Positions 1-53,903 of a DNA stretch of 53,903 bases are shown in pieces (within the stretch, counting starts at the first letter, position 1; each line of letters starts with the position of its first letter). The notes beneath the pieces were generated by a model, which was not told the origin of the DNA, did not search any database, and saw nothing but the letters and a program-made list of their open reading frames with translations. The stretch covers positions 1 to 53,903 of the forward strand of contig CACZZL010000015.1 of NCBI GenBank assembly GCA_902785605.1, given 5' to 3'. Made by a program: the position numbers and the translations under genes. Origin of the DNA: an uncultured Bacteroidales bacterium (lineage in GTDB: Bacteria > Bacteroidota > Bacteroidia > Bacteroidales > Paludibacteraceae).

Positions 1-220
1 GTTCCACAACCACTATCGTCCGCAGTTCTACATCCGTACCATGGATGTTACCGGTGAGATCACTCTGCCGGAAGGAACTGAGATGGTAATGCCGGGTGAC
101 AACCTCGAGATCACCGTTAAGCTGATCTACCCGGTTGCTTGCTCTGAGGGTCTGCGCTTCGCTATCCGTGAGGGTGGTCGTACCGTAGGTTCCGGTCAGA
201 TTACCAAACTGATTGACTGA
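1..220 (+). CDS. tuf: Elongation factor Tu, C-terminal end (partial)
   Basis: This is the last 72 residues of EF-Tu, the GTPase that carries aminoacyl-tRNA to the ribosome. Reading from base 2, the frame gives [20 protein letters not shown] and ends [14 protein letters not shown] before TGA at 218-220. These match the last part of domain III, which contacts the tRNA T-arm; the GTPase domain lies upstream of the window. In Bacteroidota tuf is usually followed by tRNA-Trp, secE and nusG, as here, which supports the call. The start is missing only because the window begins inside the gene. Confidence 0.97.
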
Positions 221-223
221 TAA

Positions 224-287
224 GTCAAAGTTGAGAGTTGAAAGTTGAGAGTTGAAAGAAGTTTCAAAGTTAAAAGTAGAAAGTACT
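224..287. repeat. Short-period degenerate repeat tract
   Basis: The tuf/tRNA-Trp spacer is built from variants of AGTTGAGAGTTGAAAG repeated with a period of about 7-8 bases. A closely similar tract lies between nusG and rplK (1330-1392). No dyad or promoter consensus is visible. It is one of many tracts of this style in the window (see findings). Confidence 0.75.
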
Positions 288-344
288 TCAACCCAACGCA
301 ACGCACAACAAACCTGCTCGGGGTGTCGAGCCCCGAGCAATTTT

Positions 345-415
345 ACGGAAGTCCTCCAATGGTAGGAGAGCGGTCTCCAAAACCGTCAATGTGGGTTCGA
401 TTCCTGCCTTCCGTG
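345..415 (+). tRNA. tRNA-Trp (CCA anticodon)
   Basis: A full cloverleaf can be drawn. The 7-bp acceptor stem is ACGGAAG (345-351) with CTTCCGT (408-414) and discriminator G415. The D arm surrounds AATGGTA. The anticodon stem GCGGT/ACCGT holds the loop CTCCAAA, with anticodon CCA at 377-379. The T arm GTGGG/CCTGC has the loop TTCGATT. No 3' CCA is encoded. The position between tuf and secE is the usual Bacteroidota arrangement. A GC hairpin (about 318-336, TGCTCGGGG/CCCCGAGCA) lies just upstream. Confidence 0.97.
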
Positions 416-491
416 CTGTTACATTTCGACTTTGGCGTATGCTAGAGCCGAATTGTGGTGCGCAAATAAGAATAATAAAAAATCTACTGAT

Positions 492-692
492 ATGAGTTTT
501 GTAGAAAACGTAAAAGAATCGTACAATGAATTGGTCCACAAAGTGAGCTGGCCGACCCGTAAGGAGCTGGCACAGAGCTCGGTGATAGTATTGATCGCTT
601 CCATAATACTGGCACTGATTGTGTTCGCTATGGATCAATGCTTTGAGTCTCTCATGACGGCTGTGTACGACGGGGTTAGCAAACTGTTCTAA
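492..692 (+). CDS. secE: Preprotein translocase subunit SecE
   Basis: SecE is the small subunit of the SecYEG channel in the inner membrane, where it clamps SecY. The 66-residue product begins MSFVENVKESYNELVHKVSW, contains the SecE signature VSWPTRKEL, and has one C-terminal membrane segment (SSVIVLIASIILALIVFAM). The in-frame ATG at 432 would add 20 unrelated residues right after the tRNA, so I chose the ATG at 492, which gives the usual one-helix SecE length. nusG follows 12 nt later and they are very likely co-transcribed. Confidence 0.95.
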   Translation: MSFVENVKESYNELVHKVSWPTRKELAQSSVIVLIASIILALIVFAMDQCFESLMTAVYDGVSKLF

Positions 693-704
693 GACGTAAT
701 CACT

Positions 705-1256
705 ATGGCAGAGAACAAGAAACAATGGTACGTGCTGCGCGCTATCAGCGGCAAGGAGAACAAAGTGGAGGAGTACATCAACAATGCACTCGTCTCTTCC
801 TCCCTGTTCCGTGAGTATGTGTCGCAAGTACTCATCCCGCGCGAGAAAGTGGTAACCCTCAAAAACGGCAAGCGTGTCGAGAAGGAGCGTAATCTGCTTC
901 CCGGCTACCTGCTCGTGGAGTGCTACCTCTGCGACGAGAGCTTTCCGCTCTTGCGTAACATCCCGAACGTACTAGGCTTCCTGAGTGGTGGTAAGACGAC
1001 CGTCAAACCCGAACCCGTTTCCCAGGCTGAGGTCAACAAACTCGTTGGTCTCGCTTCCGAATCCGAGGCCCGCGCTGCAAGCGAAATCGAATTCCTTGTC
1101 GGCGAGAGCGTCAAAGTGGTAGACGGTCCGTTCAACGGCTTCAAGGGTACTATCCAAGAGGTCGCTGAGGATAAACACAAACTCAAAGTGGTTGTTACGA
1201 TCTTTGATCGCCAGACTCCTCTCGAGCTGGGCTACAACCAGGTAGAAAAAGAGTAG
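705..1256 (+). CDS. nusG: Transcription termination/antitermination factor NusG
   Basis: NusG binds the RNA polymerase clamp, increases processivity and links polymerase with Rho or the ribosome. The 183-residue product has the N-terminal NGN domain (KQWYVLRAISGKENKVEEYI, then LLPGYLLVECYL) and the C-terminal KOW domain (GESVKVVDGPFNGFKGTI) near residues 128-147. Length and architecture are normal for the housekeeping copy; specialised paralogues (UpxY/LoaP type) sit with capsule genes instead. It follows secE and precedes rplK, the standard cluster. Confidence 0.96.
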   Translation: MAENKKQWYVLRAISGKENKVEEYINNALVSSSLFREYVSQVLIPREKVVTLKNGKRVEKERNLLPGYLLVECYLCDESFPLLRNIPNVLGFLSGGKTTVKPEPVSQAEVNKLVGLASESEARAASEIEFLVGESVKVVDGPFNGFKGTIQEVAEDKHKLKVVVTIFDRQTPLELGYNQVEKE

Positions 1257-1329
1257 GAGACCCCGTTACAGGTCGTTAGTCACTACTCGATAGTTTCAAA
1301 TCATTATTAACAGACCAAGGGTGTAATAA

Positions 1330-1392
1330 AGTTTAAAGTTGAAAGTTTAGAGTTGAAAGAAGTTCTAAAGTGGAGAGTTTAAAGTTTAGAGA
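1330..1392. repeat. Short-period degenerate repeat tract
   Basis: The nusG-rplK spacer contains AAAGTTTAAAGTTGAAAG and variants such as AGAGTTGAAAGAAG, with a period of about 7-8 bases. It is very similar to 224-287 although the flanking genes are unrelated. The rest of this 177-nt spacer shows no clear promoter or terminator. Confidence 0.75.
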
Positions 1393-1433
1393 AATCCGTT
1401 TGAAGGTCAAAAACTATTAACAATCGTAAAACT

Positions 1434-1856
1434 ATGGCTAAAGAAATTGCTGGTTTTATCAAACTCCAAATCAAGGGTGGCGCAGCTAACCCTGCACCTC
1501 CGGTAGGCCCGGCGCTGGGTTCGAAGGGTGTGAACATCATGGAGTTCTGCAAACAGTTCAATGCCAGAACGCAAGACAAGGCAGGCAAGGTGTTGCCTGT
1601 AGTAATTACCGTTTATGCGGACAAATCGTTTGACTTCATCGTTAAAACTCCTCCTGTAGCTATCCAGCTCCTCGAGGCAGCTAAAGTGAAGAGCGGTTCC
1701 GATCAGCCGAACCGTACCAAGGTGGCTACTATCACCGAGGAGCAGGCTCAAGCAATCGCACAGGACAAGATGGTGGACCTCAACTGCTTCACCGTTGAGT
1801 CGGCTCTCAAAATGGTCAAAGGTACTGCTCGCAGTATGGGTATCGTAGTTAAGTAA
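1434..1856 (+). CDS. rplK: Large ribosomal subunit protein uL11
   Basis: L11 binds 23S rRNA at the GTPase-associated centre and organises the stalk base. The 140-residue product starts [20 protein letters not shown] and contains the conserved [20 protein letters not shown], with the rRNA-binding C-terminal domain ending [11 protein letters not shown]. Length is normal and the frame is unbroken, unlike its neighbour rplA, which starts 25 nt downstream. Confidence 0.97.
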
Positions 1857-1881
1857 TCAACTTCAATTCACATCAACAATT

Positions 1882-2537
1882 ATGGCAAAACTGACAAAAA
1901 AACAGAAGCTTGCTGCTGAGAAAATTGAAGCTGGTAAGCTGTACACCATCGAAGAGGCAGCTGCTCTCGTTAAAGAGATCACTACCACCAAGTTCGATGC
2001 AAGCGTAGATATCGACGTACGTCTGGGCGTTGACCCGCGTAAGGCTAACCAAATGGTTCGCGGCGTCGTTGCACTCCCTAACGGAACAGGTAAAGTTGTT
2101 CGCGTTCTCGCATTGTGTACTCCGGATCAGGAAGCAGCTGCTAAAGAGGCAGGTGCAGACTATGTAGGTCTGGATGAATATATTGAAAAGATCAAAGGTG
2201 GATGGACGGACATTGACGTCATCATCACCCAACCTCAGATCATGGGTAAGATCGGTGCTCTCGGTCGCGTGCTCGGTCCTCGCGGACTCATGCCGAACCC
2301 CAAGAGCGGTACCGTTACCATGGACGTAGCGACTTCAAGGTTGACAAGTTCGGTATTGTACATACCTCCATCGGTAAAGTAAGTTTCGCGCCTGAGAAGA
2401 TCGCTGAGAACGCACTCGCGTTCATCGAAACCATCAAGCACCTCAAACCGGCTGTATCGAAAGGTGAGTACATCAAGAGCGTTTATCTTTCCAGCACAAT
2501 GAGTCAGGGTATTAAGATCGATACCAAATCGCTTTAA
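1882..2537 (+). pseudogene. rplA: Ribosomal protein uL1, internally deleted and frameshifted
   Basis: L1 forms the mobile L1 stalk that handles deacylated tRNA and can repress its own operon. The first frame (1882-2330) reads [20 protein letters not shown] through [20 protein letters not shown] to DVA. From base 2331 the protein continues in another frame as [19 protein letters not shown] and ends GIKIDTKSL with TAA at 2535-2537. Against the usual family sequence, a stretch of about 11 residues (the KAVKEV..GKI helix) is missing at the junction. The frame change fits loss of a number of bases equal to 1 modulo 3, for example 34. As written the first frame stops at 2382 after 166 residues. Both sides are otherwise well conserved, so this looks recent or artificial. 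A sequencing/assembly fault is my preferred explanation. Confidence 0.9.
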
Positions 2538-2559
2538 TCTCTAAAAACAACAGACAAGT

Positions 2560-3090
2560 ATGAAAAAGGAAGATAAAAATCTCGTCATTGAAGCCCTGGG
2601 CGCACAACTGGCTGAGTATTCGCATTTCTACCTCGTTAACATCGAGGGTCTGGATGCTGCGAAGACCAGCGATCTGCGTCGTGCGTGCTTCAAACAGGAC
2701 ATCAAACTCTTGGTAGCTAAGAACACATTGCTCCAGAAAGCGCTCGAGAAAAAGGGCGTAGAGGCAAACATCTTCGAGGCACTCAAGGGTAACACCGCTC
2801 TCATGCTTAGCAACACCGGAAACGCTCCGGCTAAACTCATCAAAGAGTTCACCAAAGGCGACAAGACCGGTGAGGCTAAACCGCAACTCAAAGCTGCTTA
2901 CGTAGAAGAGACTGTTTACGTAGGTAAGCAAAACCTCGACTTCCTCTGCACTATCAAGTCCAAGAACGAACTTATCGCAGACCTGGTTGCACTGCTCCAG
3001 AGCCCGGCGAAGAACGTTGTTTCTGCACTGCAGAGCGGTCAAAACACCATCCACGGCGTACTTCAAACTCTCGAAGAGCGCGCCGCTTAA
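2560..3090 (+). CDS. rplJ: Large ribosomal subunit protein uL10
   Basis: L10 anchors L7/L12 dimers to the stalk base. The 176-residue product begins MKKEDKNLVIEALGAQLAEY, includes the rRNA-binding domain with FKQDIKLLVAKNTLL, and ends in the helix that holds L7/L12 (SALQSGQNTIHGVLQTLEER). Length is typical and the frame is intact. It starts 22 nt after the rplA stop and is followed 45 nt later by rplL. Confidence 0.96.
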   Translation: MKKEDKNLVIEALGAQLAEYSHFYLVNIEGLDAAKTSDLRRACFKQDIKLLVAKNTLLQKALEKKGVEANIFEALKGNTALMLSNTGNAPAKLIKEFTKGDKTGEAKPQLKAAYVEETVYVGKQNLDFLCTIKSKNELIADLVALLQSPAKNVVSALQSGQNTIHGVLQTLEERAA

Positions 3091-3135
3091 ACAATCAATT
3101 AACTGAAAAAATAAACACTTAAAATTTATAAGACA

Positions 3136-3455
3136 ATGGCAGATCTTAAAGTTATTGCTGAAACATTAGTTAACCTTACCGTTAAGGAAGTAAATGAACT
3201 CGCTACTATCCTCAAAGCGCTGCTGCTGAGGCTGCAGAGGAGAAGACCTCGTTCGACGTAGTACTGAAGAGCGCAGGTGCTAACAAGCTCCAGGTTGTTA
3301 AGGCCGTTAAAGAGCAAACCGGTCTCGGCCTGAAAGAGGCTAAGGACATCGTAGACGCTGCTCCGGCTAACGTTAAGGAAGGCGTTGACAAAGCTACCGC
3401 TGAGGCTTTGAAGAAAGCTCTCGAAGAGGTAGGTGCTGAGGTAGAACTCAAGTAA
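3136..3455 (+). pseudogene. rplL: Ribosomal protein bL12 (L7/L12), hinge deleted and frameshifted
   Basis: L7/L12 is the multicopy stalk protein that recruits translation GTPases. The start frame gives [20 protein letters not shown] followed by ELATILK. From about 3220 the protein continues in another frame as [20 protein letters not shown] through the conserved C-terminal domain to GAEVELK and TAA at 3453-3455. What is missing is the rest of the first domain and most of the Ala-rich hinge. Total length is 320 nt, about 55 nt short of a usual gene, and the shift fits a loss equal to 1 modulo 3. The protein is essential, so a real null is unlikely. As with rplA and rpoB, an assembly error across a low-complexity or variable stretch is the likely cause. 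Confidence 0.9.
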
Positions 3456-3490
3456 TACCCCCAAGGCCAACCACCTAAATCGGGTGGAAT

Positions 3491-3527
3491 AGGTTTAGAT
3501 TCCCACGCAAAATGGGAGTCTAAACCT
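3491..3527 (+). terminator. Hairpin between rplL and rpoB (terminator or attenuator)
   Basis: AGGTTTAGA...TCTAAACCT plus TCCCA/TGGGA give a stem of about 15 pairs with the loop CGCAAAA, followed by TTTTCT. A smaller hairpin CCACC/GGTGG lies just upstream (about 3470-3487). The place between rplJL and rpoBC is where partial termination is expected, so attenuation that lowers rpoBC relative to ribosomal protein mRNA is plausible. The remainder of the 233-nt spacer is AT-rich with no convincing promoter. Confidence 0.75.
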
Positions 3528-3688
3528 TTTCTGCTCAATAGGACAGAATGTTTAAAAAACTGAAATATTTGGTAATTATTATAGGGTGAATGTTAAATTA
3601 ATATAAAAAATCTCACCGACGATTTAGATTTAAATTATTCATTACCAACAGTTTAATTCTGTTAAACAATTATCAACCATATAAAATA

Positions 3689-6600
3689 ATGGCTACAAAC
3701 AAAAAACAGCAGAGAGTCAATTTCAGTCGTATGCAAAAGCATATGCCTTATCCTGACTTTCTGGAGATTCAGTTGAAGTCCTTCGCGGATTTTGTTCAGA
3801 TGGATTCGACCCCTGAGCAGCGTCGTAAAGAGGGACTCTTTAAGGTATTCTCGGAGAACTTCCCGATCCAGGATACCCGCAACAGTTTCACGCTGGCTTT
3901 CTTGGACTACAGCGTTGACCGTCCCCGCTACTCCATCGAGGAGTGCATCAAACGCGGTCTCACTTATTCTGTGCAACGGTGCCGAGCGTGTCGTAGTAAG
4001 TCAGTTGCACCGTTCACCGGGCGTGTTCTTCGGCACCTCGATGCACAGCAACGGTACCAAGCTCTATTCGGCCCGTATCATCCCGTTCCGCGGTTCGTGG
4101 ATCGAGTTCGCGACCGATATCAACAAGGTCATGTATGCTTACATCGACCGTAAGAAGAAATTGCCGGTAACCACCCTCCTGCGTGCCATCGGTTTTGAGT
4201 CCGACAAGGACATCCTCAACTGCTTCGACCTCGCCGAAGAGGTCAAAGTGAACCGCGAGACGCTGCAGGCTTGTCTCGGTCGTAAGTTGGCCGGAGACGT
4301 GATGCGTGCCTGGGTCGAGGACTTCGTTGATGAAGACACCGGTGAGGTGAGCTCCATCGAGCGTAACACCATCGTCGTTGAGCGTGAAGAGGAACTGACT
4401 CCGGACACCCTGGAGACCATCCTCGAGTCCGGCTCCAAGACCATCCTCCTCCACAAACAGGAGGAGCGCGAGAACGATTTCGCTATCATCTTCAACACCC
4501 TGCAGAAAGACCCGGCTAAGACGGAGAAAGAGGCTGTCCTCTACATCTACCGTCAGTTGCGTAATGCCGAGCCGGCCGATGATGCTACGGCACGTGAGAT
4601 GATCCAGAACCTGTTCTTCTCGCAGAAGCGCTATGACCTCGGTGAGGTAGGACGTTACCGTATCAACCGTAAGCTCAATATGTCCATCCCCGACGACGTC
4701 CGCGTGTTGACCAAAGAGGACATGATCGAGATCATCAAGTACCTCGTTTCCCTCATCAACTCCAACGCCGAAGTGGACGATATCGACCACCTCTCGAACC
4801 GTCGTGTTCGTACGGTCGGTGAGCAACTGTTCAACCAGTTCGGTATCGGTCTGGCTCGTATGGCCCGCACCGTTCGCGAGCGTATGAACGTTCGTGACAA
4901 CGAGGTGTTCACCCCGACCGACCTGATTAACGCTAAGTCTATCTCGTCCATCATCAACTCCTATTTCGGTACCAACGCGCTGAGCCAGTTCATGGACCAG
5001 CAGAATCCGCTCGCCGAGATCACCCACAAACGTCGTATGTCGGCTCTGGGTCCCGGCGGTCTGAGTCGTGACCGTGCCGGATTCGAGGTGCGAGACGTAC
5101 ACTACACCCACTACGGACGTCTCTGTCCGATCGAGACACCGGAAGGACCGAACATCGGTCTGATCTCCTCCATGTGTATCTACGCCAAGATCAACGATCT
5201 CGGATTCATCGAGACCCCGTATCGTAAGGTCGCAGACAGCATGGTGGACCTCGATAACGACCACGTCATCTACCTCTCCGCAGAGGACGAGGAGAACCAG
5301 GTCGTAGCACAGGGTAACGCACCGCTCCGCGAGGACGGTTCGTTCATCCGCTCCAAGGTGAAGACCCGTCTCGGTGCCGACTTCCCTGTTGTAGCACCGT
5401 CGGAGGTCAACCTCATGGACGTAGCGCCCTGTCAGATCGCTTCCGTCGCTGCAGCACTCATTCCGTTCCTCGAGCACGATGATGCCCACCGTGCCCTCAT
5501 GGGATCGAACATGATGCGTCAGGCCGTACCGCTCATCACCTCCGAGGCTCCGATCGTCGGAACCGGTATTGAGGACCAGCTCGTCACCGACAGCCGCACA
5601 CAACTCGTGGCTGAGGGTAACGGAACCGTTACCTATGTCGATGCCGACATCATCCGCATCAAGTACGACCGCTCCGAAGAGGACGAGCTCATCAGCTTCG
5701 ACTCCCCCGAGAAAGAGTACAAGATGCCTAAGTTCGAGAAAACGAACCAGAACACGACCATCGACCTCCACCCGCTCGTTCGTAAGGGCGACAAGGTAGA
5801 GAAAGGTCAGATCCTCACCGAGGGTTATGCCACCCAAGGCGGCGAACTGGCACTCGGTAAGAACCTCAAGGTCGCTTATATCCCTTGGAAAGGTTACAAC
5901 TACGAGGATGCTATCGTGCTCTCCGAGCGTATCGTACGCGAAGATATGTACACCTCCGTACACGTCGTTGAGCAGCTGCTCGAGGTGCGTGACACCAAAC
6001 GCGGTATGGAGGAGTTCACAGCCGATATCCCGAACGTGTCCGAGGACGCAACGAAGGACCTCGACGAGAACGGTATCATTCGTATCGGTGCCTACATCCA
6101 GCCGGGTGATATCCTGATTGGTAAGATCACCCCGAAGGGTGAGACCGATCCGAGTCCGGAGGAGAAGCTCCTCAAGGCCATCTTCGGTGACAAAGCCGGT
6201 GATGTCAAGGATGCCTCCCTCAAGGCCAGCCCGTCCCTCGACGGTGTGATCATCGACAAGAAACTCTACTGCCGCGCGAACAAAGACCGCAAGCAGAAGA
6301 TGGACGACAAAGTCACCCTCGCCGACATGGACAATAAGTTCAAAACACAAGCCGAGGCACTGCGTGAGGTGCTGATCAACAAGCTCTACACGCTGCTCAA
6401 CGGCCGTCAGGCTGTCAGCGTGAAGGATATCCTCGGTACCGAACTCATCGCCAAAGGACAGCACTTCAGCAAGGAGCGTCTCAACGAGATCGACTTCTTC
6501 TCCGTACTGCTCGAGGGTTGGACCGCAGACGAGCACAAGAACGAACTCGTCGCTCAGTGCGTGATCAACTACATCGCTAAATACAAAGAGATGGACGCGC

Positions 6601-7379
6601 AACTCAAGCGCGATAAGTTCAACCTCACCATCGGTGACGAACTGCCTAACGGTATCATCCAGATGGCGAAGGTCTATATCGCAAAGCGTCGTAAGATCCG
6701 CGTAGGTGATAAGATGGCCGGTCGTCACGGTAACAAGGGTATCGTCTCCAAGATCGTGCGTGTCGAAGACATGCCGTTCCTCGCAGATGGTACGCCGGTA
6801 GATATCGTCCTCAACCCGATGGGTGTGCCTTCTCGTATGAACATCGGTCAGATCTTCGAGGCTGTGCTCGGTTGGGCAGGTGCCGAACTGGGTGTTAAGT
6901 TCTCGACCCCGATCTTCGACGGTTGTACGATGGAGCAGCTCGACGAGTGGACCGACAAAGCCGGTCTGCCCCGCGGTGGTAAGACCCAGCTCTACGATGG
7001 TGAGACGGGCGAACCGTTCGACCAGATGGCTACCGTCGGTGTGACCTACTTCATGAAACTCGGTCACATGGTCGATGATAAGATGCACGCACGTTCGATC
7101 GGCCCGTACAGCCTCATTACCCAGCAGCCGCTCGGTGGTAAGGCACAGTTCGGTGGTCAGCGTTTCGGTGAGATGGAGGTTTGGGCACTCGAGGCACACG
7201 GTGCTGCACACGTGCTCCAGGAGATCCTCACCATCAAGTCCGATGACGTCACCGGTCGTGCACGTACATACGAAGCAATTGTCAAAGGTGAGAACTTCCC
7301 GACACCGGGTCTGCCCGAGTCGCTCAACGTGCTCCTGCACGAACTCCAAGGTCTCGCTCTTAGTATCAACATGGAATAA
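3689..7379 (+). pseudogene. rpoB: RNA polymerase beta subunit, N-terminal deletion/frameshift
   Basis: RpoB forms one jaw of the RNA polymerase active cleft. The start frame gives [20 protein letters not shown] through [14 protein letters not shown] (about 95 residues). From about 3976 the protein resumes in another frame as [20 protein letters not shown] and runs unbroken to LALSINME (about 1134 residues). It includes the rifampicin-region sequence [27 protein letters not shown] and [11 protein letters not shown]. About 41 residues (between TYSV and NGAER) are absent and the frame changes by a loss equal to 2 modulo 3. The sum, about 1270, is the normal Bacteroidales length. The gene is essential, so a genuine break is hard to accept. 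Likely co-transcribed with rpoC 15 nt downstream. Confidence 0.92.
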
Positions 7380-7394
7380 GGAAGGACAAGAAAT

Positions 7395-10300
7395 ATGGCT
7401 TTTAAACAAGAAAACAAGAAAACCGGTTTCACCAAGATTTCCATTGGACTCGCTTCCCCGGATGAGATCATGCAGATCTCCTCGGGCGAGGTGCTCAAAC
7501 CGGAAACGATTAACTATCGTACCTACAAACCCGAACGAGACGGTTTGTTCTGTGAGCGTATCTTCGGTCCGACCAAAGATTACGAGTGCCACTGCGGTAA
7601 GTACAAACGTATCCGTTACAAAGGTATCGTCTGCGAGCGTTGCGGCGTAGAGGTAACCGAGAAGAAAGTGCGTCGTGAGCGTATGGGTCACATCAAACTC
7701 GTCGTTCCCGTAGCACACATCTGGTATCTCCGCTCGTTGCCGTCTAAGATGGCTGCGCTGCTCGGTATCCCGACCAAGAAACTCGAAACCGTCATCTACT
7801 ACGAGAAATACCTCGTCGTACGTGCCGGTGCCCTCGATGGTCAGGAGATCGGCGAGAAGCACGAGACCGATAAGAACCGCCTCCCGATCGAGGACAAGAT
7901 GCTCCTGGATGAGGATCAGTACCAGCAAGTAATGGCTATCATGCCGGAAGGCAATGATCTGCTTGAGGATACCGATCCCAACAAGGTCATCATCAAGATG
8001 GGTGCGGAGGCCGTTTACGACCTGCTCGCTAACCTCGATCTCGATGCCCTCAGCTACGAGCTGCGCGCAACAGCCGACAAATCGTCGTCCGTACAGCGTC
8101 GTCAGGAGGCCCTCAAGCGTCTCCAGGTAGTCGAGGCTTTCCGTGCGTCGAACGGTAAGAACCGCCCCGAGTGGATGATCCTCCAGGCGATCCCTGTGAC
8201 TCCTCCGGAGCTCCGCCCGCTCGTACCGCTGGATGGTGGACGTTTTGCGACCTCCGACCTCAACGACCTCTATCGTCGTGTCATCATCCGTAACAACCGT
8301 CTCAAACGACTCGTCGAGATCAAAGCACCGGATGTCATCCTCCGCAACGAGAAGCGTATGCTTCAGGAGGCAGTCGACTCCCTGTTCGACAACAGCCGTA
8401 AGACGACCGCGATGAAGTCCGAGGCCAACCGCCCGCTCAAGTCCCTTTCTGACTCCCTCAAGGGTAAACAGGGACGTTTCCGTCAGAACCTGCTCGGTAA
8501 ACGTGTAGACTATTCTGCTCGTTCGGTTATCGTCGTAGGTCCGGAACTCAAGATGCACGAGTGCGGTCTGCCGAAAGAGATGGCAGCGGAACTCTACAAA
8601 CCGTTCATCATCCGTAAGCTCATCGAGCGCGGTATCGTTAAGACCGTCAAATCGGCGAAGAAGATCATCGACCGTCGTGAGCCGGTCATCTACGAGATCC
8701 TCGAGCACGTCATGGAAGGACACCCTGTCCTCCTCAACCGTGCTCCGACACTGCACCGTCACGGTATTCTGGCTTTCCAGCCGAAGATGATCGAGGGTAA
8801 GGCTATTCAGCTCCACCCGCTGGCTTGTGCCGGCTTCAACGCCGACTTCGATGGTGACCAGATGGCAGTACACTTGCCGCTCTCTAACGAGGCCATCCTC
8901 GAGGCACAGCTCCTCATGCTCGGCTCGCATAACATCCTCGACCCGGCGAACGGTAACCCGATCACCGTACCGTCACAGGATATGATCCTCGGTCTGTATT
9001 ATATTACCAAGGAACGCGAGGGCGTACGCGGAGAAGGACTCGTCTTCTACTCCGAAGAGGAAGCGCTCATCGCCCTCAACGAGGGTCGTTGTGACATCCA
9101 CGCCAAGGTCAAAGTGCGTGTCAACGGCGAACTGATCGAGACCACTCCGGGCCGCGTCATTGTCAACCAATACGTACCGGCTGAGATCGGCTACCAGAAC
9201 GCCCTCATGAAGAAAGGTGCTGTCAAGTCCATCATCTCCAAGGTCATCAAGACCTGTGGTGTGGCTCGCGCTGCACAGTTCCTCGACGACATCAAGGACC
9301 TCGGTTACTATCGCGCTTTCCGCGGTGGTCTGAGCTTCAACCTCAACGATATCCTCATTCCGGAGGAGAAGAAAGCCCTCATCGACAAGGGTAACGAAGC
9401 AGTCGATAACATCAACATGCTGTACTCCATCGGTGAGTTCTCCGATGACCAACGTTACCGTCAGACTGTCGATACATGGAAGAACATCGACGAGGAACTG
9501 AAGACCATCCTGATGAAGCACATGAAAGAGGCCAACCAGGGCTTCAACTCCGTGTACATGATGATGGACTCCGGTGCCCGTGGTAACGAGCAGCAGATCA
9601 AACAGCTCGCCGGTATCCGTGGTATCATGGCTAAGCCGTTGAAAGCCGGTGCAACCGATACCCGTCCGGAAATCGAGAACCCGGTCCTCGCGAACTTCAA
9701 AGAAGGTATGTCCGTGCTCGAGTACTTCATCTCTACCCACGGTGCCCGTAAGGGTCTGGCCGATACCGCTCTGAAGACCGCCGATGCCGGTTACCTCACC
9801 CGTCGTCTCGTCGATGTATCGCACGATGTGATCATCAACGAAGAGGACTGCGGTACCCTGCGTGGTCTGACCGCACGTGCTATCAAGGACGCCAACGGTC
9901 ACGTCATCGCTTCCCTCACACTCCGTATCCTCGGTCGTGTATCTGTACACGATATCCATGATAACGAGGGTAATCTCATCGTCGCATCCGGCGAAGAGAT
10001 CCGCGAGCCGCAGTGCGAAGCAATCGAAGCAGCCGGTATCGAAGAGGTCGAGATCCGCTCGGTACTCACCTGCGAATCTAAACACGGTGTCTGCGCGAAG
10101 TGTTACGGACGTAACCTCGCTTCCCGTAAGATGGTTCAGAAAGGTGAGGCAGTCGGTGTCATCGCTGCACAGGCCATCGGTGAGCCGGGTACACAGCTGA
10201 CCCTCCGTACCTTCCACTCGGGAGGTCTGGCAGGAGGTGCTGCGGCTCAAGGTACCTACGAACTGACTCGTGACGGTGTCGTTGAGATCGAAGATCTTCG

Positions 10301-11687
10301 TACCATCACCACCGCTGCAGGCGAAGTCATCGCGGTGAGCCGTAAGAACACCCTCAACCTCAAGGACGAGAAGACCGGTGTCGTCCTCGCTACCTTCGAT
10401 ATCCCGTACGCTTCCAAACTCTTCGTCGAGTCCGGCAAAGCATACACCAAGGGTACCAAGGTCTGCGAGTGGGATCCGTACAAGACACCGTTGCTCATCG
10501 AGCAAGACGGTTTCATCAAGTACGAAGATGTCATCGAGGGTATCACCTGTAAGACCGAGACCGATGAGCAAACCGGTAAGAAAGAGGTATCCATCACCGA
10601 GACCAAGGATAAGACCAAGATGCCGCAGGCACATATCGTGGACAAGGATGGTCACATCCTCCGTTCCTACAACTTGCCGGTGAAAGCATCCCTCATGTTC
10701 CCGGATGGTGCCGAAGTACATATCGGTAACGCCCTCTTCTCGATGGCACGCGCAACGAACAGCGGCGGTGATATCACCTCCGGTCTGCCGCGTATCACCG
10801 AGCTCTTTGAGGCACGTAACCCGTCTAATCCGGCTGTCGTAGCCGAGATCGACGGTGAGATCTCGTTCGGTAAGATCAAACGTGGTAACCGTGAGCTGTT
10901 CATCACCTCCAAACTCGGTGAGCAGAAAGCATACCTCATCCCGTTGACCAAGCAGATCCTCGTACAGGAAGGTGACTTCGTACGTGCCGGACATGCCCTG
11001 TCCGACGGTGCCATCACCCCGGATGATATCCTGGCTATCCAGGGTCCGACGGCTGTACAGAACTACATCGTCAACGAGGCACAGGCTGTGTATCGTATGC
11101 AGGGTGTGGAGATCAACGATAAGCACTTCGAGATTATCGTGCGTCAGATGATGCGCAAGGTCGAGATCCTCGAACCGGGTGACACCCGTTACCTCGAGGG
11201 CGATATCGTGGACAAACTCGACTTCCTCGAGGAGAACGATCGTATCTGGGGCCGCAAGGTCGTTACCGATGCCGGCGACTCCGAGGCACTCCACGAGGGT
11301 CAGATCGTTACCGCACGTCGTCTGCACGACGAGAACAGCTCGCTCCGTCGTCGCGATAAGAAACTCGTTAAGGCACGTGATGCAGAGTGCGCTACCGCTA
11401 AACAGATACTCCAGGGTATCACCCGCGCAGCCCTCGGCACCAAGTCCTTCATGTCCGCTGCCTCCTTCCAGGAGACCACCAAGGTGCTCAACGAAGCCGC
11501 TATCCGCGGTAAAGTGGACTACCTCGAGGGCATGAAAGAGAACGTCATCTGCGGTAACCTCATCCCGGCCGGTACCGGTCTGCGTGAGTTCAGCAAGATC
11601 GCTGTTCATAACCAAGAAGAGTACGCCGCCATCCAAGCTGCCCGTGAGGCAGCCGAGGCCGCTCTGAACGGTGAAGATCAGTTCTGA
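7395..11687 (+). CDS. rpoC: RNA polymerase beta' subunit
   Basis: RpoC carries the catalytic magnesium loop of RNA polymerase. The 1430-residue product starts [20 protein letters not shown]. It has the N-terminal zinc site (CHCGKYKR...CERCG near residues 66-85), the catalytic loop [12 protein letters not shown] near residues 481-492, the second zinc cysteines ([13 protein letters not shown]), and the trigger-loop region [17 protein letters not shown]. It ends AALNGEDQF. Length is normal for Bacteroidales and no frame break is visible, in contrast with rpoB. A terminator follows directly. Confidence 0.98.
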
Positions 11688-11703
11688 TAACATCCTATGC
11701 AAT

Positions 11704-11773
11704 GAAAGGAAGCCCTTCGGGGCTTTCTTTTTTTTTCGGGGGTTTCTTTTTTTTTCGGGGGTTTCTTTTTTTT
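11704..11773 (+). terminator. rpoC terminator followed by a 19-bp tandem repeat
   Basis: GAAGCCC-TTCG-GGGCTTTC followed by nine T residues is a classic intrinsic terminator for the rpoBC operon. The terminator tail is then repeated: the 19-bp unit TTTC-T9-CGGGGG occurs at 11724-11742 and 11743-11761, with a third partial copy from 11762. The strand stays pyrimidine-rich to about 11890. Confidence 0.85.
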
Positions 11774-11800
11774 CTTCTTCTCTCTTTTTGCCCCAAGGAG

Positions 11801-11996
11801 CGGATTGGCGTTAGGCAGATCAGCCAATCCGTTTCCTCGCTTCTAATCGCATTTCGCCTCTCTCTGCCTTATCCTCTCTGCTTTCCTCTCTTTCGGCTGT
11901 TTACATTGATTTCATCAATGTGAGGTTTCTTTTGGCAGTTTAGGGTAGATACGCTGTGCGTTCTATTTCTTCTTTTTCAGGCGCATCGGATGCGCC
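11801..11996. other. Three short perfect hairpins in the rpoC-regulator spacer
   Basis: The 400-bp gap after rpoC holds three inverted repeats. CGGATTGGC/GCCAATCCG is at 11801-11809 and 11823-11831. ACATTGAT/ATCAATGT is at 11903-11910 and 11914-11921. GGCGCAT/ATGCGCC is at 11980-11986 and 11990-11996. None is followed by a strong T run. No conserved reading frame is evident between them. Confidence 0.55.
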
Positions 11997-12061
11997 GCTA
12001 TTGGTATTTCAGCGAATTGCTGTATCAATTTTCGCGAATATGGCGACAATCCGCAAATAAA

Positions 12062-12093
12062 TTTGCATATATCAAAATTTTTCACTATCTTTG
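12062..12093 (+). promoter_or_regulatory. Promoter of the SusR-like regulator
   Basis: TTTG (12062-12065, part of TTTGCATAT) and TATCTTTG (12086-12093) are separated by exactly 20 nt. This matches the Bacteroidota primary-sigma consensus TTTG / TAnnTTTG. Transcription would start near 12098, about 20 nt before the ATG at 12118. Confidence 0.85.
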
Positions 12094-12117
12094 CACTCGA
12101 TTAGGATACAATGTTAT

Positions 12118-13578
12118 ATGCTTCACACCCGATTTTCCATATTTGTCATCCTTCCGGCATTGTTTTTTATGCTGCCTGCATGCAATAGCCAGCGTGGTGC
12201 AGACGAAACTCTGTTGCGTGAGTTAGACCATTGTATCAAGGAGCGTACCACCTATTACGAAGCGCGTGAGCATCAGACGGACTCGTTACATGCATTACTT
12301 AATGACTCGCTGTCGCATACCGAACGGTTTGAGATTTACGGCCGTTTGATTGAGGTCTATCGTTCATATAATCTAGATTCTCAATTGTATTATGCCGAGA
12401 AGCGTCTGGACATGGCGCAGACTCCTTTTGAGAAGCAAGTATCACTACTCAATTACTCTGAGGTTTTGATGCGTAGTGGTATGTACCATGAGACACTGGT
12501 ATATATGGACTCAGCTCTGCAGCAACAGCCGTTGGATCCTGTCTTGGAGCCGTACTATAGCCATCTGCGCCGCACCCTATTCGGCCTCATGAAAGATTTT
12601 GCCGTCACCAATAGGGAACGACAGACTTATCACGAGATCACACAGCAGTACCGAGAGGAGATGATGGCGGTGCATCCTGCCGGTTCGTTCTTGCACGAAC
12701 TGGTACGCGCAGATTACCTATATGAGGAGCAGTTATACGATAGTGCTCTGCAGGTGTTAGAAACCTATGAACAAGCCAACCGCGTGGAAGGTCAATACGA
12801 GGAACCGGTCTTTGCGTTCACTCGTGCGCAGATTTATCGGGCTATGGGCAATCGAGACCAAGCGCGGCATTATTTGGCTATTTCTGCTATAGCGGATTTA
12901 CGTAACTCCGTTCGTGAGTACATCGCATTGCGTGAGTTAGCGGTATTATTGTACGAAGAAGGAGATGTTTCGCGCGCGTATAATTATATGGTATGTGCTA
13001 CCCAAGATGCTATGGCGGGAAGTGAACGCGTGCGATCTATCGAGACCAGTACCGCCTATCCGGTGGTGCAAGAGGCCTATATGCAGCAGGTTCGTCGTCG
13101 GCAGTACTGGATGATGGCTATGATTGCCAGTGTGCTCGTCCTATTAGGTTTGCTCACCTCTTTCCTTCTCTACATCAATCGCAAACATCGTCAATTGGCG
13201 CACCTCAATGAACGCTTGGCGCAAAGTAATGAGGATCTTCGTAGAAGTAACCATATTAAATCGGTTTACGTAAGACGGTTTATGAAGATAACGACTATCG
13301 AAGATTTTGACGATGCTTTCTTGGAGTTGTTCCCGGACTTTGTGGCGCAAGTTAAAGCGTTGCTGGTGCCGGAAGCTGAATTGCGTATCAAACCCAAAGA
13401 GCGTTTGAATACCGATTTTCGCGTGTTGGCACTCATCTATTTGGGTATTACCGATAGTAAACAAATTGCAGAGATTCTGCGTTATTCGCTTCCTACTATT
13501 TATAATAGCCGCACGCACATGCGCAACCTCGCCAAGGAAGATAGAGAGCATTTTGAAGAAAAAGTAGCTGCTTTATAG
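12118..13578 (+). CDS. SusR-like TPR/DUF6377-type membrane regulator
   Basis: Likely senses glycan breakdown products in the periplasm and activates the adjacent susCD operon. The 486-residue product has a lipoprotein-like signal (LPACNSQ), a helical TPR-like region (about 25-325), one membrane helix (about 330-352, SVLVLLGLLTSFLLYINR), a basic coiled stretch, and a C-terminal helix-turn-helix (about 430-465, GITDSKQIAEILRYSLPTIY). This layout matches regulators next to susCD genes in Bacteroides, for which SusR is the type; I infer rather than prove membership. I chose ATG 12118 over upstream TTG 12091 because the latter lies inside the promoter -7 box. A terminator separates it from susC, so it is transcribed independently. 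Confidence 0.8.
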   Translation: MLHTRFSIFVILPALFFMLPACNSQRGADETLLRELDHCIKERTTYYEAREHQTDSLHALLNDSLSHTERFEIYGRLIEVYRSYNLDSQLYYAEKRLDMAQTPFEKQVSLLNYSEVLMRSGMYHETLVYMDSALQQQPLDPVLEPYYSHLRRTLFGLMKDFAVTNRERQTYHEITQQYREEMMAVHPAGSFLHELVRADYLYEEQLYDSALQVLETYEQANRVEGQYEEPVFAFTRAQIYRAMGNRDQARHYLAISAIADLRNSVREYIALRELAVLLYEEGDVSRAYNYMVCATQDAMAGSERVRSIETSTAYPVVQEAYMQQVRRRQYWMMAMIASVLVLLGLLTSFLLYINRKHRQLAHLNERLAQSNEDLRRSNHIKSVYVRRFMKITTIEDFDDAFLELFPDFVAQVKALLVPEAELRIKPKERLNTDFRVLALIYLGITDSKQIAEILRYSLPTIYNSRTHMRNLAKEDREHFEEKVAAL

Positions 13579-13587
13579 GCTGATAAT

Positions 13588-13676
13588 TCACTACTTTTCT
13601 TGCGTAAGTAAAATTGAGCTATATCGCTGTAAATAAGCGGTATGGCTTTTTTTATATCCCAAAAATCACTACTTTT
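13588..13676. promoter_or_regulatory. Paired direct repeat TCACTACTTTT upstream of susC
   Basis: TCACTACTTTT occurs at 13588-13598 and again at 13666-13676, 78 bp apart, on either side of the terminator. The second copy ends 12 bp upstream of the susC -33 element. This is where an activator such as the adjacent SusR-like protein would bind. It is a candidate operator only. Confidence 0.45.
13617..13653 (+). terminator. Terminator of the SusR-like gene
   Basis: AGCTATATCGCT (13617-13628) pairs with AGCGGTATGGCT (13636-13647), 12 pairs including two G-U, with the 7-nt loop GTAAATA and a T run to 13653. It separates the regulator from the susC operon. Confidence 0.85.
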
Positions 13677-13688
13677 TTGGATCGTTTA

Positions 13689-13719
13689 TTGCGTATGTGT
13701 GAGAAAAACTGTAATTTTG
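13689..13719 (+). promoter_or_regulatory. Promoter of the susCDE-GH66-GH97 operon
   Basis: TTG (13689-13691) and TAATTTTG (13712-13719) are spaced by 20 nt, fitting the Bacteroidota consensus. The -33 element is weak, as expected for an activator-dependent promoter. The leader to the susC ATG is about 28 nt. Confidence 0.75.
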
Positions 13720-13751
13720 CATCGCAAAACGAACTTAACATTAATCTGCCT

Positions 13752-16721
13752 ATGAATAAACGATTTTTATTTTTCGCGATTCTTCTGTTACAGTTGATAG
13801 CACTTCCTCTTGCAGCGCAAGTGAATGGCGTAATCGTGGATGAATCCGGTGAACCCGTCATTGGTGCCAGCATTCTGGAAAAAGGAACCACCAATGGTAC
13901 TATCACGGATTTTGACGGTAACTTCACGTTGCAAGTAGACGAAGGTGCTATGCTAGAAATTAGTTATGTAGGCTATGCTTCGCAGACCCTTCCGGCTGCT
14001 GCCAACATGAATGTGGTACTCAAAGAGGACACTGAAGTGCTCGAAGAAGTAGTCGTAGTGGGTTATGGCGTGCAGAAGAAGAGTGACCTCACCGGATCTA
14101 TCGCTCAAGTGAATGACAAGGACCTGCAAAAAATGCCGGCTCCTTCTATTGGCGCAGCGCTCGAAGGACGTGCAGCGGGTCTGCAAGTAACGGGTTCAGG
14201 TGCGCCGGGTAGTAATGTCAGTCTTAATATCCGCGGTGTGGGTTCTATCAACAATTCTCAACCGCTGATAGTCATCGACGGTGTACCTACCGATGTACCG
14301 CTGAATATGATCAATATGGACGACGTTGCCAGCATCGATGTGCTCAAAGATGCGTCCGCTACAGCCATTTATGGCTCGCGCGGAGCGTATGGTGTCGTCA
14401 TCATCACTACCAAGAAAGGCGAGAACGAGAAGGGGCATATCAGCCTTAAGGGATCGTTCGGTTTTGACCAGATTCAGCGTACCTTACCGCTATTGAATGC
14501 CAGCCAGTTTGCTTCATTGCATAACGAGATGATGGCGGCTGCAGGGCAACCCCAATACACGGCTTTTGCAGACCCCACCGCATTGGGAGCCGGAACCGAT
14601 TGGATGAGCCAATTGTGGCAGTTCGCTCCGACGCAGAACTATAGTCTCAGCTATTCAGGAGGTACGCAGAAGTCCAATTTCTATGTATCCGGTGCGTACT
14701 TTGACCAAAAAGGTATTATCAAGACTACGGACTACAAGCGTATTACGCTGCAGTTCAACCACGATACGCAACTCTTCAACTGGTTGCGATTTGGTCATAA
14801 ACTTAGTCTCAATCACGACATCAAGTCCTCAGGAGAATACAACATCCAGAATACCATGCGCGCGTTACCTACGCAGGTAATCAAAAATGAGGATGGTACG
14901 TGGGCAGGTCCTACCGGACTGGCCATGTATGTAGGTGACATCACCAACCCGATTGGCAAGATGATGGAGAACAGCAGTGTCACCAAGGGTTACAACCTGC
15001 TTGGTAACATCTACGCGGAGATTAAGCCTTTGGACTGGCTCATTTTCAAGACCACTTTTGGTATGCAAGTCATGTATTGGGACACTGAAGGATGGTCTCC
15101 TGCCTATGATTGGAAACCTATTGCACAACCGGAAAGTCAAGTCAGCCATTCGTTCGACAAGAGCATCACGTGGCTTTGGGATAACACTCTCTCTTTTGTC
15201 AAGACTTTTAAGCAGAAACACTCCTTCACCGCCATGATCGGTTCGTCCATGCAGGCGAATAACTACGAGTACATGGCAGGTGCTGTACAGGGTTTCATCT
15301 CCGAGGAGGCTAAACAACTCAGTAACGGTCTGCTCGAACCGACTTTGAGCGGCAACAAGTCCGATTGGGCGCTGCTCTCTTTCATGAGCCGTGTCACCTA
15401 TGGCTACGATAACCGCTATTTGATTACGGCCACCTTCCGCGCCGACGGTTCGAGCCGTTTCGCGAAGAAGAACCGTTGGGGGTACTTCCCATCCGTGGCA
15501 GTCGCATGGCGTATGAGTGAGGAGCATTGGTTTGAGAAGACCTTCTGGCTCACGGACCTCAAACTGCGTGCCGGTTACGGTCTGACAGGTAACCAGGCGT
15601 CAGTCGGTAACTACGCATACGCATCGCAGTTACAAACCGTCCAGTACGTCTTCGGAGGCACGCAGGTCGCCGGTCTTGCTCCGTGGGTACTGCCTAACCC
15701 CAATGTCCGTTGGGAAACCGTAGAGCAATACAATGTAGGTTTAGACTTGGCGCTCTTCGACCAGCGTCTGCATGCTACTATCGATGGCTACATCAAGAAC
15801 ACCAACGACATGCTCGTGCCGATGTCTGTACCTATCAGTAGCGGTTATTCAGACGAAGCTGTACCGAGCATCAATGCAGGTCGTATGCGGAACATGGGTA
15901 TTGAGGTGAGTCTCAACAGCGTGAACATTAAGAAAACCAATTTTACATGGACTACCACCGTCAATTTTGCGTATAACCACAACCGCATTCTCTCGCTCAA
16001 CGATGATGTGCCGATGTATTTCGATTGTAACATCCATGCGGTGGGTTACCCCGTGGCAGCTTTCTATGGCTACATGACGGATGGCATCTTCCAGTCGCAG
16101 GAAGAGATAGACAACCATGCTATTCAGACCGTTGGTAGTGATCCTTACACCTCTACTCAACCCGGTGACATCCGTTTCAAAGACCTCAATAACGACGGCG
16201 TCATCAATGAAGATGACCGCACCATCTTAGGTACTCCGACGCCATCATGGACGTTCTCGATGAATAACCGTTTTGAGTTCTACGGCGTGGATGTGGAGAT
16301 TTATCTCCAGGGTGCCGCAGGTAATAAGATCTATAATGGCAACCGTGCGACACTCGAAGCTATGTCGGTGGCGCAGAACCAGATGACGACGGTGCTCGAC
16401 CGTTGGCGTCCGGACTACACCACGGGCACCATGCCGCGTGCGGTCTTCTCGGATCCGAATAAGAACAACCGAACCAGTGATCGCTTCCTGGAAGATGGTG
16501 ATTACCTCCGTCTCAAGAGCATCACCGTCGGTTATACGCTGCCCAAACACCTGACCAGGAAAGCGCTCATGGAGGAGGTACGTTTCTCCGTATCGGGACA
16601 GAACCTGTACACGCTCACACGTTACACCGGTCTCGATCCGGAAGTGGGCGGCTCCGGTATTGACAGCAATGTCTATCCGCTGACTCGTAACTTCACCTTT
16701 GGTTTGAATATAACATTCTAA
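13752..16721 (+). CDS. SusC-family TonB-dependent oligosaccharide transporter
   Basis: Outer-membrane beta-barrel that imports oligosaccharides captured with its SusD lid, powered by TonB. The 989-residue product has a signal peptide (MNKRFLFFAILLLQLIALPL-AAQ), an N-terminal carboxypeptidase-regulatory-like domain (about 24-105, GVIVDESGEPVIGASILEKG), the SusC hallmark EVVVVGYGVQKKSDLTGSI near residue 100, a plug domain with IRGVGSINNSQPLIVIDGVP, then the barrel, ending NFTFGLNITF. I chose ATG 13752 over 13614 because it is downstream of the promoter and begins a clean signal peptide. It overlaps the susD start by one base (TAATG), so the two are translationally coupled. Confidence 0.95.
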   Translation: MNKRFLFFAILLLQLIALPLAAQVNGVIVDESGEPVIGASILEKGTTNGTITDFDGNFTLQVDEGAMLEISYVGYASQTLPAAANMNVVLKEDTEVLEEVVVVGYGVQKKSDLTGSIAQVNDKDLQKMPAPSIGAALEGRAAGLQVTGSGAPGSNVSLNIRGVGSINNSQPLIVIDGVPTDVPLNMINMDDVASIDVLKDASATAIYGSRGAYGVVIITTKKGENEKGHISLKGSFGFDQIQRTLPLLNASQFASLHNEMMAAAGQPQYTAFADPTALGAGTDWMSQLWQFAPTQNYSLSYSGGTQKSNFYVSGAYFDQKGIIKTTDYKRITLQFNHDTQLFNWLRFGHKLSLNHDIKSSGEYNIQNTMRALPTQVIKNEDGTWAGPTGLAMYVGDITNPIGKMMENSSVTKGYNLLGNIYAEIKPLDWLIFKTTFGMQVMYWDTEGWSPAYDWKPIAQPESQVSHSFDKSITWLWDNTLSFVKTFKQKHSFTAMIGSSMQANNYEYMAGAVQGFISEEAKQLSNGLLEPTLSGNKSDWALLSFMSRVTYGYDNRYLITATFRADGSSRFAKKNRWGYFPSVAVAWRMSEEHWFEKTFWLTDLKLRAGYGLTGNQASVGNYAYASQLQTVQYVFGGTQVAGLAPWVLPNPNVRWETVEQYNVGLDLALFDQRLHATIDGYIKNTNDMLVPMSVPISSGYSDEAVPSINAGRMRNMGIEVSLNSVNIKKTNFTWTTTVNFAYNHNRILSLNDDVPMYFDCNIHAVGYPVAAFYGYMTDGIFQSQEEIDNHAIQTVGSDPYTSTQPGDIRFKDLNNDGVINEDDRTILGTPTPSWTFSMNNRFEFYGVDVEIYLQGAAGNKIYNGNRATLEAMSVAQNQMTTVLDRWRPDYTTGTMPRAVFSDPNKNNRTSDRFLEDGDYLRLKSITVGYTLPKHLTRKALMEEVRFSVSGQNLYTLTRYTGLDPEVGGSGIDSNVYPLTRNFTFGLNITF

Positions 16722-18208
16722 TGACTATGAAACGATTAATTGTATATATAGGATTAGCCTTAGTATTCACGGCTTGTAATTTCTTAGACAGACAGCCGTG
16801 GGACTCTGTGGATACCACCAACGGTTTCCAGACCGAGGCGGATGCCATCGCAGCTGTCAATGCCTGCTATCAACCCCTCCAGTGGCCGAAGTTGTATAAC
16901 ATGCGTATATGGACGCTCGACATCATTGCCGGTGAGAGTGTTGTCGGTGCCGGTGGTGGTACAGACGGACTCGAGACCGTCGAGATGGCGAACTTCATCG
17001 CGACCTCTGATAACTTTGCCGCATTGGACCTGTGGCGTGGACCGTCACCCGGTATTCTTCGCTGTAATTTCGTGCTGGCCAACGTGCCACAGATGGATAT
17101 TAACAAGGATTTGCAAGCCCGTTTGCTCGGTGAAGCGCATTTCCTGCGCGCGCATTACTATTTTATATTAGTGCGTCTGTTCGGTGGTGTACCGATGCCT
17201 ACTGAGCCTCTCTCGGCGGACAGCGAGTTGAAGATGCCGCGCGCCTCGGTGGACGAGATCTATACGCTCATCAAAGAGGACCTCAATCAGGCGATTGCCC
17301 TCTTGCCGACACGTAGTAAGTACGGCAGCAAGGACATCGGTCGTGCAACCAAAGAGGCGGCGATGGCGGAACTGGCCCGCGTTTATCTGACCTATCAACC
17401 CGGTCCTGCCGGATATAACGAGGTTGTACGCCTCTGCAGTGAGATAGGAGACATGGGCTACCAACTCGCTACCAACTATGCGGACAACTACAACCCTGCC
17501 AAGCAGAACGGTGTGGAGTCGATCTTTGAAGTGCAATACTACGGCAAGACCAATAAGAACTTCTGGTCGAACGAGAACCAAGCCTCATGGATCAGTACCT
17601 ACCAAGGTCCGCGTAACTCCGGTATGGCTGCCGGTTGCTACGGTTGGAACCAGCCCACCGCGGAGTTCGTCTCCCAATACGAACCCGGTGACAAACGCAA
17701 AGACCTGACCATCTTCTATACCGGATGCCCGACCTTCGACGGCTATACCTACAGCGGCACATGGTCCACTACCGGCTATAACGTCCGTAAGTTCCTGCTC
17801 ACCAAAGCACAATCGCCGGACTATAACACCTCCAATCAAAACTGGATAGTGACCCGCTATGCCGATGTACTGCTTATGAAAGCGGAAGCGCTCAACGAGT
17901 TGGGGCGTACCACCGAAGCCGAAGAACCGCTCTATCAAGTGCGTAAGCGTGCCGGACTGACCAGCCGTGCACAAGTGGAAGGACTTTCGCAGCAACAAAT
18001 GCGGGAGAAAATCATCCACGAGCGTCGTGTCGAATTGGCCTTTGAAGGACACCGTTGGTTCGACATGCTTCGTTACCCGGATAACTACGCACTTACTTTC
18101 TTGCACTCCATCGGAAAGACTTCAGCTACTACCAAGCACCTGCTCTTCCCGATTCCAATGCAGGAACGCGAAGCGAATGAATTATTAACGCAAAACCCAG
18201 GTTGGTAA
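16721..18208 (+). CDS. SusD-family glycan-binding lipoprotein
   Basis: Surface lipoprotein that acts as the lid of the SusC pore and binds glycan. The 495-residue product has a lipobox (LVFTACNF, Cys near 19) followed by LDRQPWDSVD, the N-terminal SusD-like TPR region, and the RagB/SusD C-terminal domain with RRVELAFEGHRWFDMLRY and the terminal ELLTQNPGW typical of the family. The first ATG overlaps the susC stop; an alternative start two codons later (16727) would make little difference. Length and order directly after susC are canonical. Confidence 0.95.
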   Translation: MTMKRLIVYIGLALVFTACNFLDRQPWDSVDTTNGFQTEADAIAAVNACYQPLQWPKLYNMRIWTLDIIAGESVVGAGGGTDGLETVEMANFIATSDNFAALDLWRGPSPGILRCNFVLANVPQMDINKDLQARLLGEAHFLRAHYYFILVRLFGGVPMPTEPLSADSELKMPRASVDEIYTLIKEDLNQAIALLPTRSKYGSKDIGRATKEAAMAELARVYLTYQPGPAGYNEVVRLCSEIGDMGYQLATNYADNYNPAKQNGVESIFEVQYYGKTNKNFWSNENQASWISTYQGPRNSGMAAGCYGWNQPTAEFVSQYEPGDKRKDLTIFYTGCPTFDGYTYSGTWSTTGYNVRKFLLTKAQSPDYNTSNQNWIVTRYADVLLMKAEALNELGRTTEAEEPLYQVRKRAGLTSRAQVEGLSQQQMREKIIHERRVELAFEGHRWFDMLRYPDNYALTFLHSIGKTSATTKHLLFPIPMQEREANELLTQNPGW

Positions 18209-18211
18209 TAT

Positions 18212-19338
18212 ATGAAAGATTTGAGATTTAAGATTTTAGATTTGAGATTTTTTATTCTCATCTCTATTCTCGGCTTTTTCGCTTCCTGCGAGAAACCGGT
18301 TGAACCCACTCCGGATAAACCGCTGTCGCTGACGCTGTCTGCCGACTCCGTTCTGTGTCTGCCCATCTACAAAGATCTGCCTGCCCTTGATTTGGCATGG
18401 ACAGCCGGCTCTAATCACGGCACCGGCTCTGCCATCGCTTATACTATCGAGATGGACACTGTTGGAGCGAATTTCGCAGGCGGACTGAAATGGGAGATTG
18501 GGCGTACTGCTGATCGCACGTTGGTCTTCAGTCATAAGCAGTTAGCGGACACGCTCTCACTTACCTATCCGGATATACCCGAAGGACAATACACACGCTT
18601 CGAATGGCGTGTCAAGGCAGTCGTGCTGCAAACAAAAGAAGAACAAGTTTCGCAACCGGTGGTTGTTTCAATCGCATGGCGGGCGGCTATGCTCACTGAC
18701 CTATATCTCGTCGGGGACGCTACACCTAACGGATGGGACCTCAGCCGCGCCACACCGATGATCATGGATATGAGCAATTTCTCCGTCTTCTCCTGGACCG
18801 GACAGTTGCATAAAGGCGAATTCAAGATGCTGACCTCTACCGAAGACTGGTTGCCGTGCTATGTGCGCGACTCGACGGATGATGGCAAGATGGTCTATCG
18901 TCCAACCGAAGAGACCTATCCGGATATAAAATGGAATAGTACCAAGACCGGTAATTATCGCATCGAAGTGAACGTCGAAGCGCTGACTATCGACATCGAA
19001 TACCTCGGCGGCGAAGCCTATAGCCATGTCTATATGATCGGTGATGCTACGCCGGGCGGATGGAGTTGGGACAATCTCACCGAGATGCAGCACCCCGAGA
19101 CCAATCTCTTCACCTGGGAAGGCAACCTCGGCGCGGGACAGATCAAGTTCCCCACGGAGATCAAGTCCGACTGGTCGGGCGAGATGCTCTATGCGCCGGT
19201 AGCTGACTGCGCTCCTTCGGCGAGCGGCACGTTCGAGGCACGCATCGGTGGTCCCGATAACAAATGGCTCATCTCCAATCCGGGTGAGTACCAGATACGA
19301 ATCAACTTTAATGACACAACCATATCATTCGTAAAACT

Positions 19339-19342
<4 letters not shown>
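18212..19342 (+). CDS. SusE-like outer-membrane starch/glucan-binding lipoprotein
   Basis: Likely a surface glycan-binding protein that assists SusCD. The 376-residue product has a lipobox (GFFASCEKP), a Fn3-like N-terminal SusE domain (about 30-165), then two tandem binding modules. These start TDLYLVGDATPNGWDLS (about 170) and SHVYMIGDATPGGWSWD (about 270), the signature of SusE/SusF C-terminal domains. The signal peptide is encoded by a short-period DNA repeat (AGATTTGAGATTTAAGATTT and variants, 18218-18252), giving MKDLRFKILDLRFFIL. It begins 3 nt after susD and overlaps the GH66 gene by 4 nt (ATGA). Confidence 0.88.
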
Positions 19343-23323
<3,981 letters not shown>

Positions 23324-23345
23324 TTAACTTAAATTTTTTATCATT

Positions 23346-24188
23346 ATGCGTAAGATTTTCTCTTTATTCGTAGCGTTGACGGCTGTAGTCAGCTTGTCCG
23401 CTAAGACTGTTTATCTGAACACTGCCATCTCCAATTGGGCAGATGCCGATGCTGTCACTTTCATCCACGCTTGGGGAGGTGAAGTAACCACCACCAACGT
23501 ACAAATGTTGCCGGTAGAGGAAGGATCTGCTGTCCTCAGTGCCGTATGCGACGACAACAACACTTCTATCGTGTTCGTTCGTATGGCTCCGGGTAGTACC
23601 GAAATCAATTGGGATGACAACTGGGGCAAGACTGGCGACCAGGAAATCCCTGCAGACAAGAACCAATTTACTGTTGTCGGTTGGGTTGGCGAACCGGCAC
23701 TGGCGTATGGACTTTGGGGCACGTACGGCACGCTTCCTACGGTGGCGCTTGTAGGTAATTATGCAGAAGACATGTGGGGTGCTAACGCTACCAACACCAT
23801 GACTCCTGCCAATGACAACGCTACCGCTGCCGTAACGCTCACGCTGGCTGCCGGCACCTATGAGATCAAGGTATGGGTTGACGGTTATTATATGAGTCTC
23901 AACGGCGAAGGCGAATCGCTCTACGGCATCCATCGTGACTGGAATCATGCCGATCATGTGAACCTTGTCAATGACGGCCGTAACTTCCAACTGACTGCCG
24001 ATGTAGCCGGTGACTACACCTTCACGTGGAACTACGCAACTCTGGACTTGGTCGTTACGTTCCCGACGGCAACAGGCATCGAAAATGCCAATGCCAACAC
24101 CAAAGCCGTTAAGCGCATCGTCAACGGTCAACTCGTTATTGAGAAGAACGGTGTCCGCTTTAACGCCATCGGTACAGAGATGAAATAA
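23346..24188 (+). CDS. Secreted beta-rich protein with C-terminal tail motif
   Basis: Function not recognised. The 280-residue product has a signal peptide (MRKIFSLFVALTAVVSLSA) and a region with many aromatic/Asn turns (ISNWADADAVTFIHAWGGEV), then a second unit (TVALVGNYAEDMWGANATN...) resembling SusE/CBM-like beta modules. It closes with TGIENANANTKAVK and the tail RIVNGQLVIEKNGVRFNAIG, shared by three other secreted proteins here. It starts 22 nt after GH97 and a terminator follows, so it is probably the last gene of the dextran operon. A carbohydrate-binding role is an inference from context. Confidence 0.75.
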   Translation: MRKIFSLFVALTAVVSLSAKTVYLNTAISNWADADAVTFIHAWGGEVTTTNVQMLPVEEGSAVLSAVCDDNNTSIVFVRMAPGSTEINWDDNWGKTGDQEIPADKNQFTVVGWVGEPALAYGLWGTYGTLPTVALVGNYAEDMWGANATNTMTPANDNATAAVTLTLAAGTYEIKVWVDGYYMSLNGEGESLYGIHRDWNHADHVNLVNDGRNFQLTADVAGDYTFTWNYATLDLVVTFPTATGIENANANTKAVKRIVNGQLVIEKNGVRFNAIGTEMK

Positions 24189-24194
24189 AAAAAC

Positions 24195-24228
24195 TTACGT
24201 CATTACGTCATTACGTTAGCACGTAATC
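24195..24228. repeat. Short-period repeat TTACGTCA
   Basis: ACTTACGTCATTACGTCATT and ACGTTAGCACGTAA directly after the stop codon form three to four copies of an 8-base unit. It is the same style as the other junction tracts in this window. Confidence 0.6.
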
Positions 24229-24247
24229 CCGTTTAATGACATCCCGG

Positions 24248-24273
24248 CCTTGCGGCGTTGGCTCGCCGCAGGG
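24248..24273 (+). terminator. GC-rich hairpin ending the dextran operon
   Basis: CCTTGCGGCG (24248-24257) pairs with CGCCGCAGGG (24264-24273) around the loop TTGGCT. There is no strong T run behind it, so it may be a terminator or an mRNA 3' end stabiliser. Confidence 0.55.
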
Positions 24274-24333
24274 TTACTAACGAGATCTTTGACATATTGG
24301 ATTTACCGTAAATATATACTCGCTTTGAATTTC

Positions 24334-24475
24334 GTCTAAAATTCTCAAAAATTTCATGTTTTAGACAAAAAATGTTTCCAGTTTTAGCCAAAAATGTATT
24401 AAGAATATACACTTTGGCTTAAACTCGATATCCAGTTCGAGCCAAAAACATAAAAAAATACACATTTTGGCTAAA
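24334..24475. promoter_or_regulatory. Array of three dyads upstream of the ATPase promoter
   Basis: GTCTAAAA/TTTTAGAC is at 24334-24341 and 24359-24366. TTTTAGCCAAA/TTTGGCTTAAA is at 24382-24392 and 24413-24423. GAGCCAAAA/TTTTGGCTAAA is at 24439-24447 and 24465-24475. The last two share the half-site AGCCAAAAAYRTA and have centres about 53 bp apart (close to five helical turns). The last arm ends 5 bp before the -33 element. This is a strong candidate operator array. Confidence 0.65.
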
Positions 24476-24480
24476 TCTGC

Positions 24481-24511
24481 TTGCATATATTAAAAAAAAG
24501 CAGTACCTTTG
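24481..24511 (+). promoter_or_regulatory. Promoter of the AAA ATPase gene
   Basis: TTG (24481-24483, within TTGCATATAT) and TACCTTTG (24504-24511) are separated by 20 nt. The ATG follows 31 nt after the -7 box. Confidence 0.85.
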
Positions 24512-24541
24512 CAGCGATTTTATTATAATCATAATAATTAT

Positions 24542-25681
24542 ATGAATGATAATTTGGACATTAACCCGTTCGTGATAGGAAAATACCTGTCCAATGAGTA
24601 TTTCTGCGACCGTGAGCAAGAGACAGACTTCTTAACGAAGCAGATAAGCAATGGGCGTAATGTAACGCTGATCGCAGATCGTCGCATAGGCAAGTCCGGC
24701 TTGATTAGCCATGTGTTTGCACAAACGCAGATGCAAAAGTCATACTACACTATCGTGGTGGATTTATATGCCACCGGTAGCCTGACAGAAATGGTACATG
24801 CGCTTAGTAACGAAGTATATCGATGCGTTGAGCAACAGTCGAAGTCATGGCGCGATATGTTTTTTCAGATTATTTCGTCCTTACGAGTCGGCTTCAAAAT
24901 GGATGTTATCACCGGGAGTCCTACTTTCGACATCGGTTTGGGGGATATTGCTGCACCGGAAATGACACTCTCGCAGATTTTTTCCTTTATGGAAAAGGCT
25001 GATCGGCCGTGTGTAGTGGCTTTCGATGAATTTCAGCAGATTACGAACTATCCCGAGAAAAACATCGAAGCCTTACTGCGTACGCATATACAACAATGTA
25101 AGAAAACGCAATTCATTTTTTCCGGCAGCAGAAAACATTTGATGGCGCAGATGTTCCTCTCTCCCGCGAAGCCCTTCTACCAAAGTACCGTCAGCATGGG
25201 ACTGGAACCAATCCCTAAAACAACCTATATTGACTTCGCAAAGCGGATGTTTTTAAAGGGGGGTAAGGAAATATCCGACCAAACCGTAGAGCAGGTTTAT
25301 GATTTATGCAGGGGTATTACATGGTATATACAAATGCTTCTCAATGAGTTGTATGCAATGACGAGAAAGGAAATACAATGTATGCCGGAATGTATTGATG
25401 AAGCCTTGCGTAATGTGGTGCAGGTACAAGAACTCTCCTATCGTGAACTCTTAGCTACTATCCCCACCAAGCAGAAAAGTCTCTTGTATGCCATAGTAAA
25501 AGAACACGGAGCGAAAAATATCACATCCTCGGCATTCATTCAGAAACATAAACTGCTCTCTGCCAGCAGTGTACAATCCGCTTTGAAAGGATTAGTGGAA
25601 AAAGATATTGTAATGCAGCAAGACGCAACATGGCTTGTATATGATGTCTTCTTCGAGCAATATATAGCATCGAAACAATAA
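24542..25681 (+). CDS. AAA-family ATPase (archaeal ATPase_2-like, NTPase + winged helix)
   Basis: Predicted cytoplasmic P-loop ATPase of a family abundant and poorly understood in Bacteroidales. The 379-residue product has a Walker A-like ADRRIGKSGL (about 39-48), a Walker B VVAFDEFQQI (about 160-169), a sensor-like FSGSRKHLM, and a C-terminal winged-helix-like part (from about 300: IPTKQKSLLYAIVKEHGAKN). The first Gly of the usual GxRRxGKT is replaced by Asp (ADRR), worth noting but seen in this type. I chose ATG 24542 rather than 24509 because the latter overlaps the -7 box. The upstream dyad array suggests autoregulation. The remnant of another ATPase lies at 32.8 kb. Confidence 0.8.
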   Translation: MNDNLDINPFVIGKYLSNEYFCDREQETDFLTKQISNGRNVTLIADRRIGKSGLISHVFAQTQMQKSYYTIVVDLYATGSLTEMVHALSNEVYRCVEQQSKSWRDMFFQIISSLRVGFKMDVITGSPTFDIGLGDIAAPEMTLSQIFSFMEKADRPCVVAFDEFQQITNYPEKNIEALLRTHIQQCKKTQFIFSGSRKHLMAQMFLSPAKPFYQSTVSMGLEPIPKTTYIDFAKRMFLKGGKEISDQTVEQVYDLCRGITWYIQMLLNELYAMTRKEIQCMPECIDEALRNVVQVQELSYRELLATIPTKQKSLLYAIVKEHGAKNITSSAFIQKHKLLSASSVQSALKGLVEKDIVMQQDATWLVYDVFFEQYIASKQ

Positions 25682-25712
25682 TATCACAACTTATCTGTTT
25701 AATAATTTAGTT

Positions 25713-25746
25713 AGCGGTAAATCCAATATGCGGGTTTACCGCTTTT
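25713..25746 (+). terminator. Terminator of the AAA ATPase gene
   Basis: AGCGGTAAATCC (25713-25724) pairs with GGGTTTACCGCT (25732-25743), 12 pairs including one G-U, with the loop AATATGC, then TTTT. Confidence 0.85.
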
Positions 25747-25784
25747 GTATATGCAACGAACGAAACTTTAAAATATAAAATAAC

Positions 25785-28700
25785 ATGGAAAAACAAATGA
25801 AATTATTTACTAACATGACGAAACCCCTCGTCCTTTTCGTGCTACTGTTTGCTTTGGGTGTAGGGCAGATGTGGGGAACGGCGCGTACGTTTAAATCCGG
25901 TGAGAAGATTTACTTCAAGGATGCAAGTGGAAACATTACTTGGGGAGATTTAGATTGCCTTTGGAAAGTCTCAAATGGTAATGTTTATGCATATTTTTGG
26001 AACGATACAGAAAGTGCAATATCTGGATGGGCAACCACTAAATATGGAACAGTCAATAAAGAAAACACTATATACGAGATAACAGTCCCAGGATCGGGGA
26101 AAGAATATACTAATGTTCTTTTTACACGTGGAGATGAGTCTAATAAATGGTGGAATCAGACAGTAGATCAAACTCCAGAAGTTGGTTATAACCTGTTTTG
26201 CATTGCTAATGATGGTGATTACGATGAACATCGTAGTCCCCAAAAAAAATGGAAAGGTAACTGGTCTAGATATGCTCATGATGGAGCATTAATAGGAGAG
26301 TTTAATAATTGGAACCCAGATACATATCCGCTGAGCAATTCTGGTGTAAAAGGAGCATTGGTTCCACTTGCTGCGTCAACTACATATAAGTTTAAAATAT
26401 TGTTAGGTGAGACTTACTATGGTATTAATAGTGCATCTCTAATCACAAGCACACTAACAACTTGGTGGACTCTTTATTCTGGACAAGGTGATTTGTCAGT
26501 TCAAACGGATGTCGCAGGAGATTATGGTTTTGCTTGGAATGCAAGTTCTAAGAATATGACCGTTTACTATCCTAAAGCATTATATCCGAAAAACAAGTAT
26601 ATTTATTTTGATGTTCGAAATGAAACGTACTGGAATGCAAATCCTTTTACAGCAAGATTCTATTTGAAGTATTTTGACTCGGGTAGTAACCTTGATGGCA
26701 TGCCATTAGAATGTTCTACCCCTATTGAGGAGAATGTGTACTACGCCGTAGTTCCGGACAATGGTTATATAGGTCAAATACAAATGAATCGTTGGTATAA
26801 TGGTGGATTACATGGCATAGCAAATGTAGCATATGTGTATAACCGTAGCACTGCTAACCAAAACTGTTTGAAGGAAGAGTCAGGAAAAGAAAATTATGAA
26901 GATGCATGGACTCCTCAATGGACAACTTATTGTCCGCCGATGAGTGATGTGGATCTGGAAGAAGATGGTACAACTCTTAGTTGGGGTGGTGACGGTTCTT
27001 CAGGTACTCCATATCTCATTCCTACAGGCGCAAGCATTAAAGTAAAAGCTACCAATGCAACCAAGGCTGTGGACGATGATAATATGACCATCTATTATCA
27101 ATTCAAGAAAGCCGGGACGGAAGTGCAAGCTGGCTCAACCACAGCATCTGCAACTATTACCGCATCCGGTTCAACCGGTACGAAAGAAGCGGTAACCGTT
27201 GAGGCCTATAACTATTATAATTCTACTTCTGGTACGCATTTGGCAAGTAATGAGATTTATTACGAAGTACGCACTCCTTACACTATTTCGTACAATGCCG
27301 GTACAGGTGGTAGTGGCTTACGTGCAAGCGAAACGAAACTGAAGGGTGTCAATTTTGCGACCCCTAATAGTGCTATATTTACACGTACCGGATATACCCA
27401 AACCGGTTGGGCTACAAGTAATGGGGGATCTCAACTATGTGCTCTCGGCGGTAATTATACATCGGATGCAGATGCTACGCTCTATCCGGTATGGACTGCC
27501 AATAATTATACCGTGATATTGGATAATAGAGAGGCTGATATCGAGGACGGAACAGAGAGCGTAAGTGTAACCTTTGACGCAACTACAGGTCTGACATCGA
27601 CTATTGATAAGCCGGAGAAAAAACATTATGATTTTGGTGGTTATTATACAAGTGCTAACTCTGGTGCTACACTGGATGTGCAGTTGATTGACGAAAACGG
27701 TAACTGGAAAAAAGGTGTAAGCGGCTATACCGGTACAAGTGAAGATAATGCGACATGGGTTTATGCCGGAGATATTACCCTCTACGCCAAATGGACAGAG
27801 CACGAGTATGCCGTAACATTGGCGATATCTCCGGCGGGCGCAGGCACAACAAGTCCGGCTTCTTCCACTACGGCAAAATACGTTACCGCTTCCGCTGATA
27901 TTACAGCAACTCCAAGTACCGGATATTCGTTCAGAGAGTGGGGATTCTCTAAAACGGACGAAAAATATGATGTATATGTAAGCGATGATAAAACATATAG
28001 TTCTACTGATGCAACCATTAAAATAAATGCCCAACATAACGGAACCCTCATCGCTAATTTCATCGCGAACGGATATACCGTCAATTTGGAGAATAAAGGT
28101 GCAGACAAAGATCATAAAGGAACGGAAAATGTCAGTGTAACCTATAATGCTATTACAGGTCTGACATCGGCTATTGAAAAGCCGGAGAAAGCGCATTATG
28201 ATTTTGGCGGTTACTATGTAAGTAATGACGAAGGCGAAACGCTTACCAATATTCAACTCATTGATGCAAGCGGTAATTGGAATAAAGGTGTAAGCGGATA
28301 TACGGGCACAAGTGGAGATTATGCGACATGGGTTTATGCAGGCAATATCACCCTCTATGCCAAATGGACTGAAACAGCCTATACAATCACGCCGAGTGTA
28401 AGTCCTGCGGGGACCGGTTCGGTGAACACAGTAACCGATGCTCACTGGATTACTCCGTCCAGTACGATTACGGCTACTCCTGTCAATGCTGCATGGGTAT
28501 TCGATCGTTGGGAGTATGGTGAGCATGTTGGTCCTTCAACAGTCAGCGGCAACACCGTGACCGTTACCTCCGATATGAACTCCACCATCACAGCGCATTT
28601 TAAACCGCGTTATGAACTGGTAGGATGTATATGGGATAACTCTGGAAACGGAGGTATGCCGGGATGGAGCTATGACGGAACAGGAGAATTTACTGTGAAT

Positions 28701-31700
28701 AGTTTCACTGCTTTGGGAACAGGAGAAGGAACAGGGGTGGACTTATCCTATTCATGTACGCTTTGGGCAAACACGACCTATAAATTTGAGGTCCATGATC
28801 GAGTAACAGGAAATCATGGTAAATATTATGCCGCGGGGCAATATCTAAACGATGGAGAACATGCCCTTCTTAACCAAAAGAATAATGATGTTCCTTTGGC
28901 AGCTATAGGTGCAGGCACTTATACGTTCCGTATTACCAATATGACGTATGATGGTATCACCGATGACTATTTCCCGACTATTACTGTTGAACGTCCGCAC
29001 CAAATGCACATGGGACATAAGCGTGTAGATATCGATGGGACCAGTCATAGTGATGATACCGGTGGTACATTAACCGCATCAACCGGAGGTAATTCACTCG
29101 CAAATGGCGATTGGTATAACTACGGCGCAAATATTACCTATACCGCATCTGCTCAGTCCGGTTATACGCTAACATGGTACACCAACGATAGTTATACATC
29201 TGAATTCCCTCAACAACCAGCTGCTACTTGGCCGCATGATAATGTAACAGGAGATGAGAATGTATATGCCAAGTTCACCGAGAAATCTACGGCTGTAACT
29301 TTCTCGTCAACGAATGGTAAGGTACAGATAGCCTCCACAGACAAGGCGAATACTACTGTCGGTATAACCACATCCCGTGAGATAACAGCAGTACCGAATA
29401 CAGGTTATTCGTTCAGTAGTTGGACAGTGCCCGGTGGAGCTGATTTTAGCGTAGAAAGTACTTCTTCGGCTACAACAACCCTTTCCGGACTTGGTGCAGG
29501 TACAGCCGGCACGCTGACTGCGAACTTTACGGAGAATATGCATGCCGTAACAGTAACAGCCGGTTCGGGAGGTAGTGTATCAAGTGATCCTGCTCTTTCT
29601 GACGGGAAAGTGACTATTGGTATTACTACTTCAGCTACGTTGACCGCCACACCGGCAAATGCCGCTTGGGTATTCAAGAACTGGACAGGAGATATTGATG
29701 ATGGTATCACTATCGCTTCGGGTTCGGCAACATCTGCTATGATTACAATTAATGCAACTGCTGATAGTAAATCAATTACTGCGAACTTCGAACCGCGCTA
29801 CGGTTTGCATGGCTCTCTTGCAAATGATACACCGGGAGGTATGCCCGGGTGGACAGGAGACGGTGCAGACTTTGCTGTGGGCAGTTTCTCTGGTATAGGC
29901 GAAGGAGATGGCAAGGGAGTTGATTTGCAATGTGCACGTACATTGGAACCGAATAAGGAATATAAGTTCCGTATATATGACCGTGCTGCAGATGGCAGAT
30001 GGGGATATAGTTCCTCTGTCACTCTTGGAGCAGGAGAATCCCTGGAGCTAAGTACTTATGGCGATGTGTCCGGTAAGGATGTCACGATTTACACTGTCGG
30101 TTATGGTACATATACATTCAAGATAACCAATATGTACGATAATGGTGATGGTAAGTACTATCCGAAAGTGACTGTTGACCGTCCTACGTCATATCAGTTC
30201 AATATGGGTTGTACGGAGGGCGGTACCGTGACAGCCGCTACAACTGCTGGCAGCGGGTATGCTATTACGAACGGCCAGTATGTAGCTGCCGGAGATGATA
30301 TTCAGTTCCATGCAGTACCTGCCGCTGGTTATGCTTTTGACCATTGGTACACGGCGAGCGATTATGCTACTTCGTTCAACGATAACAAGGATATGAAGAT
30401 GAATAATATTTCAGAGACGGTTAATGCTTACGCCAAGTTTGTTCCGGTAACTGTAACCTATAATGACGGAAGTGGCGACGGTAAGTGGAGCACGGCTTCC
30501 AACTGGTCACCGGCATGCGTGCCGACGATCGACCACGATGTCGTTATCACCAAACCCGTAACGGTCGATATAGCTCACGCGACCGCTAAGAGCATCGTGC
30601 TGGATCAGAATAGCAACACCGGTAAGCTGACCATTGATGCCAACCAAGGACTGGAGGTGGTAGGTACGATCACGCGTACGACCGACGGTTCGGACCGCTT
30701 GGCAACCCGCGAGGAAGACCTTGTTCTTGAGTCTTCGAGCGCAGGTAACGCATCGCTGATCTTCAACAACAGCAACAGTTGTGCTGCGACGGTACAGATG
30801 TACTCGAAGGCAACGATTTCGGGTAGCACTTGGAACTGGCAGTATGTCGGCACGCCGTTTGCGGGCTCGATTCCGCAGTACAATTACTACGGCAGTTGGA
30901 TGTACAAGTGGAACGGTACCACACAAGGCTGGGATGTAGTTGGCGGCTATGATGAGTTGACTCCGTTCGCCGGTTACTGTTTGACGCAGAACAGCGCTAC
31001 GACACACGTCATGGGAGGTACGCTGGTAGCTACAGACGGTAATGACCAAGTGATAACGATGAGTGCAACCACGGATATGGTTCTGGCTAACTCTTGGACC
31101 GCACCGATATGGATCGGCGGCTTCACGGCATCAACCTTCACTTCAACACCGGCTACTATCTATATGTTCAACACCGGTATGGCGGAGAACGGTTCAAAAG
31201 CAGGAACGGCAGAAGCGGGTACATATGAAGCCAAACCGATCAACTCGGCTCCGTTTATCGGAAATGGACTTATTGCTCCGATGCAGGGCTTCTTCGTGAC
31301 GACGGTTGACGGTTCGGCTGGTACAATCACGCTCAAATACAATGAGTTGGTTCGTCCGCATAACAACCGTCAAGGTGATCCGGATGGCATCGTTTCCGGC
31401 CCGATGTTTGCTCAGAAGCGTGAGGTCAAACCGGATGTGATGAAGATTATGGCGAACGGTACACTGTACAGCGACCATGTATTCATCCTGGCGCGTGAAG
31501 ACTTCTCGGAAGGCTTCGACAACGGTTGGGACGGAGAGAAGTTGAGTTTCGGCGCTGAGGCACCGTCGGTATATGTCATCAACCAGGAAGGCGGCTACGA
31601 TGCTGTAAGTGCTATCCCGGGCTTCGAGGGCACATTAGTCGGTTTCCGCGCAGGCACGAACAACAGTTGTACAATGACCTTCGAGTACGACGGCGAAGAG

Positions 31701-31964
31701 ATATGGTACCTCAATGACCTGCAGACGCAGCAGTCTACGTTGATCGATAGCGAGCTGACGTACACGTTCAGTACCTCAAGCTACGACAGCGAGGCACGCT
31801 TCATCATCTCGGCTACACCGATCCGTAAGATCACGACAGGAGTGGAAACGGTTACCGGTTACGGGTTACAGGGTACGGGAGTGCGCAAGCTCATAATCAA
31901 CGACAAGATCTATATCATCCGCAGAGGACGAATGTTCACGGTGGATGGACAGATGGTAAAATGA
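25785..31964 (+). CDS. Giant surface protein with InlB-type repeats and C-terminal tail
   Basis: The role is probably surface adhesion or glycan contact; the exact function is unknown. The 2059-residue product has a signal peptide near residues 11-33 (PLVLFVLLFALGVGQMWGTA). A region with LIGEFNNWNPDTYPL resembles CBM48/SusE modules. A canonical Listeria-Bacteroides repeat follows at about 499-575 (ISYNAGTGGSGL...GYTQTGWA). Two near-identical units contain KPEK-HYDFGGYY (about 577-672 and 763-865). Divergent InlB units are present, plus two modules starting FKPRYELVG and FEPRYGLHG (about 941, 1336). A distinct domain runs from about 1550, and the tail KLIINDKIYIIRRGRMFTVD closes it. DNA up to about 30.43 kb is markedly more AT-rich than the rest, suggesting a chimeric gene. 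No clear promoter is seen. ATGs at codons 5 and 11 are alternative starts. Confidence 0.8.
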   Translation: MEKQMKLFTNMTKPLVLFVLLFALGVGQMWGTARTFKSGEKIYFKDASGNITWGDLDCLWKVSNGNVYAYFWNDTESAISGWATTKYGTVNKENTIYEITVPGSGKEYTNVLFTRGDESNKWWNQTVDQTPEVGYNLFCIANDGDYDEHRSPQKKWKGNWSRYAHDGALIGEFNNWNPDTYPLSNSGVKGALVPLAASTTYKFKILLGETYYGINSASLITSTLTTWWTLYSGQGDLSVQTDVAGDYGFAWNASSKNMTVYYPKALYPKNKYIYFDVRNETYWNANPFTARFYLKYFDSGSNLDGMPLECSTPIEENVYYAVVPDNGYIGQIQMNRWYNGGLHGIANVAYVYNRSTANQNCLKEESGKENYEDAWTPQWTTYCPPMSDVDLEEDGTTLSWGGDGSSGTPYLIPTGASIKVKATNATKAVDDDNMTIYYQFKKAGTEVQAGSTTASATITASGSTGTKEAVTVEAYNYYNSTSGTHLASNEIYYEVRTPYTISYNAGTGGSGLRASETKLKGVNFATPNSAIFTRTGYTQTGWATSNGGSQLCALGGNYTSDADATLYPVWTANNYTVILDNREADIEDGTESVSVTFDATTGLTSTIDKPEKKHYDFGGYYTSANSGATLDVQLIDENGNWKKGVSGYTGTSEDNATWVYAGDITLYAKWTEHEYAVTLAISPAGAGTTSPASSTTAKYVTASADITATPSTGYSFREWGFSKTDEKYDVYVSDDKTYSSTDATIKINAQHNGTLIANFIANGYTVNLENKGADKDHKGTENVSVTYNAITGLTSAIEKPEKAHYDFGGYYVSNDEGETLTNIQLIDASGNWNKGVSGYTGTSGDYATWVYAGNITLYAKWTETAYTITPSVSPAGTGSVNTVTDAHWITPSSTITATPVNAAWVFDRWEYGEHVGPSTVSGNTVTVTSDMNSTITAHFKPRYELVGCIWDNSGNGGMPGWSYDGTGEFTVNSFTALGTGEGTGVDLSYSCTLWANTTYKFEVHDRVTGNHGKYYAAGQYLNDGEHALLNQKNNDVPLAAIGAGTYTFRITNMTYDGITDDYFPTITVERPHQMHMGHKRVDIDGTSHSDDTGGTLTASTGGNSLANGDWYNYGANITYTASAQSGYTLTWYTNDSYTSEFPQQPAATWPHDNVTGDENVYAKFTEKSTAVTFSSTNGKVQIASTDKANTTVGITTSREITAVPNTGYSFSSWTVPGGADFSVESTSSATTTLSGLGAGTAGTLTANFTENMHAVTVTAGSGGSVSSDPALSDGKVTIGITTSATLTATPANAAWVFKNWTGDIDDGITIASGSATSAMITINATADSKSITANFEPRYGLHGSLANDTPGGMPGWTGDGADFAVGSFSGIGEGDGKGVDLQCARTLEPNKEYKFRIYDRAADGRWGYSSSVTLGAGESLELSTYGDVSGKDVTIYTVGYGTYTFKITNMYDNGDGKYYPKVTVDRPTSYQFNMGCTEGGTVTAATTAGSGYAITNGQYVAAGDDIQFHAVPAAGYAFDHWYTASDYATSFNDNKDMKMNNISETVNAYAKFVPVTVTYNDGSGDGKWSTASNWSPACVPTIDHDVVITKPVTVDIAHATAKSIVLDQNSNTGKLTIDANQGLEVVGTITRTTDGSDRLATREEDLVLESSSAGNASLIFNNSNSCAATVQMYSKATISGSTWNWQYVGTPFAGSIPQYNYYGSWMYKWNGTTQGWDVVGGYDELTPFAGYCLTQNSATTHVMGGTLVATDGNDQVITMSATTDMVLANSWTAPIWIGGFTASTFTSTPATIYMFNTGMAENGSKAGTAEAGTYEAKPINSAPFIGNGLIAPMQGFFVTTVDGSAGTITLKYNELVRPHNNRQGDPDGIVSGPMFAQKREVKPDVMKIMANGTLYSDHVFILAREDFSEGFDNGWDGEKLSFGAEAPSVYVINQEGGYDAVSAIPGFEGTLVGFRAGTNNSCTMTFEYDGEEIWYLNDLQTQQSTLIDSELTYTFSTSSYDSEARFIISATPIRKITTGVETVTGYGLQGTGVRKLIINDKIYIIRRGRMFTVDGQMVK

Positions 31965-31978
31965 TTGTTTAACGAATT

Positions 31979-32458
31979 ATGGAATGTCAAATGAAAGAAA
32001 GGAAAACAGTCATGAAAGCAATAAAGGATATAAAGGTTATGGGTTACGGGTTACAGGTTACGGGGTACCGGTTATGGGTTATGGTACTCTTGGCAGTACT
32101 GCCGATCGTAGCAAGCGCCGTTGAATATAAGAATATGTATCAGCCGACCGGTTATGACCGGCAGCGGACAACAATGCTGGCGGAGACACCGACCGCGGTC
32201 TTCCAATCGACCAGCACCTTAGCAGGATCGGGTAGTGCCTACAGCGCTACACCGATGCTGGCTGAGGACGGAACGGCAACCTATGAAGGTGCAGGTGGTC
32301 CCAGAAGGACACCAAGTACACCGGGTACACCCTCTACGCCGGGACAGGGTAGTGAGGAAAACCAATTCCCCCTCGGCGATGCGCTCATCCCGCTTCTTCT
32401 CATGGTGATGGCTTATGCGACTTATCTCCTTCTGCGCCGAAGGAAGAGTCGTGCATAG
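31979..32458 (+). CDS. Small exported protein with Pro/Thr linker and C-terminal membrane anchor
   Basis: Function not recognised. The product is 159 residues: an N-terminal hydrophobic signal (WVMVLLAVLPIVASA) and a low-complexity middle with RRTPSTPGTPSTPGQG. The end is tripartite: FPLGDA, a membrane segment (LIPLLLMVMAYATYLLL) and a basic RRRKSRA. That C-terminal layout recalls sortase/exosortase-type sorting signals or a simple tail anchor. It begins 15 nt after the giant InlB protein and probably shares its mRNA, so it may help present or anchor that protein. The N-terminus is encoded by a GGGTTACGGGTTACAGG-type repeat (32032-32085). A later ATG at 32012 is an alternative start. Confidence 0.65.
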   Translation: MECQMKERKTVMKAIKDIKVMGYGLQVTGYRLWVMVLLAVLPIVASAVEYKNMYQPTGYDRQRTTMLAETPTAVFQSTSTLAGSGSAYSATPMLAEDGTATYEGAGGPRRTPSTPGTPSTPGQGSEENQFPLGDALIPLLLMVMAYATYLLLRRRKSRA

Positions 32459-32497
32459 CCATAGACCTGTTTTTTCATGATATTTTATATTTTTGGT

Positions 32498-32523
32498 CCC
32501 CGCCACTCGTGAGAGCCGCGGGG
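32498..32523 (+). terminator. Possible weak terminator after the 159-residue gene
   Basis: CCCCGC (32498-32503) pairs with GCGGGG (32518-32523), followed by ATTTTA. The large loop and short T run make it weak. Confidence 0.4.
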
Positions 32524-32529
32524 ATTTTA

Positions 32530-32596
32530 CGTAAGTATGCCGAAGGAACACTCCCGGACACGTCGTCCCTGAGAATTCCCGCCTTCCGGTATGCTT
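32530..32596. repeat. REP-like palindromic element, copy B
   Basis: This segment begins CGTAAGTATGCCGAAGG and ends CCGCCTTCCGGTATGCTT. The ends pair with each other and enclose an inner hairpin GGAC-ACGTC-GTCC. It is about 80% similar to 40315-40382. The two copies follow unrelated genes, the hallmark of an interspersed repeat. Confidence 0.7.
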
Positions 32597-32649
32597 ATAA
32601 TGCAAAAAGACAAACAAGACGTGTAAAAATATAAAAATATTCGGAATAA

Positions 32650-32681
32650 TTTGCATATATCAAAAAAATATTGTACCTTTG
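32650..32681 (+). promoter_or_regulatory. Intact promoter in front of an ATPase remnant
   Basis: TTTG (32650-32653, in TTTGCATATAT) and TACCTTTG (32674-32681) are 20 nt apart. This is almost identical to the promoter of the AAA ATPase at 24481. Confidence 0.8.
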
Positions 32682-32710
32682 CGGCGAATTTTAACTTTTA
32701 AAAGTAAAAT

Positions 32711-32951
32711 ATGCTAAATATAATTTACTTTTCAGAGTACAAAATAGAGTAATCTGGCGAAAGGGCATAAGATAGCCATGCCTCAAAAAGGTGATATTGT
32801 TGCAGATAAACAATACTTGTTTGAAGTCGGCGGCAAAAGCAAAGGCTTCGGGCAAATAGCCAACATTCCGAATAGCTATGTAGTGGCAGACAGCATTGAT
32901 ATGGGATTTGAAAACAAAATCCCTCTATGGATGTTTGGACTTCTATATTGA
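32711..32951 (+). pseudogene. Remnant of an AAA ATPase (DUF4143-type) gene, 3' end
   Basis: A start codon at 32711 opens a short frame (MLNIIYFSEYK) that stops at once. From about 32748 another frame reads SNLAKGHKIAMPQKGDIVAD, then YLFEVGGKSKGFGQIANIPN and ends IPLWMFGLLY with TGA at 32949-32951. That ending (FEVGG..., IPLWxFG) is the conserved C-terminus of Bacteroidales AAA+DUF4143 ATPases of about 380-400 residues. The catalytic body is gone, so the promoter and a short 5' end are joined to the last 60 or so codons. It is probably an internal deletion relic. Confidence 0.7.
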
Positions 32952-33010
32952 CCATCTATTTAGGGTAATTTACACAAAAAATCACTTATTGAGGGAGATT
33001 TTTGGCAAAA

Positions 33011-35338
33011 TTAGCACCCATTGAGGGTTTTTCTAAATGCAGATGGGGTGAGGCCGGTGGAGGTTTTGAAACTGGTGGCGAAGTATTGGGGATTGCTGAA
33101 ACCGCAGGCATAGGCGACCTCTTTGACGGAGAGATCCGTTTGTTGTAGCAATGAGCAAGCGTGCTTGATACGCGCTTCCTGCAAGAAATCTTTGGGCGAG
33201 AGATTAAATAGTTCATGCATCTTTCGGGTCAGCGACGAACGGCTCATGCCGGTGGCTTCCATCAGGTCATCGACATTGATATCCACATTGCCCATATTCG
33301 TTTCCATAAATGCTGTTAGTGTCTGCAAGAACTGTTCATTCTTATTCAGATAGCCGGCAACCATCACTTCCGGTAGGGGCGCCTGCTGTGAGTCTTGTCT
33401 GTTCTGCAAAGCAACCAACCGTTCTTGCACATCGAGATAGGCCTCCAAGGCTTCTTTACGCTTCTTCTTGAGGGCACGCATGTGCAATAAGGAGATGATG
33501 ATAGTGAGCAGCGCAGCAAAAGCTCCGAAAAGCACGAGTGTCTTTCCGAGAGTGCTTTCCATGAAGGTCGGTTGGACGATGATGGTAAGGCGGCGCACGT
33601 TGTTTTGCCACTGTTGGTAGGCGTTGGTGGAGCAAATATCCAGGATATATTCTCCCGGGTGCAGGTCGGGCAGTTGTATCTCTGCGACCGACGAAGCGGC
33701 GCTCCAAGGAGCCTCCTGAGCATCTACTTTATCGAACCGATAGCGGTATAAGACAGCACCGCAGTTTCTGAAATCCAATGCCGAGAACCATACGCCAAGA
33801 CTGCGTTCCTTAGGCGAGAGGACGATCCTGCTCACTGTGTCCACACCGTACTCCATGGGTTCGTTGCTACGTTGGAGCACGCTGATCGCTATACGAACAG
33901 GTTTGGTCTCAGGTTGCAGATCTGCACGGTTCAGCAGCATCAGTCCGTCGTGCGGAGCTACCAGAATTCGTGCGTTGCCGAGATCAAGGGGCGGTACTTC
34001 GCCTAAAATAAGGTGTTCATTGCCCGTATAATTGAAAAAGGCGCTTTCGAAATTGACGATGCCATGTGTAAGCGTGTTGAGCAGGCTTAGGGCATTATTG
34101 CCTTGCAGCAGCAGGGTACTGTCGTTCCACGGCATGATCTCATAGACAATGTCGCTTGCCAAGCCCTCCTTCGTCGTCAAGTGATCAAAACTCCATTTTC
34201 CGGCTTCCATATCGCTCAGCCGAATGCTGTTGAGGCCTCCGCCTTCCGTGCCGACAAACAGTTTCCCGGAATGTTCCGCAAGACACATGACGGCATTGCT
34301 GCTAAGCGAATGACTATTCCCTGTTTCGCGTTGATGCAAGGAGATCTGTCCGTTTCTCACTTCCAACAAACCGATCGTGGTAGCAGCGAACAAGGAGCCA
34401 TCCGTACTTTTTAGCAACCGCCGTATATACATCCCTTCTGTGCCGGGTACTTGCTCAAAAACACCGTCTTTCCCCTGCCATAATCCGAAGCCGTAGGTAG
34501 CGATCCACATCCGTCCCTGCTCATCCGGAAGAATGTCATACGCGTTGCGCACGTTCGGATAGATCTGCCGCTGCTTGCCGTTTATCTCGATCAGTGCCCC
34601 GGGTTTTGTGCCTAACCAGACATGCCCGTCTTCGGTCTCGCGGATACAATAGACCGGTGCACCAAAATCTTCCATCCGGATCACATGCAGCGTGCTGTCA
34701 TAGACTGTCACTTGGTTCGTATATCGTCGGGCAGTCCAAATTTCACCGTTCGAGCGTTTGGCTATATACCGCACTTCATCCTTTCCTATCCGTTTTCCGT
34801 GCGGTATAACAGGCGTAGCGATATACAGACCATGCTCATCTATCAACCACACGTTCTCTGCCGGATCGACATACTGATAACGTATGTTTTGCAGTCGGGT
34901 AAGACCAGTTTGGAAAGTGAGATCCTTACGCCTATAATTGGGGTCATGGTTCGCACGAAGCCGTTCTTGCACCTCTGCTCGTTGTGCTGCTGAGAGCGTG
35001 TCGAAAGTACACGCGCGTGTATTAAATAGGAATATACTGTCTTCTACCAAACAATAGAGGTTGTTGTCTTTGGTCAACTTGATATGCCTGAACTTATCCG
35101 ATGGAGTAGATATATTATCTCCCGGACGCGTCTTGAATGCTACAAAACGAGTCCCGTCGAATCGGTTCAGACCGTTCCAAGTAGCTACCCAAACCATGCC
35201 CGTGGAGTCTTGTACCACATGCGACGTGAGCCAATGACTCAATCCATTCCTATCATCAAAAAAACGCAAACGGTACTCCGTAGCGGAAAGTGAAAGATGC
35301 AAAGCGAAAAGTGAAAGGATAATAACTAAGCGTCTCAT
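33011..35338 (-). CDS. Membrane regulator: propeller sensor + Y_Y_Y + AraC domain, no kinase
   Basis: Likely senses pectin-derived glycan in the periplasm and controls the divergent esterase gene. The 775-residue product has a signal peptide (MRRLVIILSLFALHLSLSA) and two-component-propeller repeats (GLSHWLTSHVVQDSTGMVWV, WNGLNRFDG, DEQGRMWIATYGFGLW). A Y_Y_Y-like Ig domain (RYRFDKVDAQEAPWS) precedes one membrane helix at about 600-622. A coiled region and an AraC-type HTH follow at about 670-775 (DLMEATGMSRSSLTRKM, VAYACGFSNPQYFATSFK). Hybrid two-component systems of Bacteroides have histidine kinase and receiver domains between membrane and AraC; both are absent here. I chose the ATG at 35338 as it starts the signal peptide and lies downstream of the promoter. 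Confidence 0.88.
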   Translation of the reverse strand: MRRLVIILSLFALHLSLSATEYRLRFFDDRNGLSHWLTSHVVQDSTGMVWVATWNGLNRFDGTRFVAFKTRPGDNISTPSDKFRHIKLTKDNNLYCLVEDSIFLFNTRACTFDTLSAAQRAEVQERLRANHDPNYRRKDLTFQTGLTRLQNIRYQYVDPAENVWLIDEHGLYIATPVIPHGKRIGKDEVRYIAKRSNGEIWTARRYTNQVTVYDSTLHVIRMEDFGAPVYCIRETEDGHVWLGTKPGALIEINGKQRQIYPNVRNAYDILPDEQGRMWIATYGFGLWQGKDGVFEQVPGTEGMYIRRLLKSTDGSLFAATTIGLLEVRNGQISLHQRETGNSHSLSSNAVMCLAEHSGKLFVGTEGGGLNSIRLSDMEAGKWSFDHLTTKEGLASDIVYEIMPWNDSTLLLQGNNALSLLNTLTHGIVNFESAFFNYTGNEHLILGEVPPLDLGNARILVAPHDGLMLLNRADLQPETKPVRIAISVLQRSNEPMEYGVDTVSRIVLSPKERSLGVWFSALDFRNCGAVLYRYRFDKVDAQEAPWSAASSVAEIQLPDLHPGEYILDICSTNAYQQWQNNVRRLTIIVQPTFMESTLGKTLVLFGAFAALLTIIISLLHMRALKKKRKEALEAYLDVQERLVALQNRQDSQQAPLPEVMVAGYLNKNEQFLQTLTAFMETNMGNVDINVDDLMEATGMSRSSLTRKMHELFNLSPKDFLQEARIKHACSLLQQTDLSVKEVAYACGFSNPQYFATSFKTSTGLTPSAFRKTLNGC

Positions 35339-35362
35339 GGTGGTTTTGTGTAAAAATCGGTG

Positions 35363-35394
35363 CAAAGGTACACAAAAAAATCCACATATGCAAA
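35363..35394 (-). promoter_or_regulatory. Promoter of the AraC-type regulator
   Basis: On the minus strand TTTG (35394-35391, in TTTGCATATG) and TACCTTTG (35370-35363) are separated by 20 nt, upstream of the ATG at 35338. Confidence 0.85.
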
Positions 35395-35444
35395 TTTTAT
35401 ACGTCTTTGGTGAGTTTTTGTACGCCCATATGCGCGAATTGTTG

Positions 35445-35452
35445 TACTTTTG
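35445..35452 (+). promoter_or_regulatory. -7 element of the CE12/CE8 gene promoter
   Basis: TACTTTTG at 35445-35452 is a good -7 box, but no TTTG lies at the standard 20-nt spacing (TTTG at 35417-35420 is 24 nt away). That fits a regulated promoter facing the divergent AraC-type gene. Confidence 0.6.
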
Positions 35453-35493
35453 CGGCGTAATTACATAATCGTTTAACCCAAAATAAATCAGCA

Positions 35494-38400
35494 ATGAAAA
35501 AAATCTTTTCGCTTTTCGTAGCTATGATGCTTTGCCTGCCGATGATGCAGGGAGCCATCAAAGTACACACCATCGGCGATTCAACGATGGCGGAGTATGA
35601 TGAGAGTACGACGGATAAACGAGGCTGGGGTATGTACCTCGGTTCGTTCTTCGATCCGGCTTTCGTCACAGTTAATAACCGTGGTAAGTCGGGAGCCGAC
35701 ACCCGTGGTTTCTATACCGGTGCCGCTTATTGGCCTTCGGTCAAGAGCCAGATGCAAGCAGGTGACTACCTGCTCATCCAGTTCGCCCACAACGATGAAG
35801 GTACCGTCACCTATGGTATGGATAATCTGGAGTATGCGGCGTATTGTGCAGCCAATAGCCTGCCTGCACCGACCGATGCACGTGGTACTAACCCGCAGAC
35901 GACTTATCGTGACATGCTGCGCGCGTTCATTGATGAAGCGCGCGCGTTAGGCGTGAACCCCGTCTTGGTCGGACCGATATGCCGTGCGTATTTCCAAGGT
36001 AACAACATCCGCCGAAACGGTCAGCATGACCTCGGCGATAAATTCTCCAAGATTGAGAACGGTGTGCTGTACGAGAACCAGAGTCTGCCTGCCGGTGACT
36101 CTACCATGAGTTACGTGAAGGCGATGAAAGTCGTAGCAGCAGAGAAGAATGTACCGTTCATCGACCTCACCGAAGCAACGCGCCAACTGTACCTGTCGTA
36201 CGGCGAGACGCAGTGTTTGAGTCTGCTCTTCTGCGAAGGCGACAAAACCCATACCAACGCCATGGGAGGTAACCTCGTGGCACGTGCTGCGGCGCAACTG
36301 CTCAAGAACGCAGGCGTCTTAGCGGAGCATATCACGATTCCGACCGACATCACGGCCAACCCCAACGCTATCGAGATAGGCGAGACCTATTGCGGGGTAG
36401 CGCAGAACAAGGAGTTCCTGCTCACCGGTTATGGTCTGGAACCGGCTAACGGTACGGTCGCTCTAACCGCTACAGCGAACTTGCAGATTTCGCTTGATAA
36501 AGTCAACTATGCGTCCACGGCCAATGCTACCTACAGCGGCGGTTCGATGTTTCAGAAGGTGTATGTGCGTGCTAACTACAGCACCGGTGGAGAACAACTC
36601 GACACCATCTATGCGACCTCCGGCGAACATGTGATTGCTATCCCTGTCAGCGCAACGGCTATCTCGTTGGACGGCGGTGCAGAGGTTAGTGCTACATGGG
36701 CTATCAATGCCCGTCCGGTACCTGCTGCCGTCGTAGAAGGTCCGATCAGTGCCGCGTTCGCAATGAGTAACATGGCATGTATGGATTATAGCAAGAATTA
36801 TTTCACAGACGGCGATGAGACAGGTATCGTCCTCGCACGTTTCCATAACTCCGCTAACGGCAGCAGCCGTACCCCGTGGCCTGCCGGTGAGATAGATGAG
36901 AATGCCAGCCGTTATATCGATTTTGCCATCACCGCTCCCGAGGCAATGGACGTACGTATCACCGGCATATCCATGGATGTCACCGCAGACGCTACATCCA
37001 CGATGTGCTATCATATTAATACCGGTTTCGGCGATGCCTTCACAAACGTGATGACCGTCTATGAGAAACGTAACTTGCCTAACCGTGCTATCGAACATGT
37101 TAACCTTACGCCGACTCTTACCGTCAAAGCCGGAAAGACCCTTCACGTGCGCGTGCTGCCTTGGCATGACTACGGAGAGGAGAAGGACAGCAAATATATA
37201 TGCCTTCGTAACGTCGTTATCTCCGGTCAGGCTTTTGCTGCAGAACCGGGAGATGAACCGGGCGATGAACCGGGCGAAGAGACCAACGAGCATACGTTCG
37301 GTATGGCGGCTGATGCAGATCATACTAACCATACGCTCACTGCTCCTTCGTTGTTACCATCTACGAGCGACAAGGTGGCTGTAGCTACCGTACCCGCTAC
37401 TTATGCCGTTTTGACGAACCGCAATGTTTATCACGGAGATGCAACCGCTTACACGGCACCGGTGACGTATCGTAACTTAGCCAATAATGTGACCATTAAG
37501 ACGCAAGCGGATGCCGAATCCAGCGATGCGTATGTAGCATTCAAAATGACTATTGCGGACGGTTATGTCTTCAACGCAAGCGAGATCAATACAGACCTCT
37601 ATCTGGATAACAAATCCAACTGGTTCTATGAGTTTATCATCGAAGGCGCTAACGGTTTACCGCTCTTCAAATCGGCTACGCAAACGATCGGCGCTGGTCA
37701 GAGCGGAACAGGACATAAAGCTACTTTGGCGCTGGAAAGCGAGACCGTCAAGAACCTCAAGGGTGAGATCACGGTGAAGTTCATCTATTGGATCAATAGC
37801 GGTTCGACACTGTTAGCTATCAAAGATTTTAATATCAAAGGAACGGTCGAAGAGGCAGCTGCACGCACCTTCACGGATTTCAAAGTGGAATTTCGCGACA
37901 ACCCCTATGTCGTCCTTCTGCCGGAGAACCATCAATTGCCGGAAGGTGTAACGATTGCGGGCACCAACTATAACGGAGTCCAGCATGGTATCTACGGCGG
38001 TACCGTCACCGTACCGGTGGACGGACCGGTGAAGTTCACTATCGGCGCATGTCAGTTTAGCAAGACCGATATCACCGTGAAAAAGAACGGTGTGAATTTT
38101 GCTACGTTTAGCAATGTCGGTCCCTGTGGCGAGCAGAAACCGAATTACAACCAGTTCGTTACATGGACTTATAATGTGGAAGAAGCCGCTACATTGACTT
38201 TCGAGTTCGGCAATCAGACTTTTGTCCCGTATTTCTTCGCTGAAGCATGTGATTACATTGCACAAGCAATGGTTAGTTATTATGATACGGACGGTACAAC
38301 GCTCTTAGGTAGCGAGATCGTGGACGGCGGTTCGGCTTTGGTATATGCTTATAGCGTTTCGGACGTAACCGTACCAGCAGGTAAGGCTTTCCGCGGTTGG

Positions 38401-40107
38401 TTCGCTTCGGCGGAGCCTAATGCCCTCAAAGTGGCAGAAGGAACGACCGTTATCGAGAGCCTCAAACTCTATGCCCATGCAACGGATATCGAGGTAGCAG
38501 AAGTAGGTAAGGTCTTCAACTACGACCTGACCCAACGCTCTTTCTATCCGGAGGATCATGAACTCATCTCCATCACCGGCGGTACGTATAATGGAACACA
38601 GCACGGATGGCAGTTCAGCGCCAATGGCACGATTACGATTGAGGTAGCCGGAAACGCCCTCATTAGTTTGGCGCTCTGCAAATACGGCAATGCCAGCACA
38701 CTCGCTTGCGTGGACGCGAATAGCAATCCTGTCGGAGAACCGATCACTTTGCCGGTAGCTGCAGACGGAAACAAAGGTGTGTTCCGCTATACCGGTCCTG
38801 CCACTACGCTCACTTTCACCCTCTCTAACGGTGGTTACGTACACGCTGTCAAGGTGTATAACCTGGAGCAGGTACCGACCCTCAATGAAGCCGGTTACTA
38901 CGTCATCGGAGCAGGTGATGCTGCCGGTTTGGTGTTGGCCTTGGAGACGGCACAGCCTTACGATAAGATCTTCCTTCCAAATGGTATATATGACCTCGGT
39001 ACGGCAACTCTCACCCATATCGACCAGACGGTCAGCCTGATCGGTCAGTCGATGGAAGGTGTACTCATTCAGAACCATCCGCTGGCAGCCGGTATGAATA
39101 ATGCCGAGACGTTCTATATCGGTGCCGATAATGTCTATCTGCAAGACCTCGCTATCCGCTGCGATGTGTCCTATGAAGGCAGTTCAGCCAGTGGAGTAGG
39201 TATCGCCGTACAGGTGCGCGGAGACAAGAGCATCATGAAACAAGTAGATCTGCAAGGTAACCAGGATACGTATTATTCTTCTTACCCGGCTACCGCACGC
39301 GGTTATTTCGAAGACGGACGTATCGAAGGTACGGTGGATTATATTTGCGGTGGCGGCGATATGTGGTTTGAGAATACCTTGTTATACAATAATGCACGAG
39401 CGCATGCAGATGTTATCCTCGCGCCTTCGACGGCCGCAGAGACCGTTTACGGCTACGTGCTCAATAACTGTACCATTGACGGTGATGTTAGTCAAGCCGG
39501 AAGATGGAATCTCGCACGCGGTTGGCATAACAGCCCTGCCGCTACCTTCCTCAATGCTACCTGTCTCATCGCTCCGTCGGCACAAGGTTACACCTATATG
39601 AGCGCTGACCTCCCCGTCCGCTTCCATGAGTATAACACGCATCTGGAAGACGGTACGCCGGTTACAGGTCATAACCTGAACGGACTCAACTATGCCGCTA
39701 ACTCCGATGCTATCTATCTCGAAGCTATCGGTAATTACACCTATGATAACGTGGTCAAAGGAGCCGACAACTGGGATGCACGCGCTATCGCAGCGCAGGC
39801 TGTCGCTAATCCCAAAGTTATCGATGACGATGCGGCTTACCTCATTGAGAACGAAGGTACTTTCGTTGCCCTACTCAAAGGTAGTGAACTGAACCTTGCT
39901 TCCTACATCGGCAAGACCCTCCGCAAAGCCAATGCACGCGGCGGCTTCGGTGCTCCGGCTACGATTGAAGATACGGAGACAGGAGTGGAGAATGTAAATT
40001 TGAAATCTGAAATCATAAATCATAAATTTATCCGTAACGGACAGTTACTGATAGTAAAAGACGGCAAGATCTATAACGCTATGGGACAAATAGTAAATAG
40101 TAAATGA
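35494..40107 (+). CDS. Secreted CE12 acetylesterase + CE8 pectin methylesterase fusion
   Basis: Predicted to strip acetyl and methyl esters from pectin outside the cell. The 1537-residue product has a signal peptide (MKKIFSLFVAMMLCLPMMQG). An SGNH esterase of the rhamnogalacturonan acetylesterase type has HTIGDSTMAEYD with Ser near 30, LIQFAHNDEG and DKTHTNAMGG near 250-258. Several beta-sandwich modules follow, including an Asp/Glu/Pro linker near 585-595 (EPGDEPGDEPGEE) and two similar units with TYNGTQHGW/NYNGVQHGI. A right-handed helix pectinesterase has GNQDTYY near 1256, GTVDYICGGG near 1279 and NLARGW near 1339, matching PME catalytic Asp and Arg motifs. The tail FIRNGQLLIVKDGKIYNAMG ends it. 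It is divergent from the AraC-type regulator. Confidence 0.88.
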   Translation: MKKIFSLFVAMMLCLPMMQGAIKVHTIGDSTMAEYDESTTDKRGWGMYLGSFFDPAFVTVNNRGKSGADTRGFYTGAAYWPSVKSQMQAGDYLLIQFAHNDEGTVTYGMDNLEYAAYCAANSLPAPTDARGTNPQTTYRDMLRAFIDEARALGVNPVLVGPICRAYFQGNNIRRNGQHDLGDKFSKIENGVLYENQSLPAGDSTMSYVKAMKVVAAEKNVPFIDLTEATRQLYLSYGETQCLSLLFCEGDKTHTNAMGGNLVARAAAQLLKNAGVLAEHITIPTDITANPNAIEIGETYCGVAQNKEFLLTGYGLEPANGTVALTATANLQISLDKVNYASTANATYSGGSMFQKVYVRANYSTGGEQLDTIYATSGEHVIAIPVSATAISLDGGAEVSATWAINARPVPAAVVEGPISAAFAMSNMACMDYSKNYFTDGDETGIVLARFHNSANGSSRTPWPAGEIDENASRYIDFAITAPEAMDVRITGISMDVTADATSTMCYHINTGFGDAFTNVMTVYEKRNLPNRAIEHVNLTPTLTVKAGKTLHVRVLPWHDYGEEKDSKYICLRNVVISGQAFAAEPGDEPGDEPGEETNEHTFGMAADADHTNHTLTAPSLLPSTSDKVAVATVPATYAVLTNRNVYHGDATAYTAPVTYRNLANNVTIKTQADAESSDAYVAFKMTIADGYVFNASEINTDLYLDNKSNWFYEFIIEGANGLPLFKSATQTIGAGQSGTGHKATLALESETVKNLKGEITVKFIYWINSGSTLLAIKDFNIKGTVEEAAARTFTDFKVEFRDNPYVVLLPENHQLPEGVTIAGTNYNGVQHGIYGGTVTVPVDGPVKFTIGACQFSKTDITVKKNGVNFATFSNVGPCGEQKPNYNQFVTWTYNVEEAATLTFEFGNQTFVPYFFAEACDYIAQAMVSYYDTDGTTLLGSEIVDGGSALVYAYSVSDVTVPAGKAFRGWFASAEPNALKVAEGTTVIESLKLYAHATDIEVAEVGKVFNYDLTQRSFYPEDHELISITGGTYNGTQHGWQFSANGTITIEVAGNALISLALCKYGNASTLACVDANSNPVGEPITLPVAADGNKGVFRYTGPATTLTFTLSNGGYVHAVKVYNLEQVPTLNEAGYYVIGAGDAAGLVLALETAQPYDKIFLPNGIYDLGTATLTHIDQTVSLIGQSMEGVLIQNHPLAAGMNNAETFYIGADNVYLQDLAIRCDVSYEGSSASGVGIAVQVRGDKSIMKQVDLQGNQDTYYSSYPATARGYFEDGRIEGTVDYICGGGDMWFENTLLYNNARAHADVILAPSTAAETVYGYVLNNCTIDGDVSQAGRWNLARGWHNSPAATFLNATCLIAPSAQGYTYMSADLPVRFHEYNTHLEDGTPVTGHNLNGLNYAANSDAIYLEAIGNYTYDNVVKGADNWDARAIAAQAVANPKVIDDDAAYLIENEGTFVALLKGSELNLASYIGKTLRKANARGGFGAPATIEDTETGVENVNLKSEIINHKFIRNGQLLIVKDGKIYNAMGQIVNSK

Positions 40108-40123
40108 CAAAATCGTAAATAGT

Positions 40124-40254
40124 ATGAAACGAGTATATTTTTCTCCGGTTATGGAGACCTATCCCATAAATCCGGCATCCGTTCTCTGCGCCTGTACACA
40201 GGCACACCCTTTGGTGTGGATAATAACGCTACAAATGACCTGATCATTTCGTAA
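40124..40254 (+). pseudogene. Small MKxxYxxP-type peptide gene with frameshift
   Basis: The start frame reads MKRVYFSPVMETYPINPASV and LCA, then drifts to a stop at 40241-40243. Shifted frame gives YTGTPFGVDNNATNDLIIS and TAA at 40252-40254. Joined, they make a roughly 43-residue peptide of the MKKxYxxP..E...LCAS type, common and uncharacterised in Bacteroidales. The break (131 nt, not a multiple of three) lies around 40190-40200. It may be a one-base sequence error or real decay. Confidence 0.55.
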
Positions 40255-40281
40255 GTCGTATAACGTATTGTTATCCCAAAA

Positions 40282-40314
40282 GGCGGTTCACGTTCAGCGT
40301 GAGCCGTCTTTTTT
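40282..40314 (+). terminator. Terminator downstream of the pectin esterase
   Basis: GGCGGTTCACG (40282-40292) pairs with CGTGAGCCGTC (40298-40308) around TTCAG, followed by six T residues. Confidence 0.9.
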
Positions 40315-40382
40315 CGTAAGTATGCCGGAGGCACACTCAGGGACACGTTGTCCACTGAGAAATCCCGCCTTCCGGGGTACTT
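40315..40382. repeat. REP-like palindromic element, copy A
   Basis: The outer arms AAGTATGCCGGAGGC and GCCTTCCGGGGTACTT enclose the inner hairpin CTCAGGGACA-CG-TTGTCCACTGAG (one bulge). It matches 32530-32596 with several changes that keep pairing. It sits directly between a terminator and the start of the next gene. Confidence 0.7.
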
Positions 40383-40383
40383 T

Positions 40384-40608
40384 ATGAATAATTATCAGTT
40401 CTTAGTATCAGAGCGCGAGCAGGGTAGGTTCGATGAATACATGCATCGCGGATTGATCAGTTCCAATCTTTTTATGTGGATGGAGGTTTATGATTATCAT
40501 CTTCTCCATCCCAAAGTAAGTACATGGTTTGTAGCCAATACATTTGGTATAGACCAAAAACATGTGCGCAATATTTATGCCTACATGGAGAGCGGTGAAA
40601 AATTGTGA
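40384..40608 (+). CDS. Small putative helix-turn-helix protein
   Basis: Not recognised by family name. The 74-residue product starts MNNYQFLVSEREQGRFDEYM and contains LLHPKVSTWFVANTFGIDQK followed by HVRNIYAYM. This has the spacing of a helix-turn-helix (VANTFGIDQKHVRNIY as recognition part). I chose ATG 40384, right after the palindromic repeat, because residues encoded upstream belong to that repeat. It is the first gene of the small-gene cluster and could be its regulator, which is an inference. Confidence 0.6.
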   Translation: MNNYQFLVSEREQGRFDEYMHRGLISSNLFMWMEVYDYHLLHPKVSTWFVANTFGIDQKHVRNIYAYMESGEKL

Positions 40609-40645
40609 GGACTTTTTTGTCCTCGGTCATGTCATCAAAAAACTC

Positions 40646-40653
40646 TACCTTTG
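40646..40653 (+). promoter_or_regulatory. -7 promoter element before the 107-residue gene
   Basis: TACCTTTG at 40646-40653 is followed by GCACC, as in other promoters here. The -33 region is poor (TTTG at 40616-40619). A small hairpin GAGGAC-T6-GTCCTC (40607-40624) overlaps this -33 position. The resulting leader is about 175 nt. Confidence 0.6.
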
Positions 40654-40732
40654 CACCGCCTTTCGAAAGATAGGCGTAGCAGATTGTTTTCTCGCAAAAG
40701 AAAAAAGAAGCAAAAAAGAAAATCTAAAAATG

Positions 40733-40822
40733 TACAAAAGGGTGTTACGTACTGCGCGTATGAGTAGCACCATATGTAACACCCTTTTGTAACACCTTTA
40801 TGTAACACCTTTATGTAACACC
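40733..40822. promoter_or_regulatory. Leader hairpin plus 13-bp-spaced GTAACACC repeats
   Basis: TACAAAAGGGTGTTAC (40733-40748) is perfectly complementary to GTAACACCCTTTTGTA (40776-40791), giving a 16-bp stem. The 3' arm core GTAACACC recurs at 40776, 40789, 40802 and 40815, exactly 13 bp apart. The last copy ends 12 nt before the ATG at 40835. The single 5' arm could pair with any of the four copies, so alternative folds near the ribosome-binding region are possible. Confidence 0.75.
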
Positions 40823-40834
40823 AATTAATAATTT

Positions 40835-41158
40835 ATGAATGATTTTCAACCATTATGGGCGCTGCTTCGTGAACATGGTTCGAGCGCCAAACGAGAAACC
40901 GAATGTGCGGCACTTTGGGCAAGCTACACGCCTGAAGTGCAGCAGCGAGTGTATGACGCCATTCGCTCCAAACTGGAGCAAGGCAAGTTTGTTCATTACG
41001 ATCCTCTGCGTGCCATGGAGGAGAATGCGCGACCTCCACGGCTACAGACTCTCAGTTACGCCGATTATTACGCCCGCTATCACACCACCGAACCCCGTGA
41101 CGGCTGGCAAATGGCAAACCCGACGGGACAGAAGGTCATCTATGTCCGAAACGGATAA
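40835..41158 (+). CDS. Conserved hypothetical, 107 residues
   Basis: Function unknown. The product begins MNDFQPLWALLREHGSSAKR, has a helical middle (TPEVQQRVYDAIRSKLEQGK), then KFVHYDPLRAMEEN, SYADYYARYHTTEPRDGW and ends NPTGQKVIYVRNG. The helical half and the YADYY...NPTGQ...YV ending look like a family I associate with small accessory modules of Bacteroidales, but I cannot name it. No signal peptide or membrane segment is visible. It is preceded by the repeat-rich leader. Confidence 0.65.
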   Translation: MNDFQPLWALLREHGSSAKRETECAALWASYTPEVQQRVYDAIRSKLEQGKFVHYDPLRAMEENARPPRLQTLSYADYYARYHTTEPRDGWQMANPTGQKVIYVRNG

Positions 41159-41194
41159 AACTTTGTCAATTGTCGTCGGATCGCATCCGACAAA

Positions 41195-41232
41195 TATTCA
41201 TTATTCATTAATCATTATTCATTATTTTTATT
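41195..41232. repeat. Short-period repeat ATTCATT
   Basis: ATTCATTATTCATTAATCAT followed by TATTCATTATTTTTATT fills the gap before the ATG at 41233. It is another junction tract with a unit of about 7-8 bases. Confidence 0.65.
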
Positions 41233-41553
41233 ATGGCAAATTGTTTATTTCCCGCCGGTATTGAAAAGGTCTCCGGCACACTCTCGAAATCAACTATCGT
41301 CACCTCCAAAGGTGTCATCACCAAACGCGTCATTGCTTGTGTTCGCAACGGCAAACAAAAGATCTACATCCGCGAAGACAAACCCCGTTGCACTAAACCT
41401 ACCGAAGGTGAGATTGCCGCTCGTTCATCCTTCGCATTCATGGCTTCCGAAGTATCACGCCGCATGGCCAATGGCGACAAGCGTCCACGCAAACTCATCT
41501 GGGCAGAAGTCAAAGCCGAATTTAAGAAAGGAGACACCCATGCCGAAGTATAG
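41233..41553 (+). CDS. VSG-L-K family small protein (member 1)
   Basis: Function unknown. The 106-residue product starts MANCLFPAGIEKVSGTLSKS, then has VIACVRNGKQKIYIRED, KPTEGEIAARSSFAFMASEV and RMANGDKRPRKLIWAEVKAE. The opening G-I-x-x-V-S-G-x-L-x-K followed by a YxR strand and a helical segment is also seen in the proteins at 42906 and 43349. It is basic, with no signal peptide or membrane segment; nucleic-acid binding is possible but unproven. The next gene overlaps it by 14 nt. Confidence 0.65.
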   Translation: MANCLFPAGIEKVSGTLSKSTIVTSKGVITKRVIACVRNGKQKIYIREDKPRCTKPTEGEIAARSSFAFMASEVSRRMANGDKRPRKLIWAEVKAEFKKGDTHAEV

Positions 41554-41779
41554 TCCGACCGCCTTCCAACTCAAATCAAAGGATGGCAATCTTCGTGCAT
41601 TGAGAGGACGATTAGGAAACTTCATCTTTAGAACACGAAACGGAAAAATCTTCGCCTTCTACAAGCCGGTTCTGGGCCGATGCAATCCCGATGCAATCCC
41701 GGTCCATCTTCGTCAGATAACGACCAAACTCAATTTAGAAATAGTAAATCGTAAATCGTCAAATCGTATATCATCATGA
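41540..41779 (+). CDS. Small basic hypothetical protein, 79 residues
   Basis: Function unknown. The product begins MPKYSPTAFQLKSKDGNLRA and continues LRGRLGNFIFRTRNGKIFAF, then VHLRQITTKLNLEIVNRKSS. The N-terminal third repeats the theme 'x-x-G-N-F-I-F-R-T-R-N-G-K' of strand-rich small proteins. Its last codons come from a short-period DNA repeat (41739-41772, TAGTAAATCGTAAATCG). The start overlaps the previous gene by 14 nt and the stop overlaps the next start (ATGA), so translation is likely coupled. Confidence 0.6.
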   Translation: MPKYSPTAFQLKSKDGNLRALRGRLGNFIFRTRNGKIFAFYKPVLGRCNPDAIPVHLRQITTKLNLEIVNRKSSNRISS

Positions 41780-41931
41780 CCACGCAAGAAATCCACGACC
41801 GGCTCAACCATCGAGCCGGACAAATCATCCCCATCAAGCATCTGCTTACCCTCATGGAGCGCTTCGAAGAAATCCACGGGCAACCCGTCTCGGACAACAA
41901 TATAGAAGCCTTTCTACGCTACGCGTGGTGA
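41776..41931 (+). CDS. Small hypothetical protein, 51 residues
   Basis: Function unknown. It reads MTTQEIHDRLNHRAGQIIPI and continues KHLLTLMERFEEIHGQPVSD to EAFLRYAW. The start codon overlaps the preceding stop as ATGA. The length, two amphipathic helices and the coupling support a real gene despite its size. Confidence 0.6.
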   Translation: MTTQEIHDRLNHRAGQIIPIKHLLTLMERFEEIHGQPVSDNNIEAFLRYAW

Positions 41932-41958
41932 TGAGTTGGAAAACTTTTTGGTAAAAAA

Positions 41959-41991
41959 TTTGCAAAACCGCCAAAATTGTGGGCATATTTG
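41959..41991 (+). promoter_or_regulatory. Possible promoter of the holin-like/DUF5675 genes
   Basis: TTTG (41959-41962) and CATATTTG (41984-41991, one mismatch to TAnnTTTG) are 21 nt apart, 28 nt before the ATG at 42019. Confidence 0.55.
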
Positions 41992-42018
41992 CACCAGATT
42001 TTAAAATTTCACACGACT

Positions 42019-42210
42019 ATGCGATCAGATCACCTGCAACTAATCACCGCCACAGTGCTCTCCATCGGCGGACTTATATTACTCTTCTGCGGCATCTTCA
42101 TTGACCCGCAAGGACAAATCCACGAGACTTTGCTCGTTGCCTTTGGCGAGACCGCGACATTTGCAGGTGCTCTGTTTGGCATAGATTATGTGTACAAACG
42201 CAAACAATAA
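42019..42210 (+). CDS. Two-helix membrane protein, holin-like
   Basis: The 63-residue product starts MRSDHLQLITATVLSIGGLI, with a first membrane segment (LITATVLSIGGLILLFCGIF), then IDPQGQIHETLL, a second weaker segment (VAFGETATFAGALFGI) and a charged end DYVYKRKQ. Small proteins of this pattern precede lysozyme/amidase-like genes in Bacteroidales phage-derived modules, and a DUF5675 gene follows 2 nt downstream, so a holin-like role is plausible. I chose ATG 42019 because it lies downstream of the putative promoter and starts a normal membrane protein. Confidence 0.6.
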   Translation: MRSDHLQLITATVLSIGGLILLFCGIFIDPQGQIHETLLVAFGETATFAGALFGIDYVYKRKQ

Positions 42211-42212
42211 CC

Positions 42213-42650
42213 ATGTATTACAAACTGATCCGCGAAAACAGTACGTCCTCTTCTTCGAGAGTAAGCTCGAAGGCCGTTCCCGGCAAGTTGTACCGAGTCT
42301 CGCACTACATCAACAAGCGTACCGGTCTCCTCGTCGAGCGTCTGCACTATATCTGCGACACGCTTGAGAACGCCGACTACCTCGTTCCCGCCTTGATCTA
42401 CAAAGTTCAAGTCACGCAGTCACCACGTTTCAAACGCCTGCTGCCCATCCTCATCCAAGTACCCGGACGTTCCGGCATACGATTCCACCGCGGCTCTCAA
42501 CCTGAGCACAGTAAAGGCTGTATCCTTATCTCCGCCAGCATGGAGCAATCTCTCACCGCCCGCTGGCTTTCCGAGCAATCCGCCTCAGACGAGACCCGCC
42601 TCGAGATCTGTAACAACATTAATTATTACCGCAATGAAACAAGAATCTGA
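42213..42650 (+). CDS. DUF5675-family protein (phage lysis-module type)
   Basis: The 145-residue product contains the family pattern: RLHYICDTLENADYLVPALI, then YKVQVTQSPRFKRLLPILIQ and VPGRSGIRFHRGSQPEHSKG followed by CILIS. The GxRxHxG...SxGC core resembles murein L,D-transpeptidase-like sites (His, Ser/Gly-Cys) and this family is often found in phage or phage-derived lysis modules. The catalytic role is inferred. The N-terminal KLIRENSTSSSSRVSSKAVP is low-complexity. The usual G in the RIHxG motif is kept (FHRG). It overlaps the next small ORF by 17 nt. Confidence 0.7.
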   Translation: MYYKLIRENSTSSSSRVSSKAVPGKLYRVSHYINKRTGLLVERLHYICDTLENADYLVPALIYKVQVTQSPRFKRLLPILIQVPGRSGIRFHRGSQPEHSKGCILISASMEQSLTARWLSEQSASDETRLEICNNINYYRNETRI

Positions 42651-42741
42651 AGAAAAAGACTGGGTAAAGGTTTTGTATGAAGTCATTCTCAAAATCCTTA
42701 CCTTGGGCTTCTACCACATCGAGAAGCACCGAAAAAACTAA
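42634..42741 (+). CDS. Tiny smalltalk-like membrane peptide, 35 residues
   Basis: The peptide MKQESEEKDWVKVLYEVILK continues ILTLGFYHIEKHRKN. It has a short hydrophobic/amphipathic helix (VLYEVILKILTLGF) between charged ends. Bacteroidales lysis-like modules commonly hold such 30-36-residue 'smalltalk' peptides next to an amidase. It overlaps the DUF5675 stop by 17 nt in another frame. The call rests on size, context and helix. Confidence 0.5.
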   Translation: MKQESEEKDWVKVLYEVILKILTLGFYHIEKHRKN

Positions 42742-42832
42742 CCCTATTGTTTAACTCTGTTCCCTCTCATCGAGCTTAGAGGGGCTCTCCTTACCCGAGA
42801 CGTAAACCGAAGCCGAAGGCTGTTTGCGGATC

Positions 42833-42904
42833 GGAGAGCGAGAGCATCCGAGTACTCCCTACTAAAACGGAGTTTTGGTACATGTACGAGGATAGCTCGC
42901 GCGA
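42833..42904. repeat. Structured bracket repeat, copy 1
   Basis: GGAGAGCGAGAGCATCCGAG is followed by the stem ACTAAAAC-GGA-GTTTTGGT, the perfect palindrome GTACATGTAC and GAGGATAG. It is about 80% identical to 43772-43854. Copy 1 ends two bases before the ATG at 42906. Confidence 0.75.
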
Positions 42905-42905
42905 A

Positions 42906-43295
42906 ATGGCAAAAGCAACCTACGCCCCGATGTTTGAGACCGTCTCTGGCGCTCTGAATAAGATCGACAAGAAGTCCCCGCACGCGGCAGATCAGAAGAT
43001 GGTTTTAGCCACGCACCGTAAGGCACCCACTACGAGCAAAGACTGCTCCCGCGTCTACCTCCGAGGCCTCAGTTCCGTGTCTCGCTCCACGCAACCTACC
43101 GCCAAAGAGCAGACTGTCCGGACGAAGTTTGCAGCAGTATCCACTGCCGTCAACACGCGACTCAACGACCCGACCAAGCAAGCAGCCGACCTCGCAGCTT
43201 TCAACGCCCAGAAAGACACCGCTGGTGGCAAAACCACCATGCGTTCCTACCTCTGGATGCTTGAATCAACCGCCTACGATCAAGCCAACGGCTAA
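42906..43295 (+). CDS. VSG-L-K family small protein (member 2)
   Basis: Function unknown. The 129-residue product starts MAKATYAPMFETVSGALNKI, has MVLATHRKAPTTSKDCSRVY, VSRSTQPTAKEQTVRTKFAA and ends MRSYLWMLESTAYDQANG. It is a clear paralogue of the next gene (same VSGAL.K start, RVYLR, TKE...RFAAV, K-TM-SYLW) and a more distant relative of 41233. I chose ATG 42906 over 42882 because the paralogue starts the same way and the upstream codons lie in the bracket repeat. Confidence 0.7.
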   Translation: MAKATYAPMFETVSGALNKIDKKSPHAADQKMVLATHRKAPTTSKDCSRVYLRGLSSVSRSTQPTAKEQTVRTKFAAVSTAVNTRLNDPTKQAADLAAFNAQKDTAGGKTTMRSYLWMLESTAYDQANG

Positions 43296-43297
43296 AA

Positions 43298-43335
43298 CAC
43301 CCCTTTAACACTTTAACAGTTTAACAATTTAACCC
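43298..43335. repeat. Short-period repeat TTTAACA
   Basis: ACCCCTTTAACACTTTAACA followed by GTTTAACAATTTAACC fills the spacer between the two paralogues, with a unit of about 8-9 bases. Confidence 0.65.
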
Positions 43336-43348
43336 CAATCTAATCACT

Positions 43349-43735
43349 ATGGCAAAAGTAGAATGGAGTGCCGGTATTGACTCTGTATCCGGCGCATTGA
43401 GTAAACCTGGTAAGAACGGTCAACACCGTTGTGCGAAGATGCTGTTGGGCACGCACCGCGTAGCGGAGACGGAGAACCCCAACTGCAACCGCGTGTATCT
43501 GCGTAAAAAAGTAACCCGCTCGACTCCGGTGACGACCAAGGAGATGCGTATCCGCGTACGCTTCGCCGCTGTCGCAGCAGCAGTCGCTGCCCGTAAGGAC
43601 AGCCTCGAGTACGCGTCGTCTGACCAGGCAGCGTTCCTCGCGCAGAAGGACTCTGCGAACGGCAAAAAGACCATGAAGTCCTACCTCTGGTCCGTCTGTG
43701 CCGCTGCCTATGATGCTGAACATCCGCAAGGATAA
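43349..43735 (+). CDS. VSG-L-K family small protein (member 3)
   Basis: Function unknown. The 128-residue product starts MAKVEWSAGIDSVSGALSKP, has KMLLGTHRVAETENPNCNRV, VTRSTPVTTKEMRIRVRFAA and ends MKSYLWSVCAAAYDAEHPQG. It is about as long as the preceding paralogue and aligns along its full length, so this is a tandem duplication. Both are basic, cytosolic-looking proteins. The pair is bracketed by the structured repeats at 42833 and 43772. Confidence 0.7.
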   Translation: MAKVEWSAGIDSVSGALSKPGKNGQHRCAKMLLGTHRVAETENPNCNRVYLRKKVTRSTPVTTKEMRIRVRFAAVAAAVAARKDSLEYASSDQAAFLAQKDSANGKKTMKSYLWSVCAAAYDAEHPQG

Positions 43736-43771
43736 GTTCAGCATGGGGTCCCCGGAAATTTTAATTTTTGG

Positions 43772-43854
43772 GGAGAGCGGAGCACACCCGAGTACTTACT
43801 ACCTGAACGGGGTTTAGGTACATGTACGAGGGTAGTGTCCGCGAGGAGCACCCG
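43772..43854. repeat. Structured bracket repeat, copy 2
   Basis: GGAGAGCGGAGCACACCCGA is followed by the stem ACCTGAAC-GGG-GTTTAGGT, then GTACATGTAC and GAGGGTAG. Compared with copy 1 the stem has changed at several positions yet still pairs throughout, which suggests a selected RNA or DNA structure. Confidence 0.75.
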
Positions 43855-43872
43855 CAAGGCTAATGGCTAACG

Positions 43873-43905
43873 AAAGATAGGAGAGCGTGATGCTCTCCTA
43901 TCTTT
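43873..43905. terminator. Bidirectional terminator
   Basis: AAAGATAGGAGAGC (43873-43886) pairs perfectly with GCTCTCCTATCTTT (43892-43905) around GTGAT. It lies between the convergent genes 43349-43735 (+) and the GH53 gene (-). Confidence 0.9.
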
Positions 43906-43928
43906 ATGTATGATAGCCCCTTATCGGC

Positions 43929-45266
43929 TTACTCCGTCTCTGCTCCGGTGAGGGTGTAGGTGCGGCCGTTGCGCTCGATGAGGAGTTGGCCGTCACGCAG
44001 GAGTTTATGGGTCATCGGTCGATGGTCATTGACCGTTTGATCGATCGATTCGGGGGTGGCAGCGAACTTACCCAGGTAATAGGGCGCGCAGACATCGGCA
44101 GCCGTCTTGTCACCGGATACGTTTCCGGTCTTATTGATGGCATGACCGGAAGTGGTACTTTGCTCGTTCCAGAAACCGCGGTTCTGCCATGATTTGATAA
44201 CTAAACGGCTGTTGGTGGTCCAGTTGACATAATCCCCGTTTCCGGCTTCTTCCGGGAACCAGTAAGAGATACCATCTACATTGGACAGCGGCTTGAGAGC
44301 ATCAACCAAATCTTTGACAAAATTGTATTGCCCGGCAACAGAGCACGGCCAAACATCTCGCGTGTCAAAACTAACGCCTTTCGTCGGCCAGTTTTGGAAG
44401 TTATACGCGCACTCTACGATATGTACACGCTTATTTGGGAAGAGCGTTTTGAGGTTCTTGAGGGAGTTGACGAGGTTGTTCTTATCCGTTTTGTCAGCCA
44501 CCTGTTCGGAATTCAGGTAACCGTGCCAGAAGGGGTAGTAACTGAGTCCGATGATATCAAAATCCAGGTTGTCCTGGACCAGTTTATTGTAGTAATAGGA
44601 GTTATATCCGGTGTTAGAGGGTCGATCGGTATGTATGATGATCTGCGCGTTCGGACACACTTCGCGAACGGCATTGCATCCGGCATGGAGCAGACCGAGG
44701 TATCCGGTCCAGTTATCCCCGGCTTTGTCGTAGGGGTGCACCTGGATGCCGCACAGACCATACATGATCTCGTTACCCACTTGTACCAAATCCGGTGTGG
44801 CTCCGGCCGCTTTGAGCGTCGTCAGCACGCGGCGTGTGTAAGCCGCTACGCTATCTGCCATCGCAGCATCCGAGGCGCCTTTCCATGCCGCAGGTGCCTG
44901 AATATGCGTGGCATCTACCCAGGTGTCGGAATAATGAAAATCCAACATGAAATACGCTCCTGCCGCTTTGATGCGTTGGCCCAATTCCGTCACAAACGCC
45001 AAATCCTGACAAACGGAGGGGTTGAGTGTCCCGTCTTGGTCTGCTTTAGTCGGGTTGACAAAGATGCGTACACGGAACGTGTTCCAACCGCAATCTGTTA
45101 TTGCCCATGCGATCAAATCGTTGATTTTCGAGCCATCCACATCTTTGTAGTACGATAAATCTTTCTCATACAGCGGCAAGGTAGAGATGTCGCCGCCTAC
45201 GTAGCGCGTCTGCGCCTGTGCACATACGCACATGAGTGCGCAAAATAGTAATAAGGTCTTTTTCAT
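43929..45266 (-). CDS. GH53 endo-beta-1,4-galactanase with C-terminal tail
   Basis: Predicted to cut beta-1,4-galactan side chains of pectin outside the cell. The 445-residue product has a signal peptide (MKKTLLLFCALMCVCAQAQ) and a TIM barrel with ITDCGWNTFRVRIFVNPTKA and YFMLDFHYSDTWVDATH. The acid/base Glu lies in VQVGNEIMYG and the nucleophile Glu in HIVECAYNF, both as in GH53, with ISYWFPEEAGNGDYVNW near the end. It closes with DQTVNDHRPMTHK and the tail LLRDGQLLIERNGRTYTLTG. The in-frame ATG at 45335 lies upstream of the -7 promoter box, so I chose 45266. Confidence 0.92.
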   Translation of the reverse strand: MKKTLLLFCALMCVCAQAQTRYVGGDISTLPLYEKDLSYYKDVDGSKINDLIAWAITDCGWNTFRVRIFVNPTKADQDGTLNPSVCQDLAFVTELGQRIKAAGAYFMLDFHYSDTWVDATHIQAPAAWKGASDAAMADSVAAYTRRVLTTLKAAGATPDLVQVGNEIMYGLCGIQVHPYDKAGDNWTGYLGLLHAGCNAVREVCPNAQIIIHTDRPSNTGYNSYYYNKLVQDNLDFDIIGLSYYPFWHGYLNSEQVADKTDKNNLVNSLKNLKTLFPNKRVHIVECAYNFQNWPTKGVSFDTRDVWPCSVAGQYNFVKDLVDALKPLSNVDGISYWFPEEAGNGDYVNWTTNSRLVIKSWQNRGFWNEQSTTSGHAINKTGNVSGDKTAADVCAPYYLGKFAATPESIDQTVNDHRPMTHKLLRDGQLLIERNGRTYTLTGAETE

Positions 45267-45274
45267 AACGGGCA

Positions 45275-45306
45275 CAAAGATACAACAAAAATTGCAAATA
45301 TGCAAA
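45275..45306 (-). promoter_or_regulatory. Promoter of the GH53 gene
   Basis: On the minus strand TTTG (45306-45303) and TATCTTTG (45282-45275) are 20 nt apart, just upstream of the ATG at 45266. Confidence 0.85.
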
Positions 45307-45321
45307 AAAAACGTTAAAAAA

Positions 45322-45353
45322 TTTGCATATGTCAAAAAAAAGCAGTACTTTTG
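45322..45353 (+). promoter_or_regulatory. Promoter of the 432-residue lipoprotein gene
   Basis: TTTG (45322-45325, in TTTGCATATG) and TACTTTTG (45346-45353) are 20 nt apart. Its -33 element lies 15 bp from that of the divergent GH53 promoter, so both may share a regulator. The leader to the ATG is about 65 nt. Confidence 0.85.
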
Positions 45354-45425
45354 CCGCTGATTTGTGTGTGTTTTGAAGAAAAATCGATCAAATTAACAAA
45401 ATAACAATTAACAAATTTTGGAATT

Positions 45426-46724
45426 ATGAAGAAATTTTTTGCAATCATGGCTGCAGCGCTGGTAGCGTTCAGCTTTGCATCTTGTAAGGGCGGCGGCAAC
45501 GAGCCGGAGAACGAAGCTTACAAGATCGAGATCACTGACATCACTGCTAAGGGAGCGACTATCACGGTTACCCCGGTGGACTCTACTGTTACCTATTATT
45601 GGGATGTTCTCGAGGCAACAGAGGCTGCTAAGCTGACTGACGAGCAAGTGGGTGCTTATCTCAAAGAGTATCTGGAGGAGGCTGTTGAGTATTATAAACA
45701 ATACTACGGCTATGACGCAACCCTCGCAGATTTCCTGCTCAAAGGAGAAAACTCTTATTCTTACACCAAGCTGGAGTCCAACACGGAGTACACGGTAGTA
45801 GCTATCGCATTGGATGCTAACGGTGCATCCAGCGGCAAGGCTGCTCGTAAGAACTTCAAGACGCTGGAGCTGAAAGAAGATCCGGTTCCGGCAGACATGA
45901 CGTTTGAGATCGCTGCAAGCGATATCACATTCTCTTCGGCGAATATTACAGTTAATCCGTCGAACACAACGGCTACCTACTACTGGAATATCTATAAGAC
46001 CGCTGCGATCGCAAGTATGAGCGATGAAGAGCTCTGCGCAGCTATCAAGGAGGACATCGAGTACACGATCGAGTACTACGCTTATTTCGGCTATGAAATC
46101 GGCTTCGAGGATTTCTTGTCTCAGGGTGCGGATTCGTACGAGTACGATGAACTGGATGCCAACACGGCTTACACCGTTATCGCTGTAGCGATGGGTACAC
46201 TCGGTACTACCAACGGTGCAGTTGCTAAGTACAACTTCTCGACTCCGGAGATCGTTGCTGAGAAAACTGAGGATATTACGCTTACCAACGCTCGAATGAA
46301 TGACGCTTGTGACGCATATGGTTGGTGGCAGTTGATGGCTGCAAACACTGATTCTACTACCTATATCACCATATCTCCGAATGAGGCTGCTGCTGTAGAG
46401 GGTAGCTATTCGATCGATGATATGGATGCTGACTACACCTACATCCTCTTAGATAAGCAGGACCAGTATGCATTCGCAACGCTCGATATAGAGATTGCTG
46501 TAGAAGGTGAAACCTTTGTGCTCACCGGAACCGGTATTGCTATGAACGCAGTTCAGTACAACTTCAATATCAGTGGTGATGTAGAGGTTCTGGTTAAGGA
46601 AGCGTCAGCTCCGGCTAAGGTTGCTCCGGCTAAGGTTGCTCCGGTTAAGAAGGACGCTAAGATCATCAAGAAAGTAAATCTTGAGAAGACTGCAAAGCGC
46701 TCTGAGAAGCTTTTCAACCTCTAA
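45426..46724 (+). CDS. Lipoprotein with two related Fn3-like modules
   Basis: Function unknown. The 432-residue product has a lipobox signal (LVAFSFASCKGGG, Cys near 20), then two similar modules. The first is at about 31-150 (YKIEITDITAKGATITVTPV...TVTYYWDVLE...YGYDATLADFLLKG). The second is at about 155-275 (FEIAASDITFSSANITVNPS...ATYYWNIYK...FGYEIGFEDFLSQG). Each ends with an 'N-T-x-Y-T-V-I-A-V-A' strand. A third beta domain follows, and a C-terminal APAKVAPAKVAPVKK stretch and a Lys-rich end. It is anionic in the modules and basic at the tail. Probably surface or periplasmic. It lacks the tail motif of its neighbours. Confidence 0.8.
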   Translation: MKKFFAIMAAALVAFSFASCKGGGNEPENEAYKIEITDITAKGATITVTPVDSTVTYYWDVLEATEAAKLTDEQVGAYLKEYLEEAVEYYKQYYGYDATLADFLLKGENSYSYTKLESNTEYTVVAIALDANGASSGKAARKNFKTLELKEDPVPADMTFEIAASDITFSSANITVNPSNTTATYYWNIYKTAAIASMSDEELCAAIKEDIEYTIEYYAYFGYEIGFEDFLSQGADSYEYDELDANTAYTVIAVAMGTLGTTNGAVAKYNFSTPEIVAEKTEDITLTNARMNDACDAYGWWQLMAANTDSTTYITISPNEAAAVEGSYSIDDMDADYTYILLDKQDQYAFATLDIEIAVEGETFVLTGTGIAMNAVQYNFNISGDVEVLVKEASAPAKVAPAKVAPVKKDAKIIKKVNLEKTAKRSEKLFNL

Positions 46725-46746
46725 TCAGAATTCCTGATTTTGGGAC

Positions 46747-46777
46747 AAAAACTGCCACTTCGGTGGCAGTTTTTTTT
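46747..46777 (+). terminator. Strong intrinsic terminator
   Basis: AAAACTGCCAC-TTCG-GTGGCAGT followed by T8 is a textbook terminator for the lipoprotein gene. Confidence 0.95.
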
Positions 46778-46807
46778 ATAAGATTCACTCATTCAAACAG
46801 ATAGTTG

Positions 46808-46929
46808 TTTTGGACAACTTTTTTTTGAAAAGTTATTAACAATTTTTCATTTTGGACAACTTTTTGTGTTAATAAAAAATGTAAAATGCAGAAAATGAAC
46901 AAAGTAACAAAAAGTTTTGGACAACTTTT
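46808..46929. promoter_or_regulatory. Three copies of TTTTGGACAACTTTT upstream of nrdD
   Basis: The exact 15-mer occurs at 46808-46822, 46850-46864 and 46915-46929. Surrounding DNA is very AT-rich. The copies stand 42 and 65 bp apart, and the last ends 31 bp before the -33 element, a fitting position for an operator. The motif is not the NrdR box I know from other phyla. Confidence 0.65.
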
Positions 46930-46960
46930 AAAAATTTTTAAAAAAATAATTGACAAAAAA

Positions 46961-46992
46961 TTTGCACAATTCAAATATTTATAGTACCTTTG
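46961..46992 (+). promoter_or_regulatory. Promoter of nrdDG
   Basis: TTTG (46961-46964) and TACCTTTG (46985-46992) are separated by 20 nt. The start would fall near 46998, giving a leader of about 160 nt before the nrdD ATG. Confidence 0.85.
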
Positions 46993-46997
46993 CACTC

Positions 46998-47160
46998 GAT
47001 TTCGCTCGCGTTCGGCAATAAGGTCGCAATGGTCAATACCACTCCGCTAAATTGACGGGCGACTTATGCCTCCGCTCTTCGGTCCGCAAACTGCTAAAGG
47101 CAGGTTTACGTCCCGATTTTTTTGACTGAAATTTGAATATTTGTTATTATACTTATATAT
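46998..47160 (+). ncRNA. Structured nrdD leader, possible attenuator
   Basis: GTCGC (47023-47027) pairs with GCGAC (47059-47063) and encloses GTCAAT/ATTGAC (47032-47037, 47051-47056). Downstream, CTGC/GCAG (47091-47094, 47100-47103) with flanking AAA/TTT and CGG/CCG forms a hairpin to 47115, followed by seven T residues, like an intrinsic terminator 38 nt before the start codon. Two short frames (from ATG 47029 and 47067) are also open. I know no named riboswitch matching it. Confidence 0.5.
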
Positions 47161-49260
47161 ATGGAAACATACATTATCAAACGTGACGGTAAGAAGGAAC
47201 TTTTTACCATTGACAAGATCAAGAATGCGATCTCGAAGGCATTCTTAGCGGTAGGCGCATTTGCCACCGAAGAGACATTAGGTGCAATATTGTCGCACTT
47301 ACGAGTACGAAATGAACAGACAGTCGAGGAGATTCAGAACCAGGTAGAGGTAGCATTGATGGCGGAGGGGTATTACCAGGTTGCGAAAGCATTCATCCTC
47401 TATCGTCAGGGTCACACCGAGGATCGTGATACGCAGCGTCGTTTGGACTTTATGATGAACTACGTGCAGGCAAGTAATGCCGCAGAGGGTAGTAAGTTCG
47501 ATGCGAACGCGAACGTAGAGCACAAGAACATTGCGACCTTGATCGGTGAACTGCCGAAGCAGGGCTTCATTCGTCTGAACCGTCGTTTGCTGACCGAGCG
47601 TATCAAAGATATGTACGGCAAGGAGTTGAGTGACCGGTATATGAGTCTGCTCAACCAGCACTTCATCTACAAGAACGACGAGACGAACCTGGCTAACTAC
47701 TGTGCGTCTATCACGATGTATCCGTGGTTGATCGGCGGTACGAAGAGCATCGGCGGTAACGCAACACCTCCTCACAACCTCAAATCGTTCTGCGGCGGGT
47801 TCATCAACATGGTGTTCATGGTTTCGTCCATGCTCTCAGGCGCGTGCGCTACACCCGAGTTCCTTATGTATATGAACTATTTCATTGAGCAGGAGTACGG
47901 TGAGGACTACTACAAACGTGCCGACGAGGTGGTAGACTTGAGCCTCAAGCGCCGCACGATCGACAAGGTGATCACGGACTATTTCCAGCAGGTGGTGTAC
48001 AGTCTGAACCAACCGAGTGGTGCGCGTAACTTCCAATCGGTGTTCTGGAACATCAGCTACTATGATCGTTACTACTTCAAGAGCCTGTTTGAGAACTTCC
48101 GTTTCCCGAACGGTGAGGCACCGCATTGGGAGAGCCTGGATTGGCTGCAGCGTCGTTTCATGAACTGGTTCAACGAAGAGCGCACCCGTTGCGTGCTCAC
48201 CTTCCCGGTAGAGACGATGGCGTTGCTCGCAGAGGATGGAGATATCAAGGATAAGGAGTACGGCGATTTCACGGCAGAGATGTATGCCAAGGGCCACTCG
48301 TTCTTCACCTACGTTTCCGACAATGCCGACTCGCTGTCGAGCTGCTGCCGTCTGCGTAATGCAATCACGGACAACAGTTTTAGTTACACGCTCGGTGCCG
48401 GTGGTATCTCGACAGGATCGAAATCGGTGCTCACCATCAACCTGAACCGTGCTATCCAGTACGCAGTACGTAACAACATCCCGTATCAGGCCTATATCGA
48501 GGATGTAGTGGACCTGATGCACAAGGTACAGTTGGCTTACAACGAGAACCTGAAGAACCTGCAAGAGAAGGGTATGCTGCCGCTGTTCGATGCCGGTTAC
48601 ATCAATATCGGTCGTCAGTACCTGACCATCGGTGTGAACGGTCTGGTTGAGGCTGCTGAGTTCCTGGGCATTGAGATCAAGGATTCGCCGGAGTACGCAC
48701 ACTTTGTTCAGGAGCTGCTCGGTATCATCGAGAAGAAGAACAAAGAGTACCGCACGAAGGATGTGATGTTCAACTGCGAGATGATCCCGGCAGAGAACGT
48801 AGGTGTGAAGCATGCGAAGTGGGATCGTGAGGACGGCTATGTCGTACCGCGTGACTGCTACAACAGCTACTTCTACATCGTAGAGGACAAGTCGCTCAAC
48901 GTACTCGATCGTTTCCGCCTGCACGGACGTCAGTACATCGAGCACCTGACGGGTGGTAGCGCACTGCACTGCAACCTGGAGGAGCACCTGAGCAAGGAGC
49001 AGTATCGTCAACTGCTGCGCGTCGCTGCGGTAGAGGGATGTAACTACTTCACGTTCAATATCCCGAACACCGTATGTAACGACTGCGGTCATATTGACAA
49101 ACGTTATCTGAAGGAGTGTCCTCATTGCCACTCGAAGAACGTGGACTATCTGACCCGCGTGATCGGTTACATGAAGCGTGTATCGAACTTCTCGGAGGCG
49201 CGTCAGAAAGAGGCCGCTCAGCGTTACTACGCAGAGAAGCAGAAAGCTCCGAAGTGCTAA
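47161..49260 (+). CDS. nrdD: Anaerobic (class III) ribonucleoside-triphosphate reductase
   Basis: NrdD reduces ribonucleoside triphosphates to deoxynucleotides under anoxia through a glycyl radical. The 699-residue product begins METYIIKRDGKKELFTIDKI, an ATP-cone allosteric domain (about 1-95). The 10-stranded barrel includes LPLFDAGYINIGRQYLTIG. A zinc site has CNDC and CPHC (Cys at about 639, 642, 653, 656). The glycyl radical motif is RVIGYM with Gly near 669. Active-site cysteines occur in SCCRLRNAI and MFNCEMIPAENVG. Length is typical. It forms an operon with nrdG 23 nt downstream. Confidence 0.97.
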   Translation: METYIIKRDGKKELFTIDKIKNAISKAFLAVGAFATEETLGAILSHLRVRNEQTVEEIQNQVEVALMAEGYYQVAKAFILYRQGHTEDRDTQRRLDFMMNYVQASNAAEGSKFDANANVEHKNIATLIGELPKQGFIRLNRRLLTERIKDMYGKELSDRYMSLLNQHFIYKNDETNLANYCASITMYPWLIGGTKSIGGNATPPHNLKSFCGGFINMVFMVSSMLSGACATPEFLMYMNYFIEQEYGEDYYKRADEVVDLSLKRRTIDKVITDYFQQVVYSLNQPSGARNFQSVFWNISYYDRYYFKSLFENFRFPNGEAPHWESLDWLQRRFMNWFNEERTRCVLTFPVETMALLAEDGDIKDKEYGDFTAEMYAKGHSFFTYVSDNADSLSSCCRLRNAITDNSFSYTLGAGGISTGSKSVLTINLNRAIQYAVRNNIPYQAYIEDVVDLMHKVQLAYNENLKNLQEKGMLPLFDAGYINIGRQYLTIGVNGLVEAAEFLGIEIKDSPEYAHFVQELLGIIEKKNKEYRTKDVMFNCEMIPAENVGVKHAKWDREDGYVVPRDCYNSYFYIVEDKSLNVLDRFRLHGRQYIEHLTGGSALHCNLEEHLSKEQYRQLLRVAAVEGCNYFTFNIPNTVCNDCGHIDKRYLKECPHCHSKNVDYLTRVIGYMKRVSNFSEARQKEAAQRYYAEKQKAPKC

Positions 49261-49283
49261 TAAAGGCGAAAGGCTAACGGTTA

Positions 49284-49751
49284 ATGGCGAAAGTAGCATC
49301 ATTTGACATAGTCTTTCAGGAGATTCCGGGCGAGGTAACACTCGCCCTTAATCTCTCTAATTGTCCCTGTCACTGTCCGGGCTGCCATAGTCCGCACTTG
49401 GCCGAGGATATAGGCGAACCGCTGACCGAGGAACTGTTGTGCGGGCTGATGGACCGCTACAAAGGATTAATCACCTGTGTGGCGTTCATGGGCGGCGACA
49501 GTGAGCCCGAGGAAGTAGCTCGCTGGGCAGCGTACATTCATGAGGTCAAGCATCTCAAGACAGCTTGGTATAGTGGACGAACCAGTTATCCGAAGAATCC
49601 CGGTGTCCTGGATTTCCTGAAATTAGGTCCGTATATCGAGAGTCTGGGTGGTCTGAAGAGTGAGAAGACAAACCAGCGCCTCTACAAACGGGTAGGGGAC
49701 GAATGGACCGATATCACTTCGTCTTTCTGGCGAAAGACGTTGGAAAATTAA
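49284..49751 (+). CDS. nrdG: Anaerobic RNR activating enzyme (radical SAM)
   Basis: NrdG uses a 4Fe-4S cluster and S-adenosylmethionine to install the glycyl radical on NrdD. The 155-residue product carries the CxxxCxxC motif within LSNCPCHCPGCHSPHL (Cys 27, 31, 34). It also has FMGGDSEPEEV, equivalent to the GGEP SAM-binding motif, and SGRTSYP. It ends in YKRVGDEWTDITSSFWRK. The length is usual for NrdG. It sits directly after nrdD and is followed by a shared terminator. Confidence 0.95.
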   Translation: MAKVASFDIVFQEIPGEVTLALNLSNCPCHCPGCHSPHLAEDIGEPLTEELLCGLMDRYKGLITCVAFMGGDSEPEEVARWAAYIHEVKHLKTAWYSGRTSYPKNPGVLDFLKLGPYIESLGGLKSEKTNQRLYKRVGDEWTDITSSFWRKTLEN

Positions 49752-49796
49752 AAATGAAAAATTAAGAATTAAAAATTAAGATTCTTCAAATACAAC

Positions 49797-49823
49797 AAAC
49801 CCAGCGAATTGTTCGCTGGGTTT
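49797..49823. terminator. Bidirectional terminator between nrdG and the adhesin
   Basis: AAACCCAGCGAA (49797-49808) pairs with TTCGCTGGGTTT (49812-49823) with the 3-nt loop TTG. Before it, 49745-49780 is a short-period AAAAATTAAG-type tract. Confidence 0.9.
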
Positions 49824-49861
49824 ATTGTATCTATGCTGCGCTGTGCGCACAGGCCGTCATC

Positions 49862-52800
49862 TTAGTAGATGATTGCCTTATGCGTGATAGCGTGTTCACC
49901 TTGAACCAATCGGATGAGGTAGATACCGCATACAGCCGGTAAGGTAACTGCCGTATTGCCTTCTGCGAAGGTTCCGGTTGTGATGAGCGTACCGGTCGAC
50001 GAGTAAACCTCATACGTACCCTCTTGTACGGCTTCGATTCCAATCACCGGAGTGTGGCGCGGAGCCTTGTTCGGTTTGATAATCGGATTGTCGTACGTAT
50101 CCTTGGTGTATGCTTTGATCACAAGCGGACAAGTCTTGATGGGGTATCCTTCACCTTTTCGGGTAAGATTAGCTACGATCTCATCGCCCTCTTGCAGTTT
50201 ACCGGAAACGTACAGGTATCCTCGAGCTGTTTCTGCACCGGAGTAGGTGTAGTTGCGTGTCGTATTCTCCCACTCGATATTCGCGAACTCAAATCCACCA
50301 TTCGAGTCTTTCTTGAGCGGAGCCACAATGTTATCCCACTGCTGTTCAATGATCCAATTCGGATACTTAATGAGGAACTTGACACCGTTCACACGACTGT
50401 TGTCGCCACAAGCACCGTTATTCAACTCGATGTTCATGGTGTAATGATCCGGACGTACATAGTACGGATGGCTTACACCGTCATGGTCGCGATATGCCTC
50501 TTGTGTGGACTGAGGAATTTGTACTCGAATCACCACTTCATTGACAAGGCCGTTCGCGAGACTATGGTCAACCGGCACGTTGTATACGTTCTTGAACTTC
50601 TCGCGGAGTGCTGCAGAACCGAAGTAGATACTGTAGTACTGCGGCAGGTCTCCCGTGTACTTGAGATGGATATCAAATTCCTGATCGTCCGCACAAGCCT
50701 CAAACTCTTGATCCGGATCCGGTGCTTGGATGTTCGTCGGGCTGGATACGGTCAGTTTCAATACATACAAGGTCGATGTCTTGAGTACAGAGTCTACGAT
50801 CAACTCGCTATCCGTGGTGGATGCTGTGTATTGGCGTCCTCTCCAGATATACGGCAGATCGGCCGAGCATACAACCACCTGTGTGATGACCGTATCGGTT
50901 TCCACTACCGTCAAGTGGAGCGTATGCGTGTTCGCGCAATCGTTCGTGTACCAAACCTTCGTGTAGTCACCGGCACCTCTATACGTCTCACCGGTCACAT
51001 TCCATGTGTACGGCATTGAGTCTGGCCATATGCGTACGTAGTCGTGGTAGTGTACGGCAGGGGTAACCTCCAGGTAGAGTGTGACGATACTGTCACAACC
51101 GTCCTTGGTCTCGCCCTTCTCCTTGTAGACACCGGTCGTGGTGAGTTTCTTGTCGAAGAATGGGAACGTATCACCCTGGCAAATCGTACGATTCAACGTC
51201 AGATCGTAGGTCGGTGCTAAGTACACTTCAATTCGATACAAACTATCCATGTAACTCCTGCGCGGATCCTTCGGATCAATACGTCTACGCGTGAACTGGT
51301 ATTGTCCCGGTTCGGTGATCTCTACATCGTCGATCTTGATACTTGAACCCTTACACAGCGCGAACTGATACCAAGGCGAGTAGTGCGAAGTACGCGTGAT
51401 CTCCAGATAAACGATACTATCACAACTGTTCGCATTATGAATCGTCCGCTGGAAGATGTAGGTCGTGTCATCCTTCGGCAGATCATTCTTGGTGTACAAT
51501 CGGCCGTCATATGCATACGGCAGATCTTCTACAGAGACAACTTTGCGTGTTACAGAGAAGCTCGGTGCGATCACCGTAAGGTGGGTAATGACAACCTCGA
51601 AGTAGTCTTTGCCAGCCGGATAAATCGTATCCCGGTAGGTGTCCGCGTAGCTGTATTTTCTACCGCTACCACCCGGAACCTCGTAGTAACTGCCATAACA
51701 GATCGATACGGAATCCTCTCTCTCCAGTTTACGGATGGTGTTGACGACAATATGGTAAACACTATCACATCCGTAGATAGAAGAAAGCGTATCTTTGTAA
51801 ACACCCGGTGTGGAGATATCGATGCCGTGGATTCGGGTAGCCTTACCTTCCTCGATATCATACTTCTCGTAGTAGTAGTACGAAGGATGGACAACAACCG
51901 TCAGCATGTATACACTATCAAACTGGTAGTTCTTCGTCAAGCAGCTGTCGTAGTACGTACCGGACTTCGTGATGATAATACTATCCAAACCACGGTGATT
52001 TCTCCATATGAAGGAATCCGGCTGACACAATTCAATGGTATCTCTGAACAGATAAGACGGATGAACAGTGAGGTGGAGTAACTCAATACTATCACAATCA
52101 TTGATCGTCTTACCGGTCCACTCATACGTACCGGTCTGGTTCAACAGACGGCCGTGGAAATTGTAAGAGCCCGTATCTGAGATATGTTTATCAAACTCGA
52201 AGTGGAAGGTCGGATAAACCTGTACGATATACTTGATGATGGAGTCACAACCCTTGGTCGACGGAATCGTGTCGTAGAAGGATGTGCTATCCGTGTATAT
52301 CCTACCTTTGAACTTGAACTCATCGCCATGACAAATGGAGACGGTACGAATCTCAGAGTAGATCGAATCAACCGTCAGGTGGAGTGTCTTCACAACACGA
52401 GACGAATCGGTATAAGCCGTCGGCAGCGAGTAGTCGCCGGTCTTATAGTACTTATATCCATACCATATGAACGGAGCTTCGTTCTGACAGATATGTACTG
52501 CCGTATCCACACGGAACTCTTTCAATACCGTCAGGATCAGTTGGTAGGTGTCCGGACACTTATGGGTAGTCGTGTCGATGACGGTATAGATACCGGACTG
52601 CGAGTAGGTCTGTCCGTGGAATTGTACAGACTCGCCTTCGTAAATCGTCCGAGACTCCGTTTGGTAGTTAACCGGCTGTACCTGGAGTGCCAACATCACG
52701 ATCGAGTCACAACCGTTCGCAGCCACCAGCGTATCGTAGTACATACCTTGTACAGTCAGCAGCGAATCGCCGAACTTGTAGTACTCGCCTTCACAGATAG

Positions 52801-53903
52801 TTGCTACGATTGCTTCCGGTGCGTGTGCAATTGGCAGCACGTTCACCTTCAGACCGATGATGCTCTGCATACCGTGGGTGTTGGTTACTGTGTCACGATA
52901 GATACCGGACTCGTAGATCGTCATGAACTTGGTCGAGTCGCTCGGCAGCGTCCAAACGTACGGCAGTGCGTTCGCGCAGACAGCGATGCTGTCATCGTAG
53001 AGACGAATGACATTCAGGTGCAGTTCCACGATACTATCACAACCATGCGAGGAAGTGAAGCGTGCCGTGTAGACACCGGCTGTCGAGTACGGAACACCTT
53101 GGAAGTGAACGGTGTCACCATCATGGATCGTGCGCTCAATAATGTTGTAGTACTTCTGGAGCACATTGAGGTGCAGGATGACGATGCTGTCACAACCGTA
53201 ACTGTTCTTGAGCGTGTCGCGGTATTCGCCGGACTGCTGCAAGTCTTGTCCGTTGAAGTTGTACGTGTCACCATCACAGATCTCACGGTAGATCGTCGTG
53301 TTGTTCGGCTGGCTGACAATGAGTTGCAAGCCGTAGAACATACGCTCACCGTTGAAATAGGTGGTGTCGTTGCGGTAGATGCCTTCCGTGTACAATGGCA
53401 TAACGGAGCCGTCCCACTTGTTGGTCCACATGTACGGCAGCTCAGACGAGCAGATCGTAACAACAGTATCTACGAGCGGGTGAACGAAGAGTTGGAGGAT
53501 AGAGGTACTATCACAACCATACTCGGTCTTGCCGTAGTGCGTGTAAACGCCCGTCGTATTGAAGGTGTCACCGAAGAAGACGAACTCATTACCTTCGATG
53601 ATATGCTCCGTACGTGTGCTGTAGTACGGTTCGTTGACAGTCAGGATAAGGGTCTGGATGCTGTCACAACCGTTTGCAGATGTGAGCGTGTCACGGTAGA
53701 TACCGGCTTCGGTACGTGCAATACCTGCGAACAGGTACGATGTTCCGTTACAGATCGAAGCCTGAACGGTATCGAAGATCTGCTTGGATGTACGGAACTC
53801 AATACCGAAGAAGTACTTCTGTCCGTCGATGGTCGTATCGTTACGATAGGTACCGGCAGAGTAGAAGAGTTCCTCTTCACCGCTCCAGCGGTTGGTCCAG
53901 TGG
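49862..53903 (-). CDS. Giant repeat adhesin with T9SS type A sorting domain (partial)
   Basis: Probably a cell-surface adhesin exported by the type IX system. At least 1346 residues are read and the frame stays open to the window edge, so the N-terminus is missing; the Met at 53431 is internal. The body is a string of repeats of about 70-90 residues. Each has the shape 'ICxGxxYxFxG...TGxYxDTLxxxxGCDSIVxLxLxVxP', for example ICDGDTYNFNGQDLQQSGEY and GCDSIVILHLNVLQ. At least a dozen units occur, some degenerate (QFDSVYMLTVVVHP). A different domain covers about the last 260 residues, and the end TYEVYSSTGTLITTGTF plus GIYLIRLVQGEHAITHKAII is a typical T9SS type A C-terminal domain. Confidence 0.9.
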   Translation of the reverse strand, partial: HWTNRWSGEEELFYSAGTYRNDTTIDGQKYFFGIEFRTSKQIFDTVQASICNGTSYLFAGIARTEAGIYRDTLTSANGCDSIQTLILTVNEPYYSTRTEHIIEGNEFVFFGDTFNTTGVYTHYGKTEYGCDSTSILQLFVHPLVDTVVTICSSELPYMWTNKWDGSVMPLYTEGIYRNDTTYFNGERMFYGLQLIVSQPNNTTIYREICDGDTYNFNGQDLQQSGEYRDTLKNSYGCDSIVILHLNVLQKYYNIIERTIHDGDTVHFQGVPYSTAGVYTARFTSSHGCDSIVELHLNVIRLYDDSIAVCANALPYVWTLPSDSTKFMTIYESGIYRDTVTNTHGMQSIIGLKVNVLPIAHAPEAIVATICEGEYYKFGDSLLTVQGMYYDTLVAANGCDSIVMLALQVQPVNYQTESRTIYEGESVQFHGQTYSQSGIYTVIDTTTHKCPDTYQLILTVLKEFRVDTAVHICQNEAPFIWYGYKYYKTGDYSLPTAYTDSSRVVKTLHLTVDSIYSEIRTVSICHGDEFKFKGRIYTDSTSFYDTIPSTKGCDSIIKYIVQVYPTFHFEFDKHISDTGSYNFHGRLLNQTGTYEWTGKTINDCDSIELLHLTVHPSYLFRDTIELCQPDSFIWRNHRGLDSIIITKSGTYYDSCLTKNYQFDSVYMLTVVVHPSYYYYEKYDIEEGKATRIHGIDISTPGVYKDTLSSIYGCDSVYHIVVNTIRKLEREDSVSICYGSYYEVPGGSGRKYSYADTYRDTIYPAGKDYFEVVITHLTVIAPSFSVTRKVVSVEDLPYAYDGRLYTKNDLPKDDTTYIFQRTIHNANSCDSIVYLEITRTSHYSPWYQFALCKGSSIKIDDVEITEPGQYQFTRRRIDPKDPRRSYMDSLYRIEVYLAPTYDLTLNRTICQGDTFPFFDKKLTTTGVYKEKGETKDGCDSIVTLYLEVTPAVHYHDYVRIWPDSMPYTWNVTGETYRGAGDYTKVWYTNDCANTHTLHLTVVETDTVITQVVVCSADLPYIWRGRQYTASTTDSELIVDSVLKTSTLYVLKLTVSSPTNIQAPDPDQEFEACADDQEFDIHLKYTGDLPQYYSIYFGSAALREKFKNVYNVPVDHSLANGLVNEVVIRVQIPQSTQEAYRDHDGVSHPYYVRPDHYTMNIELNNGACGDNSRVNGVKFLIKYPNWIIEQQWDNIVAPLKKDSNGGFEFANIEWENTTRNYTYSGAETARGYLYVSGKLQEGDEIVANLTRKGEGYPIKTCPLVIKAYTKDTYDNPIIKPNKAPRHTPVIGIEAVQEGTYEVYSSTGTLITTGTFAEGNTAVTLPAVCGIYLIRLVQGEHAITHKAIIY

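Follow-up and report, generated by a model that had tools for sequence, protein, structure and literature searches.

Several described systems come close to the gene cluster analysed here. Lysis cassettes of Bacteroides and Porphyromonas temperate phages consist of a holin, an endolysin and a spanin. Phage satellites (P4 or PICI-like) are small, carry a replication-initiator-like gene together with phage-type genes but not the structural set, and are present several times per genome. Colicin-type release operons place small protein genes beside lysis genes, lysis being left to a lipoprotein alone.

The window, that is, the whole stretch of 53,903 nt that was analysed, belongs to a gut bacterium, apparently from a ruminant, and presents ten small open reading frames on one strand between 40384 and 43735. 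As in the temperate-phage lysis cassette, a protein of the g6 family lies beside a peptidoglycan hydrolase, and a protein that we read as u-spanin-like is found in a sister copy (L024) and a viral contig (L184); however, structural genes are lacking, the hydrolase is a DUF5675 protein, genes of a family labelled VSG-L-K are joined to the lysis genes, and there are many copies per genome. Small size, a replication-initiator-like gene, phage-type genes and several copies per genome are shared with phage satellites, from which the module differs in that no integrase, terminase or capsid-remodelling gene is recognised and that it has lysis-type genes of its own. Small protein genes adjoining lysis genes recall the colicin-type operons, although no toxin or immunity gene is recognised and a holin-like protein plus a wall hydrolase are found. 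We hold it somewhat more probable than the contrary that the cluster represents one of many copies of a phage-derived element, largely confined to one genus, which joins replication and lysis functions without an integrase and is maintained by selection; in our reading it resembles either a phage satellite or a release cassette that has been domesticated. The earlier note had proposed an undescribed module, and we found no description of it in the literature searched, including passages of PMC10434189 and PMC6231650.

Organization of the cluster and its sister copies

The small-gene cluster pointed out in the earlier note is real and all its genes were found (Table 1), with sizes from 35 (g8) to 145 (g7) residues; they are ten, as in that note's own list, and not nine as in its title. 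The overlaps it mentioned are also present, 14 nt for g3/g4, an ATGA for g4/g5 and 17 nt for g7/g8, and the ten genes probably form one operon. The boundary it set at 43854 cuts the VSG remnant lying 3' of the second hairpin.

Table 1. Features of the cluster, in window positions.
Feature	Position	Strand	Basis
g1, 74 aa, HTH-like small protein	40384-40608	+	open frame; putative HTH
iteron-like array	40775..40822	+	TGTAACACC x4, spacing 13 nt
g2, 107 aa, C-terminal part of replication-initiator-like family (G2)	40835-41158	+	BLASTP, profiles
g3, 106 aa, short VSG-L-K protein	41233-41553	+	profile match
g4, 79 aa, very basic	41540-41779	+	alignment, pI 11.5
g5, 51 aa small protein	41776-41931	+	ATGA overlap, homologues
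g6, 63 aa, holin-like, Bacteroidales phage type	42019-42210	+	phage-record homology
g7, 145 aa, DUF5675 peptidoglycan-hydrolase-like, candidate endolysin	42213-42650	+	Pfam PF18925
g8, 35 aa amphipathic/membrane-type peptide	42634-42741	+	homologues in sister loci
structured hairpin element, copy a	42832..42905	+	covariation, model, fold
g9, 129 aa, VSG-long, type 'MAKATYAP'	42906-43295	+	alignments, omega
g10, 128 aa, VSG-long	43349-43735	+	genome matches, C-terminal homogenisation
structured hairpin element, copy b	43771..43845	+	model, fold
3' remnant of further VSG-long gene (EHPQG stop)	43846..43863	+	sequence read directly

Sister loci are the best 80 of 191 fetched with VSG-long, so that VSG is present in all of them by selection, and gene presence and gene order were counted in 48 of the 80. 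BLASTP yields homologues of all ten genes, with their order kept, in another MAG of a different species (L106), and of g2 to g10, likewise in order, in L030; hence, the cluster is more than a chance grouping. These two loci, and the presence of a lysis-type gene near VSG-long in 42 of the 43 loci having more than 3 kb upstream, bear out the expectation that the genes co-occur elsewhere. In its own genome VSG-long matches fall at about 10 places, at least 8 of them with further module genes. On the same strand and from -6.5 to +1.2 kb of VSG-long, the 80 loci show the lipoprotein in 46 cases, G2 in 36, DUF5675 in 31, the holin-like gene in 27 and HNH in 20, and outside that range these families are found in 0, 4, 1, 1 and 2 loci, respectively. 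At least three of five marker families are present in only 26 of 43 loci, which shows that the module is variable. Among 37 genomes of the same genus, VSG-long and G2 are both present in 19, VSG alone in 4, G2 alone in 1 and neither in 13, an association with p 1.4e-5 in a Fisher test that ignores kinship.

Lysis-type and replication-type genes

By its sequence, g6 is a member of a holin-like family of Bacteroides and Porphyromonas phages. It matches 73 phage records (53 Bacteroides, 18 Porphyromonas and 2 'Bacteriophage sp.'), 68 of them with at least 80% query cover and all below 60% identity. In the one phage record inspected, the gene of this family, annotated as hypothetical, precedes and adjoins an annotated endolysin; the family is also present in 20 viral contigs, with an amidase-like gene directly 3' in 2 of the 7 inspected. 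g6 is a candidate holin. Directly 3' of it, g7 is a DUF5675 protein (E 7e-15), whose EHSKGC stretch contains an H..GC motif with H, G and C invariant in 20 of 20 aligned sequences, which we take to be L,D-transpeptidase-like. DUF5675 has matches in 54 phage records, of which none covers more than 80% of the query, and its crAss-like homologues are annotated as 'transpeptidase'; the profile gave no result against the PDB. Both sets of phage records support the phage-type lysis module suggested previously. Homologues of g6 and g7 are found by BLASTP in 27 and 29 of the 48 sister loci, and those of g8 in 11, being identical in L030. No spanin was recognised in the window copy, while in sister copies we read some genes as coding for lipoproteins or u-spanin-like proteins, that of L024 (1754-2152) being a u-spanin-like lipoprotein/TM protein. 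Homology and gene position together suggest that these genes serve lysis.

The earlier note had also spoken of smalltalk-like peptides, which holds in part. The one sister lipoprotein that was scanned, from L037, matches smalltalk (NF033879) with E 1.7e-4 and 21.3 bits, below the curated cut-off of 24.7, and a match in another genome (G002) adjoins a VSG-long match, whereas g8 of the window is missed by the model. Matches are absent from the cluster's own genome and present in 3 of 61 genomes.

Concerning the replication-type genes, g1 has homologues in 3 of the 48 loci (BLASTP, E 3e-9 to 4e-6) and no match in the protein family scans. Direct homologues of g2 are found by BLASTP in 13 of the 48 loci, whereas the G2 family as chained by single linkage is present in 36; the profiles of its short and long forms align with E 8e-16, g2 joining the long form at its C-terminal part. 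Four long G2 proteins match phrog_270, a replication initiation protein (E 4e-7 to 5e-5), in a region confined to the N-terminal HTH of the long form, which g2 of the window lacks. The TGTAACACC array lies 5' of g2, an inverted GTGTTAC precedes this gene by about 93 nt, and g2 may bind these iterons. In about 1.30 Mb scanned, 12 of 15 TGTAACACC sites precede a G2 gene by at most 100 nt, the association involving five loci; in front of other G2 genes, tandem repeats show mild enrichment only. Sister copies also contain a phage HNH gene (phrog_959, E 1.4e-8) and, in two cases, an AAA_25 ATPase. Neither long G2 nor HNH gave a result in phage records; in viral contigs the long G2 profile had no result and no conserved stretch, and HNH had one weak match.

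Family scans of the ten proteins revealed no integrase, capsid or transposase, as had been stated before, and no terminase, packaging or capsid-remodelling gene or known defence family. The genome has two tyrosine recombinases (C11:42883 and C16:27497), located away from VSG matches, and among the sister proteins scanned the only packaging-type match is that of a small HTH protein from L074 to a terminase small subunit (E 0.07). A defence role was also among those suggested earlier, and a small cluster with lysis-type genes and variable gene content could indeed serve defence, either by abortive lysis against phages or in another way; nevertheless, PADLOC matches 0 of the ten proteins at E<=0.01 and both the multicopy state and the replication-type genes speak against it, which makes this reading highly improbable.

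VSG-L-K proteins and hairpin elements

VSG-L-K is a multigene family largely of one genus. g3, g9 and g10 are paralogues (48% identity for g9-g10; 27%, E 0.001, for g3-g10), long and short profiles align with E 5e-17, and g3 scores 4.4e-32 against profile A10, of which it is itself a member. g4 shows a VSG-like N-terminal pattern (alignment A1), with homologues in 5 of the 48 loci at no more than 90% identity, and g5 has homologues in 7, identical in L030. In its own genome g10 has 15 matches at E<=1. The VSG-labelled single-linkage cluster comprises 153 ORFs, which include HTH-like proteins of about 75 residues and are therefore not a count of VSG genes. VSG matches of L034, L043 and L094 carry in-frame stops; alignment A3 leaves these three out and holds a chosen subset of the others.

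No VSG match was obtained in the PDB, phage records, plasmid records or viral contigs, and none of g3, g9 and g10, nor any protein of the genome, reaches the Pfam gathering score of DUF6266 (PF19781). The family is not wholly the orphan it was taken for, since 62 N-terminal columns of DUF6266 align with the short profile (E 1.5e-5, probability 79%), the proteins of that family here having about 200 residues; for the long form, which had E 0.056 and probability 1%, the match is without support. VSG proteins are basic (pI 9.8-10), show no signal peptide by eye and may bind nucleic acid.

The C-terminal halves of VSG-long are homogenised, being more alike within than between genomes in a set of 70 (65 of the 80 loci plus 7 own copies, less L050 and L095), and N-terminal types recur, by eye, across several MAGs. 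Because contigs frequently break off within these homogenised genes, metagenome assemblies probably contain fewer members of the family than really exist. A polymorphic small protein co-encoded with lysis-type genes could be a bacteriocin-like toxin freed by them, its N-terminal types setting target specificity, as the distribution of both halves would allow. This we regard as very unlikely, given that no immunity-gene pattern was noticed, that no toxin family matches credibly, and that constant and variable halves are reversed with respect to most polymorphic toxins.

Hairpin copy a ends at the g9 start codon, displays covariation and has a fold z of -3.3; it scores 98.6 bits and copy b 80 bits (z -4.4), each against a model that contains it. 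Elsewhere the same hairpin occurs both within an open reading frame and in the space separating unrelated genes, and VSG-tail remnants like that of Table 1 are found at seven other loci. Integron cassettes were considered and rejected, as by eye the hairpins have no attC-type core sites, and Rfam gives no match to a known RNA family at E<=1 over 39000-45500.

Selection, insertion sites and the proposed element

Omega lies between 0.01 and 0.18 in 9 of 13 gene pairs (0.08-0.17 for g9), indicating purifying selection; of the remaining pairs, one of g3 has 0.93, two are saturated and that of g4 gave no result, g1, g5 and g8 standing outside the comparison. The genes look functional rather than decayed. 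The cluster might be an ordinary prophage remnant that has lost its structural genes and retains early and lysis genes without present function, since the holin-like, DUF5675 and HNH genes, like those resembling replication initiators, are of phage type and since hairpin-plus-VSG-tail remnants and some in-copy stop codons reveal that parts decay. Purifying selection, though, makes plain decay unlikely, gene order is kept in other species, and absence of VSG from phage records and viral contigs is unexpected for leftovers of common phages, so we consider this explanation rather unlikely.

Kept genes would also be compatible with a domesticated host cassette for altruistic, explosive-lysis type release of DNA or protein, with VSG binding the released DNA. 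Its multicopy state, retained lysis-type genes and basic co-encoded proteins fit, and other bacteria are described as releasing DNA through holins or endolysins (PMC8131026, PMC4834629); yet replication-type genes, iterons and HNH are superfluous for release, insertion places vary and DNA binding by VSG is putative, making a pure release cassette unlikely.

For the favoured replication-plus-lysis element, g1/g2 and the iteron array would constitute a replication or copy-control unit, in which the g2-type protein would bind the iterons and either control that site or replicate from it, while g6, the g7 hydrolase and a small membrane peptide or lipoprotein would be the lysis unit. Once the operon is switched on, g6 would open the inner membrane and g7 cut the wall, lysing the cell, and the VSG proteins made from the same cluster would be released with, or bound to, element DNA. 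A bolder version, which we rate as quite improbable, is a very small mobile element of a new kind, a replicon based on iterons that brings its own lysis genes, has neither capsid nor integrase of a known type and is transferred as a particle or nucleoprotein made of VSG-L-K. In it the shared C-terminal half would serve assembly and be matched to the genome, and variation would lie in the N-terminal types. If the favoured element is real, one genus of gut Bacteroidales keeps many selected lysis-and-replication cassettes with a protein family of their own, and would thereby store a capacity for programmed lysis, perhaps also for DNA release, that is missed by the family libraries used.

Insertion sites were compared in ten of the 46 genomes matching GH53, one of which (L174) ends soon after that gene. 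The module is found past GH53 in 0 of the 9 readable relatives, and the gene that follows differs from the window's in all nine, L177 and L179 sharing theirs. An exact empty site could be read in none of the nine, and no ends of the element were recognised; that it moves or once moved, in the manner of a satellite, and is not wholly domesticated is therefore an inference. The comparison of downstream flanks took in 77 sequences, from 67 loci, 9 own copies and the window, one having no ORF to compare. The neighbour family is common to no other flank in 46 of 76, which, like the GH53 result, speaks for many different places of insertion. In the other 30 it is shared, 20 of these having an identity of at least 75%, as would be expected if sites were inherited vertically.

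Ten small genes and their lysis-type members

The earlier note had described nine small coupled genes; the compact cluster and its claimed overlaps stand, but the gene count is ten (g1 to g10, Table). Only g7 has a clear match in Pfam, where the DUF5675 identity previously assigned to it is borne out (E 7e-15), and in PHROGs (phrog_1501, E 6e-6); for the ten proteins the NCBIfam scan gave nothing above cut-offs and the PADLOC scan no match. The domain also occurs in 54 phage records, microviruses included, the crAss-like ones being annotated 'transpeptidase', and the H, G and C of its motif are kept across 20 aligned sequences.

The g6 protein, which would be a holin by size, hydrophobicity and position, matches 73 phage records, 71 from Bacteroides or Porphyromonas phages, and in the inspected Porphyromonas phage its homologue, labelled as a hypothetical protein, stands before a gene annotated as an endolysin. 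The family also occurs in 20 viral contigs, seven of which were read: L184 and L198 carry an amidase-like gene directly 3' of the g6 homologue and then a unimolecular-spanin-like lipoprotein (both identities are our reading), L185 has a spanin-like gene, and neither gene was seen in the other four. A protein of similar pattern to the spanin-like lipoprotein is encoded in an own-genome copy (L024, Table). By homology and position a lysis-type function is well supported and rather probable, a judgement slightly lowered because none of the inspected records calls the g6 family a holin. The 66-nt repeat found upstream of g1 is paired with one other copy, and a third was not found in the own genome.

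Table. Coordinates of the module and associated features
Feature	Position	Remark
Module, g1 to g10	40384-43735, + strand	ten small genes
66-nt repeat pair	40310-40375 (upstream of g1) and 32525-32589	88% identical
Hairpin copies in window	42832-42905 and 43771-43845	74-nt interspersed element
Further own-genome hairpin copies	L121/L129 (C21), L128 (C19), L130 (C3, weak)	
VSG-long 3'-end fragment downstream of hairpin	window 43846-43863; L032, L037, L092, L060, L106, L034, L052	five codons in window
Inverted repeat	43873-43905, between module and GH53	perfect, 14-nt
Protein like spanin-like lipoprotein	L024:1754-2152	own copy
REP-associated-transposase-like protein	L062:32-1126	upstream of module
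Protein with DUF6266-like N-terminus	L221:454-1737	428 aa; same-genus genome

Recurrence, replication-type part and origin

In the named collection 191 relatives were identified with VSG-long, the best 80 of which were kept as loci, and 48 of these were picked for upstream sequence. In the 48 a one-strand order recurs, namely HNH, Gp157-like/WYL_2, G2, short VSG with a small HTH, holin-like, DUF5675, lipoprotein/g8-like and VSG-long, with parts missing in some loci and lysis-type genes 3' of VSG-long in some. The Gp157-like and HTH names are our reading; in sister loci a module protein matches WYL_2 (E 2e-17) and the HNH protein phrog_959 (E 1e-8). Counted as ORF clusters, two of the seven including an opposite-strand ORF, G2 is present in 36 loci, lipoprotein in 34, DUF5675 in 29, holin-like in 27, HNH in 21, Gp157-like in 12 and g8 in 11, and direct BLASTP with the window proteins finds g1 in 3, g2 in 13, g4 in 5, g5 in 7, g6 in 27, g7 in 29 and g8 in 11. 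The genes proposed as a module are indeed found together elsewhere: by BLASTP, locus L106 has homologues of all ten and L030 of g2 to g10 (g5 and g8 identical to the window's), order kept in both. A separate count over all 80 loci places module families mostly on the same strand near VSG-long; where more than 3 kb of upstream sequence is available, 42 of 43 loci have a lysis-type gene and 26 at least three of five marker families. Among 37 same-genus genomes, 19 have VSG-long and G2, 4 VSG only, 1 G2 only and 13 neither (Fisher p 1.4e-5, a guide only since genomes share ancestry). REP-associated-transposase-like proteins lie upstream of modules in L062, the only one family-scanned (Y1_Tnp match below cut-off), and, by shared ORF cluster, in L043, L052 and L100.

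In four long G2 proteins the N-terminal winged helix gives matches to phage replication-initiation families, with best E values between 4e-7 and 5e-5. A profile of the short G2 proteins, headed by g2 itself, aligns with the C-terminal portion of the long-G2 profile (E 8e-16, probability 98.6%); g2 therefore has no HTH, which g1 may supply. Upstream of g2 are four copies of TGTAACACC at 13-nt spacing, plus an inverted partial copy; the repeat also precedes G2 in L032, L099, L106 and L081, and across the 1.30 Mb of sequence fetched it has 15 sites, 12 of them upstream of G2. Tandem repeats in general score higher before G2 genes (median 9.5 vs 7.0, p 6e-7), many of them A-rich runs, and strong arrays (score >=18) are rare (3/34 before G2 vs 30/680), which restricts the iteron finding to one G2 subtype. 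Two sister modules contain an AAA_25 ATPase.

Among the genes compared, the case for functional selection is good: 9 of 13 gene pairs have an omega (NG86) of 0.01-0.18, two of them with dS close to 1 or higher; g3 against L030 gives 0.93, two pairs are saturated and g4 is without result. A gene for comparison was available in 76 flanks: 46 of these lack a downstream neighbour family common to another flank and 30 have one, 20 at >=75% identity, some being clearly one site (L045/L054/L073, L061/L088). Ten GH53 relatives were read, and the nine with sequence past GH53 have neither module nor window neighbour there. Flank diversity and these module-free relatives argue that module positions turn over; no exact insertion event was seen across the flanks and relatives compared. 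On balance, we lean towards a phage-derived satellite-like or once-mobile element as the likeliest origin.

Distribution and homogenisation of the VSG-L-K proteins

Homology joins the long and short forms of VSG (E 5e-17). The N-termini of DUF6266 proteins align with the short form at E 1.5e-5, and the long form alone gave no supported alignment to DUF6266. The N-terminus of the L221 protein (Table) matches DUF6266 below cut-off, and one 10-kb phage record holds a relative of that protein.

The own genome yields 15 matches to the g10 protein at E<=1, several at contig ends, and 14 at E<=0.001 to a VSG-long profile built from seven long proteins; besides the window, at least seven VSG places have nearby module genes (contigs C5, C7, C9, C1, C11, C13 and C17). 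The same profile matches 23 of 61 genomes searched, as many as 25 times in a single genome; all 23 are from the same genus (23/37), and none of the 24 from other families matches. At family level a larger VSG profile matches 5/81 genomes (this genus 4/4; other genera 1/77, weak), and at class level the short-VSG profile matches 1/197 other genomes, weakly and with a stop. Relatives among the best 80 of 191 are titled Bacteroidales or Paludibacteraceae MAGs, many naming the gut of goat, sheep, cattle, yak or deer, and the RUG-named ones we take to be rumen MAGs; a single one labelled Lachnospiraceae is perhaps a mis-binned contig. Judged by these relatives, the window probably comes from a rumen member of the Paludibacteraceae. 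No VSG relatives were found in viral contigs, phages or plasmids.

Over 70 VSG-long genes (75 within-genome pairs), C-terminal nucleotide identity is 0.82 within genomes vs 0.61 between, and N-terminal identity 0.70 vs 0.63 (label permutation p 0.0005 for each half, the floor of the test). Five own-genome copies have C-termini at 0.82-0.91 vs N-termini at 0.51-0.77; g9 and the C11 copy stay outside this sharing (0.52-0.59). Gene conversion likely homogenises the C-termini, which would account for contig ends inside VSG genes.

Hairpin element and VSG 3'-end remnants

The hairpin shows covariation: both sides have changed in 8 of 24 pairs, and 90.6% of alignment cells are paired vs at most 49% when slid; single folds give z from -0.7 to -4.4. 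The element, without a match in Rfam, resembles Rickettsia palindromic elements. It matches 30 of 61 genomes (same-genus), and 26 matches read, from loci chosen for VSG, lie at a start codon (10), between VSG-long and a VSG 3'-end remnant (8) or elsewhere (8). The C21 copy seems to lie within an open frame, which we take to be rdgB-like. The remnants downstream of the hairpin (Table) are generally about a dozen codons long, as if the VSG 3' end had been duplicated through insertion or recombination. The inverted repeat before GH53 is possibly a terminator.
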